A DNA stretch of 64,000 bases from Heliobacteriaceae bacterium (GTDB taxonomy: Bacteria; Bacillota; Desulfitobacteriia; Heliobacteriales; Heliobacteriaceae): positions 62,001 to 126,000 of the forward strand of contig JAQWAU010000002.1 of the NCBI GenBank assembly GCA_028707535.1. Direction: 5' to 3'. The translations under genes were made by a program, and so were the position numbers. Under the pieces are notes generated by a model, which saw only the letters and a program-made list of their open reading frames with translations, was not told the origin of the DNA and did not search any database. Positions 1 through 64,000 of this stretch are shown here, in pieces. Position 1 is the first letter of the stretch. Every line of letters begins with the position of its first letter.

Positions 1-180
1 GTTTTTTTTACTTCCCAGACGGAATACGCCTTTTTAAGCAGTAGTTTGGTCAAAGAAGTGGCTTCTTTAGGCGGGGATGTTTATCATTTCTTACCGGCTG
101 CGGTATTGGCGCAAATGCAGATAAAGTATGGCGCTTCTGGATCGGGTGAAAGGGCTGTTTCCAAAAAAGGAGGAGAATAA
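1..180 (+). CDS. coaD: phosphopantetheine adenylyltransferase, C-terminal part
   Basis: Reading frame 1 is open from the window edge to TAA at 178-180 and gives the last 59 residues of a protein. The pieces EYAFLSSSLVKEVA and GGDVYHFLPAAV match the conserved C-terminal region of bacterial CoaD, which joins ATP and 4'-phosphopantetheine to make dephospho-CoA. The start lies outside the window. Its stop overlaps the next start by one base, so the two genes are translationally coupled. Downstream DUF177 and rpmF genes are usual coaD neighbours in Clostridia. Confidence 0.88.
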   Translation, partial: VFFTSQTEYAFLSSSLVKEVASLGGDVYHFLPAAVLAQMQIKYGASGSGERAVSKKGGE

Positions 181-698
181 TGGAACGAGCGCTGGCTTTG
201 GAAGGAAATGACCTGCGTGGCGGGGAAGGCAAAGTCAATGTGCTGCGGTTGCTTGACGAGATTGAAGAGTTGATCGAATCGGCAGCCCGCATTCCGATGA
301 CTGGCAAAATATTGATTGATGACGATTTGTTGCTGGATTACCTGGACCGGATTCGGACCGGTTTACCGGAAGAATTAAGGCAGGCTAAATGGCTGACGAA
401 AGAGCGGCAACGGGTAATCCAGGAAGCCGAAGGGGAAGCTAAGCGAATGATCGAGGAAACCAAAGCTTATGTGGCGAAGATGGCTGGTGAAACGGAAATT
501 TGCCGGGAGGCCCGGTTACAGGCGGAAGAGATTGTTGCTCAATCGAAGCGGGAGGCTACGGAATTGAAGGCCGGGGCTTGCGAATATGCTGACGATATAT
601 TGCGGCAACTGGAACATACTTTAGGCCGGACAGTGAATTCGGTGCGCAAAGGTCGCGAAGAACTACAGAACCAACAGGAACGGGCGATTTTAGATTGA
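180..698 (+). CDS. coiled-coil protein of the coaD-ylbJ locus (ATPase-like)
   Basis: A 172-residue soluble protein with no signal peptide. From about residue 75 it is a long charged helix rich in Glu, Lys, Arg and Ala, like the stalk subunits of rotary ATPases or DivIVA-type coiled coils. The segment GKILIDDDLLLDYLDRIR is typical of short clostridial proteins found after coaD, often auto-annotated as ATPase or ATP synthase subunit B; that name is not supported by any ATP site here. ATG at 180 follows AAGGAGGAG at 167-175 and overlaps the coaD stop. A GTG at 240 is a possible alternative start. Function unknown. Confidence 0.8.
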   Translation: MERALALEGNDLRGGEGKVNVLRLLDEIEELIESAARIPMTGKILIDDDLLLDYLDRIRTGLPEELRQAKWLTKERQRVIQEAEGEAKRMIEETKAYVAKMAGETEICREARLQAEEIVAQSKREATELKAGACEYADDILRQLEHTLGRTVNSVRKGREELQNQQERAILD

Positions 699-737
699 GC
701 CACAGGGGAATACATATTTAAGATTAACTAAAATGTC

Positions 738-770
738 AAAAAGGGGAGCCTGGGGTGCTTTCCTTTTTTT
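738..770. terminator. probable bidirectional terminator
   Basis: AAAGGGGAGC (740-749) can pair with GCTTTCCTTT (757-766), using two G-U pairs, followed by a T run to 770. It lies between converging genes, so it may serve both strands. Confidence 0.6.
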
Positions 771-775
771 CTGGG

Positions 776-1939
776 TTACCCTCGGTTGCGGCGGAACAGA
801 CCGGGTAACAAAAATAAGCCGCCACAAACAAGGTAGATGGTACCGCTAAGGCCTGGCCAGGCCGGCCAAAGGTTAAAGGCTTTACCGGCCAATACGCTGC
901 TGACAGGTAAATTAAGCGGTTGGAGGGTGAGGAAAACGGCTAAAAAAGCAACGGCAAAAAAGCCTTGCAGCACCCGGGCCAGCAAGTAGCGGCCCAGCCG
1001 CACACCAGATCCGGCTAAAAACGCCGCTACCTGGGCTTGAATCGACAAACCGCTCCAGGCGAGGATAAAGGCACAGGCCAAGAGGCGTTCCACTAAGGGG
1101 GCCGGGGCCAGGGCCAGTTGTTGGCACCCGATTGTCATCTCCAGCAGGCCGGCAGTCAAAGCGGGGGCGAGTTCCGGACCGAAGCCAAAAAGCGGCAATA
1201 AGCAGGCCAGGGTTTTAATTACCGGGAGCAGGACTCCACTGGCGCTCAAGAGGCGAAAAATAACGGAAAAAAACATTAGATAACCGCCAATGGTAAGCAG
1301 ATTGCGCATTCCCTTGAAGACGGCAAGACCGAGAACTTCTCCGGGGGGTGGCGACTGTTGCCGGAAGTGGCGCCACTCCCGGGAGAATTTTTGCCGGGTG
1401 GCTGGCCAGAAAACCGGCCTTTTGGCGGGTTGGTGACCGGTGTGGGCGTAGATTAAACCGACCGCGAGATTGGCGGCATAATGGGAGATGGCTAAAAGGG
1501 CGCCAATTTCCGGTTGGCCGAACAGGCCGGCCCCAACAGCCCCCAACATAAACAAAGGACTGGCGTTGTTTGTAAACGGGACTAAACGTTCCCCTTCGGC
1601 CCGGGTCAAAGCGCCTTCCTGGATTAACCGGGCGGTTAGAATAGCGCCGATCGGAAAGCCGGTGGTAAACCCGATTACCACCACCAGGCCGGCAGGGCCG
1701 GGTAGTCGGAACAAGGGCTGCATCAACGGTTCCAGCAAAATGCCGAGCAGTCTGGGAATCCCTAGCCCGACGATAATTTCTACCACAACCATAAATGGAA
1801 ACAAGGCGGGCAAAGCAACGGTAAACCAGAGGTTGAGACCTTCCTGGGCGCCTTCGAGGGAGGTGGCGGGGTAATAAATCATTAATGGGGTTAAAATGAG
1901 CAAAAAAGCAAACAAAAACCAGGAGGAGCTTTTACCCAT
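776..1939 (-). CDS. ylbJ: sporulation integral membrane protein YlbJ
   Basis: A 387-residue polytopic membrane protein with about eight hydrophobic segments and the nucleoside-recognition-type motifs FTTGFPIGAILTARL and FTNNASPLFMLGAVGAG, which are hallmarks of the YlbJ/SpoIIM-like spore membrane family. In Bacillus subtilis ylbJ is a sigma-E gene needed for spore formation. It is transcribed opposite to its neighbours, as often seen beside coaD and the DUF177-rpmF pair. ATG at 1939 has GAGGAA about 11 bases upstream. Its presence argues that the organism sporulates. Confidence 0.9.
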   Translation of the reverse strand: MGKSSSWFLFAFLLILTPLMIYYPATSLEGAQEGLNLWFTVALPALFPFMVVVEIIVGLGIPRLLGILLEPLMQPLFRLPGPAGLVVVIGFTTGFPIGAILTARLIQEGALTRAEGERLVPFTNNASPLFMLGAVGAGLFGQPEIGALLAISHYAANLAVGLIYAHTGHQPAKRPVFWPATRQKFSREWRHFRQQSPPPGEVLGLAVFKGMRNLLTIGGYLMFFSVIFRLLSASGVLLPVIKTLACLLPLFGFGPELAPALTAGLLEMTIGCQQLALAPAPLVERLLACAFILAWSGLSIQAQVAAFLAGSGVRLGRYLLARVLQGFFAVAFLAVFLTLQPLNLPVSSVLAGKAFNLWPAWPGLSGTIYLVCGGLFLLPGLFRRNRG

Positions 1940-1969
1940 CTGCCCTGTTCCTCTCTTTCCTCGTGGTCG

Positions 1970-1998
1970 TTGACATGTTTATACAGGCTTTATATAAT
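1970..1998 (+). promoter_or_regulatory. sigma-A promoter for yceD-rpmF
   Basis: TTGACA at 1970-1975, a 17-base spacer and TATAAT at 1993-1998: a perfect consensus housekeeping promoter. Transcription should begin near 2005, which makes a TTG at 2008 unlikely as the start of the next gene and supports GTG 2032. Confidence 0.9.
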
Positions 1999-2031
1999 GA
2001 AAGTTAGTTGTTTTCCAAAGAGGTGAACCCG

Positions 2032-2586
2032 GTGAAACTTGACAGGCAGTGGTTGCAAAAGGTGCGGGATAGTGGTCAGACCTTGCCCTGGACAGGGCAA
2101 TGGCTGGATAAATTGGCCTTGGGTTCCGGTTTGTCACTGGCCGGGCCGGTCACCGCAAATGGTCTGGTTTCCCCGGAGCAGGCCGATTTCCGGATCCGGG
2201 GCCAGCTGGCGGTTTTACTGCAGGCTGTTTGCGACCGTTGTTTGCAGCCCACTGATGTGCCTTTGCAGATTGCTGTTGATGTTTTGTTTACTTCCGCCCG
2301 GGCAGGTAATGTGGCAGGTGACGGCGGGGATGATGCCCTTGGTGATCCTGTCACTACCAACTATCTAATTGCCAGTGACGGTTCGATAGATTTAACCCCG
2401 GCACTGCATGATGCTTTAATCCTCGGGCTGCCGATGAAGGTCCTCTGTCAGGAAAACTGTCCCGGGCTGTGTCCGCGTTGCGGCGCCAGCCTTGCGGCTG
2501 GGCCGTGCGGGTGCCGGGAAGAGGAAGTAGATCCCCGTCTGGCTCCTCTCCAGGCTTTATTGGCCAAAAGTAAGGGGCCGTTTTAG
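2032..2586 (+). CDS. yceD: DUF177 / YceD-family protein
   Basis: A 185-residue member of the YceD/DUF177 family, which is almost always encoded directly before rpmF. The family has roles in 23S rRNA metabolism in some organisms; the exact role here is inferred from position. Cysteines occur as CDRC near the middle and as a C-terminal cluster (CQENCPGLCPRC then CGC), suggesting a zinc site. The frame is open from TTG 2008, but GTG 2032 is chosen because AAAGAGGTG (2018-2025) precedes it at proper spacing and the promoter's start site is near 2005. Confidence 0.88.
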   Translation: MKLDRQWLQKVRDSGQTLPWTGQWLDKLALGSGLSLAGPVTANGLVSPEQADFRIRGQLAVLLQAVCDRCLQPTDVPLQIAVDVLFTSARAGNVAGDGGDDALGDPVTTNYLIASDGSIDLTPALHDALILGLPMKVLCQENCPGLCPRCGASLAAGPCGCREEEVDPRLAPLQALLAKSKGPF

Positions 2587-2605
2587 GAAAAAGGAGGTGT
2601 AGGTT

Positions 2606-2794
2606 GTGGGTGTACCACAGCACCGGCGGTCCAAGTCGCGTAATCGTCAACGCCGGGCGATGCAAAAGTTAGCGCCAGTTACTATTAGCGCCTGTCCCCA
2701 ATGTCAGGAACTCAAAATGCCCCACCATGTTTGCCCTAGTTGTGGCTATTACCAGGGCCGGGAGGTAATAAAACAAGAGAAAGCGGCGAAATAA
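2606..2794 (+). CDS. rpmF: 50S ribosomal protein L32
   Basis: A 62-residue basic protein beginning GVPQHRRSKSRNRQRR, the classic L32 N-terminus, followed by the zinc-ribbon pairs CPQC and CPSC, so this is the zinc-binding form. GTG start with AAAAAGGAGGTG (2589-2599) seven bases upstream. Co-transcribed with yceD, 19 bases after its stop. Confidence 0.96.
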   Translation: MGVPQHRRSKSRNRQRRAMQKLAPVTISACPQCQELKMPHHVCPSCGYYQGREVIKQEKAAK

Positions 2795-2803
2795 AATTAT
2801 CGG

Positions 2804-2832
2804 AAAGAAGGCCTTCAGGGCCTTTTTCTTTT
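2804..2832 (+). terminator. rho-independent terminator after rpmF
   Basis: AAGGCC (2808-2813), loop TTCAG, GGCCTT (2819-2824), then a T-rich tail TTTCTTTT. Confidence 0.85.
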
Positions 2833-2886
2833 GCCGGCTTGGTGATAAAATAGGAAAATAAAAGTAAAAAATGGTAAACAAGGGGC

Positions 2887-2915
2887 TTGCGGAGCAAGGT
2901 TTTTATCGGTATACT
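2887..2915 (+). promoter_or_regulatory. promoter of the fapR-fab operon
   Basis: TTGCGG (2887-2892), 17-base spacer, TATACT (2910-2915). The predicted start site near 2922 falls directly before the FapR-like box. Confidence 0.65.
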
Positions 2916-2923
2916 ATGATTTG

Positions 2924-2940
2924 TTAGTAGGTGCTATGAA
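2924..2940 (+). promoter_or_regulatory. candidate FapR operator
   Basis: TTAGTAGGTGCTATGAA resembles the FapR box: half-site TTAGTA, a 5-base centre, then an imperfect inverse half-site (TATGAA in place of TACTAA). It sits at the predicted transcription start of the gene encoding FapR itself, the position where FapR blocks transcription in Bacillus subtilis. The assignment rests on sequence resemblance and location. Confidence 0.6.
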
Positions 2941-2976
2941 TTATGGTGGGATTATGGCGGGTGAGGTGAGGGTGCG

Positions 2977-3546
2977 GTGGCGCGGCGAAAAAAGCAAGCG
3001 CGCCAGGCAGAACTGGAGAAACTGCTGGAAGAGAATTTGTTTCAGACGGATAGTGAATTGGCCCACCGCCTGGGGGTCAGCATCCAGACAATCCGGCTTG
3101 ACCGGCAGGAGATCGGGATTCCCGAACTGCGCCAGCGGACGAAACAAGTTGCTGCCGAACGGTTGCGAGAAGTACGTAGCTTAAGTGGGGGCGAAATTGT
3201 CGGGGAATTGACCGGTTTAGTATTGGGCAAGGAGGGGTCATCCCGGCTACGGATTACGGAAGGCATGCTTTTGCGGCACCAAGGAATTTTGCGGGGCCAC
3301 CACCTTTTTGCCCAGGCCAATTCGTTGGCGGTAGCGATTATTGATGCTCCGGTGGTCTTGACCGGGTTGGCCCGGGTGCGTTTCCGGCGACCGGTAATCG
3401 CGGGAGAAGTAGTGACGGCAATGGCCAAGGTGGTCCGGGTTGTTGGTGTCCGGCACATTATTCGCGTGGTGAGCAATGTTGATGAAGAGCGTGTATTTTC
3501 CGGTAAATTCTATGTAGTTGCCCGTAACAAGGCTTCCCGGCGCTAA
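2977..3546 (+). CDS. fapR: transcription factor FapR, lipid synthesis repressor
   Basis: A 189-residue protein with an N-terminal DeoR-like helix-turn-helix (ENLFQTDSELAHRLGVSIQTIRLDR, about residues 19-43) joined to a C-terminal hotdog-fold domain ending in HIIRVVSNVDEERVFSGKFYVV. In Bacillus FapR represses plsX-fab genes and is released by malonyl-CoA, so lipid output follows precursor supply. It heads the operon whose genes are its expected targets. GTG 2977 is used; the upstream sequence GGTGAGGTGAGGG supplies the ribosome site. Confidence 0.93.
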   Translation: MARRKKQARQAELEKLLEENLFQTDSELAHRLGVSIQTIRLDRQEIGIPELRQRTKQVAAERLREVRSLSGGEIVGELTGLVLGKEGSSRLRITEGMLLRHQGILRGHHLFAQANSLAVAIIDAPVVLTGLARVRFRRPVIAGEVVTAMAKVVRVVGVRHIIRVVSNVDEERVFSGKFYVVARNKASRR

Positions 3547-3559
3547 GGGGGATAATTGT

Positions 3560-4573
3560 TTGCAGATCGCACTGGATGCCATGGGGGGGGACCATGCGCC
3601 TGAAGAAGTTGTTATGGGAGCGATCCAAGCGGTGGAAGAAACGGACCTGAGGGTGTTGTTGGTTGGTTGCCCGGAGGCAATTGAGCCTTTGCTTTCTGGA
3701 ATCAAGCCTTCAATCCGGGCTTGTTTGGCGATTGTACCTGCCACCGAAGTGATTGGCATGGATGAGCTTCCCGCCAATGCCGTGCGCAAGAAGAAAGATG
3801 CTTCCATCGTTGTAGCGACAAGGATGGTTAAAGAAGGTAAGGCCCAAGCGGTTGTTTCCGCCGGTTCTACCGGTGCCCAAATGGCTGCCGCTTTGATTGG
3901 GTTAGGCCGCATTACCGGTATTGACCGCCCGGCGATTGGCACGGTGCTGCCAACTTTGGCCGGGGGAAAACTTTTACTGGATGTGGGGGCGAATGCGGAG
4001 GCCAAACCGAAAAACCTGTATCAATTTGCCTTGATGGGTAGCGTCTATGCGGAAAAAGTGCTGGATATTCACCGCCCCCGGGTAGGGTTGTTGAACATCG
4101 GTGAAGAGGAGAACAAAGGGAATGAACTGGTGTTGGCGGCGTATAAACTGCTAAAAAACGCACCGGTAAACTTTATCGGTAATGTTGAGGGGCGGGATGT
4201 GTTTAGCGGCCAAATAGACGTGATTGTTTGTGACGGGTTTGTCGGCAATGTCGTGTTAAAGTTCGGCGAAGGCCTGGTAGGGGCTTTAAAAACGATGATC
4301 CAGGAAGAACTTAAAAACAGTCGTCTGGCCAAATTGGGCGCTATAATTGCCCTACCGGCATTAAGGGGGATGGGCCGGCGGCTGGACCATACGGAATATG
4401 GCGGGGCACCGCTTTTAGGGGTCAATGGGGTATCGATAATTTGTCACGGTTCTTCCGGGTCAAAGGCAATAAAAAACGCGTTGTTTGTCGCCCGGCAATG
4501 TATTGAGGAGGGCTTTATCACCGCTATTCAGCGACATTTTCCAGAAAGGGATCAGGTCAAACATGGTGAGTAG
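3560..4573 (+). CDS. plsX: phosphate acyltransferase PlsX
   Basis: A 337-residue soluble enzyme that converts acyl-ACP and phosphate to acyl-phosphate, the acyl donor for PlsY in phosphatidic acid synthesis. The start IALDAMGGDHAPEEVV and the motifs AGSTGAQMAAAL and DGFVGNVVLKFGEG are diagnostic. TTG 3560 is chosen: it is preceded by TAAGGGGGAT nine bases away and lies just after the fapR stop; the frame extends further upstream inside fapR but without family similarity. Confidence 0.95.
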   Translation: MQIALDAMGGDHAPEEVVMGAIQAVEETDLRVLLVGCPEAIEPLLSGIKPSIRACLAIVPATEVIGMDELPANAVRKKKDASIVVATRMVKEGKAQAVVSAGSTGAQMAAALIGLGRITGIDRPAIGTVLPTLAGGKLLLDVGANAEAKPKNLYQFALMGSVYAEKVLDIHRPRVGLLNIGEEENKGNELVLAAYKLLKNAPVNFIGNVEGRDVFSGQIDVIVCDGFVGNVVLKFGEGLVGALKTMIQEELKNSRLAKLGAIIALPALRGMGRRLDHTEYGGAPLLGVNGVSIICHGSSGSKAIKNALFVARQCIEEGFITAIQRHFPERDQVKHGE

Positions 4574-5576
4574 GTTACGGCCGGTAGGCTTTTGGGGCAC
4601 CGGTTCCTATCTTCCGGAAAAAGTTTTATCGAACCGGGAACTGGAGACCATAGTCAATACCAGTGACGAGTGGATTATCAACCGTACCGGCATTCGGGAA
4701 CGAAGGCAGGCGGCGGTAGATCAGGCCACTAGTGATCTGGCGGTGGCGGCCGGCCGGCAGGCTTTAGCCATGGCCGGGGTCGCTGCTGAAGATGTGGACT
4801 TAGTGATTGTGGCCACCTGCACACCGGATGCAGTCCTGCCGGCAACCGCCTGTGTCGTTGCCCACCGGCTGGGGGCGGTAAAAGCGGCTGCATTTGACCT
4901 GGCGGCGGCATGTACGGGATTTGTTTACGGAACAGCGGTTGGGGCGCAGTTTGTTGCTACCGGGGTTTACGATAAAGTTTTGGTCATTGGGGCCGAGGTC
5001 CTGACCCGGGTGGTCGACTATACGGACCGGAATACTTGTGTTTTGTTTGGGGATGGCGCCGGAGCGGCCTTATTAGGCCCTGTTGCCGGAGATGGCGGGA
5101 TTAAGGCCGTATATTTGCGGGCAGACGGCGCCGGTGATCACTTGTTGCAAATACCTGCCGGCGGTTCCCGGCTACCGGCAGATCATACTACTGTCGAGCA
5201 GCGGTTGCATTTTTTGCAAATGAATGGCCGGGAAGTTTTCCGGTTTGCGGTTAAAATTATGGCGGAGGCAGCACGGCAGGTGGCTTTCCAGGCTGGTTGG
5301 CAACAGACGGATATTCAATTTCTGGTTCCCCACCAGGCCAATCAGCGCATTATCGATGCCGCGATCCGGAAGTTGGGGATCAACCGGGAACAGGTGGTGA
5401 TCAATCTCGAACGGTATGGTAACATATCGGCTGCTTCGGTACCGGTAGCTTTAGATGAAGCGGTACGGGCAGGCCGGATTCGGGAGGGTGACCGGGTTGT
5501 ACTTGTGGGCTTCGGTTCCGGGTTGACTTGGGGCAGTTTGGCCTTGCAATGGGCAGGGTCACCACTATATTCTTAA
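4563..5576 (+). CDS. fabH: beta-ketoacyl-ACP synthase III
   Basis: A 337-residue condensing enzyme that starts fatty acid synthesis by joining acyl-CoA to malonyl-ACP. The catalytic triad is visible: Cys117 in AAACTGFVYG, His257 in VPHQANQRIID and Asn287 in YGNISAAS. ATG 4563 overlaps the end of plsX by 11 bases and is preceded by AGAAAGGGATCAGG. The frame is open upstream into plsX, but similarity begins at RPVGFWGTGSYLPE. Confidence 0.95.
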   Translation: MVSRLRPVGFWGTGSYLPEKVLSNRELETIVNTSDEWIINRTGIRERRQAAVDQATSDLAVAAGRQALAMAGVAAEDVDLVIVATCTPDAVLPATACVVAHRLGAVKAAAFDLAAACTGFVYGTAVGAQFVATGVYDKVLVIGAEVLTRVVDYTDRNTCVLFGDGAGAALLGPVAGDGGIKAVYLRADGAGDHLLQIPAGGSRLPADHTTVEQRLHFLQMNGREVFRFAVKIMAEAARQVAFQAGWQQTDIQFLVPHQANQRIIDAAIRKLGINREQVVINLERYGNISAASVPVALDEAVRAGRIREGDRVVLVGFGSGLTWGSLALQWAGSPLYS

Positions 5577-5628
5577 AGAAGAATTTTCTACACGGGCGAT
5601 CGGCCCGGCGTTGGCAAGGAGGATGCCG

Positions 5629-6573
5629 GTGAGAACGGTGATATGCGAACGCTTAGGAATTCAGTATCCAGTTTTACAGGGTGGAATGGCTTGGGTGGCT
5701 ACGGCGGAGCTTGCCGCTGCTGTTTCGGAGGCCGGGGGATTAGGGATTGTCGGCAGCGGGCAAGCACCGGCGGCCTGGTTGGAAAAAGAAATTATCAAGA
5801 TTAAGGCCCGTACTGCTAAACCATATGGGGTAAACGTGATGCTCATGTCCCCACATGTTGAGGAAATAATTAATGTTATTATTAACCATAAAGTGCCGGT
5901 AATTACTACGGGGGCCGGCAACCCCGGGAAATACATTCCCTGCCTGAAAGAAGTCGGGACCAGGGTGATTCCCGTAGTGTCCTCGGTTGCCCTGGCGCAA
6001 AGACTGGAAAAATCCGGGATTGATGCGGTGATTGCCGAAGGAATGGAATCAGGTGGCCATGTTGGGGAATTAACAACGATGGCTTTGGTGCCCCAGATTG
6101 TTGACGCGGTAAAAGTACCGGTAATCGCGGCTGGCGGGATCGCCGACGGCAGGCAGTTTGCCGCCGCCTTAATGCTGGGGGCGCAAGGGGTGCAGATGGG
6201 CACCCGGTTTATGTGTGCCACGGAATGTACGGTGCATCCGAATGTAAAAAACATGGTGCTCAAGGCCCGGGATCGGGACACTGTAGTTACCGGCCGCCCG
6301 ACCGGCCATCCGGTTAGGGTGTTGAAGAACAAGCTGACCCGCTATTTTGACGAACTGGAAAGGCATGCCGCCCCGGCTGCGGAGTTCGAAGCCTTTGGGG
6401 TAGGTAAGTTGTCCCTGGCGATGGCGGAAGGCGATATTGAAAATGGTTCGGTTATGGCCGGGCAAGTAGCTTCAATGGTTACCCGGGAGCAGCCGGCGGC
6501 TGAAATCATTCTGGAGTTGATCAAAGAAGCCAAAGCAACCCTCAAGTCAGCAGGTAAATTTGCAGCGGAGTAA
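5629..6573 (+). CDS. fabK: enoyl-ACP reductase II (FMN-dependent)
   Basis: A 314-residue TIM-barrel flavoprotein of the FabK/nitronate monooxygenase superfamily that reduces trans-2-enoyl-ACP in the last step of each elongation cycle. Seen are the N-terminal IQYPVLQGGMAW, the catalytic-His motif SGGHVGEL and the FMN-phosphate segments IAAGGIADG and GAQGVQMGTRF. GTG 5629 is chosen because AAGGAGG (5616-5622) lies six bases upstream; ATG 5623 would abut the ribosome site. No FabI is encoded here. A related gene lies at 8646. Confidence 0.92.
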   Translation: MRTVICERLGIQYPVLQGGMAWVATAELAAAVSEAGGLGIVGSGQAPAAWLEKEIIKIKARTAKPYGVNVMLMSPHVEEIINVIINHKVPVITTGAGNPGKYIPCLKEVGTRVIPVVSSVALAQRLEKSGIDAVIAEGMESGGHVGELTTMALVPQIVDAVKVPVIAAGGIADGRQFAAALMLGAQGVQMGTRFMCATECTVHPNVKNMVLKARDRDTVVTGRPTGHPVRVLKNKLTRYFDELERHAAPAAEFEAFGVGKLSLAMAEGDIENGSVMAGQVASMVTREQPAAEIILELIKEAKATLKSAGKFAAE

Positions 6574-6583
6574 GGAGGAAAAA

Positions 6584-7513
6584 ATGGTACCAACAGCATT
6601 TCTGTTTCCGGGTCAAGGGTCACAGCAGGTCGGAATGGGTGCCGATCTGTACCGGGAGTATGCTGAAGCAAGGGATGTCTTTGCGGAAGCGGATGAGACC
6701 TTAGGGTTTTCCCTTAGCCGTTTATGTTTCGAAGGCCCTGAGGAGGAACTCCGGTTAACGGCTAACACGCAACCGGCCCTGTTGGCAGTGTCTGTCGCGG
6801 TTTACCGGGTACTTGCCGGCCGCGGTTTCCGGCCTGATTGGGTCGCCGGGCACAGCTTGGGAGAGTATTCAGCCTTGGTTGCCGCTGGATCCTTGACGTT
6901 GGCGGAAGGGATTTCCCTTGTTCGCCAACGGGGGATTTTTATGCAGGAAGCCGTCCCGGCTGGCCTAGGGGCAATGGCGGCGGTGATGGGTTTACCGGCA
7001 GCCGTGGTTGCTGATGTTTGCCGCCAGGCAAGTGCTTCAGGGGTGGTGGAACCGGCGAACTATAACGGGGCTAACCAGGTGGTGATTGCCGGGGAGGCAG
7101 CGGCGGTGGAACGGGCGGTGGCTTTGGCCCGGGAAGCAGGGGCCAGAAAATCGATGCTGTTAAACGTCAGCGCTCCTTTTCATTGTTCCCTGATGCAGCC
7201 GGCAGCCCGGCGGATGGCAGTTTTACTCAACGAAGCCCGGATCATGAATCCGGTGGTACCTTTGGTGGCCAATGCGACGGCAGTACCGGTCCGGGATGCC
7301 GGGGCGGTGCGCCGGAACTTGATCTTACAGGTGGATCACCCGGTGCGGTGGGAAGAGGCCATGCAATACTTGGGGTCAGCCGGGGTTACCCGGTTCTGGG
7401 AAGTCGGCCCGGGTAAAGTGTTGTCCGGACTGATTCGGAGAATTGTTCCCGGCTGCCAAGCTACCGCGATTGGTGACGTGGGATCCATCCAAAAGTTGCT
7501 TGCATCTTCGTAG
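6584..7513 (+). CDS. fabD: malonyl-CoA:ACP transacylase
   Basis: A 309-residue acyltransferase that loads malonate onto [13 protein letters not shown] near the N-terminus and the nucleophile motif [10 protein letters not shown] (Ser91) are clear, with the partner His in [13 protein letters not shown] 6584 follows TAAGGAGGAAAA, which includes the fabK stop. Tight spacing to fabK and fabG shows one transcript. Confidence 0.95.
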
Positions 7514-7526
7514 GAGAGTGGCTAAA

Positions 7527-8273
7527 ATGAGTTTAGATTTCCGGACGGCGCTGGTTACCGGCGGGTCCCGAGGAATTGGCCGGGCGATTGCGCTGGATTT
7601 GGCCAAAGAAGGCTATGCTGTGGCGGTAAATTATGCCGGCAGTGAGGCCAAGGCAAAATCAGTTGTGGAAACGATTATTTCCCAAGGGGGCCGGGCAATT
7701 GCGGTGCAGGCGGATGTAGCGCAGGCGAACCGGGTCGACGCCCTGGTACAGCAGGTGCTGGCCGAGTTTGGCCGGTTGGATGTATTGGTGAATAATGCCG
7801 GAATAACCCGGGATAACCTGATCATGCGGCTGAAGGAGGAGGACTGGGACCTTGTCCTGGACACCAACTTGAAGGGCGTTTACCTTTGCTGCCAGGCGGC
7901 GGCAAAGGTAATGGTCAAACAGCGGTATGGCCGGATCATCAATGTATCTTCGATTATCGGGCAACAGGGTAATGTGGGGCAAGCCAATTATGCCGCCGCT
8001 AAAGCGGGAGTGGTCGGTTTGACCAAAACTTTAGCGCGGGAACTCGCCACGCGCAATATTACCGTCAATGCGGTTGCTCCGGGGTATATTCAGACGGATA
8101 TGACCGCCGGTCTGCCGGCGGCAAGGCGCGAAGATTTTCTCAAGGCCATACCGTTGGGGCGCCTGGGTCAACCTGAGGATGTGGCAAAAGTGGTAGTTTT
8201 TTTGGCGTCCCCAGGGGCTGATTATATTACGGGACAGACGATCAACGTCGATGGCGGCATGGTAATGCGCTAA
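7527..8273 (+). CDS. fabG: 3-oxoacyl-ACP reductase
   Basis: A 248-residue short-chain dehydrogenase that uses NADPH to reduce beta-ketoacyl-ACP. The Rossmann motif [12 protein letters not shown], the active Ser in NVSSIIG and Tyr155-Lys159 in ANYAAAKAG are present, and the C-terminus INVDGGMVM is typical of FabG. ATG 7527 has TAGGAGAG upstream; an in-frame upstream extension into fabD is spurious. Confidence 0.95.
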
Positions 8274-8298
8274 TGGATTATTTTAGGAGGTAAATGAG

Positions 8299-8529
8299 AT
8301 GTCAGATGTTTTCGAGAAAGTCAAAGCCATTGTCGTAGAACAACTGGGGGTCGATGCGGATGAAGTTTTACTGGAGACTTCATTTGAAGATTTGAACGCC
8401 GACTCGTTAGATATCGTGGAGTTGGTTATGGCTTTGGAAGAAGAGTTTGATCTGGAAATTCCGGATGAAGATGCGGAAAAAATCCGGAATATTGGGGCAG
8501 CCGTAGATTACATCAAGGCTAATCAGTAG
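8299..8529 (+). CDS. acpP: acyl carrier protein
   Basis: A 76-residue acidic four-helix protein with the phosphopantetheine attachment Ser36 in the NADSLDIVE motif. It carries all intermediates of the pathway encoded around it. ATG 8299 is preceded by TTAGGAGGTAAATG. The strong ribosome site fits the high demand for ACP. Confidence 0.97.
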
Positions 8530-8560
8530 CTTTCCGACGTTTTTTCGGGAACGACCTTAC

Positions 8561-8588
8561 GGAAGTCTCGTAGAAATACGGGGCTTCC
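8561..8588 (+). other. 12-bp hairpin with GAAA loop between acpP and fabK2
   Basis: Bases 8561-8572 pair with 8577-8588 (10 Watson-Crick and 2 G-U pairs) around a GAAA tetraloop. Only TTCCTTAA follows, so it is a poor terminator. It may instead stabilise the acpP part of the mRNA or partly attenuate the genes downstream. Confidence 0.7.
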
Positions 8589-8645
8589 TTCCTTAAGACG
8601 ACGGAATTATGGGCCATACCTAAACACGCCATGGGGGAGTAATAC

Positions 8646-9593
8646 ATGAAATTACCGGAGCTTAGAATAGGCCACTTGGTAGCAAAGTTACCGATAATTC
8701 AAGGTGGTATGGCGATTCGCATTTCCACTGCCCCCTTGGTGGCTGCAGTGGCTAACGAGGGTGGGGTTGGAACCATTGCCGCAACCGGCATGGCTGTGGA
8801 CGAATTGCGTTCCGAAATTCGTAAGGCCCGGGAACTGAGCAAAGGAATTATCGGGATTAACTGTATGTTTGCGGTACGTAATTTTGCCAACCTGGTGAAA
8901 ACGGCCATTGAGGAACATATTGACCTAGTGGTTTCTGGGGCCGGCTTTTCCCGGGATATGTTTCAATGGGGCCGGGAATCAGGAACACCGATCATTCCAA
9001 TCGTATCTTCAGCCCGGTTGGCGAAAATGGCGGAAAAACTGGGAGCAGCCGCGGTAGTGGTGGAAGGCAAGGAAGCCGGCGGTCACCTGGGTACGGATCA
9101 GTCGATGAAAACAATTGTCCCGGAGGTGGTCCGGGCGGTAAAGATACCGGTCATTGCCGCCGGGGGGATTGTTGACGGGAATGACATCGTGGAAGCCTTT
9201 AAGCTTGGGGCCAATGGGGTGCAGATGGGCACCCGGTTTGCGGCAAGTGAGGAATCGGGTGCGGCCAAGGAGTTTAAAGACTTATACGTCCGGGCTACTG
9301 AGGAGGACATTGTGCTGATTAAAAGTCCTGTGGGTATGCTTGGACGGGGGCTTAAAAACGCTTTCTGGGAAAAGTTGGCTAAAGGGGACGGTGTATCCCC
9401 CAAGAAGTGCGACGATTGTCTGAAACGGTGCAGCCGCGAATTTTGTATTGTCGATGCTCTCGAACAGGCCCAACGGGGCGATATGGAATTTGGCCTAGTT
9501 TTTTCAGGAGAATATGTCAGCAGGATCAAAGAGGTATTGCCCGTAAAAACGATTTTCCAAAATCTTTTGCGAGAAGTGGCAGAGTATCGATAA
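8646..9593 (+). CDS. FabK-like NAD(P)H-dependent flavin oxidoreductase with cysteine cluster
   Basis: A 315-residue paralogue of the fabK product at 5629. It keeps IIQGGMAIRIS, the His motif EAGGHLG, and FMN sites IAAGGIVDG and GANGVQMGTRF, but adds a C-terminal cysteine cluster (CDDCLKRC then C four residues later, near residues 257-268) absent from FabK. Related clostridial proteins are usually annotated nitronate monooxygenase. Its place inside the fab operon suggests a lipid-linked role, possibly a second enoyl reductase; this is inference. ATG 8646 follows GGGGGAG. The cysteines could hold a metal or iron-sulfur centre. Confidence 0.8.
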   Translation: MKLPELRIGHLVAKLPIIQGGMAIRISTAPLVAAVANEGGVGTIAATGMAVDELRSEIRKARELSKGIIGINCMFAVRNFANLVKTAIEEHIDLVVSGAGFSRDMFQWGRESGTPIIPIVSSARLAKMAEKLGAAAVVVEGKEAGGHLGTDQSMKTIVPEVVRAVKIPVIAAGGIVDGNDIVEAFKLGANGVQMGTRFAASEESGAAKEFKDLYVRATEEDIVLIKSPVGMLGRGLKNAFWEKLAKGDGVSPKKCDDCLKRCSREFCIVDALEQAQRGDMEFGLVFSGEYVSRIKEVLPVKTIFQNLLREVAEYR

Positions 9594-9604
9594 GGAGCGT
9601 GTAA

Positions 9605-10852
9605 TTGGTGATGGCAAAACGTGTAGTGATTACCGGTGTCGGGGTTATTTCTCCTTTAGGAACCGGCAAGGAAAAATATTGGGATGCGCTTGTTTCCGGG
9701 GTATCCGGCATTGGTCCGATTACCCGTTTTGATGCCGACCGGTTACCAACCCGGATAGCCGGCGAAGTAAAAGACTTTGATCCAAAAGATTTTTTAGACC
9801 GGAAAGAAGTCCGGCGGATGGATCGGTTTGCCCATTTTGGGGTAGCAGGGGCTAAGATGGCTTTTAATGACGCCGGCTTCGATCCGGAGAAATTGAACCG
9901 GGAGCGGACAGGGGTTATTATCGGTTGTGGGATTGGCGGCATGGAAACGTTTGAGGATCAGGCCCGGGTATTGTTCACCAAAGGGCCTGGGCGGATCAGC
10001 CCGTTTTTTGTGCCGATGATGATCTCCAACATGGCCGCCGGCTATATCTCAATGCAATTAGGCCTTAAGGGGCCGTGCGAGACCGTGGTTACGGCCTGCT
10101 CGTCCGGAACCCATGCTTGTGGCAGCGCTTTTCGCTTAATTCAACGTGGTGATTGTGATGTGGTGTTTACGGGTGGAACGGAGGCATCAATTGTCGAATT
10201 GGCCTTTGCCGGGTTTTGCACGATGAAAGCCATGTCCACATCTAACGAAGAACCGGCCAAGGCGAGCCGGCCTTTTGACAAAAAAAGGGACGGATTTGTC
10301 ATGGGTGAAGGGGCAGGTGTCCTCGTTTTTGAAGAACTTGAGCATGCCCTGGCCCGGGGGGCTTCGATTTACGCTGAAGTAATCGGTTATGGCTCTTCAT
10401 GCGATGCTTACCATATAACAGATCCGGCCCCGGAAGGGGAAGGGGCGGCCCGGTCGATGCAAGGGGCTTTGCGGGATGCCGGGTTGCGACCGGAAGAAAT
10501 AAGTTATATTAATGCCCACGGTACATCAACAGAGAAAAACGACTATTTCGAGACCTTGGCGGTCAAAACCGTATTTGGGGATGCAGCGCCGAAGGTGGCG
10601 ATTAGTTCCACTAAATCGATGACCGGGCACTTGTTAGGAGCGGCCGGGGGAATTGAACTGATCGCTTGTGCTCTGGCGATCCGGCATGATTTGGTTCCCC
10701 CGACGATTAATCTTGAGGAACCAGGGGAAGGTTGCGATTTGGACTATGTGCCTAATGTGGCCCGCAAAATGCCTGTGGAAGTGGCGCTTTCCAACACCTT
10801 TGGTTTTGGCGGTCACAACGGTACCATTATTTTGCGCAAATTCCAGCCCTAA
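9605..10852 (+). CDS. fabF: beta-ketoacyl-ACP synthase II
   Basis: A 415-residue elongating condensing enzyme. The Cys-His-His set is visible: Cys165 in TACSSGTHA, His305 in [11 protein letters not shown] and His342 in [20 protein letters not shown] (9591-9598) precedes three possible in-frame starts, TTG 9605, GTG 9608 and ATG 9611; the protein differs by only two residues. It closes the set of elongation enzymes in this operon; no fabZ dehydratase is seen in the window, so that gene must be elsewhere. Confidence 0.95.
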
Positions 10853-10876
10853 AATGATTGGTTTCGGTATTTCGGG

Positions 10877-11614
10877 GTGGGGTTATTGACTAAAGATAAA
10901 GGCGTTAACCATGAGTGGCCGGCTAAACTGGCAGAGAAGATGGGAATTGGCATCGCGGATAAAAAGCTGTTGGAAACCGCACTGACCCACTCTTCTTTTG
11001 TCTATGAAAATGCCCACGTTGCCCGGGAACACAACCAGCGTTTGGAGTTTTTGGGTGATGCGGTGCTTGGTTTGGTTGTGGCCGAATATCTTTATCAGCG
11101 TTTTCCCGGCCGACAGGAAGGGGAGTTGACCCGGCAAAGGGCGGCACTTGTTTGTGAAGCCAACTTGGCGGACCGGGCCCGGGAACTGCACCTGGGTTTG
11201 TGGTTGCGAATGGGTAAAGGAGAGGAACGGAGCGGGGGCCGGGACCGGACTTCGATTCTTGCCGACGCTTTGGAAGCGGTAATCGGGGCTTCGTTTTTAG
11301 CTGGTGGCTTGCCGGCGGCGAGACGGTTCGTGTTGGAACTTTTTTCCGGTAGCTTGCATGTGACGGCCTGGACCGGCCAACGGGACTATAAGACCACGTT
11401 ACAAGAATGGGCTCAGCGTAATGGGCATGCCGACATCCAGTACCGGATCCTGGCGGAATCCGGGCCGGACCACGATAAACGTTTTATTGCCGGCGTGTAT
11501 TTAAACAGTTTTCTGGTTGCCTCCGGTAAAGGGCGCACTAAAAAGGAAGCCGAACAACAGGCGGCTTCCCTGGCCTTGGAAAACCAGGCAGGACAAAAGG
11601 GGAATCCATCGTGA
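10877..11614 (+). CDS. rnc: ribonuclease III
   Basis: A 245-residue double-strand-specific RNase that processes rRNA precursors. The catalytic signature NQRLEFLGDAVLGLVVAE and the second acidic helix LADALEAVIGASF lie in the N-terminal domain, and a double-stranded RNA-binding domain (DYKTTLQEWAQRNG to GRTKKEAEQQAASLAL) ends the protein. GTG 10877 is taken; TTG 10886 is an alternative. It follows acpP-fabF as in many Firmicutes. Confidence 0.94.
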   Translation: MGLLTKDKGVNHEWPAKLAEKMGIGIADKKLLETALTHSSFVYENAHVAREHNQRLEFLGDAVLGLVVAEYLYQRFPGRQEGELTRQRAALVCEANLADRARELHLGLWLRMGKGEERSGGRDRTSILADALEAVIGASFLAGGLPAARRFVLELFSGSLHVTAWTGQRDYKTTLQEWAQRNGHADIQYRILAESGPDHDKRFIAGVYLNSFLVASGKGRTKKEAEQQAASLALENQAGQKGNPS

Positions 11615-12708
11615 TTATCCCCTTTTTTTTACCCCAGCAAGGGTGTCCCGGCCGGTGTATTTACTGTAACCAGGCTGGATTGACCGGCCGGCAGGGGTTG
11701 CCGGGTCAGGTGGAGATCGACCAGACGGTAAAAAGCTACTTGGAACATGTCCGGGCGGATGTCCGGTCGACCGGTCAGCACGAGATTGCCTTTTTTGGTG
11801 GCAGTTTTACCAGTTTACCTGTACCGGTACAAACGGAATTACTCACTGCTGCCAAACGGTGGTGTCAAAGAGGGGTGGTTCGGGGGATCCGTGTTTCCAC
11901 CCGCCCTGACGGGATTGATCCTGCCGTGATTTCCCGGTTGCAACGGTACGGGGTTTGCACGGTAGAATTGGGTGCACAGACGATGAATCCGGCTGTCCTC
12001 CGGGTGATCAACCGGGGCCACCCGGTGCAAGCAACGGTGCGGGCGGTTAAGTTGTTGCGGGGGGCCGGTTTTAAAACCGGTGTTCATTTGATGACCGGCT
12101 TGCCTGGCGAAGATGAAGCTGGCTGCTTATGGTCTTTGCAGGAAATCATCTGGCTAAGGCCGGATTTTCTGCGGATTCACCCGACTTTGGTCTTAAAAAA
12201 CAGTGAGTTAGCCGAAAAATGGCGCACAGGGGAATACCAGCCTTGGGAGTGGGGCCGAACTTTACGGTTGTTGACCAAAATGGCCGCCTGGTGTGCCAAA
12301 GCCCGGATACCGGTGGTGCGTTGGGGGTTGATGCCGGGAGAGCTTTGCCGGGAGGCTTGTCTGGCCGGTCCCTTTTCCTGGTCCTTGGGAGAATGGGTAA
12401 GGCGCAGCCTGGGGTTGGCATATGCGCTGTTTTTGGTGGCGGCAGTTAGGCATAACGGTCGGGGAACAGGCCCTTGGGAGTTGATTGTGCCCCGGCGGGA
12501 CCTTTCGCTGATCACCGGCGCAAACCGGTGGCTATTACACCATTTAAACGCGGCCAGTCCTGTACCGGTTTTAACCTGGCGGGTGGATCCCGGCGGGAAA
12601 ATTCGGGTCCGGCGACCTTACTGGCCTTTTTATGGTGATTGGCAATTAGGTGGGGCGAGGGGAACATTAACCCAGGTTACCCAGCAGGAATTTATCGCTT
12701 TTTTTTGA
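11611..12708 (+). CDS. radical SAM protein, Elp3-like
   Basis: A 365-residue protein with the radical SAM cysteines in CPGRCIYC near residue 12, followed by FFGGSFTSLP, GIRVSTRPDGID and ELGAQTMNPAVL, which match the Elp3/YhcC-like radical SAM group. Unlike true Elp3 it has no recognisable GNAT acetyltransferase domain; the C-terminal 120 residues are of unknown type. GTG 11611 overlaps the rnc stop by four bases. Genes of this kind commonly sit between rnc and smc in Clostridia. The substrate is unknown. Confidence 0.85.
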   Translation: MIIPFFLPQQGCPGRCIYCNQAGLTGRQGLPGQVEIDQTVKSYLEHVRADVRSTGQHEIAFFGGSFTSLPVPVQTELLTAAKRWCQRGVVRGIRVSTRPDGIDPAVISRLQRYGVCTVELGAQTMNPAVLRVINRGHPVQATVRAVKLLRGAGFKTGVHLMTGLPGEDEAGCLWSLQEIIWLRPDFLRIHPTLVLKNSELAEKWRTGEYQPWEWGRTLRLLTKMAAWCAKARIPVVRWGLMPGELCREACLAGPFSWSLGEWVRRSLGLAYALFLVAAVRHNGRGTGPWELIVPRRDLSLITGANRWLLHHLNAASPVPVLTWRVDPGGKIRVRRPYWPFYGDWQLGGARGTLTQVTQQEFIAFF

Positions 12709-12777
12709 ATATAGATAGGTGATGGCACAAAAAGACGCTGCAAACATATGGTGCTTGGGTAGTGAGGAGGGACCTGG

Positions 12778-13038
12778 GTGGAAGGCTTAAAAGTTTCTGC
12801 ACAATCCAATCCTAAATCGGTAGCGGGAGCCTTGGCTGCAATCCTCCGGGAAAAGGGCCGGGCGGAAATTCAAGCTGTTGGCGCCGGAGCTGTCAACCAG
12901 GCCATTAAGGCGATTGCAATTGCCCGTGGCTTTGTGGCCCCAAATGGGATCAATCTAATAACCATTCCCGCCTTTGTAGAAATTGTCATTGACGGGGAAG
13001 AGAGGACGGCCATTAAGTTCATTGTGGAACCTAGATAA
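12778..13038 (+). CDS. spoVS: stage V sporulation protein S
   Basis: An 86-residue SpoVS/Alba-like protein: LKVSAQSNPKSVAGALA at the start, AVGAGAVNQAIKAIAIARGF in the middle and a TAIKFIVEPR ending. SpoVS is very strongly conserved in spore formers and influences the switch to sporulation and coat formation. GTG 12778 has GAGGAGGGA upstream. It is followed by a terminator, so it is the last gene of its transcript or monocistronic. Confidence 0.94.
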   Translation: MEGLKVSAQSNPKSVAGALAAILREKGRAEIQAVGAGAVNQAIKAIAIARGFVAPNGINLITIPAFVEIVIDGEERTAIKFIVEPR

Positions 13039-13051
13039 TAAGGAGAAAGAG

Positions 13052-13085
13052 ACTGCCCGTAATTTGGGCAGTTTTTCCTTTTTTA
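13052..13085 (+). terminator. rho-independent terminator after spoVS
   Basis: ACTGCCC (13052-13058), 7-base loop, GGGCAGT (13066-13072), then TTTTTCCTTTTTT. Confidence 0.92.
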
Positions 13086-13096
13086 TCCTAGCTCGC

Positions 13097-13126
13097 TTGT
13101 CCCCTACGGAAAGCCTGTGCTAAAAT
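13097..13126 (+). promoter_or_regulatory. promoter for smc-ftsY
   Basis: TTGTCC (13097-13102), 18-base spacer and TAAAAT (13121-13126) with an extended TGC directly before the -10. Confidence 0.65.
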
Positions 13127-13162
13127 GAAGATGAATTTTCCGGGGGAGGGAAACAAAAAGAT

Positions 13163-16100
13163 TTGGTCTTAAAGCGCATTGAGTTAAATGGCTTTAAATC
13201 ATTTGCCGACAAAACGGAGATTTTGTTGTCTTCCGGGGTTACGGTAGTCGTTGGCCCCAACGGGTCGGGCAAATCGAATATTGCCGATGCGGTTCGCTGG
13301 GTGCTCGGTGAACAAAGTCTCCGGTCTTTACGCGGCAATAAAATGGAAGACGTTATTTTTGCCGGTTCGGATGGCCGCAAACCGGTAGGAATGGCGGAGG
13401 TGTCCATAACGCTGGACAATGCCCTGGCGACCCTGCCGGTTGACTATCGTGAAGTGACGTTAACCCGGCGGGTGTTCCGTTCCGGGGACAGTGATTATTT
13501 GCTGAACCGACGGCCTTGCCGGTTAAAGGATTTTCACGAATTGTTTGCGGATACCGGTTTGGGCCGGGAGGGGATCTCCATCATCGGGCAAGGGCGGGTT
13601 GACGAAGTGCTTGCCGCCCGCCCGGAAGACCGTCGGGCTTTGGTTGAAGAAGCGGCGGGGATCGTGCGTTACCGCAACCGTAAACGGGAGGCCACCAAGA
13701 AGTTGGAGGAAACGCAGCAAGCAATTTGCCGGCTAGGAGACCTGATTCAGGAGCTGGAGGACCGCCAAAAGCCGTTAAAGGCCCAAGCGGCGGCGGCCTG
13801 CCGGTATCAGGAATTACAAGCGGAAGCAAAACGGTGGGAGCTTGGTTTGCTTTTACTGGATTGGGATGTACTGACCAAGAAAATTACCCGGACCAGGCTG
13901 GATATCGCTGCCATCTGCGGGGAATTGAAGGCTGCGGAAGAACAACTGAACAGTTTGACGACAGCCGAACAGGCCCAGTCACTGGTGGCGGCCCAGGCCG
14001 AAGATGCTTTGGCGGCAGCCCGGTCGGCGGTCCAAAAGGAGAAAGAACGCGAACTCACGATCAGCGGGCAATTAAATGTTGTCCGGGAACGCCGGGAGGG
14101 TTTGACCACCCGGGTGGATTTATTGACCAATCAGGTGGAAGCCGCGACGGCCGCTTTGGCTGGAGTGGCCGGGCGGGAAAACGAACGGCAACTCCGGTAC
14201 AAAACGGTAGCTGTTGAGTTGGCGGTGGCCCGGCGGGAAGTGGTGGGGCGTGCCGAGCAAGGTGACCTGAGCCGAGAAGCGATCCGGCAGACAGAAGCAA
14301 GGATTCAGGAGCTGCGGCAACACCTTTTCGATAGTGCCCAGCAGGTGGCGAAGTTGCGCACTAAAATTCATGAGGTGGAAGTCAAAATCACCCGCCAGGA
14401 AACCGGAATCAAACGGCTGACGGACGAGGTTACCCAAACGGCAACCCGGGTAGCTGCTTTGGAGGCGGAAAAGGCTGCCGGTCATAAACGGGAAGAGACG
14501 GAGCAAAGAGAACTGGCCCGGATCCAAGCGGAACAGGCAGACGTGGCCGCTGCCAAACAGCGGGCAGTAGGGACAATGGTGGATCTGGAAGACCAGTTAA
14601 CCCAGATTATGCGGCGTTGGCAGGAGGTTTCCGCCCGGCGTAAAGCCTTGGAAACGATGGTGAAAAATTATCAGGGTTACGGGGCCGGGGTGCGGGAAGT
14701 TTTGGGGCAGATTGCCGCCGGTAATCCGCAACTTACCGGCGTTTATGGTGTTGTCGGCGAGTTGGTTGAAGTACCCCGGGGTCTGGAAACAGCCTTGGCG
14801 GTTGCCTTAGGGGGTGGTCTGCAAAACATTGTGGTTGCGGATGATGCTGCCGCCCAGCGGGCGATTGAACACTTGAAAGTTACCCAAAAAGGCCGGGCCA
14901 CTTTTTTACCCCTGAAAAGCCTCCAGGTTGCCTTAGGTCCGGGTAGGGAAATTTTGGCCCAGCCGGGGGTGGTGGGTTGTGCGGCTGACTTGGTGACCTA
15001 TGCCACTAAATATGACCAGGCGATCCGGTTTTTATTGGGCAGAACTGTAGTTGTCGAGAATTTAAAGGTTGCCTTTATGTTGGCCAAACGTACGGGCTAT
15101 CGGTGGCGCTTGGTTACCTTGGGTGGGGAGTTGCTGCAGCCGGGCGGCAGTGTTGCCGGGGGCAGCCTGAACCACCAAGGGGGCCAGGTGTTTTTGCGCC
15201 GGCGTGAATTGGCCATATTAGGGGAAGAAGAAGCTGGCTTAGGGGCGGTAATTACCGGGCTGAAACAACAGCGGGAAGAAGTGGCCGAGGAACAGGCCCG
15301 GTTAGAGGAACAACTGGTCATCTTGGCAAAAAGGATTAGTGAACTTAGTTTCACGAAAGCCGGCCGTGATGCGGAAATTGCCCGGATTGAGCAGATGATT
15401 ACCCAGGAGCAGCTACGGATTACCGGGCATACCAGCGAATTGGCATTGCTTGACGAAGACCGTGACCACTTGGTGGGCGAACGGGAAACTTTACGGCAAG
15501 AACTGCAGACTGAAGAAAGGAATCAACTGGCTACCGAACAGGAATTGGCCGCCAGGCAGGATGAATTGGCTTGCTTGCGGTTATCCGGGGAAGCGTCCCG
15601 GGACGAATTAGCCGGATGGCAGCAGCAACTGGCCCGGTTGGAAGAAGAAGCACGGGGCTTGGCTGCCGGTGGGAGTGCCTTGGAACAGGAGCATACCCGG
15701 CTAGCCGCCGAGCTCGCCACCAAGGAAGTCGGGCTACGGGCGGCCCAAGCGGAAGTTTTAGAGTGTTCGGTGGAGATTGACCGCTTAGAAGAGGAGTATA
15801 CCACCGCCCAAAGGACGCTGGTGGCCGGTCAAAAGGAACTGACCGGTTGCCGGGAAAAAATGGATGCAGCCGGTGAAAAGCTCCGCGGGTTGGTGGCAGC
15901 CAGGCAAAAGGCTGCCGAACAGGTTTCCGGTCTGCGCACCCGGTTTCACCAGTTGGAGATTACGCAGGCCCGGCTCGATACCGAAGCCAAGACACTTGAG
16001 GATCGCTTTGCCACTTGGGAGTTGACCCCAAGTCAGGCGACGGCCCAGTTTGACTTCCCGGTCGAACGGCAAGCCGCCCAGGTGGCATTGCAGGAGGCCC

Positions 16101-16717
16101 GGCAAGAGATGCTGGCTTTGGGACCGGTGAATTTACTGGCGATTGAAGAAGCAGCCCAGTTGGCGGAGCGCTTAATGTTTTTGCAGGGTCAGCATCAGGA
16201 CCTTTTAGCGGCCCAAGAAAAATTAGGCCAGGTAATCAGGGAAATTGAAGCCATAATGATCCGCCGGTTTAATGCCGCTTTTGCGGCGATTAACACGCAT
16301 TTTCGCGATATTTTTGGCAGCTTGTTTCAAGGTGGACAAGCAGAACTGGTCTTAACTGACCCGGCAAGCCTGTTGACAACCGGGGTGGATATCGTCGCCC
16401 AGCCACCGGGGAAAAAGCCGGTGAACCTGTCTTTGCTTTCCGGGGGGGAAAGGGCTTTAACCGCCATTGCCTTGCTTTTTGCCTTGCTGGAAGTCCGGCC
16501 CAGTCCTTTTTGTGTGCTGGATGAAATTGAAGCTGCCTTAGATGACGCTAATGTCGAGCGGTTTGCCCGCTATTTGCAGTTGCTGGCCGGAAAGAGCCAG
16601 ATTATCATGATCTCGCACCGGAAAAGAACCATGGAGGCAGCCGATTATCTTTATGGGGTGACGATGGAAGAAGCGGGTGTATCCAAAATGGTTTCCGTCC
16701 GGTTGACTGACAATTGA
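13163..16717 (+). CDS. smc: chromosome segregation protein SMC
   Basis: An 1184-residue condensin ATPase. Walker A GPNGSGKSN is at residues 31-39, then a long coiled coil, a hinge domain (about 510-640, with GVYGVVGELVEVPRGLE), a second coiled coil, the ABC signature LSGGERALTAIALLF (about 1091) and Walker B CVLDEIEAALDD (about 1117). It organises the nucleoid with ScpA and ScpB, which are not in this window. The TTG 13163 start follows GGGGGAGGG about 12 bases upstream. Confidence 0.97.
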   Translation: MVLKRIELNGFKSFADKTEILLSSGVTVVVGPNGSGKSNIADAVRWVLGEQSLRSLRGNKMEDVIFAGSDGRKPVGMAEVSITLDNALATLPVDYREVTLTRRVFRSGDSDYLLNRRPCRLKDFHELFADTGLGREGISIIGQGRVDEVLAARPEDRRALVEEAAGIVRYRNRKREATKKLEETQQAICRLGDLIQELEDRQKPLKAQAAAACRYQELQAEAKRWELGLLLLDWDVLTKKITRTRLDIAAICGELKAAEEQLNSLTTAEQAQSLVAAQAEDALAAARSAVQKEKERELTISGQLNVVRERREGLTTRVDLLTNQVEAATAALAGVAGRENERQLRYKTVAVELAVARREVVGRAEQGDLSREAIRQTEARIQELRQHLFDSAQQVAKLRTKIHEVEVKITRQETGIKRLTDEVTQTATRVAALEAEKAAGHKREETEQRELARIQAEQADVAAAKQRAVGTMVDLEDQLTQIMRRWQEVSARRKALETMVKNYQGYGAGVREVLGQIAAGNPQLTGVYGVVGELVEVPRGLETALAVALGGGLQNIVVADDAAAQRAIEHLKVTQKGRATFLPLKSLQVALGPGREILAQPGVVGCAADLVTYATKYDQAIRFLLGRTVVVENLKVAFMLAKRTGYRWRLVTLGGELLQPGGSVAGGSLNHQGGQVFLRRRELAILGEEEAGLGAVITGLKQQREEVAEEQARLEEQLVILAKRISELSFTKAGRDAEIARIEQMITQEQLRITGHTSELALLDEDRDHLVGERETLRQELQTEERNQLATEQELAARQDELACLRLSGEASRDELAGWQQQLARLEEEARGLAAGGSALEQEHTRLAAELATKEVGLRAAQAEVLECSVEIDRLEEEYTTAQRTLVAGQKELTGCREKMDAAGEKLRGLVAARQKAAEQVSGLRTRFHQLEITQARLDTEAKTLEDRFATWELTPSQATAQFDFPVERQAAQVALQEARQEMLALGPVNLLAIEEAAQLAERLMFLQGQHQDLLAAQEKLGQVIREIEAIMIRRFNAAFAAINTHFRDIFGSLFQGGQAELVLTDPASLLTTGVDIVAQPPGKKPVNLSLLSGGERALTAIALLFALLEVRPSPFCVLDEIEAALDDANVERFARYLQLLAGKSQIIMISHRKRTMEAADYLYGVTMEEAGVSKMVSVRLTDN

Positions 16718-16740
16718 AATGATCATGTGGGGGTGTGGTA

Positions 16741-17676
16741 TTGGCTGGTTTTTTTAATCGTTTAAAAGAAAGCCTGACCAGAACCAGGCAAAACTTGGTT
16801 CAAAAGGTGGAAGAGCTGGTTACAGGGCGGACCCGGATTGATGACGAGCTGTATGACGAGCTGGAAGAGGTATTGATTAGCGCTGATGTTGGGGCGGAGA
16901 CCGCCTTAGAGCTGGTTGAACGGCTGCGCCAAAGGGTAAAAGCGGAGAAAATCGGTGATCCTGCCGGCCTTAAAGATCTGTTGCAGCAGGAAATTGCTAA
17001 GGTATTGGGGGAGCGGACGGCCACGGTAAACCTGGAACACCAACCGGCTGTGGTCCTGGTGGTAGGGGTAAACGGGGTTGGCAAAACGACGACGATTGCC
17101 AAGCTTGCCCACCGCTGCCGGGAGGAAGGCCGCCAAGTATTGCTGGTGGCCGGCGATACTTTCCGGGCGGCGGCGATTGACCAATTGGAGGTGTGGGGCC
17201 GGCGAATTGGTGTTGAGGTAATCCGGCACCAAGCGGGGGCTGACCCGGCGGCGGTCGCTTTTGATGCCCTCCAGGCAGCCAAGGGCCGGGGGGTCGATGT
17301 GGTGATCATGGATACTGCCGGCCGGCTACACAACAAAACCAATTTGATGGAAGAACTGAAAAAGGTCAACAGGGTGCTGAACCGGGCAATGCCGGGGGCA
17401 CCGCACGAAACCTTGCTGGTTTTAGATGCCACTACGGGTCAAAATGCGATTAACCAAGCCCGAATTTTTGACGAGGCGATCGGGATTACCGGGCTGGTGT
17501 TGACGAAATTGGATGGCACGGCGAAAGGCGGGGTGGTCGTGGCGATTCGGGCCGAATTGGCTATTCCCGTTAAGTTTGTCGGGGTTGGGGAAGGATTGGA
17601 TGATCTGCGGGATTTCGATCCGGCAGAGTTTGCCCGGGCTTTGTTTGCGGGGGATGGCGAAGAGGAGGAGGGATAA
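16741..17676 (+). CDS. ftsY: signal recognition particle receptor FtsY
   Basis: A 311-residue SRP-type GTPase: G1 GVNGVGKTTTIAKLA (about residue 107), the I-box motif TFRAAAIDQLE, G3 DTAGRLHNKTNLM, and TKLDGTAKGG. The N-terminal acidic A domain is minimal, as in many Firmicutes. TTG 16741 is preferred over GTG 16735 because TGGGGGTG (16728-16735) then has normal spacing. It partners Ffh, encoded at 21357. Confidence 0.95.
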   Translation: MAGFFNRLKESLTRTRQNLVQKVEELVTGRTRIDDELYDELEEVLISADVGAETALELVERLRQRVKAEKIGDPAGLKDLLQQEIAKVLGERTATVNLEHQPAVVLVVGVNGVGKTTTIAKLAHRCREEGRQVLLVAGDTFRAAAIDQLEVWGRRIGVEVIRHQAGADPAAVAFDALQAAKGRGVDVVIMDTAGRLHNKTNLMEELKKVNRVLNRAMPGAPHETLLVLDATTGQNAINQARIFDEAIGITGLVLTKLDGTAKGGVVVAIRAELAIPVKFVGVGEGLDDLRDFDPAEFARALFAGDGEEEEG

Positions 17677-17679
17677 GGT

Positions 17680-18495
17680 TTGCAGGCACAATTGGCGATT
17701 ATCGGGGGTACCGGGGTTTACGATCCGGCAATGTTGACCGGTTTAAGGGAAGTGGTGGTGAAAAACCGGTTTGGGGATGTTCCCTTGACACTGGGGTGTT
17801 ATGGGGATAAAATAGTGGCCTTTTTGGCTCGTCACGGGGCAGGGCATGCTGTGCCTCCCCATTTGGTTAATTACCGGGCGAATATTTTGGCTCTAAAACA
17901 ACTTGGTGTCCGCCAAATTATCGCCACAGCGGCGGTGGGTTCGTTGAATCAGCAAATGGCTCCCGGTAACCTGGTGATTATTGACCAGTTTTTGGATTTT
18001 ACTAAGTCCCGCCCGGTCACATTTTTTGATGGTGGGGAGTCCGGGGTGATTCATACCGACCTGACGTTTCCCTATTGTCCCCGGTTGCGGCAGGTGTTGT
18101 TGGCAGCCGCACGGGAGCTCGGGCAGCAAGTGCATGATGGCGGTGTCTATGTCTGTACGGAAGGTCCCCGGTTTGAAACGGCAGCTGAGGTTCGCCTGTT
18201 TCAACACCTAGGAGGGGACCTGGTAGGAATGACCAGTGTTCCGGAAGCGAATTTGGCCCGGGAAGCGGAAATGTGTTACGCTTCGGTGGCGATGGTTACT
18301 AATTTTGCCGCCGGTATTTCCCCCACCCTTTTGACGCATAAGGAAGTATTGGCGGCGATGCAGGCGAATGTTGCCAATATCCGGACCCTGATCCGGCGGG
18401 TACTGGAATTAGCCGCTGGTGATGTGGAATGTACCTGCCACCAGGCGATTGCCGATTTTGGTGGATTTAATTTGTTGCCCGGGAAGGAGAACTGA
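17680..18495 (+). CDS. mtnP: methylthioadenosine/methylthioinosine phosphorylase
   Basis: A 271-residue MTAP/PNP-II family enzyme: IIGGTGVYDP, phosphate-site RHGAGHAVPPHLVNYRAN, ATAAVGSL and the Met/Glu region EGPRFETAAEVRLF. At the purine-recognition position it has VTNFAAG (Asn208), where adenine-specific MTAP has Asp (ATDYD in human) and guanine/hypoxanthine-specific PNP has Asn. This points to methylthioinosine rather than methylthioadenosine as substrate, which fits the deaminase gene two genes downstream. TTG 17680 follows GAGGAGGGATAAGG. The reaction yields methylthioribose-1-phosphate for MtnA. Confidence 0.9.
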   Translation: MQAQLAIIGGTGVYDPAMLTGLREVVVKNRFGDVPLTLGCYGDKIVAFLARHGAGHAVPPHLVNYRANILALKQLGVRQIIATAAVGSLNQQMAPGNLVIIDQFLDFTKSRPVTFFDGGESGVIHTDLTFPYCPRLRQVLLAAARELGQQVHDGGVYVCTEGPRFETAAEVRLFQHLGGDLVGMTSVPEANLAREAEMCYASVAMVTNFAAGISPTLLTHKEVLAAMQANVANIRTLIRRVLELAAGDVECTCHQAIADFGGFNLLPGKEN

Positions 18496-18496
18496 C

Positions 18497-19543
18497 TTGG
18501 AAGCGATCCGGTGGCAAAATGGCTGCTTGTGGCTTTTGGACCAAACAAAATTACCGCTGAAAGCAGAGTATCTGGAATGCTGGGACCACCAGGTGGTGGC
18601 AGCGGCGATTAAATGCCTGCAAGTGCGGGGCGCCCCGGCGATCGGGGCAGCGGCTGCCTTTGGGGTGGCGTTGGCCGGCTTGAATTACCAGGGGATGGAG
18701 ATGGCCGGGTTGGAAGCGGCTGTGCAGCAAGCCGTCACCGACTTGCGGAAAACCCGGCCAACAGCGGTCAACCTTTTTTGGGCCTTGCGCAGAATGGAAA
18801 GGGTGTTTGCCGGGACCAAAGGGTTAAACCTGGCGGAACGGCAAGCAAGCCTCGTGGCGGAAGCCCAGGCTATTTTGGCTGAAGACCGGGCGATGAACGA
18901 ACGTATGGGTGCCTTTGGCCAGGAACTGATCCCGGTTGGGGCCGGGGTATTAACCCACTGTAATGCCGGTGCTTTGGCTACGGGAGGATTCGGTACCGCT
19001 CTGGGAGTTATCCGGGCGGCCAGTCAAGCCGGGAAAGAAATCACCGTGTTTGTTGATGAAACCAGGCCTTTGTTGCAAGGAGCGCGTCTTACCGCGTGGG
19101 AACTGCTGCAAGATGGTATTGGGGTCACCTTGATTACGGATTCGATGGCTGCTTATGTAATGAAACAAGGGTTAGTGGATCTGGTGATCGTCGGGGCCGA
19201 CCGGATTGCGGCCAATGGTGATGTAGCCAATAAAATCGGCACTTACGGGCTGGCTGTGTTGGCCCGGGCCCATACGATTCCTTTTTACGTAGCGGCTCCG
19301 GTCTCCACGTTTGATCAGGCCACCCCAACCGGGGCCCAAATTCCGATTGAAGAACGGGATGCCGATGAGGTTCGTGGTTTTGCCGGTACGGTTATCGCCC
19401 CGGAGGAAGTGCCGGTATACAACCCGGCGTTTGATGTCACTTCCGGCGATTTGGTTACTGCTTTTATCACCGACCAGGGGGTAATCAAGCCCCCGTACCG
19501 GGAGAACCTGCCGGTAATCCTCGGAGTGAAAGGTGAAGAGTAA
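18497..19543 (+). CDS. mtnA: S-methyl-5-thioribose-1-phosphate isomerase
   Basis: A 348-residue eIF2B-like isomerase that makes methylthioribulose-1-phosphate. RGAPAIGAAAAFGVAL, the catalytic-Cys motif LTHCNAGALATGGFGTALG and the Asp motif GADRIAANGDVANKIGTY are present. TTG 18497 lies one base after the mtnP stop with GGAAGGAGA upstream; the longer frame is only a read-back into mtnP. No mtnB-C-D-type genes follow, so the later steps of salvage, or a dead-end export, are not shown here. Confidence 0.94.
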   Translation: MEAIRWQNGCLWLLDQTKLPLKAEYLECWDHQVVAAAIKCLQVRGAPAIGAAAAFGVALAGLNYQGMEMAGLEAAVQQAVTDLRKTRPTAVNLFWALRRMERVFAGTKGLNLAERQASLVAEAQAILAEDRAMNERMGAFGQELIPVGAGVLTHCNAGALATGGFGTALGVIRAASQAGKEITVFVDETRPLLQGARLTAWELLQDGIGVTLITDSMAAYVMKQGLVDLVIVGADRIAANGDVANKIGTYGLAVLARAHTIPFYVAAPVSTFDQATPTGAQIPIEERDADEVRGFAGTVIAPEEVPVYNPAFDVTSGDLVTAFITDQGVIKPPYRENLPVILGVKGEE

Positions 19544-19555
19544 GGAGGTTTGGGG

Positions 19556-20872
19556 ATGACTAGACTGCTGGTGCGGGGCGGGACAATTTTGCCGATGACA
19601 GCCAGGCAGGATATTTTCACGGGTGATCTTTATATCGAAAACGGGGAGATCCGGGGGATTTACCCGGGAGCAGCCCCGGCCGAACTCGTTGGTGAGGCGA
19701 ATGAAACGGTTGATGCCCGAAACAAGTTGGTATTGCCGGGACTGGTTAACGCCCATACCCATGCGGCGATGACGCTTTTTCGCAGCTATGCTGACGACCT
19801 GCCTTTGATGCGATGGTTGGAGGAGGCAATTTGGCCGGCGGAAGCAGGGTTAACGGGAGATGACGTTTACTGGGGGACAATGCTGGCGATTGCCGAGATG
19901 CTGAAAGCCGGGGTAACTACTTTTGCCGATATGTATTTCTTTATGGACCGGGTAGCGGCAGCGGTGGCCGATAGCGGGATCAGGGGCCACCTGAGTCGTG
20001 GCCTGGTCGGGTTAGGGCCGAATGCGGAACAGGCGTTGGCGGAGAATGAGGCTTTGTTCCGGGAATGGCATAACGGCGCTGACGGGCGGGTGCGGGTTTG
20101 GTTGGGCCCACACGCGCCATATACCTGTCCACCCGATTACCTAAAGCGGGTAATGGCCCTGGCGGACCGGTTGGGTACCGGGTTACACATTCACCTGGCC
20201 GAAACCCGGACGGAAGTTGAAGATATCCAAAAGCAGTACGGCAAATCCCCCACCCTGTTACTGGATAGCATCGATTTGTTTGAGCGGCCGGTGCTGGCAG
20301 CCCATTGTGTCCATTTAAGCCCGGAAGAACAGGCGATTTTGGCCCGGAAGCGGGTGGGCATTGCCCATAACCCGGAAAGCAACATGAAATTAGCTTCCGG
20401 GGTAGCACCGGTGGAGAGTTTACGCCGGCAGCAAGCGGTGATCGGCTTGGGTACGGATGGTGCGGCCAGTAATAACAACCTGGACCTGATTGAAGAAATG
20501 CGCCAGGCGGCTTTTTTGCAGAAAGTGCATTTAGGCGACCCAACCGTCATGCCGGCTTACAGTGTGTTAGAAATGGCGACAGTAGGTGGGGCCAGGGCTT
20601 TAGGCTGGGCAGAGGCCATCGGTACCCTGGAAGCCGGTAAACGGGCTGACCTGATTCTGCTCAACCTGGCCCAGCCGCATTTAGCTCCCCGTCACGATCT
20701 GGTGGCTCACCTGGTATATGCTGCCCGGGGCTCTGATGTGGATACCGTTGTGGTGGATGGCCGGGTATTGGTGCGATCAGGCAAACTGGTTGGGTTGGAT
20801 GAGGAGCGGATTATGGCGGAAGCCCAAAAAAGGGCGATTAGGCTGACCAATACGGTTGAGCTCGCTGATTAA
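19556..20872 (+). CDS. mtaD: 5'-methylthioadenosine / S-adenosylhomocysteine deaminase
   Basis: A 438-residue amidohydrolase of the ATZ/TRZ group. Metal ligands and active residues appear in NAHTHAAMTLFRSYADDLPL, HIHLAET, AAHCVHLSPEE, HNPESNMKLASG and GTDGAASNNNLDLIEEM, as in MTA/SAH deaminases. It converts the 6-amino purine of MTA or SAH to the inosine form. With the Asn-type phosphorylase and mtnA it makes a coherent three-step route. ATG 19556 follows TAAGGAGGTTTGGGG. Confidence 0.9.
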   Translation: MTRLLVRGGTILPMTARQDIFTGDLYIENGEIRGIYPGAAPAELVGEANETVDARNKLVLPGLVNAHTHAAMTLFRSYADDLPLMRWLEEAIWPAEAGLTGDDVYWGTMLAIAEMLKAGVTTFADMYFFMDRVAAAVADSGIRGHLSRGLVGLGPNAEQALAENEALFREWHNGADGRVRVWLGPHAPYTCPPDYLKRVMALADRLGTGLHIHLAETRTEVEDIQKQYGKSPTLLLDSIDLFERPVLAAHCVHLSPEEQAILARKRVGIAHNPESNMKLASGVAPVESLRRQQAVIGLGTDGAASNNNLDLIEEMRQAAFLQKVHLGDPTVMPAYSVLEMATVGGARALGWAEAIGTLEAGKRADLILLNLAQPHLAPRHDLVAHLVYAARGSDVDTVVVDGRVLVRSGKLVGLDEERIMAEAQKRAIRLTNTVELAD

Positions 20873-20889
20873 CTGTTAAGGGAAATACC

Positions 20890-20918
20890 TTGACAGAGGA
20901 TTGGGAAACGATTAAAAT
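20890..20918 (+). promoter_or_regulatory. sigma-A promoter for ylxM-ffh block
   Basis: TTGACA (20890-20895), 17-base spacer, TAAAAT (20913-20918). It overlaps the terminator of the upstream mtn genes. Confidence 0.8.
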
Positions 20919-20953
20919 CACAATAGGCCTTTTAAGGTTAAGGTGATTTTTGC
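20914..20953 (+). terminator. terminator of the mtn operon, overlapping the next promoter
   Basis: AAAATCAC (20914-20921) pairs with GTGATTTT (20943-20950), with an inner CCTT/AAGG stem, followed by TTTTTG. The 5' arm is the -10 region of the ylxM promoter, so only read-through RNA from the mtn genes forms the full hairpin. Confidence 0.65.
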
Positions 20954-20974
20954 GGTTAGACGGGGGCAGGCAGG

Positions 20975-21370
20975 ATGGTTGGTTCACCGGAGGACCGGGC
21001 CTTGGCCAAACTTAAGCGGGTGGCGCTGCTTTATGATTTTTACGGCCAGTTGCTGACTGAGCGGCAAAGACAGGTAATTGCCTTATATTACGAAGATAAC
21101 TGGTCATTAGGGGAAATCGCCGATGCCTTAAAGGTATCGCGCCAGGCGATATTTGACTTGTTGAGACGGGCGGAAAAGAGCCTGAACCGGTATGAGGAAA
21201 AGCTTGCCCTGGTTAAGCGCTGGGAGCGGGAACGGCATAGTTTGACCAAGATTGTGGCCCAGTTGGAGGTTTGTTACAACGATAAAGATTTTGAGCGGTT
21301 GGCAAACTTGATTGCCTGTTTGGCGGTGATCAGTGAAACAGGGGGTGAAATCCCTAATGGCCATGTTTGA
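20975..21370 (+). CDS. ylxM: YlxM-family helix-turn-helix protein (SRP-associated)
   Basis: A 131-residue protein with a sigma-70 region-4-like helix-turn-helix: LLTERQRQVIALYYEDNWSLGEIADALKVSRQAIFDLLRRAEKSL. This is the UPF0122/YlxM family, which is always encoded just before ffh and is thought to influence SRP. Its C-terminal 50 residues are longer than usual. It overlaps ffh by 14 bases. Confidence 0.9.
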   Translation: MVGSPEDRALAKLKRVALLYDFYGQLLTERQRQVIALYYEDNWSLGEIADALKVSRQAIFDLLRRAEKSLNRYEEKLALVKRWERERHSLTKIVAQLEVCYNDKDFERLANLIACLAVISETGGEIPNGHV

Positions 21371-22742
21371 AGGGCTGGCCGACAAGTTGCAGGACACCCT
21401 GAAAAAACTACGGGGCAAAGGCAAGATCGATGAAGCAGATGTCACCGCTGCGATGCGGGAAGTGCGATTGGCTTTGTTGGCTGCCGATGTTAACCTTAAA
21501 GTGGTTAAAGATTTTGTGGGCCGGGTTAAAGAAAGGGCGGTCGGCCAGGAGGTTTTGGCGAGCCTGACCCCAGGGCAACAGGTGGTCAAAGTTGTTTACG
21601 ATGAACTAGTGGCCTTGATGGGCGGAGATACCGCCAGGATAAACCTGGCTTCCCGGCCACCGACGGTCATCATGCTTGTCGGGTTGCAAGGAGCAGGTAA
21701 GACCACCACTGCCGCTAAACTGGGTCTTTTCCTCCGTAAACAAGGGCGTCGGCCTTTGCTGGTGGCTTGCGATGTTTACCGGCCGGCGGCAATTAAACAA
21801 TTGGAGGTACTTGGGGAGCAGCTGGATCTACCCGTGTTTAATTTAGGGACTGAGGTTAGCCCGGTTGATATTGCCGTAAAAGCGATTGCCGAGGCTGACT
21901 CCCAGGGCCGGGACGTGGTTGTGCTGGATACGGCAGGCCGGCTTCACATTAATGAGGAATTGATGGACGAACTGCGGGCGATTAAGGTCCGGGTCAAGCC
22001 CCAGGAGATCTTGTTGGTGGTCGATGCCATGACCGGCCAGGATGCGGTAAACGTGGCGGCAGCGTTTAACCGGGATCTGGAGATCAATGGGGTGGTTTTG
22101 ACCAAATTGGACGGGGATGCCCGGGGTGGGGCTGCCTTGTCGATCAAAGCTGTGACCGGGTGTCCGATTAAACTTGCCGGGGTCGGCGAAAAAGCCGATG
22201 CTTTGGAGCCGTTTCATCCTGACCGGATGGCTTCCCGCATTTTAGGGATGGGCGATGTCCTTACCTTGATTGAAAAAGCCCAAGCGGCGGTGGATGCCGA
22301 CACGATTCGGGAAATGGAAATGAAGATCCGCAAAGCGGACTTTAATCTTGAAGACTTCCTGGCCCAAATGCAACAAATGAAAAAAATGGGACCGATGGAT
22401 CAACTGCTGGGCATGTTACCTGGAATGAATAAGATGAAGGCTTTGAAGGATGTAGAAATCGACGAAAAAGAGATGAAACATATCGAAGCGATCATTCTTT
22501 CTATGACCCCCGAGGAACGACGCAATCCGCAAGTGCTTAAGGACAGCCGGAAGCGTCGGATTGCTAAAGGTTCGGGAACATCTGTGCAAAAAGTCAATCA
22601 GTTAATCAAGAATTTTGAACAGACCCGGAAATTAATGAAACAGTTTGCCGATTTCCGGGGACCCAAAGGGCCGGGTAAAGGTGGCAGTAAAGGTAAAGGC
22701 AAAGCTAAAGGCGGATTCCGTCTGCCGTTTTTCAAAGTATAG
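21357..22742 (+). CDS. ffh: signal recognition particle protein Ffh
   Basis: A 461-residue SRP GTPase. NG domain motifs are [15 protein letters not shown] (about residue 108), [26 protein letters not shown] and [10 protein letters not shown]; the methionine-rich M domain follows ([26 protein letters not shown] region), ending in a Gly-Lys-rich tail. ATG 21357 is used, with GGGGGTG (21341-21347) nine bases upstream. It binds 4.5S RNA and signal peptides, and docks with FtsY. Confidence 0.96.
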
Positions 22743-22758
22743 AAAGGTGGTAACAAAT

Positions 22759-23034
22759 TTGGCTACAAGGATTCGGCTGAAACGTATGGGCATGAAAAAG
22801 GCGCCATTTTATCGGGTAGTAGTGGCGGATTCTCGTTCTCCCCGGGATGGGCGTTTTATCGAAGAAATCGGCTATTATGACCCGACAAAAAATCCGGTAG
22901 TTGTGCAAATTGACGAGGAAAAAGCCCTTCAGTGGTTAAGTAATGGTGCCAAACCATCGGAAACGGTTCGTTCCTTATTTAACAAAACCGGCGTCCTGGA
23001 GAAATGGGCAGCAGTAAAAGGCAAAGCTGAGTAG
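22759..23034 (+). CDS. rpsP: 30S ribosomal protein S16
   Basis: A 91-residue S16: [25 protein letters not shown] at the start and [16 protein letters not shown] 22759 follows AGAAAGGTGG; the reading frame runs upstream into ffh but that part has no S16 similarity. It belongs to the conserved ffh-rpsP-khpA-rimM-trmD series. Confidence 0.96.
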
Positions 23035-23066
23035 AACTCAGGTAAAGACCGGGGGAGGGTACCCGC

Positions 23067-23294
23067 ATGAAGGAGTTAGTTGAGGTTTTGGCGAAAGCCC
23101 TCGTTGACCAACCCGAAGCAGTACAAGTTACCAAGACGGAAAGTGAGAAACAAGTCTTATTGGAACTTCGGGTAGCCCAAGAAGACATGGGTAAGGTTAT
23201 CGGTAAACAAGGGAAAATTGCCAAGGCGATTCGGACGATGGTGAAAGCCGCTGCCGCTAAAGATGGGCGACGGGTGATCGTGGAGATTGTTTAA
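23067..23294 (+). CDS. khpA: KH-domain RNA-binding protein KhpA
   Basis: A 75-residue single KH domain with the RNA-binding loop GKVIGKQGKIAKAIRT. Members (YlqC/KhpA) pair with KhpB/EloR and affect cell elongation and sRNA biology in Gram-positives. ATG 23067 is preceded by GGGGGAGGG. The stop codon lies inside the 5' arm of a terminator-like hairpin. Confidence 0.94.
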   Translation: MKELVEVLAKALVDQPEAVQVTKTESEKQVLLELRVAQEDMGKVIGKQGKIAKAIRTMVKAAAAKDGRRVIVEIV

Positions 23295-23315
23295 AGGGGT
23301 GTAAAGCCCCTTTTT
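23293..23315 (+). terminator. terminator or attenuator after khpA
   Basis: AAAGGGG (23293-23299), loop TGTAAAG, CCCCTTT and a T run ending TTTTTG. No clear promoter was seen before rimM at 23345, so it may reduce rather than stop transcription. Confidence 0.85.
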
Positions 23316-23344
23316 GCTTTAAAATTAAGGAGGTTTGCCGGCCT

Positions 23345-23854
23345 GTGGAAAGACTGGTACGGGTAGGGCAAATTGTGGGGAGTCAGGGTTTAAAGGGCCA
23401 GGTACGCGTCTGGCCCCTTACCGATAACTCCAAACGGTTTTTTGAATTAACCCGGGTATTTTTGGAGGCCAAGCCACCTGATGCCCTCAGGGAGCTTAAC
23501 ATTACCGGGGCGTATATTCACAGACGCCTGGTGGTGGTCACTTTTAAAGAGATATCGGATATAACCGCAGCGGCAAAACTAAAGGGCCGGTATCTGACGA
23601 TCCCGGTTACCGAAGTTTCACCGTTGCCGGCAGGGAGTTACTATCATTTTCAACTTGAAGGGTTACAGGTGTTTACGACTACCGGGCAAAAACTGGGGGA
23701 TTTAACCCGGATTCTCGAAACGGGAAGCAATGATGTTTACGTGGTGCAGTCTGCCGGTCGGGAGATCCTGATTCCGGCCTTGAAGTCCGTAGTTTTGCAG
23801 GTCGATGTAGGTAAGGGGACCATGGTTGTCAGTTTACCGGCCGGCTTGGATTAA
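23345..23854 (+). CDS. rimM: 16S rRNA processing protein RimM
   Basis: A 169-residue protein: VGQIVGSQGLKGQVRVWPLTD at the N-terminus and a C-terminal PRC-barrel with NDVYVV and ILIPAL. RimM binds S19 and aids 30S head maturation. GTG 23345 follows AAGGAGG by about ten bases. It is usually translated with trmD, ten bases downstream. Confidence 0.94.
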   Translation: MERLVRVGQIVGSQGLKGQVRVWPLTDNSKRFFELTRVFLEAKPPDALRELNITGAYIHRRLVVVTFKEISDITAAAKLKGRYLTIPVTEVSPLPAGSYYHFQLEGLQVFTTTGQKLGDLTRILETGSNDVYVVQSAGREILIPALKSVVLQVDVGKGTMVVSLPAGLD

Positions 23855-23863
23855 GGAGTACAG

Positions 23864-24661
23864 ATGCTGATTGATGTTTTAACGATCTTTCCCGAGATGT
23901 TTACTGGTCCTTTAAGGGCCAGTATTGTGGGGCGGGCGCAAGAAAAGGGGATCGTTACGGTCCGTACGCACGATATCCGGGCTTATACGCGGGATAAACA
24001 TCACCGGGTGGATGACACCCCGTTTGGCGGGGGGGCCGGCATGGTAATGAAGGCGGAACCGTTTTTTGAAGCGTTGACCGCTATTGTCGGGCCACCGTCG
24101 TCGGCGCCACGGGATTATCCGGTGATCTTGCTTAGTCCCCGGGGCCAGGTTTTTCATCAAGCTAAAGCTCGGGTACTGGCGGCGGCTGACCGGATCGTCC
24201 TGCTCTGTGGTCATTATGAAGGAATTGATGAGCGGGTTTGCCAGGTATGGGTCGATGAAGAAATTTCGATTGGGGACTATGTGCTGACCGGTGGCGAATT
24301 GGCGGCGATGGTGGTTATTGATGCTGTGGTCCGGCTGTTGCCTGGTGTACTGGGCGATGCGGCCTCCGTGGAAGAGGAATCATTTAGTGACGGGCTGTTG
24401 GAATATCCGCAGTATACCCGGCCGGCTGTTTACCGGGAAATGGCCGTTCCCGCAGTACTTTTGAGCGGTCATCATGCGCTTATCCGGCAGTGGCGGCACA
24501 AGGAGGCAATGAAACGGACTTTTCAGATGCGGCCCGAATTGCTGCTTCGCCGCGGTATTGACCCGGCAGAACAGCCGCTATTGGTTGAGGCCCTTAAAGA
24601 AATCGGCCTGGAGAATCCCGCCCTGGATAAACGACGGAAAAAGGAGGTGGGCAATCCCTGA
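23864..24661 (+). CDS. trmD: tRNA (guanine37-N1)-methyltransferase
   Basis: A 265-residue SPOUT-class enzyme that uses SAM to methylate G37 and prevent frameshifting. Motifs: IDVLTIFPEMF, VDDTPFGGGAGMVMK, the knot region LCGHYEGIDERV and SIGDYVLTGGELAAMVVIDA. A basic C-terminal tail extends it slightly. The stop overlaps the next start as TGATG. In most Firmicutes rplS follows closely, but here it is over 12 kb away. Confidence 0.96.
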   Translation: MLIDVLTIFPEMFTGPLRASIVGRAQEKGIVTVRTHDIRAYTRDKHHRVDDTPFGGGAGMVMKAEPFFEALTAIVGPPSSAPRDYPVILLSPRGQVFHQAKARVLAAADRIVLLCGHYEGIDERVCQVWVDEEISIGDYVLTGGELAAMVVIDAVVRLLPGVLGDAASVEEESFSDGLLEYPQYTRPAVYREMAVPAVLLSGHHALIRQWRHKEAMKRTFQMRPELLLRRGIDPAEQPLLVEALKEIGLENPALDKRRKKEVGNP

Positions 24662-25248
24662 TGAGTGCTGCCTGTGTATATATCGGTTTGGTGCATTATC
24701 CGGTATACAATAAAAAAGGGGAACTGATTGCTACTTCGGTGACTAATCTGGACTTGCACGATATTTCCCGCATCGGGGCGACTTATGCTGTGGCCGGTTA
24801 TTTGGTCATTCATCCGCACTTGGCGCAACAGCGGCTGGTGGCGGAAATTCTGCATTATTGGGTAGAGGGTTATGGCGCCGAATATAATCCTGACCGGAAA
24901 CAAGCTTTGCAAGGGCTGACTACGGTCAGCAGTTTGGCGGAGGCTATTGGCCTGATCGAGCGTAACGAAGGCCGGCGGCCCAAGATCGTGACCACCGATG
25001 CCCGGTTATTTCCTAATTCCATTGGGTATTGCCCCTTGCGTAGAAAAATAAGTACGGAGGAAGGTCCCTGGCTGTTGTTGTTTGGCACCGGTTTCGGCCT
25101 TGACCGGCAAACAACGGAAAGTGCGGATTATATTCTGGAACCCGTTTGGGGCCGGGGAGAATACAACCATTTATCCGTCCGCAGTGCGGTGGCGATCATT
25201 CTTGACCGCTTGCTTGGTCCATCCTTCCTTGGGGATAAGGAGAATTGA
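24661..25248 (+). CDS. predicted SAM-dependent RNA methyltransferase of the trmD locus
   Basis: A 195-residue protein of the SPOUT-like family found next to trmD (Pfam Methyltrn_RNA_4). It begins YIGLVHYPVYNKKGELIATSVTNLD, then HDISRIGATYAV, and has the SAM-binding-like LLLFGTGFGLDRQTTESADYILEPVWG with a final EYNHLSVRSAVAIILDRL. The RNA target is unknown. ATG 24661 overlaps the trmD stop and uses AAAGGAGGTGGGC for ribosome binding. Confidence 0.88.
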   Translation: MSAACVYIGLVHYPVYNKKGELIATSVTNLDLHDISRIGATYAVAGYLVIHPHLAQQRLVAEILHYWVEGYGAEYNPDRKQALQGLTTVSSLAEAIGLIERNEGRRPKIVTTDARLFPNSIGYCPLRRKISTEEGPWLLLFGTGFGLDRQTTESADYILEPVWGRGEYNHLSVRSAVAIILDRLLGPSFLGDKEN

Positions 25249-25261
25249 TTGAATAACAAGG

Positions 25262-25276
25262 AATTTTCAGAAATTT
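25262..25276 (+). promoter_or_regulatory. candidate CodY box upstream of tetR-ech
   Basis: AATTTTCAGAAATTT differs from the CodY consensus AATTTTCWGAAAATT at one of 15 positions. It ends six bases before the -35 of the tetR promoter. CodY itself is encoded at 55227. Binding is predicted, not shown. Confidence 0.62.
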
Positions 25277-25282
25277 TTCAAT

Positions 25283-25310
25283 TTGCAAAAGCTTTATAAT
25301 TTGTTATAAT
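25283..25310 (+). promoter_or_regulatory. promoter upstream of tetR
   Basis: TTGCAA (25283-25288), 16-base spacer, TATAAT (25305-25310) with an extended TGT before the -10. A second TATAAT (25295-25300) and a TATAATAA (25319-25326) follow the same AT-rich pattern and may belong to an operator. Confidence 0.72.
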
Positions 25311-25362
25311 GACCACGGTATAATAATGGTAATTTTATGCGTGGGGGGGTGGGAGTATTTAA

Positions 25363-26025
25363 ATGACTAGAGGAACTCGCCTGGATAAAAGGAAGGCCCA
25401 AACCAAGAATAAAATTTTTGAAGCCGCAGTGGCACTTTTTTTAGAACAGGGGTTTCAGGCTACAACGATCGAACAGATTGTTGCCAAAGCTGATGTTGCC
25501 AAAGGAACCTTTTTTGTTCATTTCCCAACTAAAGATGCAGTATTGTTTTATCTAGGTGAGCAACGGGCGGCATTAACGAAGGAGATCCTGGCAGAAAAGT
25601 TGCGCGGGATTAAAAGTGCCCGGGAACGCATATTTTGTTTATTGAAAGCATTAGCGGAATTTAATGAAGAACATAAATTGATTACGTATTTAGTTATTAG
25701 GGAAAGCTCTTCCGGATCGGATCCTGATAAGCAAAGCGAGTTGCTGCTCCGGGCGATTTTCGGCGAAATCATTGCTGATGGGCAAAGCCAGGGGGAATTT
25801 CGCGCTGGGTTTCAGCGGCGGCACGCAGTAGATATGCTGATTAGTACTTATTTTTATACTTTGGGCCTGTGGTTGGACGGTAAATTGCCCAAGTCCTTGG
25901 TAGAGGAACTGGCGGCAAAGGTAAAGATCTGTCTTACAGGGATCGCGGTTCCGGCAAACCGGCAGTCCCGGTTGTACAACCTGGCGGTACTGTTGGAAGA
26001 CCACCGGTTGAGCAACCTTGGCTAG
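25363..26025 (+). CDS. TetR/AcrR-family transcriptional regulator
   Basis: A 220-residue regulator. The N-terminal TetR domain is clear: KNKIFEAAVALFLEQGFQATTIEQIVAKADVAKGTFFVHFPTKDAVLFYL (about residues 15-65), with the helix-turn-helix in TIEQIVAKADVAKGTFFVHF. The C-terminal ligand-binding half is not assignable to a known effector. It stands just upstream of the hydrogenase genes in the same direction with no terminator between, so it may regulate them, be co-transcribed with them, or both. ATG 25363 follows a G-rich ribosome site. Confidence 0.9.
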   Translation: MTRGTRLDKRKAQTKNKIFEAAVALFLEQGFQATTIEQIVAKADVAKGTFFVHFPTKDAVLFYLGEQRAALTKEILAEKLRGIKSARERIFCLLKALAEFNEEHKLITYLVIRESSSGSDPDKQSELLLRAIFGEIIADGQSQGEFRAGFQRRHAVDMLISTYFYTLGLWLDGKLPKSLVEELAAKVKICLTGIAVPANRQSRLYNLAVLLEDHRLSNLG

Positions 26026-26026
26026 G

Positions 26027-26079
26027 TAGAAACAAAAAACGATTAAACTGGACAAAAAAAGTATTGTTTCTAGTTTCTA
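26027..26079 (+). repeat. three TAGAAAC repeats in the tetR-echA gap (possible operator)
   Basis: TAGAAACAA at 26027-26035 faces TTGTTTCTA at 26064-26072, and a further GTTTCTA follows at 26073-26079. That makes one forward and two reverse copies of the same 7-mer. The arrangement could be an operator for the adjacent TetR protein or an RNA stem. The rest of the 150-base gap holds two very strong ribosome-site-like sequences (near 26093-26102 and 26112-26118). Confidence 0.5.
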
Positions 26080-26175
26080 AAAGTTTTACAATTGGAGGTG
26101 ATCCTTATACCAAAGGAGTGGTGTTGGTTGGGGCATTAGGCAAGGCAGAGTCGAAAATTTCAAAAAAGGGGGATT

Positions 26176-28080
26176 ATGGTGGACATATTATTTTTCTTGG
26201 TATTATTCCCACTAGCAGCAGCCGCATTGTTGCTCATCTTACCCAATAATGCAATCCGTAGTATCATTGTCTGGTTTTCATCCATAGTGTTAACTGCTGC
26301 TACAATTTATTTGACGTTCCTTTATTTCGACAAGGGGACAATTTATTTTAATTTTGACATGGCCCTTGTCAATGAACTGATGTTGGTTATTGAAGCGATT
26401 CTCGCCATCTTTATTTTTGCGGTGGGGCTCAAGTACAAAAAATACCTTGCCTCAATTTTGATCACTCTGCAAGCACCGCTAATCATTTGGTTTGAACTTA
26501 CTTACGGGCATGCTCTTCGTCCCGAACACAACCTTTTTCTTGATAATTTTTCCCTGATTATGGCCTTGATCATTGGGATTATCGGTAGCCTGATTTGTGT
26601 TTATGCCTTGGGTTACATGAAAGACTTTCATAATCACCACCACGAAATGAAAGATAAGCGCAATGTATTTTTCTTCATCATGTTTATTTTCCTGTCGGCG
26701 ATGTTTGGTCTGGTCTTTTCCAACAACCTAATCTGGTTGTATTTCTTCTGGGAGATTACTACCTTGTGTTCCTTCCTTTTAATTGGTTACACTAAAACTA
26801 CGGAAGCTGTCAACAACGCCTTTTTGGCAATCATTATGAACCTTTTGGGTGGCTTGGCTTTTGCCGGGGCTATCGTTTACATGTATTTCGCGGCCGGCAT
26901 TATCGAATTGGACAAATTGATCACCTTTGTCGGGCAGGGTAACATGATGTTATTGCTGCCGGTGGCTTTGCTCAGTTTTGCCGGGATTACCAAAGCGGCC
27001 CAAATGCCATTTTCATCCTGGTTGCTCGGCGCCATGGTGGCTCCCACACCGACTTCGGCATTGCTTCACTCCAGTACGATGGTTAAAGCCGGTGTTTATC
27101 TGGTTGTTAGGCTCGCGCCGGCCTTGATGGGCACATTTGTCGGTGAAATGGTTGCTTTAGTTGGGGGCGTAACCTTCTTGCTCGCTTCTTGTATTGCGAT
27201 CTCTCAGACAAACGCCAAACGGGTCTTGGCTTATTCTACTGTCGCCAACCTTGGCTTGATTGTTGCTTGTGGCGGCATCGGTACGGCGGAAGCGGTTTGG
27301 GCAGCGATCTTGTTGATCATTTTCCACGCTATTGCCAAGTCTTTGTTGTTCCTGTGTGTCGGTACGGTTGAGCATAAGATTGGCAGCCGTGACATCGAAG
27401 ACATGGACAACTTGATTGCCCGGATGCCCAAGATTGCGGTAATGATGGTAATCGGTATTGCGGGTATGTTCTTGGCGCCATTTGGTATGTTAATCAGTAA
27501 GTGGGCTGCATTGAAAGCCTTTATCGATACGAGTTTTATCCTGGTCGGCTTGCTGTCGTTCGGCAGTGCGGCTACCTTGTTCTTCTGGACCAAGTGGATG
27601 GGTAAATTAATCGCGATGGTCAATCAGAAGGAGCAATTGGAGACAACCGTCAGTGGCAGTGAATGGGTTCCGTTGTACCTGCACGCCTTTTTGACCATTG
27701 TGGTTTGTTTGGCCTTCCCGTTAGTATCTTCAACCTTGATCGAACCTTACTTAATCCCAATTTTTGGGAAGGTAGCGACTTTAGGGCAAGGTAACATGCT
27801 CATTATGGTCATGATGCTGGCTGTGGTTGTGCTGCTGCCGTTAGGGATGATGTCCGGTAGTAAAGGGACGAAAATAGTTCCCGTTTATATGGGCGGTGGC
27901 AACCTGGATGCATATACGAAGTTCCAGGGCCCCTTGGGAATGGTTGTTAATTTGGCCATGCGGAACTATTACATGGATCAGTTCTTTGGTGAAAAGAAAC
28001 TAGCCTTGCTCGGTGTAATTCTATGCACCTCGCTCTTCCTGGTTACTATATTCTGGATGTTTGGGGTGGGTATTATATGA
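26176..28080 (+). CDS. echA: Ech hydrogenase subunit EchA (antiporter-like)
   Basis: A 634-residue membrane protein with about 14-16 hydrophobic helices, homologous to NuoL/HyfB and Mrp antiporter subunits. Conserved features include the Lys/Glu-containing segments LIWLYFFWEITTLCSFLLIGYT, FAGITKAAQMPFSSWLLGAM and TPTSALLHSSTMVKAGVYLV, where charged residues in membrane helices carry ions. It is the large ion-pumping subunit of a six-subunit energy-converting hydrogenase. ATG 26176 follows AAAAAAGGGGGA. Its codons are AT-richer than neighbouring housekeeping genes, partly because of the hydrophobic protein. Confidence 0.93.
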   Translation: MVDILFFLVLFPLAAAALLLILPNNAIRSIIVWFSSIVLTAATIYLTFLYFDKGTIYFNFDMALVNELMLVIEAILAIFIFAVGLKYKKYLASILITLQAPLIIWFELTYGHALRPEHNLFLDNFSLIMALIIGIIGSLICVYALGYMKDFHNHHHEMKDKRNVFFFIMFIFLSAMFGLVFSNNLIWLYFFWEITTLCSFLLIGYTKTTEAVNNAFLAIIMNLLGGLAFAGAIVYMYFAAGIIELDKLITFVGQGNMMLLLPVALLSFAGITKAAQMPFSSWLLGAMVAPTPTSALLHSSTMVKAGVYLVVRLAPALMGTFVGEMVALVGGVTFLLASCIAISQTNAKRVLAYSTVANLGLIVACGGIGTAEAVWAAILLIIFHAIAKSLLFLCVGTVEHKIGSRDIEDMDNLIARMPKIAVMMVIGIAGMFLAPFGMLISKWAALKAFIDTSFILVGLLSFGSAATLFFWTKWMGKLIAMVNQKEQLETTVSGSEWVPLYLHAFLTIVVCLAFPLVSSTLIEPYLIPIFGKVATLGQGNMLIMVMMLAVVVLLPLGMMSGSKGTKIVPVYMGGGNLDAYTKFQGPLGMVVNLAMRNYYMDQFFGEKKLALLGVILCTSLFLVTIFWMFGVGII

Positions 28081-28946
28081 CGACAACAGCGATTACGGCG
28101 ATTATTGTCATCCTGTATTTGATCGGGGCACCGATCCTTGGGGGGATTCTTGCGGGGTTAGACCGGATTATTACGGCCCGGATGCAGGGCAGATATGGCC
28201 CCCCGGTCTGGCAGCCATTTTATGACGTGTTAAAGTTGATGAGCAAGGAAAAGGCTGCTGTTAACAAGACGCAAAATTTTTATGTTTTCTGTTTCTTGCT
28301 TTTCATGATCTTTACCGGTGCGGTATTCTTTGCCGGCGGTGATCTTCTGTTGGTCCTTTTCGCTTTAACTTTAGCGAGTATTTTCCTGGTTCTCGGCGCT
28401 TTTTCCTCGAATTCCCCTTATAGCTTTATTGGGGCGGAAAGGGAACTGATTCAGACCATGGCTTACGAGCCGATGGTGTTGATTACGGCGGCAGGGATGT
28501 ATTTGGCGACGAAGAGCTTTTTTGTAGCGGATATTGCTGCTTTTTCTACCCCTTTAATCTACTACCTGCCAGGGATTTTTATCGGTTTTGTCTACATTTT
28601 GACGATTAAGTTTCGCAAATCACCTTTTGACCTTTCAACATCACACCACGCCCACCAGGAACTCGTAAAAGGGTTGACGACCGAGTTTTCGGGCCCGACC
28701 TTGGCGATGATTGAAATCGCGCACTGGTACGAGAATATTTTCTTGTTGGGGATTGTTTACCTGTTCTTTGCCTTTAATCCGCTGTTAGGCGTTATTGTGG
28801 CCTTACTTACCTACTTCTTGGAAATCCTGATCGATAACAGCAACGCCCGGGTAACCTGGCAGCTGACGATGAAATCCGCGTGGATTGTAGCGGCCACCTT
28901 AGGAATGGCTAACCTGATCATTGTCTTTTTCAAGCTGTCCGTCTAA
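28077..28946 (+). CDS. echB: Ech hydrogenase subunit EchB (NuoH-like)
   Basis: A 289-residue membrane protein of the NuoH/HycD family. GGILAGLDRIITARMQGRYGPPVWQPFYDVLKL, near residues 22-54, and GAERELIQTMAYEP are the family's quinone-channel-like and amphipathic regions; in hydrogenases this subunit anchors the soluble arm. SHHAHQELVKG is also typical. ATG 28077 overlaps the echA stop as ATGA; the longer frame is a read-back into echA. Confidence 0.93.
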   Translation: MTTTAITAIIVILYLIGAPILGGILAGLDRIITARMQGRYGPPVWQPFYDVLKLMSKEKAAVNKTQNFYVFCFLLFMIFTGAVFFAGGDLLLVLFALTLASIFLVLGAFSSNSPYSFIGAERELIQTMAYEPMVLITAAGMYLATKSFFVADIAAFSTPLIYYLPGIFIGFVYILTIKFRKSPFDLSTSHHAHQELVKGLTTEFSGPTLAMIEIAHWYENIFLLGIVYLFFAFNPLLGVIVALLTYFLEILIDNSNARVTWQLTMKSAWIVAATLGMANLIIVFFKLSV

Positions 28947-28984
28947 GGCAGGCAGCTAATTTATGATAGTTGAGGTGTGATGTT

Positions 28985-29419
28985 ATGTCATATTTAGCTA
29001 AATCTCCGTGGCTCATCCACTATGACGGTTCAAGCTGTAACGGTTGTGACATTGAAGTTTTGGCATGTTTAACTCCCATGTATGATGTGGAAAGATTCGG
29101 CATCATTAACACCGGTAACCCTAAACATGCTGATATTCTCGCCATAACCGGTTCGGTCAATGAGCAGAACATCCCGATAATCAAGAACATTTATGATCAA
29201 ATGCTCGAACCCAAAGTGGTGATTGCCATTGGTATCTGTGCGACGTCCGGTGGCATTTTCCGGGAATGCTATAATGTACAAGGTGGTGTCGACCAAGTCA
29301 TCCCGGTGGATGTCTATATTCCCGGCTGTGCGGCCAGGCCCGAATCAATTATTGACGGGGTAGTGAAGGGCCTAGGCGTCTTGGAAGAAAAGTACAAGAA
29401 GTATGGGAAAAAAAGGTAG
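28985..29419 (+). CDS. echC: Ech hydrogenase small subunit EchC
   Basis: A 144-residue NuoB-like small subunit that holds the [4Fe-4S] cluster nearest the active site. Candidate ligands are Cys18 and Cys21 (SSCNGC), Cys85 (IGICATSGG) and Cys115 (IPGCAARPE). It has no signal peptide, consistent with a cytoplasm-facing enzyme. ATG 28985 follows TTGAGGTGTGATGTT. Confidence 0.95.
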   Translation: MSYLAKSPWLIHYDGSSCNGCDIEVLACLTPMYDVERFGIINTGNPKHADILAITGSVNEQNIPIIKNIYDQMLEPKVVIAIGICATSGGIFRECYNVQGGVDQVIPVDVYIPGCAARPESIIDGVVKGLGVLEEKYKKYGKKR

Positions 29420-29428
29420 GTAATGATC

Positions 29429-29782
29429 ATGCGGCATGAGGATATCGCCATAAAGATTCAGCCGGAAGAACTGGTAGGCAAAGTTTCCGGGCTGCAAGGA
29501 GATGGTTGCCGGCTGGTGCAAATCGCTTGTTCCAAGACCAAAGAAAACAATTTTGAACTGGTTTATTCTTTTGAGAAGGATTATAAATTTTGCAATTTAA
29601 CGTTCGAGGTGCCGCCTGATGCGGAAGTTGAAAGCATCAGCAGTATGTGCTTTAGTGCCTTCTTATACGAAAACGAGATTCATGACCTGTTCGGCTTGAA
29701 GATCAAACATATTGCCGTTGATTTCCAGGGCACTTTGTACGAGACGGCGGTTAAATACCCAATGAGCGTTGAGACAAAGTAG
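29429..29782 (+). CDS. echD: Ech hydrogenase subunit EchD (NuoC-like)
   Basis: A 117-residue protein matching the short NuoC/HycE-N-type subunit; FLYENEIHDLFGLKIKH is the recognisable NuoC motif. It has no metal site and probably stabilises the small/large subunit contact. ATG 29429 is preferred to ATG 29423 because AAAAGGTAGG (29411-29420) is then eight bases away. Confidence 0.88.
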   Translation: MRHEDIAIKIQPEELVGKVSGLQGDGCRLVQIACSKTKENNFELVYSFEKDYKFCNLTFEVPPDAEVESISSMCFSAFLYENEIHDLFGLKIKHIAVDFQGTLYETAVKYPMSVETK

Positions 29783-29798
29783 GAAAGCGAGGGTTACC

Positions 29799-30878
29799 AT
29801 GTCAAAACGAACGATTATTCCGTTTGGGCCGCAACACCCCGTGCTTCCGGAGCCTATTCACCTGGACCTGGTTTTGGAGGACGAGAAGGTTGTCCAGGCT
29901 ATTCCGCGGATCGGATATGTTCACCGGGGATTGGAAAAGCTGGTGGAAAAGCAGGAATACGCCAATATGGTTTACGTAGCCGAAAGGATTTGCGGTATTT
30001 GTAGTTTTATCCATGCCCAGACTTGTTCTCAGGCGATTGAGGATCTCCTGCCCATTGAAGTGCCGGAGCGGGCATTGTACCTGCGTACCATTTGGGCGGA
30101 GATGTCCCGTACCCATAGTCACTTGTTATGGCTTGGCTTGATGGCGGATGCCTTCGGTTTCGAAGCATTGTTTATGCATTGCTGGCGGCTGAGGGAAAAA
30201 ATTCTCGATATGGTGGAAGACACCGCCGGGGGCCGGGTGATCTTTGGTTCCTGTAAAGTTGGTGGTGTTCGGGTTGATATTGAAGACGCTAAATTGAAGG
30301 ATATTGTGATCCAGTATAATGACCTGGAAAAGGAAATTAAAGAAATTACCGATGTATTTGTTGAAGATTACTCTGTCAAGCACCGGCTGGTTGATGTCGG
30401 GGTCATGTCTAAAGAGGATGCTCATGTATTAGGGGCCGTTGGTCCCACCATGCGTGGCAGTGGGGTGGCCAAGGATATGCGGACCCTCGGCTATGCGGCC
30501 TATAAATACTTAAAATTTGAACCGGTTGTGGAGACTGCCGGTGACTGTTATGCCCGGACTAAGGTCCGGATTAGAGAGGTGTTTCAGTCTATCGACCTGA
30601 TTCGGCAAGCGGTTGCTCAGATTCCGGGCGGGCCGATTGCCGTTAAGGTAACCGGTAACCCGACCGGGTCATCATTTCAATGTGTAGAACAGGCGCGGGG
30701 GGACGTGGCTTATTATCTAAAAGCCAATGGGACCAAAAACTTGGAGCGGTTCCGGGTTCGCACCCCAACTTTTGCCAATATTCCGCCCTTGTTGAAGATG
30801 CTCGGGGGATGCGAATTGGCGGACGTGCCGGTAATCGTCCTGTCCATCGACCCTTGTATTAGTTGCACAGAGAGGTAG
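29799..30878 (+). CDS. echE: Ech hydrogenase catalytic large subunit EchE
   Basis: A 359-residue group 4 [NiFe] large subunit. Both nickel-binding pairs are intact: Cys65-Cys68 in ERICGICSF and Cys353-Cys356 in DPCISCTER. The protein ends right at that second motif, so there is no C-terminal peptide for a maturation protease to remove, as known for EchE and CooH types. It should reduce protons with electrons from ferredoxin, or the reverse. ATG 29799 follows GCGAGGG. Confidence 0.96.
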   Translation: MSKRTIIPFGPQHPVLPEPIHLDLVLEDEKVVQAIPRIGYVHRGLEKLVEKQEYANMVYVAERICGICSFIHAQTCSQAIEDLLPIEVPERALYLRTIWAEMSRTHSHLLWLGLMADAFGFEALFMHCWRLREKILDMVEDTAGGRVIFGSCKVGGVRVDIEDAKLKDIVIQYNDLEKEIKEITDVFVEDYSVKHRLVDVGVMSKEDAHVLGAVGPTMRGSGVAKDMRTLGYAAYKYLKFEPVVETAGDCYARTKVRIREVFQSIDLIRQAVAQIPGGPIAVKVTGNPTGSSFQCVEQARGDVAYYLKANGTKNLERFRVRTPTFANIPPLLKMLGGCELADVPVIVLSIDPCISCTER

Positions 30879-30887
30879 GGTGAGAAA

Positions 30888-31205
30888 ATGGCCTTCTTAA
30901 AGCTAGCTGGAACCGTAACCAAACGTATGGGCATGAAATCCGCTTGCTACATGTATCCGGTGGTAGCCAGGGAATTTACCAAGACCACTCGGGGACATGT
31001 GGAACTCGATAGTGCCGACTGTATCTATTGTGGTCTTTGTCAGCGCAAGTGTCCAACCAAAGCCATCGAGGTCAACCGGCAGGAAAAGAACTGGACGATT
31101 CAACCGCTTCGGTGCATTGTTTGTAGTGGTTGTGTCGATGTTTGCCCTAAAAAATGCCTGCGGATGGAAAACACCTATTCCAGCTCGGTTACAAGTAAGT
31201 TCTAA
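30888..31205 (+). CDS. echF: Ech hydrogenase ferredoxin-like subunit EchF
   Basis: A 105-residue polyferredoxin with two [4Fe-4S] motifs: Cys45-48-51-55 (CIYCGLCQRKCP) and Cys76-79-82-86 (CIVCSGCVDVCP). It is the electron entry from soluble ferredoxin toward EchC. ATG 30888 is the start. Its stop overlaps the hypA start by one base, so maturation and structural genes are coupled. Confidence 0.95.
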   Translation: MAFLKLAGTVTKRMGMKSACYMYPVVAREFTKTTRGHVELDSADCIYCGLCQRKCPTKAIEVNRQEKNWTIQPLRCIVCSGCVDVCPKKCLRMENTYSSSVTSKF

Positions 31206-31549
31206 TGCACGAATACCCGGTCACCCAGGAAATTGTTCGGATTGCCGAAGAGAGCGCAAGGAAGTATAATGCCGTAAAGATTACTAAAATAACGCTGGTT
31301 GTGGGTGAACTGGCCGGTTTTATTGGTGAATCCATCAGCATGTATTTTGAGATTATTGCCAAAGGTACGATGGCTGAAGGGGCAGCCTTGGAGATTAAGC
31401 CTGTGAAAGCCCAACTGAAATGTGACCGGTGTGACCGGTATTTTGACCGGCCTCGCTATTCCTTTACTTGTCCGGTCTGTGGGGAAAATGGCCGGCCGAC
31501 GGAAATTGGTAAGGAGTTCTATGTCGAAAATATCGAAATTATAACTTAG
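31205..31549 (+). CDS. hypA: hydrogenase nickel incorporation protein HypA
   Basis: A 114-residue metallochaperone. It starts MHEYP, with His2 as nickel ligand, and has the zinc site Cys73-Cys76 and Cys89-Cys92 (CDRC, CPVC). It delivers nickel with HypB to the large subunit. ATG 31205 overlaps the echF TAA. A long hairpin follows and separates it from hypB. Confidence 0.94.
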   Translation: MHEYPVTQEIVRIAEESARKYNAVKITKITLVVGELAGFIGESISMYFEIIAKGTMAEGAALEIKPVKAQLKCDRCDRYFDRPRYSFTCPVCGENGRPTEIGKEFYVENIEIIT

Positions 31550-31562
31550 GTGCTGTGCATTC

Positions 31563-31634
31563 AAAAAAGCTGGAGGCAATTGGCTAAGGGTAGGATGGCT
31601 ACTTACCCCGGCTGATTGCCGACAGCTTTTTCCT
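31563..31634. terminator. long interrupted hairpin between hypA and hypB
   Basis: AAAAAGCTG (31564-31572) pairs with CAGCTTTTT (31623-31631). Inside, GA faces GA, then GGCAAT (31575-31580) pairs with ATTGCC (31615-31620), then unpaired stretches, then GGGTA (31588-31592) pairs with TACCC (31604-31608). The A-rich and T-rich flanks make it look like a terminator in both directions. It could be a terminator, attenuator or processing site. Confidence 0.7.
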
Positions 31635-31693
31635 GCCGGAATTGAAAAGGGTTGATTGCCGGAAACTAAGTACAAGGAGGGGTTGGCCTAAAT

Positions 31694-32344
31694 ATGGAGA
31701 CCAAAAAAGTGGAAGTAATTCAGGATATTCACGCTGAAAACGAACGAATTGCCCGGGAAATCAATGCTGATTATAACCGTAAAGGAATTTTTGCGGTCAA
31801 TGTGATGGGCTGCCCGGGGGCCGGAAAGACATCAGTCCTCAAACAGATTATCGCCCGTCTACCCGGGGTGAAAACGTACGTTATCGAGGGGGATATTGAA
31901 TCAGACCTTGATACCCGGACCATGCAAGCCTTGGGAATCGAGACTGTGCAAATCAATACCGGCGGCGCCTGTCACCTGGATTCACCGATGATTGCCGGTG
32001 CCTTGAAGAATATCGAATTAAAGGAACCCGGGATCTTGTTTATCGAGAACATCGGTAACCTGGTTTGCCCGGCGGAATTCGAAATCGGGGAACACATCAA
32101 ACTGTTGATCAGTTCGGTTACCGAAGGCTGTGATAAGCCTTATAAATACCCCTTAGCCTTTGAAAAAGCAGATATCATAATCCTGAACAAGAGTGATTTG
32201 AAACCATATGTGGATTTTGATGATGCATTTTTTTCTTCCGGGGTTAAGGGTTTGAACCCGGGAGTACCGGTTTTTGAGGTATCGAGCAAAACCGGGCAAG
32301 GCTTTGATGCTGTGGTGAACTGGCTGGAAGAAAAAAGAAAGTAA
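31694..32344 (+). CDS. hypB: hydrogenase nickel incorporation GTPase HypB
   Basis: A 216-residue SIMIBI GTPase. Walker A is GCPGAGKTS (residues 39-47); the metal site has Cys93-His94 in GGACHLD and Cys125 in NLVCPAEF; LNKSDL is the guanine motif. There is no His-rich N-terminus, so it probably does not store nickel. ATG 31694 follows AAGGAGGGG about 12 bases upstream. Its stop overlaps the hypF start. Confidence 0.95.
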   Translation: METKKVEVIQDIHAENERIAREINADYNRKGIFAVNVMGCPGAGKTSVLKQIIARLPGVKTYVIEGDIESDLDTRTMQALGIETVQINTGGACHLDSPMIAGALKNIELKEPGILFIENIGNLVCPAEFEIGEHIKLLISSVTEGCDKPYKYPLAFEKADIIILNKSDLKPYVDFDDAFFSSGVKGLNPGVPVFEVSSKTGQGFDAVVNWLEEKRK

Positions 32345-34614
32345 TGACTGTTGATGTCAAGATCTGGGGGATTGTCCAAGGGGTAGGGTTTCGTCCGTTT
32401 GTTTCCCGTCTGGCAGCGGTCAACGGGATTACCGGCTGGGTGGCTAATGAAGGTGGGCATGTCCACATCGTGGCCACCGGGACCAGGGATGCCATAGTCC
32501 GGTTTTTAGCCGGCTTGGCCGGGGAAAACGACGGTCCGGCAGCGGTTGTCCACATGGAAACCAATTACGCGGTCGAACCGCAGACTTTTGATTGTTTTAC
32601 CATCATCGAAAGTAGTAAAGGCAAGGATGATCTGGTTTTTCTTGCCCCTGATTTGGCGATTTGTCCGGAATGTGAACGGGAACTTTTTACGGCCACCGAC
32701 CGCCGGTATCTCCATCCTTTTATTAGCTGTATGCAGTGTGGCCCCCGCTATAGTATCCTTGAGCAGGTGCCTTACGACCGGGATAATACTACCATGGTCG
32801 ATTTTAAGATGTGTTCTTTTTGCGCCGGTCAATACGGGGATTTTGGTGACCGCCGATACCACGCGGAGACTATTTCCTGTCATGACTGTGGTCCCCAACT
32901 CTTGTGGACCGGCCTAGGGGGGCAGACGGAGCGGTTTGTAGCCCTGGCGGCAGCGGTTAAAGCTCTAAACACCGGAAAAATCGTTGCGGTAAAAGGCATC
33001 GGTGGTTACCATCTGGCCTGTACTCCTTTTTGTACCGAAACTGTGGACAACCTTCGGGAGCTTAAAGGCCGGGAAGCAAAACCATTTGCGGTGATGTTTC
33101 GGAATTTAGCCGAAGTAAAAAAGTTTTGCCAAGTATCGGTCAAGGCGGCCCAATTACTGACCGCCAGAGAAAAACCGATTGTTTTACTGCCCCGGAAATC
33201 GTCGGCGATTGTGGCTAGTGTATATAAATTAAGCCGGTATTTAGGGGCTTTTTTGCCGTACACACCACTCCACCATTTGTTGTTGCGGGAAACCGGTCCC
33301 TTAATCATGACCAGTGCGAATATTTCCGATCAACCGATCATTAAAGATGATGCGGTGATGCTCGGGATCAAGCATCACCACCTGGCAGGGGTATTATTTA
33401 ACCGGCGGCAGATCCGGATTGGGATCGATGATTCGGTGGTCCGGTCCACGGGTTCAGGTGAGCAGGTGATCCGCCGGGCCCGGGGTTACGCACCGGTACC
33501 GGTTTATTTAGGTCCGGTTTCCGATCGGCCGGTAATGTTGTTGGCCGCCGGTGGTCAATTAAAGAACACTTTTTGCTTAACCAAGCAAAATTTTGCTTAT
33601 CTGAGTCAGCACATTGGGGAATTGGACAATGTGGAAGCGATTGCCGTTTATCAGCACAATATTGAACGGATGACCAGCCTACTCCGGATTCAGCCAGAAG
33701 CGGTTTGCTGTGATTTGCATCCTGATTACACCACAACCAAGTTTGCCCTCCGTTATGCTCAGGCTAAAGGGGTGCAGTTGTTTCGCCTTCAGCACCATTT
33801 TGCCCATATTGCGGCGGTGTTGGCGGAGAAGCAGATCTTTGAGCCGGTAATCGGGGTTGCCTTTGACGGCACCGGTTACGGAACAGACGGTAAGATCTGG
33901 GGGGGCGAGTTTTTACTTTGTACCCCGCAAGGGTTTGAACGGGGTGCCCATTTGCAGTACGTCCCCATGCTTGGTGGGGATGCGGCAATCAAAGAAGCCT
34001 GGAAGACGGCTTGTATGTATTTGGATCATGCCGGCCTTGAGGCGGCAATCGAGGAGGAAAAATGGCCGTTGCTCAAAGCGGCATTACTTGCCGGGGTTAA
34101 TACCATTTCTTCCTCCAGTATGGGCCGTTTTTTTGACGCGGCCAGTGCCATCCTTGGTTTACAAAGGGTTGCCACTTATGAGGGGGAGTGTGCAATTCAG
34201 TTGGAAAACAAGGCGGCGGAATACGGGGCAGACCGGCCCCGGGGAAAACCCTACCGTTATCAGCTGCAAGCACAGGACGGCAAAATTATTGTTGACGTTG
34301 GGCCTTGTATTTGCGACCTTGTAACGGCAAAAACCGCTATGGTACCCTTGCCGGTGATTGCTTACAATTTTCATTATACGGTGGCTGATTTGACGGCCAA
34401 TGTTTGTGAACTGTTGCGGGAAAAATACCGGGTCAACCGGGTAGTGCTCAGTGGTGGCGTGTTTCAAAATGCGATTCTTTTCGACCTGACGGTCGACATG
34501 TTGCAGCGGCGTAACTTTACGGTTGCTTTTAATTCAGTTGTGCCGCCAAATGACGGAGGAGTTTCCTTGGGGCAGGCTTTTGCCGGCACCTATCTCCTCC
34601 GGGGGGAAATTTAA
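32344..34614 (+). CDS. hypF: carbamoyltransferase HypF
   Basis: A 756-residue multidomain enzyme that makes the cyanide ligands of the NiFe site. Domains in order: acylphosphatase (VQGVGFRPF, residues 11-19), two zinc fingers (CPECE to CMQCGPRYSI and CSFCAGQY to CHDCGP, about 104-180), a YrdC-like domain (about 195-380) and a Kae1-like carbamoyltransferase domain (FDGTGYGTDGKIWGGEF, then GGVFQNAIL). It uses carbamoyl phosphate and ATP and passes the group to HypE. ATG 32344 overlaps the hypB TAA. Confidence 0.96.
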   Translation: MTVDVKIWGIVQGVGFRPFVSRLAAVNGITGWVANEGGHVHIVATGTRDAIVRFLAGLAGENDGPAAVVHMETNYAVEPQTFDCFTIIESSKGKDDLVFLAPDLAICPECERELFTATDRRYLHPFISCMQCGPRYSILEQVPYDRDNTTMVDFKMCSFCAGQYGDFGDRRYHAETISCHDCGPQLLWTGLGGQTERFVALAAAVKALNTGKIVAVKGIGGYHLACTPFCTETVDNLRELKGREAKPFAVMFRNLAEVKKFCQVSVKAAQLLTAREKPIVLLPRKSSAIVASVYKLSRYLGAFLPYTPLHHLLLRETGPLIMTSANISDQPIIKDDAVMLGIKHHHLAGVLFNRRQIRIGIDDSVVRSTGSGEQVIRRARGYAPVPVYLGPVSDRPVMLLAAGGQLKNTFCLTKQNFAYLSQHIGELDNVEAIAVYQHNIERMTSLLRIQPEAVCCDLHPDYTTTKFALRYAQAKGVQLFRLQHHFAHIAAVLAEKQIFEPVIGVAFDGTGYGTDGKIWGGEFLLCTPQGFERGAHLQYVPMLGGDAAIKEAWKTACMYLDHAGLEAAIEEEKWPLLKAALLAGVNTISSSSMGRFFDAASAILGLQRVATYEGECAIQLENKAAEYGADRPRGKPYRYQLQAQDGKIIVDVGPCICDLVTAKTAMVPLPVIAYNFHYTVADLTANVCELLREKYRVNRVVLSGGVFQNAILFDLTVDMLQRRNFTVAFNSVVPPNDGGVSLGQAFAGTYLLRGEI

Positions 34615-34629
34615 AGGTGGGGATGGCAA

Positions 34630-34851
34630 ATGTGTGTGGCGATACCGGGAAAGATTGTGGCGGTTGCCGGTGCGATTGGTAAGGTTGACTTTAACGGCAA
34701 CCTGGTGGATGTAAACCTTAATATGGTGAAGGCCGGGGTTGGTGATTACGTTCTAGTTCATGCGGGGGTCGCTTTACAGGTCTTGGCGAAGGATGAAGCG
34801 GAAGAAATGCTCGATTTGTTTAGGCAATTGGAGGAGGTCGTTAACAATTAA
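34630..34851 (+). CDS. hypC: hydrogenase maturation chaperone HypC
   Basis: A 73-residue HypC with the essential N-terminal MCVAIPGKI (Cys2) and the typical GDYVLVHAGVALQVL. It carries the Fe(CN)2CO unit with HypD to the large subunit. ATG 34630 follows AAAGGTGGGGATGG. Its end overlaps or abuts the start of hypD. Confidence 0.95.
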   Translation: MCVAIPGKIVAVAGAIGKVDFNGNLVDVNLNMVKAGVGDYVLVHAGVALQVLAKDEAEEMLDLFRQLEEVVNN

Positions 34852-34864
34852 GCTTGCGGAGGTA

Positions 34865-35887
34865 ATGACCTTTCTTCGGGATTACGCCGGACCACCGGTA
34901 AAAATCATGGAAGTGTGTGGCACCCATACGGCCAGCATTTTCAAAAACGGCATCCGGAGTCTAATTTCACCCCAAATTAAATTAATCTCCGGTCCGGGTT
35001 GTCCGGTGTGTGTAACTCCGGCCGCCTACATCGATGCAGCGGTAGATGTTGCCCAGCAAGAACAGGTGGTGCTGCTTACCTTTGGCGACATGGTAAAAGT
35101 CCCGGGAACCAAGGGTTCCCTGGGTGAAGCGAAGGCGGCGGGAGCGGCGATCAAGGTGATTTACTCTCCCTTACAGGCATTGGAATTGGCGGCCCGAAAA
35201 CCGGAGACCCTATTTGTGGTAGCGGCGGTAGGTTTTGAAACAACAGTTCCGGTTTATGCTTTGTTGTTGGCCAAGTGCATTGAGGCCGGCTTAACCAATG
35301 TCAAGCTGTTGACCGCTTTAAAGACAGTTATGCCGGCTTTAGCCTGGATTTGCCGGAGTGAGCCTGATATTGACGGTTTTCTATGTCCGGGACATGTCAG
35401 TGTGATCACGGGAGCGACAGCCTACCGGCCATTGGCGGCGAACTATGGGAAACCTTTTGTCATCGCCGGGTTTGGCGCGGAACATATCCTGGCGGCGGTT
35501 TATGAGATCGTCAAACTAATCCGGGCCGACCAGCCTTTGCTGCGCAATCTCTATACTAATGTAGTCCGGGAAGAAGGCAATCCGGTTGCCCAGGAATTAA
35601 TTGCCCGGTATTTCACCCCTGCGGCGGCCCATTGGCGCGGGATTGGGGAGATAGGCGCCTCCGGTCTAGTTCTGAAAGATGAATTCCGGCATTATGATGT
35701 TCCTTATGCTCCTGGTAATTGCCTGGCGACCGATGCCCCGGGGTGTGCCTGCGGACAAGTGATTACCGGCCGGATTGACCCGGCGGAATGCCCGTTGTTC
35801 GGACAGGTTTGTACGCCGTCGCGGCCCCAGGGACCGTGTATGGTATCGGCAGAGGGAGCTTGCGGTATTTGGTTCCGCAACCGCTAG
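34865..35887 (+). CDS. hypD: hydrogenase maturation protein HypD
   Basis: A 340-residue iron-sulfur protein on which the Fe(CN)2CO group is built. Family motifs are IMEVCGTHTASIFKNGIR, GPGCPVCVTP, FLCPGHVSVITG and the C-terminal cysteines CACGQV, CPLFGQVC and SAEGACGIW. ATG 34865 is the first conventional start, but GGAGGT ends only two bases before it. ATT 34847 is eight bases after GAGGAGGT and overlaps the hypC stop, so a rare ATT start adding six residues is possible. Confidence 0.92.
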   Translation: MTFLRDYAGPPVKIMEVCGTHTASIFKNGIRSLISPQIKLISGPGCPVCVTPAAYIDAAVDVAQQEQVVLLTFGDMVKVPGTKGSLGEAKAAGAAIKVIYSPLQALELAARKPETLFVVAAVGFETTVPVYALLLAKCIEAGLTNVKLLTALKTVMPALAWICRSEPDIDGFLCPGHVSVITGATAYRPLAANYGKPFVIAGFGAEHILAAVYEIVKLIRADQPLLRNLYTNVVREEGNPVAQELIARYFTPAAAHWRGIGEIGASGLVLKDEFRHYDVPYAPGNCLATDAPGCACGQVITGRIDPAECPLFGQVCTPSRPQGPCMVSAEGACGIWFRNR

Positions 35888-35920
35888 GTCACTGGTAAAC
35901 ATAAAAGTGAAGGTGAAACG

Positions 35921-36907
35921 ATGAAAATCACGATGGCGCACGGGAGCGGTGGCAACGCGACCAAAGAACTGATTGACCAGTGTTTTAAAGAAAAATTTGC
36001 CAACAGGGTACTTAACAAAATGGAAGATGCCGCCGTGCTGACGTTAACGGGGCCAAAAATTGCCCTCACTACCGATTCATTCGTCGTCACGCCACTTTCT
36101 TTCCCGGGTGGCGACATCGGGAAACTGGCTGTTTGCGGCACGGTTAATGATTTGCTGATGATGGGGGCTTCTCCCCGTTATTTAACCGCGGGATTTATTT
36201 TAGAGGAAGGCCTGGAACTGGCTACCTTGGAGGGGATTGTCTCTTCTATGCAACGGGCAGCCGAAGAAGCCAAGGTGACGATTGTGGCCGGGGATACCAA
36301 GGTGGTGCAAGGAAAAGGTGGCATTTACATCAATACGGCCGGCCTTGGCCTCATTGAACATGAGCGAGATCTTGGTGCTGCCCAGGTCACGGCGGGTGAT
36401 GTGATCATCTTGAGTGGCAGTCTTGGCAACCACCATGCCTGTATCATGGCCGACCGGATGGGGATTCAAAGCAACATTCAAAGCGATTGTGCTCCGTTGA
36501 ACGAAATTGTCGAGAATCTTTTGGCTGCCGGTATGGATGTAAAAGCAATGCGGGATGTTACCAGGGGAGGACTGGCTACCGTATTGAACGAAATCGCCGA
36601 AGCAGCAGGAGCTGGGATTAACATCGACGAGGAAAAACTGCCCGTAGACCCGGAAGTGGGTAGTTTTTGCGAAATTTTGGGCTTAGACCCTTTGTATATG
36701 GCTAACGAAGGTAAGCTGGTTTGTTTTGTTGGGGCGGCGGATGCGGCCAAAGCCTTAGCGATCATTAAACAAAGCCGTTATGGGCAGGGGGCAAAAGTTA
36801 TCGGTCAGGTGATTGCCGGGGCGAAGCAAGTGACGGTGACAACCCGGTTGGGTGGTCGCCGGATTTTGGATATCCTATACGGTGAAGGCCTGCCCCGGAT
36901 CTGTTAA
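35921..36907 (+). CDS. hypE: hydrogenase maturation protein HypE
   Basis: A 328-residue PurM-like ATPase that dehydrates the thiocarbamate on its C-terminal Cys to thiocyanate. It starts with HGSGGNATKELI, contains CGTVNDLLMMGASPRYL and AGDTKVV, and ends PRIC with the essential Cys as the last residue. ATG 35921 follows GAAGGTGA. It completes the HypABFCDE set. Confidence 0.96.
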   Translation: MKITMAHGSGGNATKELIDQCFKEKFANRVLNKMEDAAVLTLTGPKIALTTDSFVVTPLSFPGGDIGKLAVCGTVNDLLMMGASPRYLTAGFILEEGLELATLEGIVSSMQRAAEEAKVTIVAGDTKVVQGKGGIYINTAGLGLIEHERDLGAAQVTAGDVIILSGSLGNHHACIMADRMGIQSNIQSDCAPLNEIVENLLAAGMDVKAMRDVTRGGLATVLNEIAEAAGAGINIDEEKLPVDPEVGSFCEILGLDPLYMANEGKLVCFVGAADAAKALAIIKQSRYGQGAKVIGQVIAGAKQVTVTTRLGGRRILDILYGEGLPRIC

Positions 36908-36932
36908 TTGAAGGGAAGAACTGGCGAAGAGG

Positions 36933-36962
36933 TTGTGTTGTCTGGCTCATTTATGCTATACT
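36933..36962 (+). promoter_or_regulatory. promoter for rplS
   Basis: TTGTGT (36933-36938), 18-base spacer, TATACT (36957-36962) with an extended TGC before the -10. It separates rplS transcription from the hyp genes. Confidence 0.65.
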
Positions 36963-36968
36963 ACCTAT

Positions 36969-37061
36969 GTTGTGCACGGGAGACGGGTTCTCCCCAGCAA
37001 GGGTGGTCCGCTGCTCTGAATTGAGGGTACGAACACCTGGGCCGGAAGGAGGGAAACGCAA
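36969..37061 (+). ncRNA. candidate L19 (rplS) mRNA leader
   Basis: Between the predicted start site and the rplS ribosome site lie GGGAGA (36978-36983) paired with TCTCCC (36989-36994), AGCA (36996-36999) paired with TGCT (37012-37015), and a bulged AGG/CCT stem near 37024-37038. Autoregulatory L19 leaders are known in Firmicutes. A covariance-model match was not tested. Confidence 0.42.
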
Positions 37062-37415
37062 GTGAATGGGATCATTCGGCAGGTGGAAGCTGCCCAAATC
37101 CGTAAAGATATTCCGGACTTTCAGCCGGGAGATACGGTGCGTGTATACGTAAAAGTGGTGGAAGGCAACCGGGAACGGATTCAGGTTTTTGAAGGGGTTG
37201 TAATCAAGCGTCGTGGGGGTGGCCTTCGGGAGACCTTTACCGTCCGTCGTGTGTCTTATGGGGTTGCGGTGGAGCGTGCTTTTCCAATTCATGCACCCCG
37301 GGTTGACCGCATTGAAGTTATGCGCCGGGGTCTGGTGCGCAGAGCAAAACTCTACTATCTACGCAATTTGGTAGGTAAGGCTGCGCGGATTAAAGACAAG
37401 CGCCAAAGTCGGTAA
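37062..37415 (+). CDS. rplS: 50S ribosomal protein L19
   Basis: A 117-residue L19 with [39 protein letters not shown] and a basic C-terminus ending in KDKRQSR. GTG 37062 follows GGAAGGAGGGAAACGCAA. In most Firmicutes it directly follows trmD; here it is displaced by the hydrogenase island. Confidence 0.97.
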
Positions 37416-37417
37416 GC

Positions 37418-37442
37418 GGGGACTGGTGAACAGTCCCTTTTA
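37418..37442 (+). terminator. rho-independent terminator after rplS
   Basis: GGGACTG (37419-37425), loop GTGAA, CAGTCCC (37431-37437), then TTTTATC. Confidence 0.85.
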
Positions 37443-37491
37443 TCTATTGCGGCATTGCCGCTAAGCGGGGCAGGAACTAGGAGGTGCGCTT

Positions 37492-38061
37492 TTGGAAGAA
37501 ATTAAGCGCCCGTCTGAGGAAGTGTCAAACGGCCAAATATCGAAACGAAACAAGTCGCCGGTTAGGGAAGTTGCCGAATCCTTAATCATTGCTATCGTTT
37601 TGGCTTTTTTGATTCGTTACTTTTTATTCCAGCCTTTTTACATTCCCTCGGGTTCCATGGAACCTACCCTGAAACCCCTTGATCGCATTATTGTCAGCAA
37701 GATGAACTACTGGTTTACTGAACCTGACCGGGGTGACATTGTCGTTTTCCGTTATCCTTTGGATCCGAGCCGGGATTTTGTTAAGCGCTTGATTGCTGTC
37801 GGTGGGGAAACCGTAGAAATTCGGAATAACCAGCTGTTAATTAATGGTGAGTTGGTGCCTGAATCATACCTGCCGGCGTTACGGATGCGGGATTTCGGCC
37901 CGGTTCTGGTTAAAGAAGGACATCTGTTTGTCATGGGGGATAACCGGAATCATTCTGACGACAGCCGTTATTGGGGGTTAGTGCCCTTAGATAACGTTGT
38001 GGGCAAAGCGGTTTTGTTGTACTGGCCCTTGGACCGCTTCCGGTTACTGGAGGGAACGTAG
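37492..38061 (+). CDS. lepB: signal peptidase I
   Basis: A 189-residue type I signal peptidase with one N-terminal membrane helix (about residues 30-46), the catalytic Ser55 in IPSGSMEPTL, the general base Lys98 in RDFVKRLIAVGG, and the conserved GDNRNHSDDSRYWG box. It cleaves signal peptides of exported proteins. TTG 37492 follows AGGAGGTG by about seven bases. It starts the conserved lepB-rbgA-rnhB series. Confidence 0.95.
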   Translation: MEEIKRPSEEVSNGQISKRNKSPVREVAESLIIAIVLAFLIRYFLFQPFYIPSGSMEPTLKPLDRIIVSKMNYWFTEPDRGDIVVFRYPLDPSRDFVKRLIAVGGETVEIRNNQLLINGELVPESYLPALRMRDFGPVLVKEGHLFVMGDNRNHSDDSRYWGLVPLDNVVGKAVLLYWPLDRFRLLEGT

Positions 38062-38062
38062 G

Positions 38063-38914
38063 TTGAACCAAGTCCAATGGTTTCCCGGTCATATGGCGAA
38101 GGCTCGGAAACAGATTACTGCGGATTTGGCTAAAGTTGATCTTGCTTTCGAATTGCTTGATGCGAGGATTCCCCTTAGCAGTCGCAATCCGGAGCTGGAT
38201 GCAATTCTCGGTACAAAGCCCCGGGTGATCTTGCTAAACAAGGCCGATCTGGCTGATGTGGCAACCACCGGGGCGTTTGTGGCTTATTTCGGCCGGCTTG
38301 GCACTACCGCTTTGCCGGTTAACGCTGTATCGGGAACCGGGGTCAAGGCTCTGTACCGGGCGGTGGCTAGTGTAGGAGAACCTTTGGTCCGGCGGTGGCA
38401 AAAGCGGGGGATGCGGCCACGCTCGTTTAGGGCGATGGTAGTGGGGATACCGAATGTCGGGAAATCCTCTTTAATTAATCGGCTGGCCGGACGACGCCGT
38501 ACGGTTACGGCGAACCGGCCCGGGGTTACTAAAGGGCCCCAATGGATCCGGATTGAGGAAAAAATTGACCTTTTGGATATGCCGGGGATGCTGTGGCCTA
38601 AAATCGGCGATCCATTGACTGGGCTTAAGTTAGCGGCAACCGGTGCGGTAAGTGATTTGGTAGTGCAAAGACCGGTGGTGGCCGGATATGTCTTGCGTAC
38701 TTTACACCAATTAGCTCCGGGATTAGCTGGTGAGCGTTACGGTCTTGACCTGGCATTGGTTCCACCGGAAGCCTGGCTGGAGGTTGTTGCCCGCCGGCAC
38801 GGTTTTTTAGGTGCCCAAGGTCTGGTGGATACCGAAAAGGCGGCGGTGCAAGTTTTGGCTGATTTTCGCGGCGGGCGGTTAGGCCGGTATACCTTGGATG
38901 AATTACCCCAATAG
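38063..38914 (+). CDS. rbgA: ribosome biogenesis GTPase RbgA (YlqF)
   Basis: A 283-residue circularly permuted GTPase: NKADL (G4) precedes GIPNVGKSSLINRLAGRR (G1) and LLDMPGMLWP (G3). It begins VQWFPGHMAKA, the RbgA hallmark. It promotes late assembly of the 50S subunit. TTG 38063 lies one base after the lepB stop with GGAGGGAACG upstream; the longer frame is a read-back into lepB. Confidence 0.95.
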   Translation: MNQVQWFPGHMAKARKQITADLAKVDLAFELLDARIPLSSRNPELDAILGTKPRVILLNKADLADVATTGAFVAYFGRLGTTALPVNAVSGTGVKALYRAVASVGEPLVRRWQKRGMRPRSFRAMVVGIPNVGKSSLINRLAGRRRTVTANRPGVTKGPQWIRIEEKIDLLDMPGMLWPKIGDPLTGLKLAATGAVSDLVVQRPVVAGYVLRTLHQLAPGLAGERYGLDLALVPPEAWLEVVARRHGFLGAQGLVDTEKAAVQVLADFRGGRLGRYTLDELPQ

Positions 38915-38942
38915 AAAAGAGGTTTCGGGCCTTCGAACGGTG

Positions 38943-38973
38943 AAAGCACCCTTTAAAGTTTAGGGGTGCTTTT
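38943..38973. terminator. bidirectional terminator between rbgA and the deacetylase gene
   Basis: AAAGCACCC (38943-38951) pairs with GGGTGCTTT (38964-38972). T-rich bases follow on both strands. It covers the stop codon of the minus-strand gene. Confidence 0.82.
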
Positions 38974-39817
38974 AGTTTTGCCTTTCGGGAGCGGCAAGGT
39001 CGAATTCTTCAAGGGGAACGATGGTATAACCCCGTTCTTTAATGCTGGTGATGATGGCATCCAACTGACTTAAAACGGCGGGTGAATTGCCGTGAAGCAA
39101 GATGATGGCCCCGGGATGGAGGTGGTTGATAACTCCGGCATACACTTGACCGGGGTCGCTTGTCGGGAGCCAGTCAACCACCGCCAGGCTCCAGAACACC
39201 GATTTATAGCCCAGGCTTTTCGCTCTTTCTAGGCTGTTCCGGCTGAATTCCCCTTTAGGAGGCCGCAGATATTTAGCGGTATAGCCGGTGGCTTCATAGA
39301 CATGGCGGTGCCAAACCATGATTTCTTCCGTCAGTTTATCGGGGGATATCTCCGGCAGACTGGGGTGGGTCCAAGTGTGGTTTCCAATGGTGTGGCCGGC
39401 GGCAATCAGTTGGGTTAATAATTCCGGTTGCGTTTTAACCCAATGGCCCGCCAGAAAAAAGGTGGCTTTAAGCTCGTGCTTAGCCAGGGTTGTCAGGATG
39501 TTAGGGGTTCCACCTTCCTTTTCGTAGCCCATATCAAAGGTGAGCGCTACTGCTTTGCGGTCTGGGGGACCGACATAGACAGCGTCGTAATCCCGAAAAA
39601 TTTGTTGCTGCCATTGGGGGACGAATGGTTGCTCTTCATTTTTGGAGCGCACCAGGCCCCAGCCATATTTAGTATCGGGGCCACCTGGGCCGGTTGTAGG
39701 CTGCTCAGGGGTACCGGCAAGTTGCTCGGGTGTTTCGGCCGGTGATAAATATTTGACCGCATAACCGAAAGCAAATACAAACAAGACCAAACCAAAGATG
39801 AAAAGAGTGCGTTTCAA
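38972..39817 (-). CDS. polysaccharide deacetylase, PdaA-like
   Basis: A 281-residue exported protein with an N-terminal hydrophobic segment (about residues 4-22), a Pro/Gly-rich linker and a NodB deacetylase domain. Motifs: ALTFDMGYE, the zinc-binding HTWTHPSLP and LRPPKGEFSRNSLE, with ILLHGNSPAV near the end. These resemble PdaA, which makes muramic delta-lactam in spore cortex; one difference is TFDMG rather than TFDNG. The start is TTG with GGAAGGG upstream. A TATAAT lies on the minus strand at 39843-39848. Confidence 0.87.
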   Translation of the reverse strand: MKRTLFIFGLVLFVFAFGYAVKYLSPAETPEQLAGTPEQPTTGPGGPDTKYGWGLVRSKNEEQPFVPQWQQQIFRDYDAVYVGPPDRKAVALTFDMGYEKEGGTPNILTTLAKHELKATFFLAGHWVKTQPELLTQLIAAGHTIGNHTWTHPSLPEISPDKLTEEIMVWHRHVYEATGYTAKYLRPPKGEFSRNSLERAKSLGYKSVFWSLAVVDWLPTSDPGQVYAGVINHLHPGAIILLHGNSPAVLSQLDAIITSIKERGYTIVPLEEFDLAAPERQN

Positions 39818-39954
39818 ATTACCCTTCCTTTCCAGCGCCGGGATTATATAATGCAGATAGGGTTTTCATTTTTAGTGTGTGTGCTGGCGGTGGAATTATG
39901 GGTAGAAACCAAAGGGTAATTTGGCGGAAAAGTCCAAAGTCGGAGTGGTAAATA

Positions 39955-40602
39955 GTGACCAAAAGCAGCGAATTCTTGCGCATCCATTGGGAGCAACAAG
40001 AAAAAGGCTTAAGGACAAGGGGTTGCCGTTTAATTGCCGGTGTTGATGAGGCCGGCCGGGGACCTTTAGCTGGGCCGGTGGTGGCTGGGGTGGTAATTTT
40101 GCCGCCATTTTGTCGAATTGCCGGGCTGAATGATTCCAAACGGTTGACCGCAAACCGGCGACATTTACTTGCCGGCGAAATCCGGGAAAAGGCCCAGTGG
40201 TGGGCGGTAGCGGTCATTTCGGCCCGGGTAATTGACCAGATTGGTATTTTGCCGGCAACTTTTAAGGCGATGCGGGTAGCGGTGCGGAAGTTATCGGTGC
40301 TCCCGGATTATCTGCTCGTTGACGGCAATTTAAAAATCCCGGATTATCCCGGCCTTCAGCAGCCTTTGGTCGGTGGTGACGGTCTGGCTGCCCCGGTAGC
40401 GGCTGCTTCCATTCTGGCCAAAACGGTCCGGGACGAACTGATGATCCGGTATGCCCGGATTTTCCCCGGCTATGCATTTGAACAGCACAAAGGATATGGT
40501 ACGGTGCAACATCGCCGGGCATTGGCTGCTTTAGGACCAACCATATTGCATCGCAAGAGTTTCAAGTACCATTTGGTTGACTGTAGGGGGGACGGTCAAT
40601 GA
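39955..40602 (+). CDS. rnhB: ribonuclease HII
   Basis: A 215-residue RNase H2 that cuts RNA in RNA-DNA hybrids. Catalytic acidic residues are in IAGVDEAGRGPLAGPVV and LLVDGN, and ASILAKTVRDELM and FEQHKGYGTVQHRRAL are conserved. GTG 39955 is taken although no strong ribosome site precedes it. The stop overlaps the next start by four bases (ATGA). Confidence 0.94.
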   Translation: MTKSSEFLRIHWEQQEKGLRTRGCRLIAGVDEAGRGPLAGPVVAGVVILPPFCRIAGLNDSKRLTANRRHLLAGEIREKAQWWAVAVISARVIDQIGILPATFKAMRVAVRKLSVLPDYLLVDGNLKIPDYPGLQQPLVGGDGLAAPVAAASILAKTVRDELMIRYARIFPGYAFEQHKGYGTVQHRRALAALGPTILHRKSFKYHLVDCRGDGQ

Positions 40603-42044
40603 ACCGGATTTTTCCGATTCCTTTAAATCGTCCACTTGCTTACGGGGGGCAAAACCTGCTCGAACAGCCCTTAAATTGGTCCAAGGGTAGTATTATCAGG
40701 GGTAGGGTGGCCCAGGCCCTCGCCCCGGGAGTCTATGTTGTTGCTGTTGGCGGGAGACCGGTAATCGCGCAGGCCCCTTTCTCTTTAACCGTAGGCCAGG
40801 AAATTGCCCTAGAGGTACAAGGGAGCAAGGACGGCCAGGTAATGGCTCGGCTGGTTAGCGACCAACAGGGAACAGGGGTGGTTTCTGAACAGATCTTGTC
40901 AAAACTGGGGATTGAACATACCTCCCTAAGCCGGACGATTCTGCAGGCGGTAACCGGCTTTCAAATGGAACTTACCCCGGAAAATTTTGACCTGGTGGCC
41001 CAGGGTTTGGCGATGCAAAATCGGAAAGATTTGCCGGCAGCCCGGTTGGTGGCCTTCGCCCTAAAAGCCGGCCTGCCTGTTCACCAAGAAGTACTATCAT
41101 TGCTGGCAGCGGCCTTTTCGCCAGACCGGCTTGATTTATTTCCAGCCTTGAGCCAATGGGTTAAAAGTGCCGGACAGGTTTGGGGGCCTGAAGGGGAAGA
41201 ACCGGTTTCCCTCCGGCAACTCCGCACGGTTTTAGGGGCAATGGCCCTTAGGCCAGATGATCCGGTGCCGGTCTTGACCACGAAACTGGCGGCTGTTTTT
41301 AATTCCCAGTTGCCAGGCCTGGCTGTACCACCAAACCCAGCTAGTCAGGGGGAAGCCGGTAAGGCTATTATCCCAGGAGAATCAGGAAGACAACCTCCCG
41401 GTCAAGTTCCCGGTGAGGCTGGAACACCGGGAACCGGCAGTTCGGCAGGGCTTCCCAGGGCGATAGCCGGATCACCGGGAGAACAGCCAGCCTCCCTGGC
41501 GGTCTTAATTACCCAGTTGACGCGAGAATTAGAGCAGATAACCGGAGGTGGTAAGGCTGCCCTTGGGGAACACTTAACAGAAGGTAATTTCCTGGAAAAA
41601 CAGGCAGCCGGCCGGTACCTCTGGCAGGTTATGGATAAGTCCGGTTTACATCAAAGTGACTATGTATTTTTCAGCATTCCGTTTCAGCTGGGCGCAGAAG
41701 ATCCCCGGACAGCCTATCTCCGAATTTATAAGGATGGGAAGACCAGGCGGATTGATCCGGAAAACTGCCGGATTGCCTTGGTTTTGGATACGGCCGGCTT
41801 AGGTCCCTTAACGGTGGAGTTGATGGTTATACAACGGGAAATCCATAGCAAGATTACGGTTCAGGAAGAGCGGATTATCCCGGTAGGCCGGTTACTTTGG
41901 CCGGAGTTACAGGATGCCTTAGCCATCCACGGGTTTTTGCTGGGGCAACCGGAATGGCGGACAGGGCCGCCACCGGACTTAAAACCGGCAGCGGTACCGG
42001 TGGCGGCAGCTAGGTTGCGTGGCCGGCTGGATGTGCGGGTTTGA
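40599..42044 (+). CDS. ylqG: FliK-like protein of the rnhB locus (YlqG type)
   Basis: A 481-residue protein with a variable Gly/Pro-rich middle (about residues 245-300) and a folded C-terminal part with LRIYKDGKTRRID and CRIALVLDTAGLGPLTVELMVIQREIHSKI, which resembles the FliK/Flg_hook C-terminal fold. It stands beside an FlhB-tail-like gene, the known ylqG-ylqH pair of Firmicutes. Its function is unknown; a role in secretion apparatus is inferred. A true fliK candidate lies at 63558. Confidence 0.72.
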   Translation: MNRIFPIPLNRPLAYGGQNLLEQPLNWSKGSIIRGRVAQALAPGVYVVAVGGRPVIAQAPFSLTVGQEIALEVQGSKDGQVMARLVSDQQGTGVVSEQILSKLGIEHTSLSRTILQAVTGFQMELTPENFDLVAQGLAMQNRKDLPAARLVAFALKAGLPVHQEVLSLLAAAFSPDRLDLFPALSQWVKSAGQVWGPEGEEPVSLRQLRTVLGAMALRPDDPVPVLTTKLAAVFNSQLPGLAVPPNPASQGEAGKAIIPGESGRQPPGQVPGEAGTPGTGSSAGLPRAIAGSPGEQPASLAVLITQLTRELEQITGGGKAALGEHLTEGNFLEKQAAGRYLWQVMDKSGLHQSDYVFFSIPFQLGAEDPRTAYLRIYKDGKTRRIDPENCRIALVLDTAGLGPLTVELMVIQREIHSKITVQEERIIPVGRLLWPELQDALAIHGFLLGQPEWRTGPPPDLKPAAVPVAAARLRGRLDVRV

Positions 42045-42060
42045 ACGGGGGGATGAAGCA

Positions 42061-42417
42061 GTGCGTAAGGATAACAAAGACGGCATTGGTGAAACGAAAA
42101 CGGCCGTAGCGTTGCGTTACGATGCAAACCAGGAAGCAGCGCCCCGGGTGGTAGCAACCGGGAGAGGTGACTTAGCCAGGCGAATATTAACGGTTGCGGG
42201 AAGTCACGGGATTCCGGTTCATGAAGATCCAACCCTGGCGCAGCTATTAGCCAAATTGGAACTTGGCACCGAAATCCCCGCAGAGTTGTATCAGGTTGTG
42301 GCCGAGGTATTGGCCTTTGTTTACCGGTTGAACCGGCAGGTGGGGGAGGGAAGCAGTGAAACGGATCCTTTTGGGTCGCTGGGGGGAACAGGTGGCCCGG
42401 GACTATCTGCTAAGTAA
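42061..42417 (+). CDS. ylqH: FlhB C-terminal-domain-like protein (YlqH type)
   Basis: A 118-residue protein matching the cytoplasmic tail of FlhB/YscU: TAVALRYDANQEAAPRVVATGRGDLARRILTVAGSHGIPVHEDPTLAQLL. It has no membrane helices and lacks the autocleavage motif NPTH (ETKT is at that place), so it cannot switch substrate specificity by self-cleavage. GTG 42061 follows GGGGGGATGAA. It overlaps yraN by 62 bases, an unusually long overlap. Confidence 0.85.
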   Translation: MRKDNKDGIGETKTAVALRYDANQEAAPRVVATGRGDLARRILTVAGSHGIPVHEDPTLAQLLAKLELGTEIPAELYQVVAEVLAFVYRLNRQVGEGSSETDPFGSLGGTGGPGLSAK

Positions 42418-42715
42418 AGGCTGGCGGTTGATTGAACAAAACTACCGGTGTCCTTTGGGGGAACTTGATTTAATCATGTGGGACGGGCGGTGGTTGGTGT
42501 TTGTGGAGGTGCGCACCCGAACGAGTGATCGTTGGGGCCGGGGTGAGGAAACAATCGATTTCCGGAAACAAAAGCGGCTCCTACGGGTGGCCAGCCACTT
42601 TTTAGCCGGTTACCGGGGCCGGCCGGGGGACCTTAGATTTGACCTGGTCAGCATCTTAAAACAGGGTGAGGGAAGTTATGAGTTAACTCACTTGCCGGGA
42701 ATTATTACCCCTTAA
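42356..42715 (+). CDS. yraN: UPF0102 / YraN-family endonuclease-like protein
   Basis: A 119-residue protein with a restriction-endonuclease-like fold: GRWGEQVARDYLLSKGWRLIEQNYRCPLGELDLIMWDGRWLVFVEVRTR carries the E-x(n)-D-x(n)-ExR-type acidic core. The family is conserved between rnhB and comM; no reaction is established. GTG 42356 is preceded by GGGGGAGGGAAGCA. Its TAA shares the palindrome TTAA (42712-42715) with the stop of the converging gene. Confidence 0.9.
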   Translation: MKRILLGRWGEQVARDYLLSKGWRLIEQNYRCPLGELDLIMWDGRWLVFVEVRTRTSDRWGRGEETIDFRKQKRLLRVASHFLAGYRGRPGDLRFDLVSILKQGEGSYELTHLPGIITP

Positions 42716-43092
42716 AAGATGTTCTTCAGGGTGACGGCTTCTTTTTCCGGGATGTGATTGATCATCAGCCGCAATTCTGCCAATTGACCCAGGGAAAGGG
42801 TTTTTTCTTGCTGGGCAACATATTCTTCAACTTTCCCTAACGCAAATTCGATGTTGTCAATTTCTTGGTGTTCCAGGACCAAGGGCCACCAGCGGCCGAC
42901 TTTTTCCCAGGCAACGTTCAGTTGTTCGGTTTGGGTATTAGCCGGTATCCAACGTTCATTTTCCAAGTTATCGGCAATTTGTTCGATCTGGTGTAACAAC
43001 TCGTCAGCCGAAGTATTCAAGGCATGGGTGGTCCAAACCCCCAGGGAAATGATCGCCCCAAAGATCAGCAATAGAACGATAACTAAACGCAT
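42712..43092 (-). CDS. DUF4363 family protein
   Basis: A 126-residue protein with one N-terminal membrane helix (about residues 3-20) and an amphipathic helical remainder containing EHQEIDNIEFALGKVEEYV and NHIPEKEAVTLKNIF. It matches DUF4363, which usually lies beside a DUF421 gene, as here. ATG 43092 follows GGTAAGGAG. Function unknown. Confidence 0.85.
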   Translation of the reverse strand: MRLVIVLLLIFGAIISLGVWTTHALNTSADELLHQIEQIADNLENERWIPANTQTEQLNVAWEKVGRWWPLVLEHQEIDNIEFALGKVEEYVAQQEKTLSLGQLAELRLMINHIPEKEAVTLKNIF

Positions 43093-43117
43093 GTAAAAAC
43101 TCCTTACCTTATTATCG

Positions 43118-43798
43118 TTAAACCGCTTTTACTTTAGCTTGATAAAAAAGCTTGCCCTGGGTATCTAAACTGGCAAAAAGAACATCTGTGCAGGATTGAA
43201 TACCAATTTTGGCCAGTTCCGTCTCCAGCCAGGCGGGGGTAAGATTAATTTTGGCCAGATTTTTATGGAACACATGGCCATCAATGATCAAGGTGACCGG
43301 CAAGCCTTCATATTCGGTGGCAAGACCCACATCAGCCGGCATGACCGGTCTTTTTTGTGATTTTGGAATTACACTCAGCTCGCCGCTGGTTTCCAGAATA
43401 GCAAATTCAACGTCGGCAAGGTTACTCATGTTTTTGGAACGGAGTTGTTCCAGGAGATCATTGATGTTGTACCTGATCCGGGCCATTTCGGCCTCGACGA
43501 TTCTGCCGTTTTCTACCAGAATGCTGGGTGTGCCACAGACTATACCGCGCACCCGTTCACTCTTGAGGGTTAGATAGGCCAACAAAACCTGGGCAAGGAG
43601 CAACATGAAGATGGGGACCATTCCACTGACTAGTGGAATGCCGGTGTTTTCCATCGGGATGGCGGCCAATTCGGAAAGCATAACGATGACAACCAGTTCA
43701 TATGGTTGTAGTTGGCCAATTTGCCGTTTGCCCATTAAACGCAGGCTGACGACGACAAGGGTAAATAAAATAATTGTCCGGATAATGGCAAGTAACAT
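43118..43798 (-). CDS. DUF421 (YetF/YcaP-like) membrane protein
   Basis: A 226-residue protein with three N-terminal membrane helices, GKRQIGQLQPYELVVIVMLSELAAIPM in the first part, and a cytoplasmic alpha/beta domain (KSERVRGIVCGTPSILVENG, ARIRYNINDLLEQLRSKN, DVEFAILETSGELSVIPKSQ). This is the DUF421 family linked to spores and cell surface in some Firmicutes. ATG 43798 is chosen with AAGGAGAAG upstream; a longer frame to 44152 has no membrane or family similarity. Confidence 0.9.
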   Translation of the reverse strand: MLLAIIRTIILFTLVVVSLRLMGKRQIGQLQPYELVVIVMLSELAAIPMENTGIPLVSGMVPIFMLLLAQVLLAYLTLKSERVRGIVCGTPSILVENGRIVEAEMARIRYNINDLLEQLRSKNMSNLADVEFAILETSGELSVIPKSQKRPVMPADVGLATEYEGLPVTLIIDGHVFHKNLAKINLTPAWLETELAKIGIQSCTDVLFASLDTQGKLFYQAKVKAV

Positions 43799-43882
43799 CG
43801 TCGGCTTCTCCTTGTTCGTTTTTTTCAATGCTTGGGTAACATTTTTTCCAATGGGCTGGTTTTTATGTAGATTGCTTCCGGC

Positions 43883-43907
43883 AAAAAAAAACCACCTACC
43901 GGTGGCG
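43883..43907 (-). terminator. minus-strand terminator after the small membrane protein gene
   Basis: Read on the minus strand: CCACC (43905-43901), loop GGTA, GGTGG (43896-43892), then nine T residues. Confidence 0.85.
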
Positions 43908-44022
43908 AGGACGATAAAGCTATTTTTTTGGTTCCACGCAAGATGTATTTTGGGGTAGGTTGGTCCTTTGGCGGGAATCATCGCTTTCCCCAAACGGTGG
44001 CGGTCAAGGGTGTCCCTATCGG

Positions 44023-44250
44023 CTATTGGGTTGCCGGTAGGGTAGTATCTGCGGCACTTACTGCTCCCGGTTGTGAGGGAACAGTTACCGGTCGTGATGA
44101 TACAAAGGCCATGATAATCAGCGTAAGAAATATTCCGGCGAAGATGGCGCATTTACGCCAGATCTTATCTTTGTCCAGGACAAAAAAAATAGTACCTAAA
44201 AGAGCGAGAACCAAGCCGACGGTACTGCCTAGACCGATTATTGCCCACAT
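44023..44250 (-). CDS. small two-helix membrane protein, unknown
   Basis: A 75-residue protein: MWAIIGLGSTVGLVLALLG, a short charged loop DKDKIWRK, a second helix CAIFAGIFLTLIIMAFV and a Ser/Thr/Pro-rich tail. It is unrecognised. ATG 44250 follows TTGGGAGGC with six-base spacing. A separate terminator downstream suggests its own transcript ahead of the DUF421 genes. Confidence 0.7.
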   Translation of the reverse strand: MWAIIGLGSTVGLVLALLGTIFFVLDKDKIWRKCAIFAGIFLTLIIMAFVSSRPVTVPSQPGAVSAADTTLPATQ

Positions 44251-44485
44251 TTTGTTGCCTCCCAAGAAAAAATTTGTGCTAAGTTACCAGAAAAGGATTC
44301 CCTGGGCCCTTTGTTTGGGGTTAGCATACCTAAGCAATGGCAAAAACATACATCTTTAAAAGGCGGGAACAGCCCGGTCTTGCCGGTGATTGTCTTTATT
44401 TTATCATGTAGGGGCATAATCGCCAAATGACATCTGCCATCATTTCAGCATAAGGTATAGCGAGCTTTGGGGAGGATGATTGCAG

Positions 44486-44848
44486 ATGGTTGATTTTATT
44501 TACGCGGTGCTTTTTTTAGCAGTTTTAGGCGTACTGGCTACCGCGAGTTTTGTGCTCCGGGTATATGGCCGGCCGGTAGCTGAATACTACGCGGCACGCA
44601 CTACTGTAGAGGAGCGGGAGACGGTGGCAAAGTTCGCCCAAACCGCTGTTGTGTACGTCCGGAATCGTTATGGGGACTATCCGGGAGACCAGCAGTTTGA
44701 ATTGGCCTTTAATTGGTTGGTAGAAGCATTGAATAAGCGGGGGATTACGGTTAAGGACGAGGAATTAAAGGCAATGGTAGAACTAGCCTACGAGGAAGCA
44801 AAAGCACTGGGATTTGTGCCTTCCTTGCAAGCAAAGCAAAATACCTGA
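44486..44848 (+). CDS. LLH-family holin-like protein
   Basis: A 120-residue protein with a single N-terminal membrane helix (about residues 4-24) and a helical soluble part: YYAARTTVEERETVAKFAQTAVVYV, FELAFNWLVEALNKRGITVKDEELKAMVELAYEEAKAL. The organisation resembles phage holin LLH family proteins, which also occur alone on clostridial chromosomes. No other phage gene is nearby. ATG 44486 is used; TTG 44480 is also possible after GGGGAGG. Confidence 0.7.
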   Translation: MVDFIYAVLFLAVLGVLATASFVLRVYGRPVAEYYAARTTVEERETVAKFAQTAVVYVRNRYGDYPGDQQFELAFNWLVEALNKRGITVKDEELKAMVELAYEEAKALGFVPSLQAKQNT

Positions 44849-44854
44849 ATGGTT

Positions 44855-45075
44855 TTTCTACAAAACTGGAATGCCGCACATTATGTGTGCAGTTACGCAC
44901 ATGGGACGATAGCCCATTGGAATAAGCAGCTACACCGTTTTCGGCGGTTTAATGTGTGGCATTGCATATCTTGACCCCATAAGACCGGGCATCTAAGGAC
45001 CGAGCCAGCGTTGCAAAAAACAGCCGATTTGACTGAAAAATCGGACTCTGATTAGTTTGAGTCTGGTTTTTTTTT
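44855..45075 (+). ncRNA. structured noncoding RNA, probably raiA-motif class
   Basis: A gene-free segment with dense pairing. ATGCCGCACA (44871-44880) pairs with TGTGTGGCAT (44953-44962) over ten pairs and closes a domain holding TGTGC/GCACA, ATGGG-ACGATAG-CCCAT (44901-44917) and ACCG/CGGT (44934-44948). Then come the unpaired-looking GACCCCATAAGACCGGGC and CTAAGGACCGAGCC, then CCGATT/AATCGG, GACTC/GAGTC and nine T residues (45067-45075) as a terminator. The conserved-looking strings are like the raiA RNA motif as I remember it; this identity needs a covariance search. The boundaries are approximate and no clear promoter was found. Confidence 0.68.
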
Positions 45076-45103
45076 GACTTGGCACGTAATTTGCTTATAT
45101 AAA
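45074..45103 (+). promoter_or_regulatory. promoter upstream of the 45198 gene
   Basis: TTGACT (45074-45079), 18-base spacer, TATAAA (45098-45103), beginning in the T run of the RNA terminator. Confidence 0.6.
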
Positions 45104-45112
45104 AGTATAAAA

Positions 45113-45170
45113 GCAAAATTCCGTTAATGGTGTCTCATTGTGTGCCGGCAAAATGCTGTCGGAATTTTGC
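45113..45170 (+). repeat. 11-bp perfect inverted repeat in the leader of the 45198 gene
   Basis: GCAAAATTCCG (45113-45123) faces CGGAATTTTGC (45160-45170) across 36 bases. It lies between the promoter and the ribosome site, so the mRNA leader would form a stem. No T run follows, so it is not a terminator. Confidence 0.72.
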
Positions 45171-45197
45171 GTTTGAAATTATGGGGAGGGTATTGCG

Positions 45198-45665
45198 ATG
45201 TCAGCACAAAACATATGCCCACTGGCGTTTCCTGGCGAAATCTGTAACTTTGCTAAATCGACTAATGGCCGGTGCAGTTTTATCCGGGGACCGTTTTTTG
45301 AACGGTTTTGCCCGATTGCCGCATTGGAAATGGAAGCCCAAGGGATGATTGCGCCGTATGCGGCACAAAGGTTAAATAAGGTTCGTTTGCAATGTGATCC
45401 TGATGCGAGTTCTGGTGACATTTCCACTTCCTATTTGCTGACGGAAGATGATATCAGGAGGCAGGTGCCCCTAGAACGACGACAGTATATCGGTAGCCGA
45501 AAAGGACTGTTGCGGATCTTGCGGACTTTGGTCCGGGAAGCAAATGCGGTTAGTGAGATGGCCGAAAAACGTGGCTACCGGGGGAAAGCACAAGGGCTGA
45601 AAAAGCAGGTGGATCTAATTGAACGTAATTTAGCGCCTTCGGAGAATCTGCCTTTACCCGGGTAA
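45198..45665 (+). CDS. unrecognised cysteine-containing protein
   Basis: A 155-residue soluble protein. The first 40 residues hold four cysteines: Cys7, Cys16, Cys26 and Cys38 (NICPLAFPGEICNF, GRCSF, ERFCPIAA); Cys66 follows. This may be a metal-binding or redox site. The C-terminal half is basic and helical (RRQVPLERRQYIG, LLRILRTLVREANAVSEMAEKRGY), which would suit nucleic acid binding. No signal peptide. ATG 45198 follows GGGGAGGG. I do not recognise a family. It lies between the structured RNA and comM. Confidence 0.75.
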   Translation: MSAQNICPLAFPGEICNFAKSTNGRCSFIRGPFFERFCPIAALEMEAQGMIAPYAAQRLNKVRLQCDPDASSGDISTSYLLTEDDIRRQVPLERRQYIGSRKGLLRILRTLVREANAVSEMAEKRGYRGKAQGLKKQVDLIERNLAPSENLPLPG

Positions 45666-45783
45666 TAGATGTCTGGCAGGGAGGGAAATTAAGGGAGGAA
45701 AAGAGAGGGAAGTCCCCCGTTTATGTCGAACAGCGTAAGGAAACAAAAAAAGGCGTGGTTCGATAAGCGGGGAGGGGTCGCTG

Positions 45784-47331
45784 GTGCTGGCGCAAGTTAA
45801 TAGTCTTGCTTTAGAAGGTCTGGTTGCCCAGACAATTCAGGTGGAGGTTGATGTGGCCAAAGGGCTACCGGCTTTTGACTTGGTGGGTCTGCCGGCCACA
45901 GCTGTGCGGGAGGCGAGGGAACGGGTCCGCTCCGCGATCCGGAACAGTGGGTTCGAGTTTCCTTTGCAGCGGATAACGGTAAATTTAGCCCCGGCCAATG
46001 TGCGTAAAGAAGGTTCCGGGTTGGATGTGGCGATTGCTTTAGGCATTTTGGCGGCTACCGGTCAGATTGAAACAGGGTTGCTTGCCGGCTGGTATTTTGT
46101 TGGGGAATTAGCCTTGGATGGTTCATTGCGGCGGGTTGATGGTGTTCTGGCAATGGCGTGGGGCCTTGTTCAGCAGCAACGAGATCCCGCAATCGGGCCG
46201 GTGAGGTTTTTGGTACCATCGAGAAATCAGGCGGAAGCTGCCCGGATCGAGCAAATCGCCACTTTTGGGGGGCAGAACCTGCGGGCTGTGGCGGAAGGGT
46301 TGACCAAGGGCATATTCCCGCCGGTGGGTCTGGGGGAACGGACTGACCAGGTAGAGTGCCTGGAGCAGGAAGGGCCGGACTTGGCCCACATCCAGGGCCA
46401 ACCCCTGGCAAAAAGGGCCTTGGAGATAGCCGCAGCCGGTGGTCATAATCTGGTGATGGTCGGACCGCCGGGAACAGGCAAAACCTTATTAGCCAGAAGT
46501 TTACCATCGATCATGCCACCCCTTACTACACAGGAAGCCTTGGAAGCAACGATGATCCATTCGGTGGCCGGGGCCTTGGCTAACGGAGTTAGCTGGATTC
46601 AATCCCGGCCTTTCCGGACACCCCATCACTTTACCACGCTCGCCGCCCTTCTCGGTGGCGGGCGTCCACCCCGTCCCGGCGAGATCAGTTTGGCTCATCA
46701 CGGTATTTTGTTCATGGATGAATGGCCGGAGTTTTCCCGGGAAGCTTTGGAGGGACTGCGACAGCCTTTGGAGGATGGGTGGCTGACTTTATCCCGGGTA
46801 GGGGGGACAGTCACCTATCCGGCCCGGTTTATGCTTTTGGCTTCGATGAATCCGTGTCTTTGTGGTTTCGCCGGTGATCCCGAGAATGAGTGCCGCTGTA
46901 CACCTTTAGCCATTGAGCGGTACCACAACCGGATCTCGGGTCCTTTGTGGGACCGGATGGATCTGCAAGTGGCGGTATTCCGGCCGGAATATGGGTTGCT
47001 CCGTCAGGAAAGTCCGGGCGGGGAGACTTCGGCGGTGGTGCAGGAGCGGGTTATTACTGCCCGGAAGCGGCAGCTGAGGCGCTTGCGGCAGGTTGGCCGG
47101 TTCCGGCAAGTGTATGCCAATGGCCAACTTACAGCGGAAATGGTGCGCGAGACTTGTCCCTTGGATGTGAAAGCAGAAACGTTGCTCCAATCGGCTTATG
47201 ACCGTTTAGGCTTGAGCGGGCGGGGGTTATACCGGACCATTAAAGTTGCCCGGACAATTGCCGATTTAAGGGGGGCTGATCTGATTGAAGGCCCGGACAT
47301 TGCAGAAGCCCTGCAGTACCGGCTGCCCTAA
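45784..47331 (+). CDS. comM: ComM/YifB-family Mg-chelatase-like AAA+ ATPase
   Basis: A 515-residue ATPase with an N-terminal Lon-like domain (FDLVGLPATAVREARERVRSAIRNSGFEFP), a central AAA+ module (VGPPGTGKTLLARSLP Walker A, ILFMDEWPEFSREALEGLRQPLEDG Walker B) and a C-terminal Mg-chelatase-type region (ASMNPCLCGFAGDP). In transforming bacteria ComM is a helicase that extends branch migration during recombination. GTG 45784 follows GGGGAGGGG. It precedes dprA, as often seen. Confidence 0.93.
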   Translation: MLAQVNSLALEGLVAQTIQVEVDVAKGLPAFDLVGLPATAVREARERVRSAIRNSGFEFPLQRITVNLAPANVRKEGSGLDVAIALGILAATGQIETGLLAGWYFVGELALDGSLRRVDGVLAMAWGLVQQQRDPAIGPVRFLVPSRNQAEAARIEQIATFGGQNLRAVAEGLTKGIFPPVGLGERTDQVECLEQEGPDLAHIQGQPLAKRALEIAAAGGHNLVMVGPPGTGKTLLARSLPSIMPPLTTQEALEATMIHSVAGALANGVSWIQSRPFRTPHHFTTLAALLGGGRPPRPGEISLAHHGILFMDEWPEFSREALEGLRQPLEDGWLTLSRVGGTVTYPARFMLLASMNPCLCGFAGDPENECRCTPLAIERYHNRISGPLWDRMDLQVAVFRPEYGLLRQESPGGETSAVVQERVITARKRQLRRLRQVGRFRQVYANGQLTAEMVRETCPLDVKAETLLQSAYDRLGLSGRGLYRTIKVARTIADLRGADLIEGPDIAEALQYRLP

Positions 47332-47351
47332 AAGTGAAATACACCGTTAAA

Positions 47352-47384
47352 AAGCCGGCCATCACCGATTGTAATGGCTGGTTT
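47352..47384 (+). terminator. possible weak terminator after comM
   Basis: AAGCCGGCCAT (47352-47362) pairs with ATGGCTGGTTT (47374-47384) with two G-U pairs around an 11-base loop. Few T residues follow, so termination may be partial. Confidence 0.5.
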
Positions 47385-47474
47385 AGCGACAACGGCTGGT
47401 TTGTCCGGAGCAGGAATTGGGCAAAATTTGGCGAAGCAGGTCCCTACCCGCAAAATGTTTCCCAACAAAATCCC

Positions 47475-47503
47475 TTGACAAGCGGTAGATGAGCGTTTAA
47501 TGT
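47475..47503 (+). promoter_or_regulatory. possible promoter for dprA-topA block
   Basis: TTGACA (47475-47480) with a weak -10 TAATGT (47498-47503) at 17 bases. A TATGAT at 47520-47525 is another -10 candidate. The whole gap 47332-47630 has no gene; it holds the hairpin above, these signals and an inverted repeat. Confidence 0.5.
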
Positions 47504-47517
47504 TAATAGGAATTATA

Positions 47518-47560
47518 TGGTATGATTATCCAGCTAAGTTGGGGCTTGCCTTGCATACCA
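47518..47560 (+). repeat. 7-bp inverted repeat in the dprA leader
   Basis: TGGTATG (47518-47524) faces CATACCA (47554-47560) across 29 bases in the region expected to be the dprA leader. It could be a stem-loop in the mRNA or a regulator site. Confidence 0.45.
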
Positions 47561-47630
47561 ATAAATAATCTACCGTTTAGCCGTATGGATCAAAGGGGTA
47601 TAGCAAAAGCGGTAGCAGGGGGTATTAGGC

Positions 47631-48716
47631 ATGTTGTTACCGCAGGAACGGGAATGCTGGTTGGCCTTAGCTGCTTTGCCCGGCATTGGCGCCCGGCGTT
47701 TTCATGCCTTGCTAAAGCGTTTTGGCACCGCCCAGGCGGCTTGGCTGGCTAATGAGCAGGAATGGGACGGGGTTGGCGGCTTAACCAGCAAAGGCTGGCG
47801 TAAGACCTTGGCTGCCCGGAAACCGGAATTGATTACACGATTGCAGGAACGACTTGCCTTGGGGGACCTTTATGCCGTTACCTTAAGGGATGAAATTTAT
47901 CCGGAACTATTACGGCATATTCCCGACCCGCCGCCGGTCCTTTACGTTAAAGGCACTTTGCAGCCGGAAGACCGGGATGCGATCGCCATTGTCGGTACCC
48001 GTAAAGCTTCCCCTTACGGGGAAAAGGTATGTCGGGAAATTGCCAACGGGTTAGGACGTTACGGACGGACGGTAATCAGTGGTCTCGCGCGGGGGATTGA
48101 TGGTGTTGCCCACCGTGGCGCCTTGGCGGCTGGGGGGCGAACCATTGCGGTTTTAGCTAGCGGGGTGGATAAAATCTATCCACCGGAACACCAAGGTTTG
48201 GCGTTACAGATTGTGGCGCAAGGGGCCTTGGTTAGTGAATATCCCCCTGGTACCCCAGCGGAAGCGGGCCGGTTTCCGGCCCGTAATCGGATTATTTCGG
48301 GGCTGGCGCAGGGGGTTATTGTCGTGGAGGCTGCGGAAAAATCCGGTGCGTTGATTACTGCCGATCAAGCATTGGAGCAAGGCCGGGAAGTGTTTGCCGT
48401 GCCCGGGCCGGTAACAGTAAGGCATAGCCTGGGTTGCCACCGGTTAATCCAGCAAGGAGCCAAGCTAGTTGTATCAATAGAAGACATTTTGACGGAAGTA
48501 CCGGGGTCATTGGCTGTTGCCGGGCAGGCACCCACTATGGCCTTGTCGGCCCAGGAAACCCGGGTGTTGTCTAAGCTTCACTGGGAACCAAAAAATACGG
48601 GCGAATTGGTGCAAGCAACCGGCTTACCCGGGGCAGAATTAGCGGTTGTTTTGACCCTGCTGGAAATGAAAGGGCTAATCAGGCAATTGCCTGGTGGCCG
48701 GTTTGCTTCCGCCTGA
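47631..48716 (+). CDS. dprA: DNA-processing protein DprA
   Basis: A 361-residue protein: an N-terminal helical domain (LAALPGIGARRFHALLKRFG), the Rossmann-like DprA core (AIVGTRKASPYGEKV, VISGLARGIDGVAHRGAL, LASGVDKIYPPEH, SEYPPGTPAEAGRFPARNRIISGL, EKSGALITADQALEQGREVFAVPG) and a C-terminal winged helix (ETRVLSKL to GGRFASA). It loads RecA on single-stranded DNA taken up in transformation. ATG 47631 follows AGGGGGT. Confidence 0.95.
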   Translation: MLLPQERECWLALAALPGIGARRFHALLKRFGTAQAAWLANEQEWDGVGGLTSKGWRKTLAARKPELITRLQERLALGDLYAVTLRDEIYPELLRHIPDPPPVLYVKGTLQPEDRDAIAIVGTRKASPYGEKVCREIANGLGRYGRTVISGLARGIDGVAHRGALAAGGRTIAVLASGVDKIYPPEHQGLALQIVAQGALVSEYPPGTPAEAGRFPARNRIISGLAQGVIVVEAAEKSGALITADQALEQGREVFAVPGPVTVRHSLGCHRLIQQGAKLVVSIEDILTEVPGSLAVAGQAPTMALSAQETRVLSKLHWEPKNTGELVQATGLPGAELAVVLTLLEMKGLIRQLPGGRFASA

Positions 48717-48800
48717 CCTTAAGGTTGGGGGAAGGCAGGCCGGGTAATAATAGGCGGTAGAGAGTCGGCATTGATAGGTTTTTAAGATGAGGTGAACCGG

Positions 48801-50933
48801 TTGGGCAAAGTACTGGTGATTGTGGAATCTCCTGCAAAGGCAAAAACAATCAGTAAATTCCTGGGCCGGAATTATCAAGTCAAGGCTTCCGTAGGCCATG
48901 TACGGGATTTGCCCAAAAGCCAGTTTGGGGTGGACGTAGAAAATGATTTTTCCCCTAAATACATTACTATTCGCGGGAAGGGAGAACTGCTCAAAGAGTT
49001 ACGTAATGCCGCCCGAAAAGCTGACAAAATACTACTGGGCGCCGACCCGGACCGGGAAGGGGAAGCTATTGCTTGGCATTTGAGCCAGATCCTAGGCGTT
49101 ACCGAAAAGGCTCCGTGCCGGATTGATTTTAACGAGATTACGAAAGCGGCAATCCAAAAGGCGGTAAAAAAGCCGCGCCAAATTGATTATGACCGGGTGG
49201 AGGCACAACAGGCCAGGCGAATTTTGGACCGGATCGTCGGTTATAAATTAAGTCCTTTGCTTTGGCGGAAAATCCGCAAAGGATTGTCCGCCGGACGGGT
49301 CCAATCGGTAGCTGTGCGCTTGATTTGTGACCGGGAAGAGGAGATCCGGGGCTTCAAACCGGAAGAATATTGGTCTTTAACCGCGGAATTACAGGCAGCC
49401 AAGGGAATTTTGTGCGCACGTTTGCATAGTCAGGTAGCGGGGAAGAAACTGGAAGTCCGGAACAAGGCGCAAATGGATGGGATTCTTGGGGAGATAAAAC
49501 AGCAACAATTTGTGATTACAAGCGTTAAAACCCGAGAAAAACGGCGTAATCCGGCGCCACCGTTTACCACCAGTTCTCTGCAGCAGGAAGCCTACCGCAA
49601 GCTGGGGTTTACCGCGCGTCGGACCATGATGGTGGCCCAACAGTTGTATGAGGGCCTTGATCTGGGTAAGGAAGGAACGGTTGGTCTGGTCACTTACATT
49701 CGCACCGATTCTGTTCGCCTTGCGGCCACCGCCTTAGAAGAAGCCAGGATCTGGATTGGACAGCGTTTTGGGACTGACTATTTGCCACCAGAGGCAAGAA
49801 ATTTTGAAAATCGAAACAAAACCCAGAATGCGCACGAAGCCATCCGGCCAACATCCGTATTTAGGGAACCGGAGACGATTAAATCATTGGTAACGGCAGA
49901 CCAGTTTAAATTATATAGATTAATCTACAACCGGTTTGTTGCCAGTCAAATGAGTGTCGCCGTGCTCGATAACACAACAGTTGATATTACTGCCGGGAAT
50001 TATGTTTTCCGGGTAACCGGTTCTGTTATCAAGTTTCCGGGTTTCATGAAAGTATACATCGAAGGTAAGGATGACGAGATAACGGAGGACCAGGGATTAT
50101 TGCCGGCAGTGGTGGTGGGTGAGGTTTTAGCCGTACAGAAACTTGAGCCCAAACAACACTTTACCCAGCCGCCACCACGTTACACCGAGGCTACCCTGGT
50201 AAAAGTACTTGAAGAGAAGGGAATTGGCCGCCCTTCAACTTATGCGCCGATCGTTGAGACGATTGTGGCTCGGGGTTATGTGGTCCGGGAGGAAAAACAG
50301 TTTTTCCCGACCGAACTGGGTGAAGTTGTCGTTGATCTGCTGAAGGAATATTTTCCAAAGGTTATCGATGTTGAGTTCACGGCCGGGATGGAGGCTAAAC
50401 TTGACCAGGTTGCGGATGGGCAGCAGGACTGGAAGGCTGTTTTGCAGGATTTTTATCAGCCTTTTCAGGAGGACTTGACCGCAGCGGAAGAGGCAATTGG
50501 TGAAATTGAGATCGCCGAGGAAGTTAGTGACCAGTGTTGTGATGTGTGTGGAACGAATCTGGTGGTCAAAATTGGCCGCTTTGGCAAATTCTTGGCGTGC
50601 CCCCGGTTTCCTGAGTGCCGGTTTACCAAACCGTTACTCGAAGAAATTGGGGTGACCTGCCCGAAATGCGGGGGAGCGGTTGTTGCCCGGCGCACAAAAA
50701 AGGGCCGTAAATTTTACGGTTGTGCGAATTATCCCGAATGTGATTATCTTTCTTGGGAACGGCCGACGAATGTTCGTTGCAGCCAATGTGGGAACTTGAT
50801 GGTGATTAAGCAGTCCCGGAAAACCGGGCAGCGGCGGGTTTGCCCCCAAAAAGGGTGCGGTTACGAAGAAGCGGTGATTGAAGGGGCGAACCAAGAGACG
50901 GGCGAAAGGCCGGTTGGGGAGTTCAGGGTATGA
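48801..50933 (+). CDS. topA: DNA topoisomerase I
   Basis: A 710-residue type IA topoisomerase. The Toprim domain begins [18 protein letters not shown] and includes [14 protein letters not shown]; the active Tyr299 is in [22 protein letters not shown] is conserved. Three C-terminal zinc modules follow ([25 protein letters not shown]). TTG 48801 gives normal spacing to GATGAGGTGA; GTG 48792 lies inside that ribosome site. Its stop overlaps trmFO by ATGA. Confidence 0.95.
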
Positions 50934-52255
50934 AGGTAACGGTGATCGGGGCCGGATTGGCTGGTGCGGAAGCGACCTGGCAGATTGTCCGGCGGGGGAT
51001 ACCGGTACGCCTTTTTGAGATGCGGCCAGGGCAAATGACTCCGGCCCATAAGACCGGGGACTTTGCTGAGTTGGTTTGTTCAAACTCATTTCGCGGGGCC
51101 GCCTTGGAAAATGCGGTTGGTCTTTTGAAGGAGGAGATGCGTCGGCTGGGGTCCCTGATTATGCTGGCGGCTAATGAGCACCAGGTGGCGGCTGGGGGCG
51201 CTTTGGCGGTTGACCGCGACTGTTTTGCCCGGGCGATCACCCAGCGATTGGTAAACCATCCTTTGGTTGAAGTTGTGCGCGAAGAGGTGCGTGCTCTACC
51301 GGAGGAAGGAATCATTATTTTAGCTACCGGTCCGCTTACTTCGCCGGCTTTAGCGGCGGCGATCACTAAATGGACCGGAGAAGACCAGTTATATTTTTAC
51401 GATGCCGCAGCACCGATCATCACGGGGGATTCCATTGATCCGGCGGTGGCCTTTTGGGGATCCCGGTATGGTAAAGGTACGGCGGATTATTTGAATTGTC
51501 CGTTTAACGAAGCGGAATACGCCCGGTTTTACCAGGAATTGGTTGATGCGGAAGCTTGCCGGCTGAAGGAGTTTGAACGGGAAGTATTTTTTGAAGGGTG
51601 TATGCCAATTGAAGTTATGGCCCGCCGGGGCCGGCAGACCTTATTGTACGGACCGCTCAAGCCGGTAGGTTTGGCAACGGAAAATGGGGAAAGGCCTTAC
51701 GCAGTGGTTCAGCTGCGTAAGGAAAACCGGGAAGGAACCTTGTTTAACCTGGTCGGTTTTCAGACCAACCTGAAGTGGCCGGAACAGCAGCGGGTTTTCC
51801 GGCTAATTCCCGGTTTGGAAAGGGCAGAGTTTGTGCGGTACGGGTTTATGCACCGGAATACTTTTATCAACGGTGCGGCTTTATTGTTGCCGACGTTTCA
51901 GTTGCGCCGTCAGCCCAACATCTTGTTTGCCGGTCAAATTACCGGCGTAGAAGGTTACGTGGAATCGGCTGCTTCCGGCTTGGTGGCCGGAGTAAATGCC
52001 AGTCTGCTGGCTCAGGGATCGCGTCCGGTATGTTTTCCGCCGGAAACCGCAATCGGTGCCTTGCCGGCTTACATTACCAGTGCCGATCCCCGCTATTTTC
52101 AACCAATGAAAGTTAATTATGGCTTATTTCCTCCCGTGCCGGGCAAGTTAAAGGGGAAACGCCAGCGAAACGAAGCTCAGGCCCAGCGGGCACTGGCTGT
52201 CTTAGCCGAATTTTCGCCCCAAGTGCCCCCCCTTAAGGAGCGAGCGGATGAATGA
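50930..52255 (+). CDS. trmFO: methylene-THF-tRNA (uracil54-C5)-methyltransferase TrmFO
   Basis: A 441-residue FAD enzyme that makes T54 in tRNA with methylenetetrahydrofolate. The FAD motif [19 protein letters not shown] is at the N-terminus; [61 protein letters not shown] and [16 protein letters not shown] are diagnostic. Between topA and xerC it is in its conserved Firmicute place. Confidence 0.96.
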
Positions 52256-53162
52256 CTTGACCGCTTGGGTAGACCGTTACCTGGTTTACCTTAATGTTGA
52301 AAAAGATGCTTCGCCTCACACCCGGGAAAACTACGCCCGGGACTTAAACCAGCTGTTGGAACTGCTTGCAGCCCTGCCCCACGCGGTTGCCAGGCCGGCG
52401 GATATCGGTCCGGATTTGCTGCGGCTTTGTTTAAGTCGGTTACATAAGGCAGGCCTTAAGCGGTCCTCGCTTGCACGCAAGCTGGCGGTGTGGCGCAGTT
52501 TTTTCCGTTATTTACTCAAGGAAGAAGTGGTAGCAACAAATCCGGCCTGTCGGCTAAAGTCACCCCGGCTAGGGCGGCCTTTACCCCGGGCGTTGGATGC
52601 CGGTGCCTGTGATCAATTGCTGGCTGAGGCAGTCAATAGGGGAAAACCCTTGTTAGCACTGCGAAACCGGGCAATTGTTGAATTTCTTTACGCTACCGGT
52701 CTTCGGGTGGCGGAACTATGTCGGCTGAATTGTCCCGATGTTGATTTTGTTTTAGGATATGTGCGGGTAAAAGGCAAAGGGGGTAAGGAACGGGTTGTTC
52801 CCGTGGGGGAAATTGCCTTAAAGGCCTTACGTACCTATTTGGAAAATTGCCGGCCGCAACTGGCGCAAAGGAATGACCAATTAACTCCTGCCTTGTTTCT
52901 GAATCACCGGGGAGGGCGGCTCGGGGTAAGGGGAGTACAGGAAATGATCCGCCAAACGGCGGAGCAGGTGGCTTTGCCGGCCAACGTTACCCCACATACC
53001 TTGCGGCACACTTTTGCTACACACCTGTTAGACGGGGGTGCTGACCTCCGGGCGGTGCAAGAGTTGTTGGGCCATGCTAAGTTGACTACCACCCAGATCT
53101 ATACTCATGTTTCCGTAAAACGACTGAAAAAAATCTATCAAGAAACCCATCCGCGCGCATAA
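52248..53162 (+). CDS. xerC: tyrosine recombinase XerC
   Basis: A 304-residue tyrosine recombinase: an N-terminal SAM-like DNA-binding domain ([19 protein letters not shown]) and a catalytic domain with Arg in [12 protein letters not shown], Lys in [39 protein letters not shown] and Tyr in [14 protein letters not shown]. It resolves chromosome dimers, and its location by codY-hslVU matches CodV. ATG 52248 overlaps trmFO by eight bases. Confidence 0.93.
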
Positions 53163-53197
53163 CTTAAAGTTAACGAGATTTGTGAGGCTGATCCTTA

Positions 53198-53764
53198 ATG
53201 AAGATAACGGGAACCACGATTGTTGGGGTCAAACAGGGCAACCTGGTCGCACTTGCCGGTGATGGCCAGGTTACTTTCGGCGACAGAACTGTAATGAAAG
53301 CGACGGCCAAAAAAGTGCGGCGGTTGTATCAGGGACAAGTAATTACCGGGTTTGCCGGTTCGGTGGCGGATGCTTTTACTTTGTTGGAGAAATTAGAAAC
53401 GAAAATTCAGGAGTACCGGGGCAATTTGTTGCGGGCGGCGGTAGAAATGGCCAAGGAATGGCGGACCGACCGGCATTTACGTCACCTCGAGGCAATGATG
53501 ATTGCCGCCGACCGGGAAAGGCTTTTGATTCTGTCGGGAACCGGGGAAGTCATTGAGCCGGACGACGGGGTGGCCGCCATCGGCTCCGGCGGACCTTACG
53601 CCCTGGCGGCGGCTCGGGCCCTAACCAGGTATTCTACCTTGAATGCTGCTGAGGTTGCGGAACAGGCCTTGCGGATTGCGGCGGAGATCTGTGTGTATAC
53701 CAATGACCACATAACGGTGGAACAGCTGGAAGGGACGGATGCGTCATGTACACCGAGGCCCTAA
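53198..53764 (+). CDS. hslV: ATP-dependent protease subunit HslV (ClpQ)
   Basis: A 188-residue proteasome-beta-like peptidase. The N-terminus [13 protein letters not shown] suggests a five-residue leader removed to expose Thr6 as nucleophile; [14 protein letters not shown] and [17 protein letters not shown] follow, with [16 protein letters not shown]. It forms a double hexamer capped by HslU. Its C-terminus runs 19 bases into hslU, which lengthens it slightly. Confidence 0.95.
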
Positions 53765-55137
53765 CGCCGCTCGAAATTGTCGAAGAACTGGACCGTTACA
53801 TTGTCGGCCAGCGGGAGGCCAAGAAGGCGGTGGCGATTGCCCTCCGGAACCGTTACCGTCGTCGGCGGTTACCCCCCAATTTACAAGACGAGATCACGCC
53901 GAAGAATATCTTGATGATCGGGCCAACGGGGGTTGGTAAGACGGAAATTGCCCGCCGGCTGGCCCGCTTGGTGAAGGCGCCGTTTATTAAAGTGGAAGCA
54001 ACCAAATTTACCGAAGTAGGGTATGTCGGTCGAGATGTCGAGGCAATGGTCCGGGATCTGCTCGAAACAGCGATCCGGATGGTTAAAGCCGAGCAGATGG
54101 AAGAAGTCAAGGTAGCGGCGGAAAAGGAAGCCGAAGAGCGTTTGGCGGAGTTGCTGGTACCACAACCGAAGTCGTCCCGGGGATTTAATAGTCCGATCGA
54201 GATGCTTTTCAGCATGCAAGGCCAGGCCCAACCTAACGCTGAACCTGTTCCGGAATTAAAGGAAAGGCGGGATATTGTCCGCCAAAAACTTCGCCGGCTG
54301 GAATTGGAAGACACCTTGATTGAAGTGGAGGTGGACGATAACGCAGTACCTTTCGGGGATATTTTTGCCGGTTCCGGGTTGGACGAAATGGGGATCAACA
54401 TCCAAAATATGCTGGGCCAGGTTTTCCCCAAAGGTAAAAAGAAACGGCGGGTTACGATTCGGGATGCGCGGAAGATTCTAGCGGTGCAGGAAGCGCAAAA
54501 ATTGATCGATATGGATGCCGTTACCCAAATGGCGGTTGAACGGGCGGAACAGTCGGGGATTATTTTTCTGGATGAGATTGATAAGATTGCCACTAAAGAA
54601 GGGAATTATGGTCCGGATGTTTCCCGGGGCGGGGTTCAACGGGATATTTTACCGATTGTTGAGGGTTCTACGGTGATGACGAAATACGGACCGGTCAAAA
54701 CCGACCATATTCTTTTTATTGCCGCCGGGGCCTTCCATGTGGCGAAACCATCCGATTTAATCCCGGAACTGCAAGGGCGTTTCCCGTTACGGGTAGAACT
54801 CGAGGCTTTAACCCAGGAAGATTTCCAGCGGATTCTTACGGAACCGGAGAATTCTTTATTGAAACAGTATGTTGCCTTATTGGCGACCGAAGAAATAGAG
54901 CTGGTGTTTGCTGCCGATGGTATTGCCACCATTGCCGGGATCGCCTACCAAGTCAACACCCAAACCGAAAACATCGGGGCTCGGCGGCTGCACACCATTT
55001 TAGAGAAGGTGTTGGAGGACATTTCGTTCTATGCACCGAATCTGCAGGAAAAACAGGTGGTAATTGACCGCGGTTATGTCGATAGCCGGTTGGCGGCGAT
55101 ATTAGAGGAAGAAGATTTGAGTAGATATATTTTATAA
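53746..55137 (+). CDS. hslU: ATP-dependent protease ATPase subunit HslU (ClpY)
   Basis: A 463-residue AAA+ unfoldase. It begins [34 protein letters not shown], has Walker [16 protein letters not shown], the pore loop GYVGRDVE, an inserted I domain (about 110-240), Walker [12 protein letters not shown] and sensor motifs [12 protein letters not shown] and [13 protein letters not shown]. It ends RYIL, the tail that docks into HslV. Overlap with hslV implies coupled synthesis. Confidence 0.96.
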
Positions 55138-55226
55138 AAAGCGTTATAATAAAATTCCAGGGATGAAATTCCGGGGGTGCAGTAGCTCGTTTTTAACCGG
55201 CTTATTAAGGAGGAAATTCACTGCGT

Positions 55227-56009
55227 ATGCGAACCTTGTTAGAAAAAACCCGAACTATCAATAAGCTAATTCAAAAAGCAGCGGGTCATCCGGTAAACTT
55301 CGAGGAGATGGCTAAGGTTACCAGTGAATTGATTAACGCCAACTGTTACATCATCGGACGCCGCGGCAAAATCCTGGGTTACCACTTTATGCCCCATTTT
55401 AATTGTGATATTATGGAGGACATTGTCCACCATACCGAGCGTTTCCCGGAAAGCTACAATCAAAACCTTTTGCGGGTTAATGAAACGCAAGCGAATTTTT
55501 GCCAAGTGTCCAATGCGTGTGTTTTCAATTACGGTGAAACCTGTACCCAGGGGCACAAACTGATGACGGTAGTGCCGATTGTGGGTGGGGGTCAACGTTT
55601 GGGGACTTTGGTGTTAGCCAAATACAGCGAAGAATTTACTGACGCAGACCTGGTTTTGGCGGAATATGCGACAACGGTTGTGGGGATGGAGATCCTCCGG
55701 GCGAAAACGGAACGACTGGAAGAAGAGGCCCGAAAAAAAGCAGCGGTGCAAATCGCGATGGGCACCCTTTCTTACAGTGAGTTGGAAGCTGTAGAACATA
55801 TTTTTTCCGAACTTGAGGGTAACGAAGGGCTGCTGGTTGCCTCGAAAATTGCCGATCGGGTTGGCATCACCCGTTCAGTGATTGTTAATGCTTTGCGCAA
55901 ATTTGAAAGTGCCGGCGTGATTGAATCCAAATCCCTGGGCATGAAAGGAACTTACATCCGGATCCTAAATGATAATTTGCTGGATGAATTGGAAAAATTG
56001 CGGCACTAA
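55227..56009 (+). CDS. codY: GTP/branched-chain amino acid-sensing regulator CodY
   Basis: A 260-residue CodY: an N-terminal GAF domain ([66 protein letters not shown]) and a C-terminal winged helix ([49 protein letters not shown]). It represses nutrient-limited and sporulation genes when GTP and branched-chain amino acids are high. The xerC-hslV-hslU-codY order is classical. AAGGAGG is 13 bases before ATG 55227, slightly long. A TATAAT lies at 55145-55150. Confidence 0.97.
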
Positions 56010-56041
56010 ACAAAAAGATTAATAATTTTGAGGCGAAAAAA

Positions 56042-56073
56042 GAAGGTTTGGTTGGGGAACCTTCTTTTTTTTT
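56042..56073 (+). terminator. strong terminator after codY
   Basis: GAAGGTT (56042-56048), nine-base loop, AACCTTC (56058-56064) and nine T residues. Confidence 0.94.
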
Positions 56074-56120
56074 GAGTTGAACTTCGGATACGCTCTTAAG
56101 ATCCACAATTTTAAACTAAA

Positions 56121-56129
56121 TGATATAAT
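56121..56129 (+). promoter_or_regulatory. extended -10 promoter for the flagellar operon
   Basis: TGATATAAT: TATAAT at 56124-56129 with an extended TG. No good -35 is seen. A sigma-D-like TAAA then GCC arrangement (56112-56115 and 56132-56134) is too weak to call. Confidence 0.55.
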
Positions 56130-56248
56130 ATGCCAGGGGAAAGAGGAATTAGGGAAAATAACCGCGAAAAGAAAATATAAGGCTTGTTATGTTTGAATGG
56201 GTCTGGAAGTTAGGCCAAGGATGGCGCAAAAAGGGACGAGGTGATACC

Positions 56249-56662
56249 ATGACCGGATTATTCAACACCCCGGCCTTACAGCTCTTGGAAAAGGGCTTGG
56301 GTACGGCGACTTTACGTCACCAGGTGATTGCCGACAACCTAGCCAATATTGATACGCCCGGCTACAAGCGAAAAGAAGTGGCTTTTGAGGCGGAATTGCA
56401 ACGTGTCCTGCAAAAAGGCCCGGGGCTCAAAGGGATGACGACCCATCCTAAACACATTCCCATTGGTTGCGCTTTTCCTGAGGAAGTGGTTCCCCAAATC
56501 CATACCCAGGCGGAACAAGAATACCGGAATGATAAAAACAATGTGGATATTGACCGGGAAATGGCGATTTTGGCCAAAAACACCTTAATGTATGAGACCT
56601 TATTAGCCCAACTTTCCAACCGGTTAGCTAAAATCAAGAATACCATCAGGGAGGTACGTTAA
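56249..56662 (+). CDS. flgB: flagellar basal-body rod protein FlgB
   Basis: A 137-residue proximal rod protein: LRHQVIADNLANIDTPGYKRKEVAFEAELQ at the start and NNVDIDREMAILAKNTLMYETLLAQLSNRL toward the end. ATG 56249 follows ACGAGGTGATACC; twenty extra upstream codons are open but unsupported. First gene of the long flagellar operon. Confidence 0.95.
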   Translation: MTGLFNTPALQLLEKGLGTATLRHQVIADNLANIDTPGYKRKEVAFEAELQRVLQKGPGLKGMTTHPKHIPIGCAFPEEVVPQIHTQAEQEYRNDKNNVDIDREMAILAKNTLMYETLLAQLSNRLAKIKNTIREVR

Positions 56663-56664
56663 AA

Positions 56665-57150
56665 ATGCGGTTTTTGAGTGCCGTAGATACCAGTGCTTCC
56701 GGTTTGACTGCCCAGCGCCTTCGGATGGACATCATTAGCAACAATCTGGCTAATGTCAACACTACCCGTTCCGGTAGTCTTGATCCGGACGGTAACGTTA
56801 TTCCTTACCGGCGTCAACTGCCGGTGTTCATGGCCCGGCCGGCTGCCACCGGCTCCTTTGACCTTGCCTTGGCTGAGGCCATTGTCCGGCAGACACCTGT
56901 TTATCAGGGAGGGGGAGTGCGGGTGGTCAGTATTGTTGATGACCAGGCCTCCTTTAAACTGGTGTATGATCCGCAGCATCCTGATGCCATCCGGAATGGG
57001 CCGGAAGCCGGCTATGTCCGGTTGCCAAATGTCAACCCGGTTACGGAAATGGTAGATATGATTTCCGCGACCCGCGCGTATGAGGCCAATGTTACAGCGA
57101 TCAACGCGGTAAAGACGATGGCGGCCAAAGCCTTGGAAATTGGGCGCTAA
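56665..57150 (+). CDS. flgC: flagellar basal-body rod protein FlgC
   Basis: A 161-residue rod protein with SAVDTSASGLTAQRLRMDIISNNLANVNTTRS and a C-terminal VNPVTEMVDMISATRAYEANVTAINAVKTMAAKAL. It starts two bases after flgB with GGGAGGTACG as ribosome site inside the end of flgB. Confidence 0.96.
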   Translation: MRFLSAVDTSASGLTAQRLRMDIISNNLANVNTTRSGSLDPDGNVIPYRRQLPVFMARPAATGSFDLALAEAIVRQTPVYQGGGVRVVSIVDDQASFKLVYDPQHPDAIRNGPEAGYVRLPNVNPVTEMVDMISATRAYEANVTAINAVKTMAAKALEIGR

Positions 57151-57185
57151 ACGAAAAATGTGGCTGAAGAAGGAGGCTGTTTCAG

Positions 57186-57494
57186 GTGGAAGGTATGCGT
57201 GTGACCAAGGAGCTGTTGTTGCCTTATCCTACCCGTTTACATAACCAACAAACGAAGCCGGCAGGGCCGGAGGTCCCGGATTTTGGCACTTGCCTCAAAG
57301 ATGCGCTCCAAAATGTCAACAACCTGTCCCGGGAGGCCGACCGGCAAACGATGTCCCTTGTATCCGGCCAAACGGAGGATATTCACCAGGTGATGATTGC
57401 CGCAGAAAAGGCCAGCATTGCCGTGCAGATGACCGTCCAGGTGCGTAATAAAATCATGGATGCGTACAATGAACTTATGAGAATGCAGATGTAA
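57186..57494 (+). CDS. fliE: flagellar hook-basal body protein FliE
   Basis: A 102-residue MS-ring/rod junction protein: FGTCLKDALQNVNNLSREADRQT and IHQVMIAAEKASIAVQMTVQVRNKIMDAYNELMRMQM are the family signature. GTG 57186 has AAGGAGG ten bases upstream; ATG 57195 is less likely. Confidence 0.94.
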   Translation: MEGMRVTKELLLPYPTRLHNQQTKPAGPEVPDFGTCLKDALQNVNNLSREADRQTMSLVSGQTEDIHQVMIAAEKASIAVQMTVQVRNKIMDAYNELMRMQM

Positions 57495-57505
57495 CCGGGA
57501 AAAAT

Positions 57506-59089
57506 ATGAATGAATTGATCGAACGAATTCAGACGCAATTGAATGAAACCTTTGCTAAGTTGTCGCGTCGGCAAAAGTTTATCTTGGGTGGTCTTAGCCT
57601 AGCCACGATTGGCTTTTTGCTTTTCTTTCTCTACTGGGCGGGGCGTCCCGACTACATCTCGCTCTATCCCCGGCTGGATGCGACAGATGCCGGGGCCATT
57701 CGAGCGAAACTTCAAGAAATGAAAGCAGATTTCAAAGTAGCTGATGATGGCAGCATTCTTGTGCCTTCCAAGGATCAAGCCGGCTTACGCTTAGAGTTGG
57801 CCAACGCGAATTTGCCCCGGGGGACGGGTTGGGGTTATGAAACCTTTAACGAGAGCCGGTTTGGCGAAAGCGAAAAGGAAAAGGAAATCCGGCTCAAGGT
57901 GGCGACGGAAACCGAGTTGGCCCGAACCCTCCAAAACATTCCCGGGGTGGAGAATGCCCGGGTTCTAATTGTGCCGGCGGCTGATTCCTTGTTTAAGGAT
58001 AAGGCGACAAATGCGACGGCTTCGGTAATGATGATTTTAAAATCATACACGCAACTGGAGGAAAAACAGGTGCGGGGGATTGTGCACCTGGTATCACACA
58101 GTGTCAAGGCGTTAAAGCCGGAAAACGTGACGGTAGTCGACAATAATGGTAACGTCTTAACCGAAGGGTTGTTTAATGACACCGGGCAAGGTGTTAACAT
58201 TGACGGCTTGACTAAACAACAGATGCAAGCAAAAAAAGAATACGAAAAACATCTGGAACAAAAAGCGCAAGATATGCTGAACCGGGTGGTTGGTGTCGGC
58301 AATTCGATTGTCAAAGTAGCGACCGAACTGGATTTTTCCCAGCAGGAAACCAGAGGGGTTACCCATGGTAAACCGGTAGGACCGGTTTCTTCCCGGGAAA
58401 TCACCGAATCAGGGCAAGGAGTGGCGGCCGGAGGAACACCGGGCACTAGTGCCAACATTCCGACCCAACAGGGTGTTGTAAATGAAACCAGCAGTTATAC
58501 CAGAACCGATATTACAACCAATAATGAGGTTCCGAAAACGGAAACGCACGTAATTACCCCACCTGGCTCAGTAAAACGCTTGAGTGTATCGGTGATGGTC
58601 AACCGGGCGGAACTTACCCCGGAGGAGACCCAACAGTTTGAAAAGGCTGTTGCCCAGGCGGTTGGGATCAAGTATCCCCTTGAGCCCAATGCTCTCCAAC
58701 AGCCAGGTCAGCTGGAACGGGTTGAACAGATCAGTGTAGTGGGCATGGCCTTCGACCGGTCGGCAGTCGATGAAGCCAACCGTCTGGCGCAGGAAGCAAA
58801 AATGTTTCAATGGCTGGCTCTAGCTGGTATTGCCTTAGCGGTAATTGCGGCTGTGGTTGGCGGATTGTTTGCTTGGCGGCGTTATCGAGCCCGGCGGGGT
58901 GGTTTGGCCCCGGAAGAGGAAGTGCAATTTGGGTTCGACGCGGAAGCGATTATGCCCCCACCGTTGGGTCTTACCCCAGAGGAACTGGAAAAGCAGGCGC
59001 TTCGAGAACAGGTGGCCGCGTTATCCGATACAGATCCGGAAGCAGTAGCCCGCCTGCTGAAGAGTTGGTTGGCTGATGATACGAGGTGA
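57506..59089 (+). CDS. fliF: flagellar MS-ring protein FliF
   Basis: A 527-residue membrane ring protein: a first membrane helix (about residues 26-46), the YscJ-type ring domain (YISLYPRLDATDAGAIRAKLQE, ETFNESRFGESEKEKEIRLKVATETELARTLQ, VENARVLIVPA), a long Gly/Ser/Thr-rich periplasmic loop, a second helix (WLALAGIALAVIAAVVGGLFAW, about 434-455) and a cytoplasmic tail that binds FliG. Confidence 0.96.
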   Translation: MNELIERIQTQLNETFAKLSRRQKFILGGLSLATIGFLLFFLYWAGRPDYISLYPRLDATDAGAIRAKLQEMKADFKVADDGSILVPSKDQAGLRLELANANLPRGTGWGYETFNESRFGESEKEKEIRLKVATETELARTLQNIPGVENARVLIVPAADSLFKDKATNATASVMMILKSYTQLEEKQVRGIVHLVSHSVKALKPENVTVVDNNGNVLTEGLFNDTGQGVNIDGLTKQQMQAKKEYEKHLEQKAQDMLNRVVGVGNSIVKVATELDFSQQETRGVTHGKPVGPVSSREITESGQGVAAGGTPGTSANIPTQQGVVNETSSYTRTDITTNNEVPKTETHVITPPGSVKRLSVSVMVNRAELTPEETQQFEKAVAQAVGIKYPLEPNALQQPGQLERVEQISVVGMAFDRSAVDEANRLAQEAKMFQWLALAGIALAVIAAVVGGLFAWRRYRARRGGLAPEEEVQFGFDAEAIMPPPLGLTPEELEKQALREQVAALSDTDPEAVARLLKSWLADDTR

Positions 59090-59095
59090 TCTATT

Positions 59096-60106
59096 TTGGC
59101 CGTCAAAGCGGTGCTGACGGGTAAACAAAAAGCGGCAATTCTATTGATTGCCCTTGGCCCGGAAAGATCGGCCAGGGTTTTTAAGCACTTCAAAGAGGAA
59201 GAAATCGAACAAATGACTTTGGAGATTGCCAATATCCGCAAAGTTACCCCGGATAACCGGGATTTGGTTTTTGAAGAGTTTAACCAAATGTACTTGGCCT
59301 CCGAGTATATTAATGCCGGTGGGATCGATTATGCGAAAGAGGTTTTGGAAAAGGCAGTGGGTAACCAAAAAGCGGTGGAAATCATCAACCGGCTGACGGC
59401 ATCCCTGCAGGTACGCCCTTTTGAATTTGTACGCCGAACCGATCCCGGCCAATTGTTAAACTTTATTCAAGCGGAAAATCCGCAAACCATTGCCCTGATC
59501 CTGGCTTATCTTAGTGCGGAACAGGCTGCAGTAATTCTTTCAGCCTTGCCCCCGGAGCGGCAGTCTGATGTGGCCCGGCGGATCGCGATAATGGACCGGA
59601 CTTCACCTGATGTAATCCGGGAAGTTGAATTAATTTTGGAGCGCAAGTTGTCTTCGTTAGTTTCCCAGGAGCATACCATGGTTGGCGGTATTGACACAGT
59701 TGTGGATGTGCTTAACCGCGTGGACCGGGGAACGGAAAAGTCCATTATGGAAGTTCTGGAAGTGCAGGACCCGGAACTTGCGGAAGAGATTAAAAAACGG
59801 ATGTTTGTCTTTGAAGATATCGTAATGCTGGATGACCGTTCGGTGCAACAAGTGCTCAGGGAAGTGGATACGAAAGACCTGGCTTTGGCGTTGAAGGGCG
59901 CCAGCGAAGAGGTTTCCGGAAAAATATACAAGAACGTTTCCAAGCGGGCTGGGGATATGTTGCGGGAAGACATTGAATTTATGGGCCCGGTACGCTTGCG
60001 TGATGTGGAAGAGGCCCAACAACGGATTGTCAATATCATTCGAAAACTGGAGGAAGCCGGCGAAATTATTGTCGCACGCGGTGGGGGAGATGAATTGATT
60101 GTCTAG
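59096..60106 (+). CDS. fliG: flagellar motor switch protein FliG
   Basis: A 336-residue C-ring protein: LTGKQKAAILLIALGPERSARVFKHF, the EHPQ-like QAENPQTIALILAYLSAEQAAVILSALPPE, and the torque-generating C-terminal domain with FVFEDIVMLDDRSVQQVLREVD and MREDIEFMGPVRLRDVEEAQQRIV type residues (LREDIEFMGP here). TTG 59096 follows GAGGTGA inside the end of fliF. Confidence 0.96.
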   Translation: MAVKAVLTGKQKAAILLIALGPERSARVFKHFKEEEIEQMTLEIANIRKVTPDNRDLVFEEFNQMYLASEYINAGGIDYAKEVLEKAVGNQKAVEIINRLTASLQVRPFEFVRRTDPGQLLNFIQAENPQTIALILAYLSAEQAAVILSALPPERQSDVARRIAIMDRTSPDVIREVELILERKLSSLVSQEHTMVGGIDTVVDVLNRVDRGTEKSIMEVLEVQDPELAEEIKKRMFVFEDIVMLDDRSVQQVLREVDTKDLALALKGASEEVSGKIYKNVSKRAGDMLREDIEFMGPVRLRDVEEAQQRIVNIIRKLEEAGEIIVARGGGDELIV

Positions 60107-60881
60107 CGTCATCAAACTGCCGTTCGTGGAGCAACAAAAAACAGTTTTTCGGGTTGCCTCCATTACAGAGGAGGCCCCGACCTTAGATCCCGAACCGGTT
60201 TTAAACGGGCTGACCGACGTGGAGTCGGCCCAAGCCCAGGCAGACCGCATCCTGGAAGAAACCCGGGTGGCGGTGTGTGACCTGTTGGAAAAAGCGCGGG
60301 AACAGGCGGCATTAATTGCCGCCACGGCCAGGGAGGAAGCTGCAGGGATCCGGGAGAAGGCCGAAGCCATGGCGGCGGAACTCAAACATCAGCAAGCTGA
60401 CTGTGGTTACCAGGCCGGTTATGAGCAGGGGATTGCTGATGCCCAGACCCAAGGGGAAGCGATTATCGCTGCTGCCCGGCAGGAGGCGGAAGCTGCCCGG
60501 CAGGCTAAATTGGCTTATATTAATGGTCAGGAAAAAGAACTGGTGGAACTGGCAGTATTAATCGCCGAAAAAATTTTGCAGTTCGAGATTGCCAACAAAC
60601 CGGATGTGGTGGTAAAAATTGCGCTCAATGCCTTGAACAAGGTAAGGAACATGGGTGAGGTCGTAATCAAGGTAAACTCCCAGGACTTTGGGTTGGTACA
60701 AGCCGTTAAACCGGAATTGATGAGCATGATTAAGGGACTGCACACGTTAGCCATAGAAAAAGATGATAGTATCAGTCCAGGCGGGTGTATTGTCGACACC
60801 GGTCATGGCTATGTGGATGCCCGGATTGATGCTCAGCTAGTTGAGGTGCGCCGGGTAATTGCCGAAGTAATGAACCGTTGA
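60099..60881 (+). CDS. fliH: flagellar assembly protein FliH
   Basis: A 260-residue FliH/YscL-type regulator of the export ATPase: a long Ala/Glu-rich coiled coil (about residues 40-140, including GYQAGYEQGIADAQTQG) and a C-terminal domain with VVIKVNSQDFGLV and SPGGCIVDTGHGYVDARIDAQL. TTG 60099 overlaps fliG by eight bases, with GGGGGAG nine bases upstream. Confidence 0.92.
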   Translation: MSSVIKLPFVEQQKTVFRVASITEEAPTLDPEPVLNGLTDVESAQAQADRILEETRVAVCDLLEKAREQAALIAATAREEAAGIREKAEAMAAELKHQQADCGYQAGYEQGIADAQTQGEAIIAAARQEAEAARQAKLAYINGQEKELVELAVLIAEKILQFEIANKPDVVVKIALNALNKVRNMGEVVIKVNSQDFGLVQAVKPELMSMIKGLHTLAIEKDDSISPGGCIVDTGHGYVDARIDAQLVEVRRVIAEVMNR

Positions 60882-60906
60882 AGCTGGTCCGGGAGGTGGC
60901 CGGATT

Positions 60907-62208
60907 TTGCAGAAATACATTCAGGCCCTAAAAAATGCGGACCTGGTGCGGATGAATGGAAAAGTATCCCAGGTAGTCGGGCTGGTGGTGCAAGCCAATG
61001 GTCCGGGAGCGACGCTTGGCGAGTTGTGTCTGCTTTCCACCCAGGCCGGGAAAGAGCGGGTCTGGAGCGAGGTGGTTGGCTTTCGGGAGAAGAAAACCCT
61101 GTTGATGCCCTTAGGTGAACTCGTCGGCATTGGTCCCGGTTCCCAGGTCCTGGCTACCGGTGATACATTGAAGGTGGCAGTTGGGGAGGCCTTGTTAGGA
61201 AGGATCCTTGATGGTTTGGGCCACCCGCTTGATGGATTGGGGCCCGTAGTTACCGGGCAGGCGTATCCCTTAGGGGCAATGCCGCCGAACCCCCTAAAGC
61301 GCCAGCGGATTAGCAAAATCCTGCCGGTCGGGGTGAAGGCGGTAGATGCGCTTTTGACTTGTGGTAGAGGTCAACGAATGGGGATTTTTGCTGGTTCCGG
61401 GGTTGGCAAGAGCACCTTGTTGGGAATGATTGCCCGCAATACCAACGCCGATGTTAATGTGATCGGCTTGATTGGAGAACGGGGCCGCGAGGTACGGGAA
61501 TTTATCGAAAAAGACTTAGGCCCGGCAGGTCTGGCCCGTTCCGTGGTTGTGGTGGCTACATCCGACCAACCGGCCTTGGTGCGCCTTAAAGGCGCTTTTG
61601 TCGCCACAGCAATCGCGGAATATTTCCGGGACCAGGGCCGGGACGTGATGTTGATGCTTGATTCAGTTACCAGATTTGCGATGGCCCAGCGGGAAGTCGG
61701 GCTGGCCATTGGCGAACCACCGGCGACCCGGGGCTTCACGCCATCGGTTTTTGCCCTTTTACCCAAGTTGTTGGAGCGGTCGGGAACAGCGGAAAAAGGT
61801 ACAATTACCGGACTTTATACGGTGCTGGTTGATGGGGATGACATGAACGAACCGATTGCCGATGCCGTCCGGGGGATCTTGGACGGACATATTGTGTTGT
61901 CCCGGGAATTGGCTGGCCAAAACCATTATCCGGCAATTGATATTTTAAACAGTGTCAGCCGGGTAATGTTGGACCTGGTCACCACCGAGCATTTAGAAAT
62001 GGCGGCTGTTTTCCGTCAGGTGTTGGCTACTTACCGGGAAGCAAAGGACCTTGTAGATATCGGGGCCTACCAGCGGGGGGCAAACGCACAAATCGACTTT
62101 GCCCTGGAAAAGATCGCCGCCTGCCGGAAGTTTCTGCAACAAGACGTTAATGTAGCGGTTGATTTTCCGGCAGCGATTGCCGGTATTCAGGATTGTATGA
62201 CCTCATGA
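60907..62208 (+). CDS. fliI: flagellum-specific ATPase FliI
   Basis: A 433-residue export ATPase related to F1-beta: Walker A FAGSGVGKSTLLGMIAR (about residue 163), LIGERGREVREFIE, Walker B VMLMLDSVTRFAMAQREVGLA, and the family signature PPATRGFTPSVFALLPKLLERSG. TTG 60907 follows GGGAGGTGG. It delivers export substrates with FliH and FliJ. Confidence 0.96.
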   Translation: MQKYIQALKNADLVRMNGKVSQVVGLVVQANGPGATLGELCLLSTQAGKERVWSEVVGFREKKTLLMPLGELVGIGPGSQVLATGDTLKVAVGEALLGRILDGLGHPLDGLGPVVTGQAYPLGAMPPNPLKRQRISKILPVGVKAVDALLTCGRGQRMGIFAGSGVGKSTLLGMIARNTNADVNVIGLIGERGREVREFIEKDLGPAGLARSVVVVATSDQPALVRLKGAFVATAIAEYFRDQGRDVMLMLDSVTRFAMAQREVGLAIGEPPATRGFTPSVFALLPKLLERSGTAEKGTITGLYTVLVDGDDMNEPIADAVRGILDGHIVLSRELAGQNHYPAIDILNSVSRVMLDLVTTEHLEMAAVFRQVLATYREAKDLVDIGAYQRGANAQIDFALEKIAACRKFLQQDVNVAVDFPAAIAGIQDCMTS

Positions 62209-62660
62209 AGCGTTTTCAGTTTAAATTGCAGACGGTGTTGGAACTCAAACGGCGGCAGGAAACAGCCTTAAAAGGTGATCTGGCCAGGCAACTGGACCAG
62301 GTTGAACACTGTGCGGGCTTATTGGCGGCAACCCGGGCTACCCAGGCGGAAGCCTTAAGCCAAAACCGGGTGAACACCGGTCAATCGGTTGATGTAGCAT
62401 CCCGGCGTCTTTTTCACCACTACTGGCAGCGGTTAAAGCGGGTGGAAGCTATTCAGGAGAGTCACCTGGTGAAAGAAGAGGAAAAATTGGCTGCTGTACG
62501 CCAGGAATTGCTTGGCTTCATGCGGGACCGTAAGGTGTTGGAAAAATTGCGGGAAAAGCACTTGGCGGAATACCAAAAAGAAGTTTTGTGGGTAGAACAA
62601 CAGATGATGGACGAGCTGGCGCTTAACCGATTTGCCCGTTCAACCGATAAAGAAGAGTAG
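62205..62660 (+). CDS. fliJ: flagellar export protein FliJ
   Basis: A 151-residue, nearly all-helical coiled-coil protein: FKLQTVLELKRRQETALKGDLARQ at the start and KVLEKLREKHLAEYQKEVLWVEQQMMDELALNRF at the end, typical of FliJ. ATG 62205 overlaps the fliI stop as ATGA. Confidence 0.9.
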   Translation: MKRFQFKLQTVLELKRRQETALKGDLARQLDQVEHCAGLLAATRATQAEALSQNRVNTGQSVDVASRRLFHHYWQRLKRVEAIQESHLVKEEEKLAAVRQELLGFMRDRKVLEKLREKHLAEYQKEVLWVEQQMMDELALNRFARSTDKEE

Positions 62661-62672
62661 GGAGGGAAAAAT

Positions 62673-63500
62673 GTGCCGGGGGAAGTGGAAAGTATCGGGA
62701 AAACTTCCAAGGCTTATCCCGTACTCTTTTTAATTTTAGCTGTTCCCATACTGCTTTTGGGGGTCTTAAGCGCTGCCCAAGTTACGGGTATTGTCGATGT
62801 GACCGGCTATTTGCGGCAAGTTCCCTTGATCAACCGGATTGTTCCTGCCGCCGATCCGGCAAAACGTGGTTTTCAACAGACGTTGGAAGAACAGCAGATC
62901 GCGACACTACAGGCAGAAAAGACGGAGTTGGCCGACCAGTTGGCAGCGGCCCAAACCAAGTTGGCAACCGGGCAATCCCGGGAAGCAGCATGGCAGGCCG
63001 AAAAAACAACCTTGGAGCAACAGGTTGCCAGCCTCAACCAGCAGGTGAAAAAGCTGGACCAAACCCGCCTGGAAAATGCCGAATTAGTGGAACGCCTCGC
63101 GGTGATGAAACCGGTTAACGCTGCCCGAATTCTGGAAAACTTGCCCGATGATGCGGTGAATATGTTGCTGGCAGGGATGGAGACAGACACAGCGGCGAAG
63201 ATAATGGCTGTTTTTGAGCCGGTGAGGGCGGCCCGGTTGGCGTATCCGGCAGCAAAAGAGGCATTGGAAGCAAGAAGCAAGGCGGAACTTTCCAAGGCTA
63301 ATCTGGCTGGTTTGGGCCGGACTTTGGCGGCAATGCGGGCGGAAGATGCGGTGGCGGTGATTGAACAGTTGCCTGACAGCATGGCGGCAGCCATTTTAAA
63401 AGAAATGAATGGGGATGCTGCCGGCAGAGTTTTGTCTTCCCTGACGGCGCAAAACCCGGCTAAGGCCGGCAGTTTGGTTTCATTGTTGGGTACTGGCTGA
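62673..63500 (+). CDS. MotE-like membrane coiled-coil protein with MgtE-N-like repeats
   Basis: A 275-residue protein: one N-terminal membrane helix (about residues 15-36), a coiled coil (about 70-135), then two MgtE-N-like alpha-superhelical repeats (MKPVNAARILENLPDDAVNMLLAGMETDTAAKIM and MRAEDAVAVIEQLPDSMAAAILKEMNGDAAGRVL). This domain order matches MotE, a chaperone for MotC in other bacteria, and similar genes occur between fliJ and fliK in Firmicutes. The link is inferred from architecture. GTG 62673 follows GGGAGGG. Confidence 0.82.
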   Translation: MPGEVESIGKTSKAYPVLFLILAVPILLLGVLSAAQVTGIVDVTGYLRQVPLINRIVPAADPAKRGFQQTLEEQQIATLQAEKTELADQLAAAQTKLATGQSREAAWQAEKTTLEQQVASLNQQVKKLDQTRLENAELVERLAVMKPVNAARILENLPDDAVNMLLAGMETDTAAKIMAVFEPVRAARLAYPAAKEALEARSKAELSKANLAGLGRTLAAMRAEDAVAVIEQLPDSMAAAILKEMNGDAAGRVLSSLTAQNPAKAGSLVSLLGTG

Positions 63501-63557
63501 CCCGGGAAAGGGGGTGAGGCTGACCTTTTCGGAAAAATCAGTAAAGGGGGTGAATTT

Positions 63558-64000
63558 TTGCGTGATTTGCAATTGGCAGTGCCTTTGCCCCTGGATTTAC
63601 CCCGGACAAACCTGGTAGAACGCGGGCCTTTATCGTTAGCAGGAGCCGGAGAGGATAGTTTTGCGAGCCTTTTTCGGGATGCCTTAACGGTAGGTCAAAA
63701 ACCAAGAGGATGGGGAAAAGACAAGCCTGTAGGGCCAAACCAGTCCCGGGTGGACCGGAAGGCGGACTTACCGGTAAGCGACAACACCCGGAGCGGGCCA
63801 TCACCCCTAAAAAAAGCCCAGTTGCCCGAACGTAGGGGGAAAGAGGCGGGAGCGGCGACCGGTAAAAAGGCGGCCGAGCCAGCGGAACCGGCCAAACGAG
63901 CGGGAGCCGGGCAGGCCTGCTGTCCGCCGGATGATCAAACGGTAGCGACTGCTGGCCCGAACCCGATAACAGGGGGGGTAAGCGATACCGAAAACAAGGT
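63558..64000 (+). CDS. fliK: flagellar hook-length control protein FliK, N-terminal part (incomplete)
   Basis: A frame open from TTG 63558 to the window end gives the first 147 residues. They are polar, rich in Pro, Gly, Ala and Lys and of low complexity (KKAAEPAEPAKRAGAGQ), like the variable N-terminus of FliK. AAAGGGGGTGA precedes the start by about five bases. Position after fliJ and the MotE-like gene supports fliK; the conserved C-terminal domain lies beyond the window, so identity is contextual. Confidence 0.68.
   Translation, partial: MRDLQLAVPLPLDLPRTNLVERGPLSLAGAGEDSFASLFRDALTVGQKPRGWGKDKPVGPNQSRVDRKADLPVSDNTRSGPSPLKKAQLPERRGKEAGAATGKKAAEPAEPAKRAGAGQACCPPDDQTVATAGPNPITGGVSDTENK

Follow-up and report, generated by a model that had tools for sequence, protein, structure and literature searches.

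The interval and its neighbours

We examined a 64,000-nucleotide stretch of DNA from a Heliobacteriaceae bacterium (hereafter the window), in which a preliminary description made from the letters alone had singled out 44855-45075 as a large structured RNA gene lying beside comM and dprA. The element lies in the gene-free interval 44849-45197, with no open reading frame of at least 60 aa within 44849-45126; a 41-aa frame (44849-44974) directly follows the stop codon of the upstream gene and shows no evidence of use. The features discussed below are as follows.

44480-44848, plus strand: holin-like membrane protein gene (122 aa, TTG start), directly upstream of the element
44870-44963, plus strand: folded 5' domain, a 14-bp helix (44870-44883/44950-44963) closing three hairpins
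44964-45022, plus strand: weakly structured segment holding the strings GACCCCATAAGACCGGGC and CTAAGGACCGAGCC
45024-45044, plus strand: hairpin CCGATTT/AAATCGG, -7.8 kcal/mol, which excludes the terminator stem
45035-45075, plus strand: intrinsic terminator, a 14-bp stem (45035-45048/45059-45072) running into nine T
45074-45103, plus strand: candidate sigma-70-like promoter for the downstream gene, TTGACT-18-TATAAA, matching at 10/12 (the same scan gave 9 sites of this quality over 63 kb of plus strand)
45198-45665, plus strand: gene for a 155-aa protein of no known family with a four-Cys N-terminus

The upstream gene belongs to the Phage_holin_6_1 / LLH family (Pfam PF09682, E=1.4e-11, with PHROG holins matching as well) and is a chromosomal single gene whose orthologues are kept in all eight genomes of the bacterial family (8/8). 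The 155-aa protein, by comparison, possesses homologues in just two genomes of the class, and its block of four spaced cysteines (CPL...C...C...FCPI) is kept in both.

Evaluating the wider neighbourhood, we found that in relatives ~35-180 bases separate yraN from the comM gene that follows it, whereas in the window the gap is ~3.07 kb. This ~3-kb lineage-specific insertion (42716-45783), lacking in relatives, possesses a G+C content of 0.47 against 0.54-0.55 in its flanks, and carries DUF4363 and YetF genes (both on the minus strand), the holin-like gene, the element and the 155-aa gene. Placing the element beside comM and dprA is accurate only loosely, as these genes start ~0.7 kb and ~2.6 kb downstream of it, respectively, and its flanking genes are the holin-like and the 155-aa genes. 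In relatives, no such element precedes comM, none follows the holin orthologues of the eight family genomes, and none precedes either homologue of the 155-aa gene; its closeness in the window to comM and dprA is therefore, as judged from these comparisons, incidental.

Folded domain, strings and terminator

Within the 5' domain, the closing helix gains 2 further bp beyond a G.G mismatch and encloses 66 nt with hairpins at 44884-44901, 44902-44916 and 44934-44948. The helix of ten bp initially described is thus real and does enclose hairpins, but it comprises 14 bp and closes the first ~95 nt only. It ranks among the three longest helices with a span of up to 130 in the 64-kb window, no 14-bp helix arose in three shuffles, and the domain as a whole folds significantly better than its shuffles (z = -3.24; 5/500 as good). 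The 14-bp closing helix is not due to chance.

The core without its terminator is unremarkable against shuffles (z = -0.94). The strings named in the preliminary description are all present (GACGATAG at 44905-44912, GACCCCATAAGACCGGGC at 44973-44990 and CTAAGGACCGAGCC at 44993-45006), and the segment that holds the latter two folds worse than shuffles (z = +1.19). Their "conserved-looking" character found no support, as searches for homologues (see below) returned none. Such weak structure in the core, together with strings that have no known relatives and an element for which neither conservation nor a homologue was found, would suit a non-functional spacer or remnant within the insertion, the terminator excepted; against that reading, chance would not be expected to yield a 14-bp helix enclosing 66 nt, and we regard the reading as improbable.

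At the 3' end, the nine T residues are confirmed (45067-45075), the terminator tail folds significantly better than its shuffles (z = -3.58) and the stem at 45035-45072 reaches -16.0 kcal/mol. The "double hairpin" that had been described here does consist of two hairpins, but these are mutually exclusive, since the one at 45024-45044 shares bases with the terminator stem; this hairpin is also terminator-like on the minus strand. Given the significance of the helix domain and the strength of the intrinsic terminator, the element very likely marks the end of a transcript that carries a stably folded domain.

This pairing of an excluding hairpin with a terminator is a configuration that an attenuator fits too, with the hairpin at 45024-45044 acting as antiterminator and 45035-45072 as terminator in a leader of the 155-aa gene. 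Consistent with such a leader, CCCCATAA (44975-44982) is an exact 8-nt complement of TTATGGGG (45179-45186) over the Shine-Dalgarno region of the 155-aa gene. We consider this match suggestive, but the duplex energy with the start region of that gene is ordinary (equalled by 29% of random 40-mers), and a match of 8 nt exists for one more start in the window. The attenuator reading is further weakened because the promoter-like site follows the terminator and so stands between it and the 155-aa gene, and the hairpin at 45024-45044 may be no more than one arm of a terminator that works in both directions. Compared with known attenuators and riboswitch expression platforms, the element resembles them in that a hairpin and a terminator which exclude each other precede a gene, but differs in possessing no Rfam aptamer, in the promoter-like site after its terminator and in having no counterpart ahead of either homologue of the 155-aa gene. 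Taken together, we find a leader of this kind rather unlikely. A second long inverted repeat (GCAAAATTCCG/CGGAATTTTGC, 45108-45174) lies past the promoter-like site, in the leader of the 155-aa gene; the overall fold there is no better than shuffles.

Known RNA families and relatives of the element

The preliminary description had suggested the raiA motif and proposed comparison with Rfam covariance models (raiA, 6S, tmRNA, RNase P). Running this comparison across the full window yielded 0 matches at gathering score, riboswitches and other families included, and the only sub-threshold matches (STnc240, ohsC and narK) were all at chance level. In favour of raiA (ModT) RNA are a similar length, a terminal terminator and the look of a folded ncRNA of the kind found in anaerobes, and the element does resemble RF03072 in being ~200 nt long, intergenic and closed by a terminator. 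Against it, the element gave no RF03072 match at E<=10 (gathering score 101.3 bits), no match occurred in its own genome (completeness about 88%) and, under strict filters, none of 83 class genomes gave one above the cut-off, whereas the same search, as a positive control, found raiA RNAs above the cut-off in 13 of 150 phylum genomes. Aligning the element with these 13 genuine same-phylum raiA RNAs revealed no common sequence blocks or strings, several rows having stood in the unturned strand and the alignment having been read by eye in both directions. The gene neighbourhoods differ as well, in that raiA RNA is usually found next to comFC and raiA (PMC11706538), neither of which flanks the element. 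At the sensitivity available, these sequence tests refute the raiA reading, to which we assign next to no probability. Among other RNA systems, type III toxin-antitoxin was dropped (no repeats, no ToxN-type match), and for a retron, tracrRNA or omega-RNA the element has no flanking reverse transcriptase or nuclease gene.

Relatives of the element itself were sought by similarity, structure and pattern. BLASTN against 61 relatives returned the window's own copy only, and against 399 phylum genomes it returned short pieces at chance level (best E 0.004 per genome); DNA homologues in phages and plasmids were none or at chance level. A single-sequence covariance model (R1), searched against the class and the 399 phylum genomes, recovered the element itself plus weak matches of <=25 bits; these were short, deleted or partial, and in no case did the strings stand where expected. 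Allowing up to 2 mismatches in a string across 83 class genomes gave at least three matches, and the two nearest that were read lie in coding-like sequence; string scans of viral contigs gave chance matches only. Searching ~85,000 species for the three strings at flexible spacing returned 4 matches, each of which falls within an open reading frame that looks coding. The sensitivity of these searches is limited, since a diverged RNA is hard to reach from one sequence and exact cores were required by the string pattern. Within these bounds the element is single copy and restricted to its lineage. The search for covarying homologues that had been proposed for it thus produced neither a homologue nor a covariance hit, and with no relatives found covariation cannot be counted, so that this route confirms neither the structure nor membership of a class.

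These results bear directly on the claim of an independent noncoding RNA, of an undescribed class if not raiA. An independent trans-acting ncRNA gene with its own promoter and terminator would account for the gene-free stretch, the significant folded domain and the strong terminator, and the downstream gene indeed seems to possess a promoter of its own. Independence gained no support, however, as the best sigma-70-like match directly upstream of the element reaches just 7/12, the core without terminator is not unusually stable, and no homologue was found in the class or the 399 phylum genomes (by BLASTN, single-sequence covariance model, string patterns and synteny) or, by string pattern only, in ~85,000 species. 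Without a homologue, class status is not supported either. The promoter scan covered sigma-70-like sites, and an unseen promoter for another sigma factor could therefore lie at the start of the element; we view an independent gene as unlikely, if still worth weighing. A further reading, in which the element is an undescribed small RNA of this lineage only and Shine-Dalgarno regions, that of the 155-aa gene included, are blocked by its unpaired C-rich segment, appears to us a doubtful proposition.

A proposed end of the holin-gene transcript

We interpret the element as the structured 3' end of the transcript of the holin-like gene, perhaps a 3'-UTR-derived small RNA, within a lineage-specific insertion, and give this reading a probability of roughly 0.5. 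Four lines of evidence lead us to it. Stability beyond that of shuffles is significant for both the helix domain and the terminator. Promoter matches are distributed accordingly, at 7/12 upstream of the element, 9/12 before the holin-like gene and 10/12 after the terminator. The sole terminator after the holin stop codon is that of the element, ~190 nt on, whereas the holin orthologues of relatives possess a terminator soon after the stop. Lastly, the element is single copy, lineage-restricted and situated inside the ~3-kb insertion of lower G+C. Weighing against this reading are a promoter that the scan may have missed and the excluding hairpin ahead of the terminator, both discussed above.

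Under this holin-transcript reading, transcription would begin upstream of the holin-like gene, continue past its stop codon and end at the terminator (45035-45075), with the 155-aa gene presumably transcribed separately. The 14-bp closed domain may stably halt exonucleases that act 3'-to-5', and the tail of ~200 nt would serve either as a long 3' UTR or, if freed by processing, as a small RNA, in which case the unpaired C-rich string CCCCAUAA would be a natural pairing segment. The likeness to 3'-UTR-derived bacterial small RNAs lies in a structured segment after a stop codon, an intrinsic terminator and an unpaired C-rich segment; the difference is that no sequence relative of the element turned up in the searches above.

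To summarize, the element is very likely a real structured transcript end that had been placed in the wrong family, with no evidence of a new class. This removes both the raiA claim and the link to competence, neither of which the sequence supports. If the RNA were truly independent, it would add one more lineage-specific small RNA rather than a widespread class, and 44849-45075 remains as a well-defined orphan candidate.
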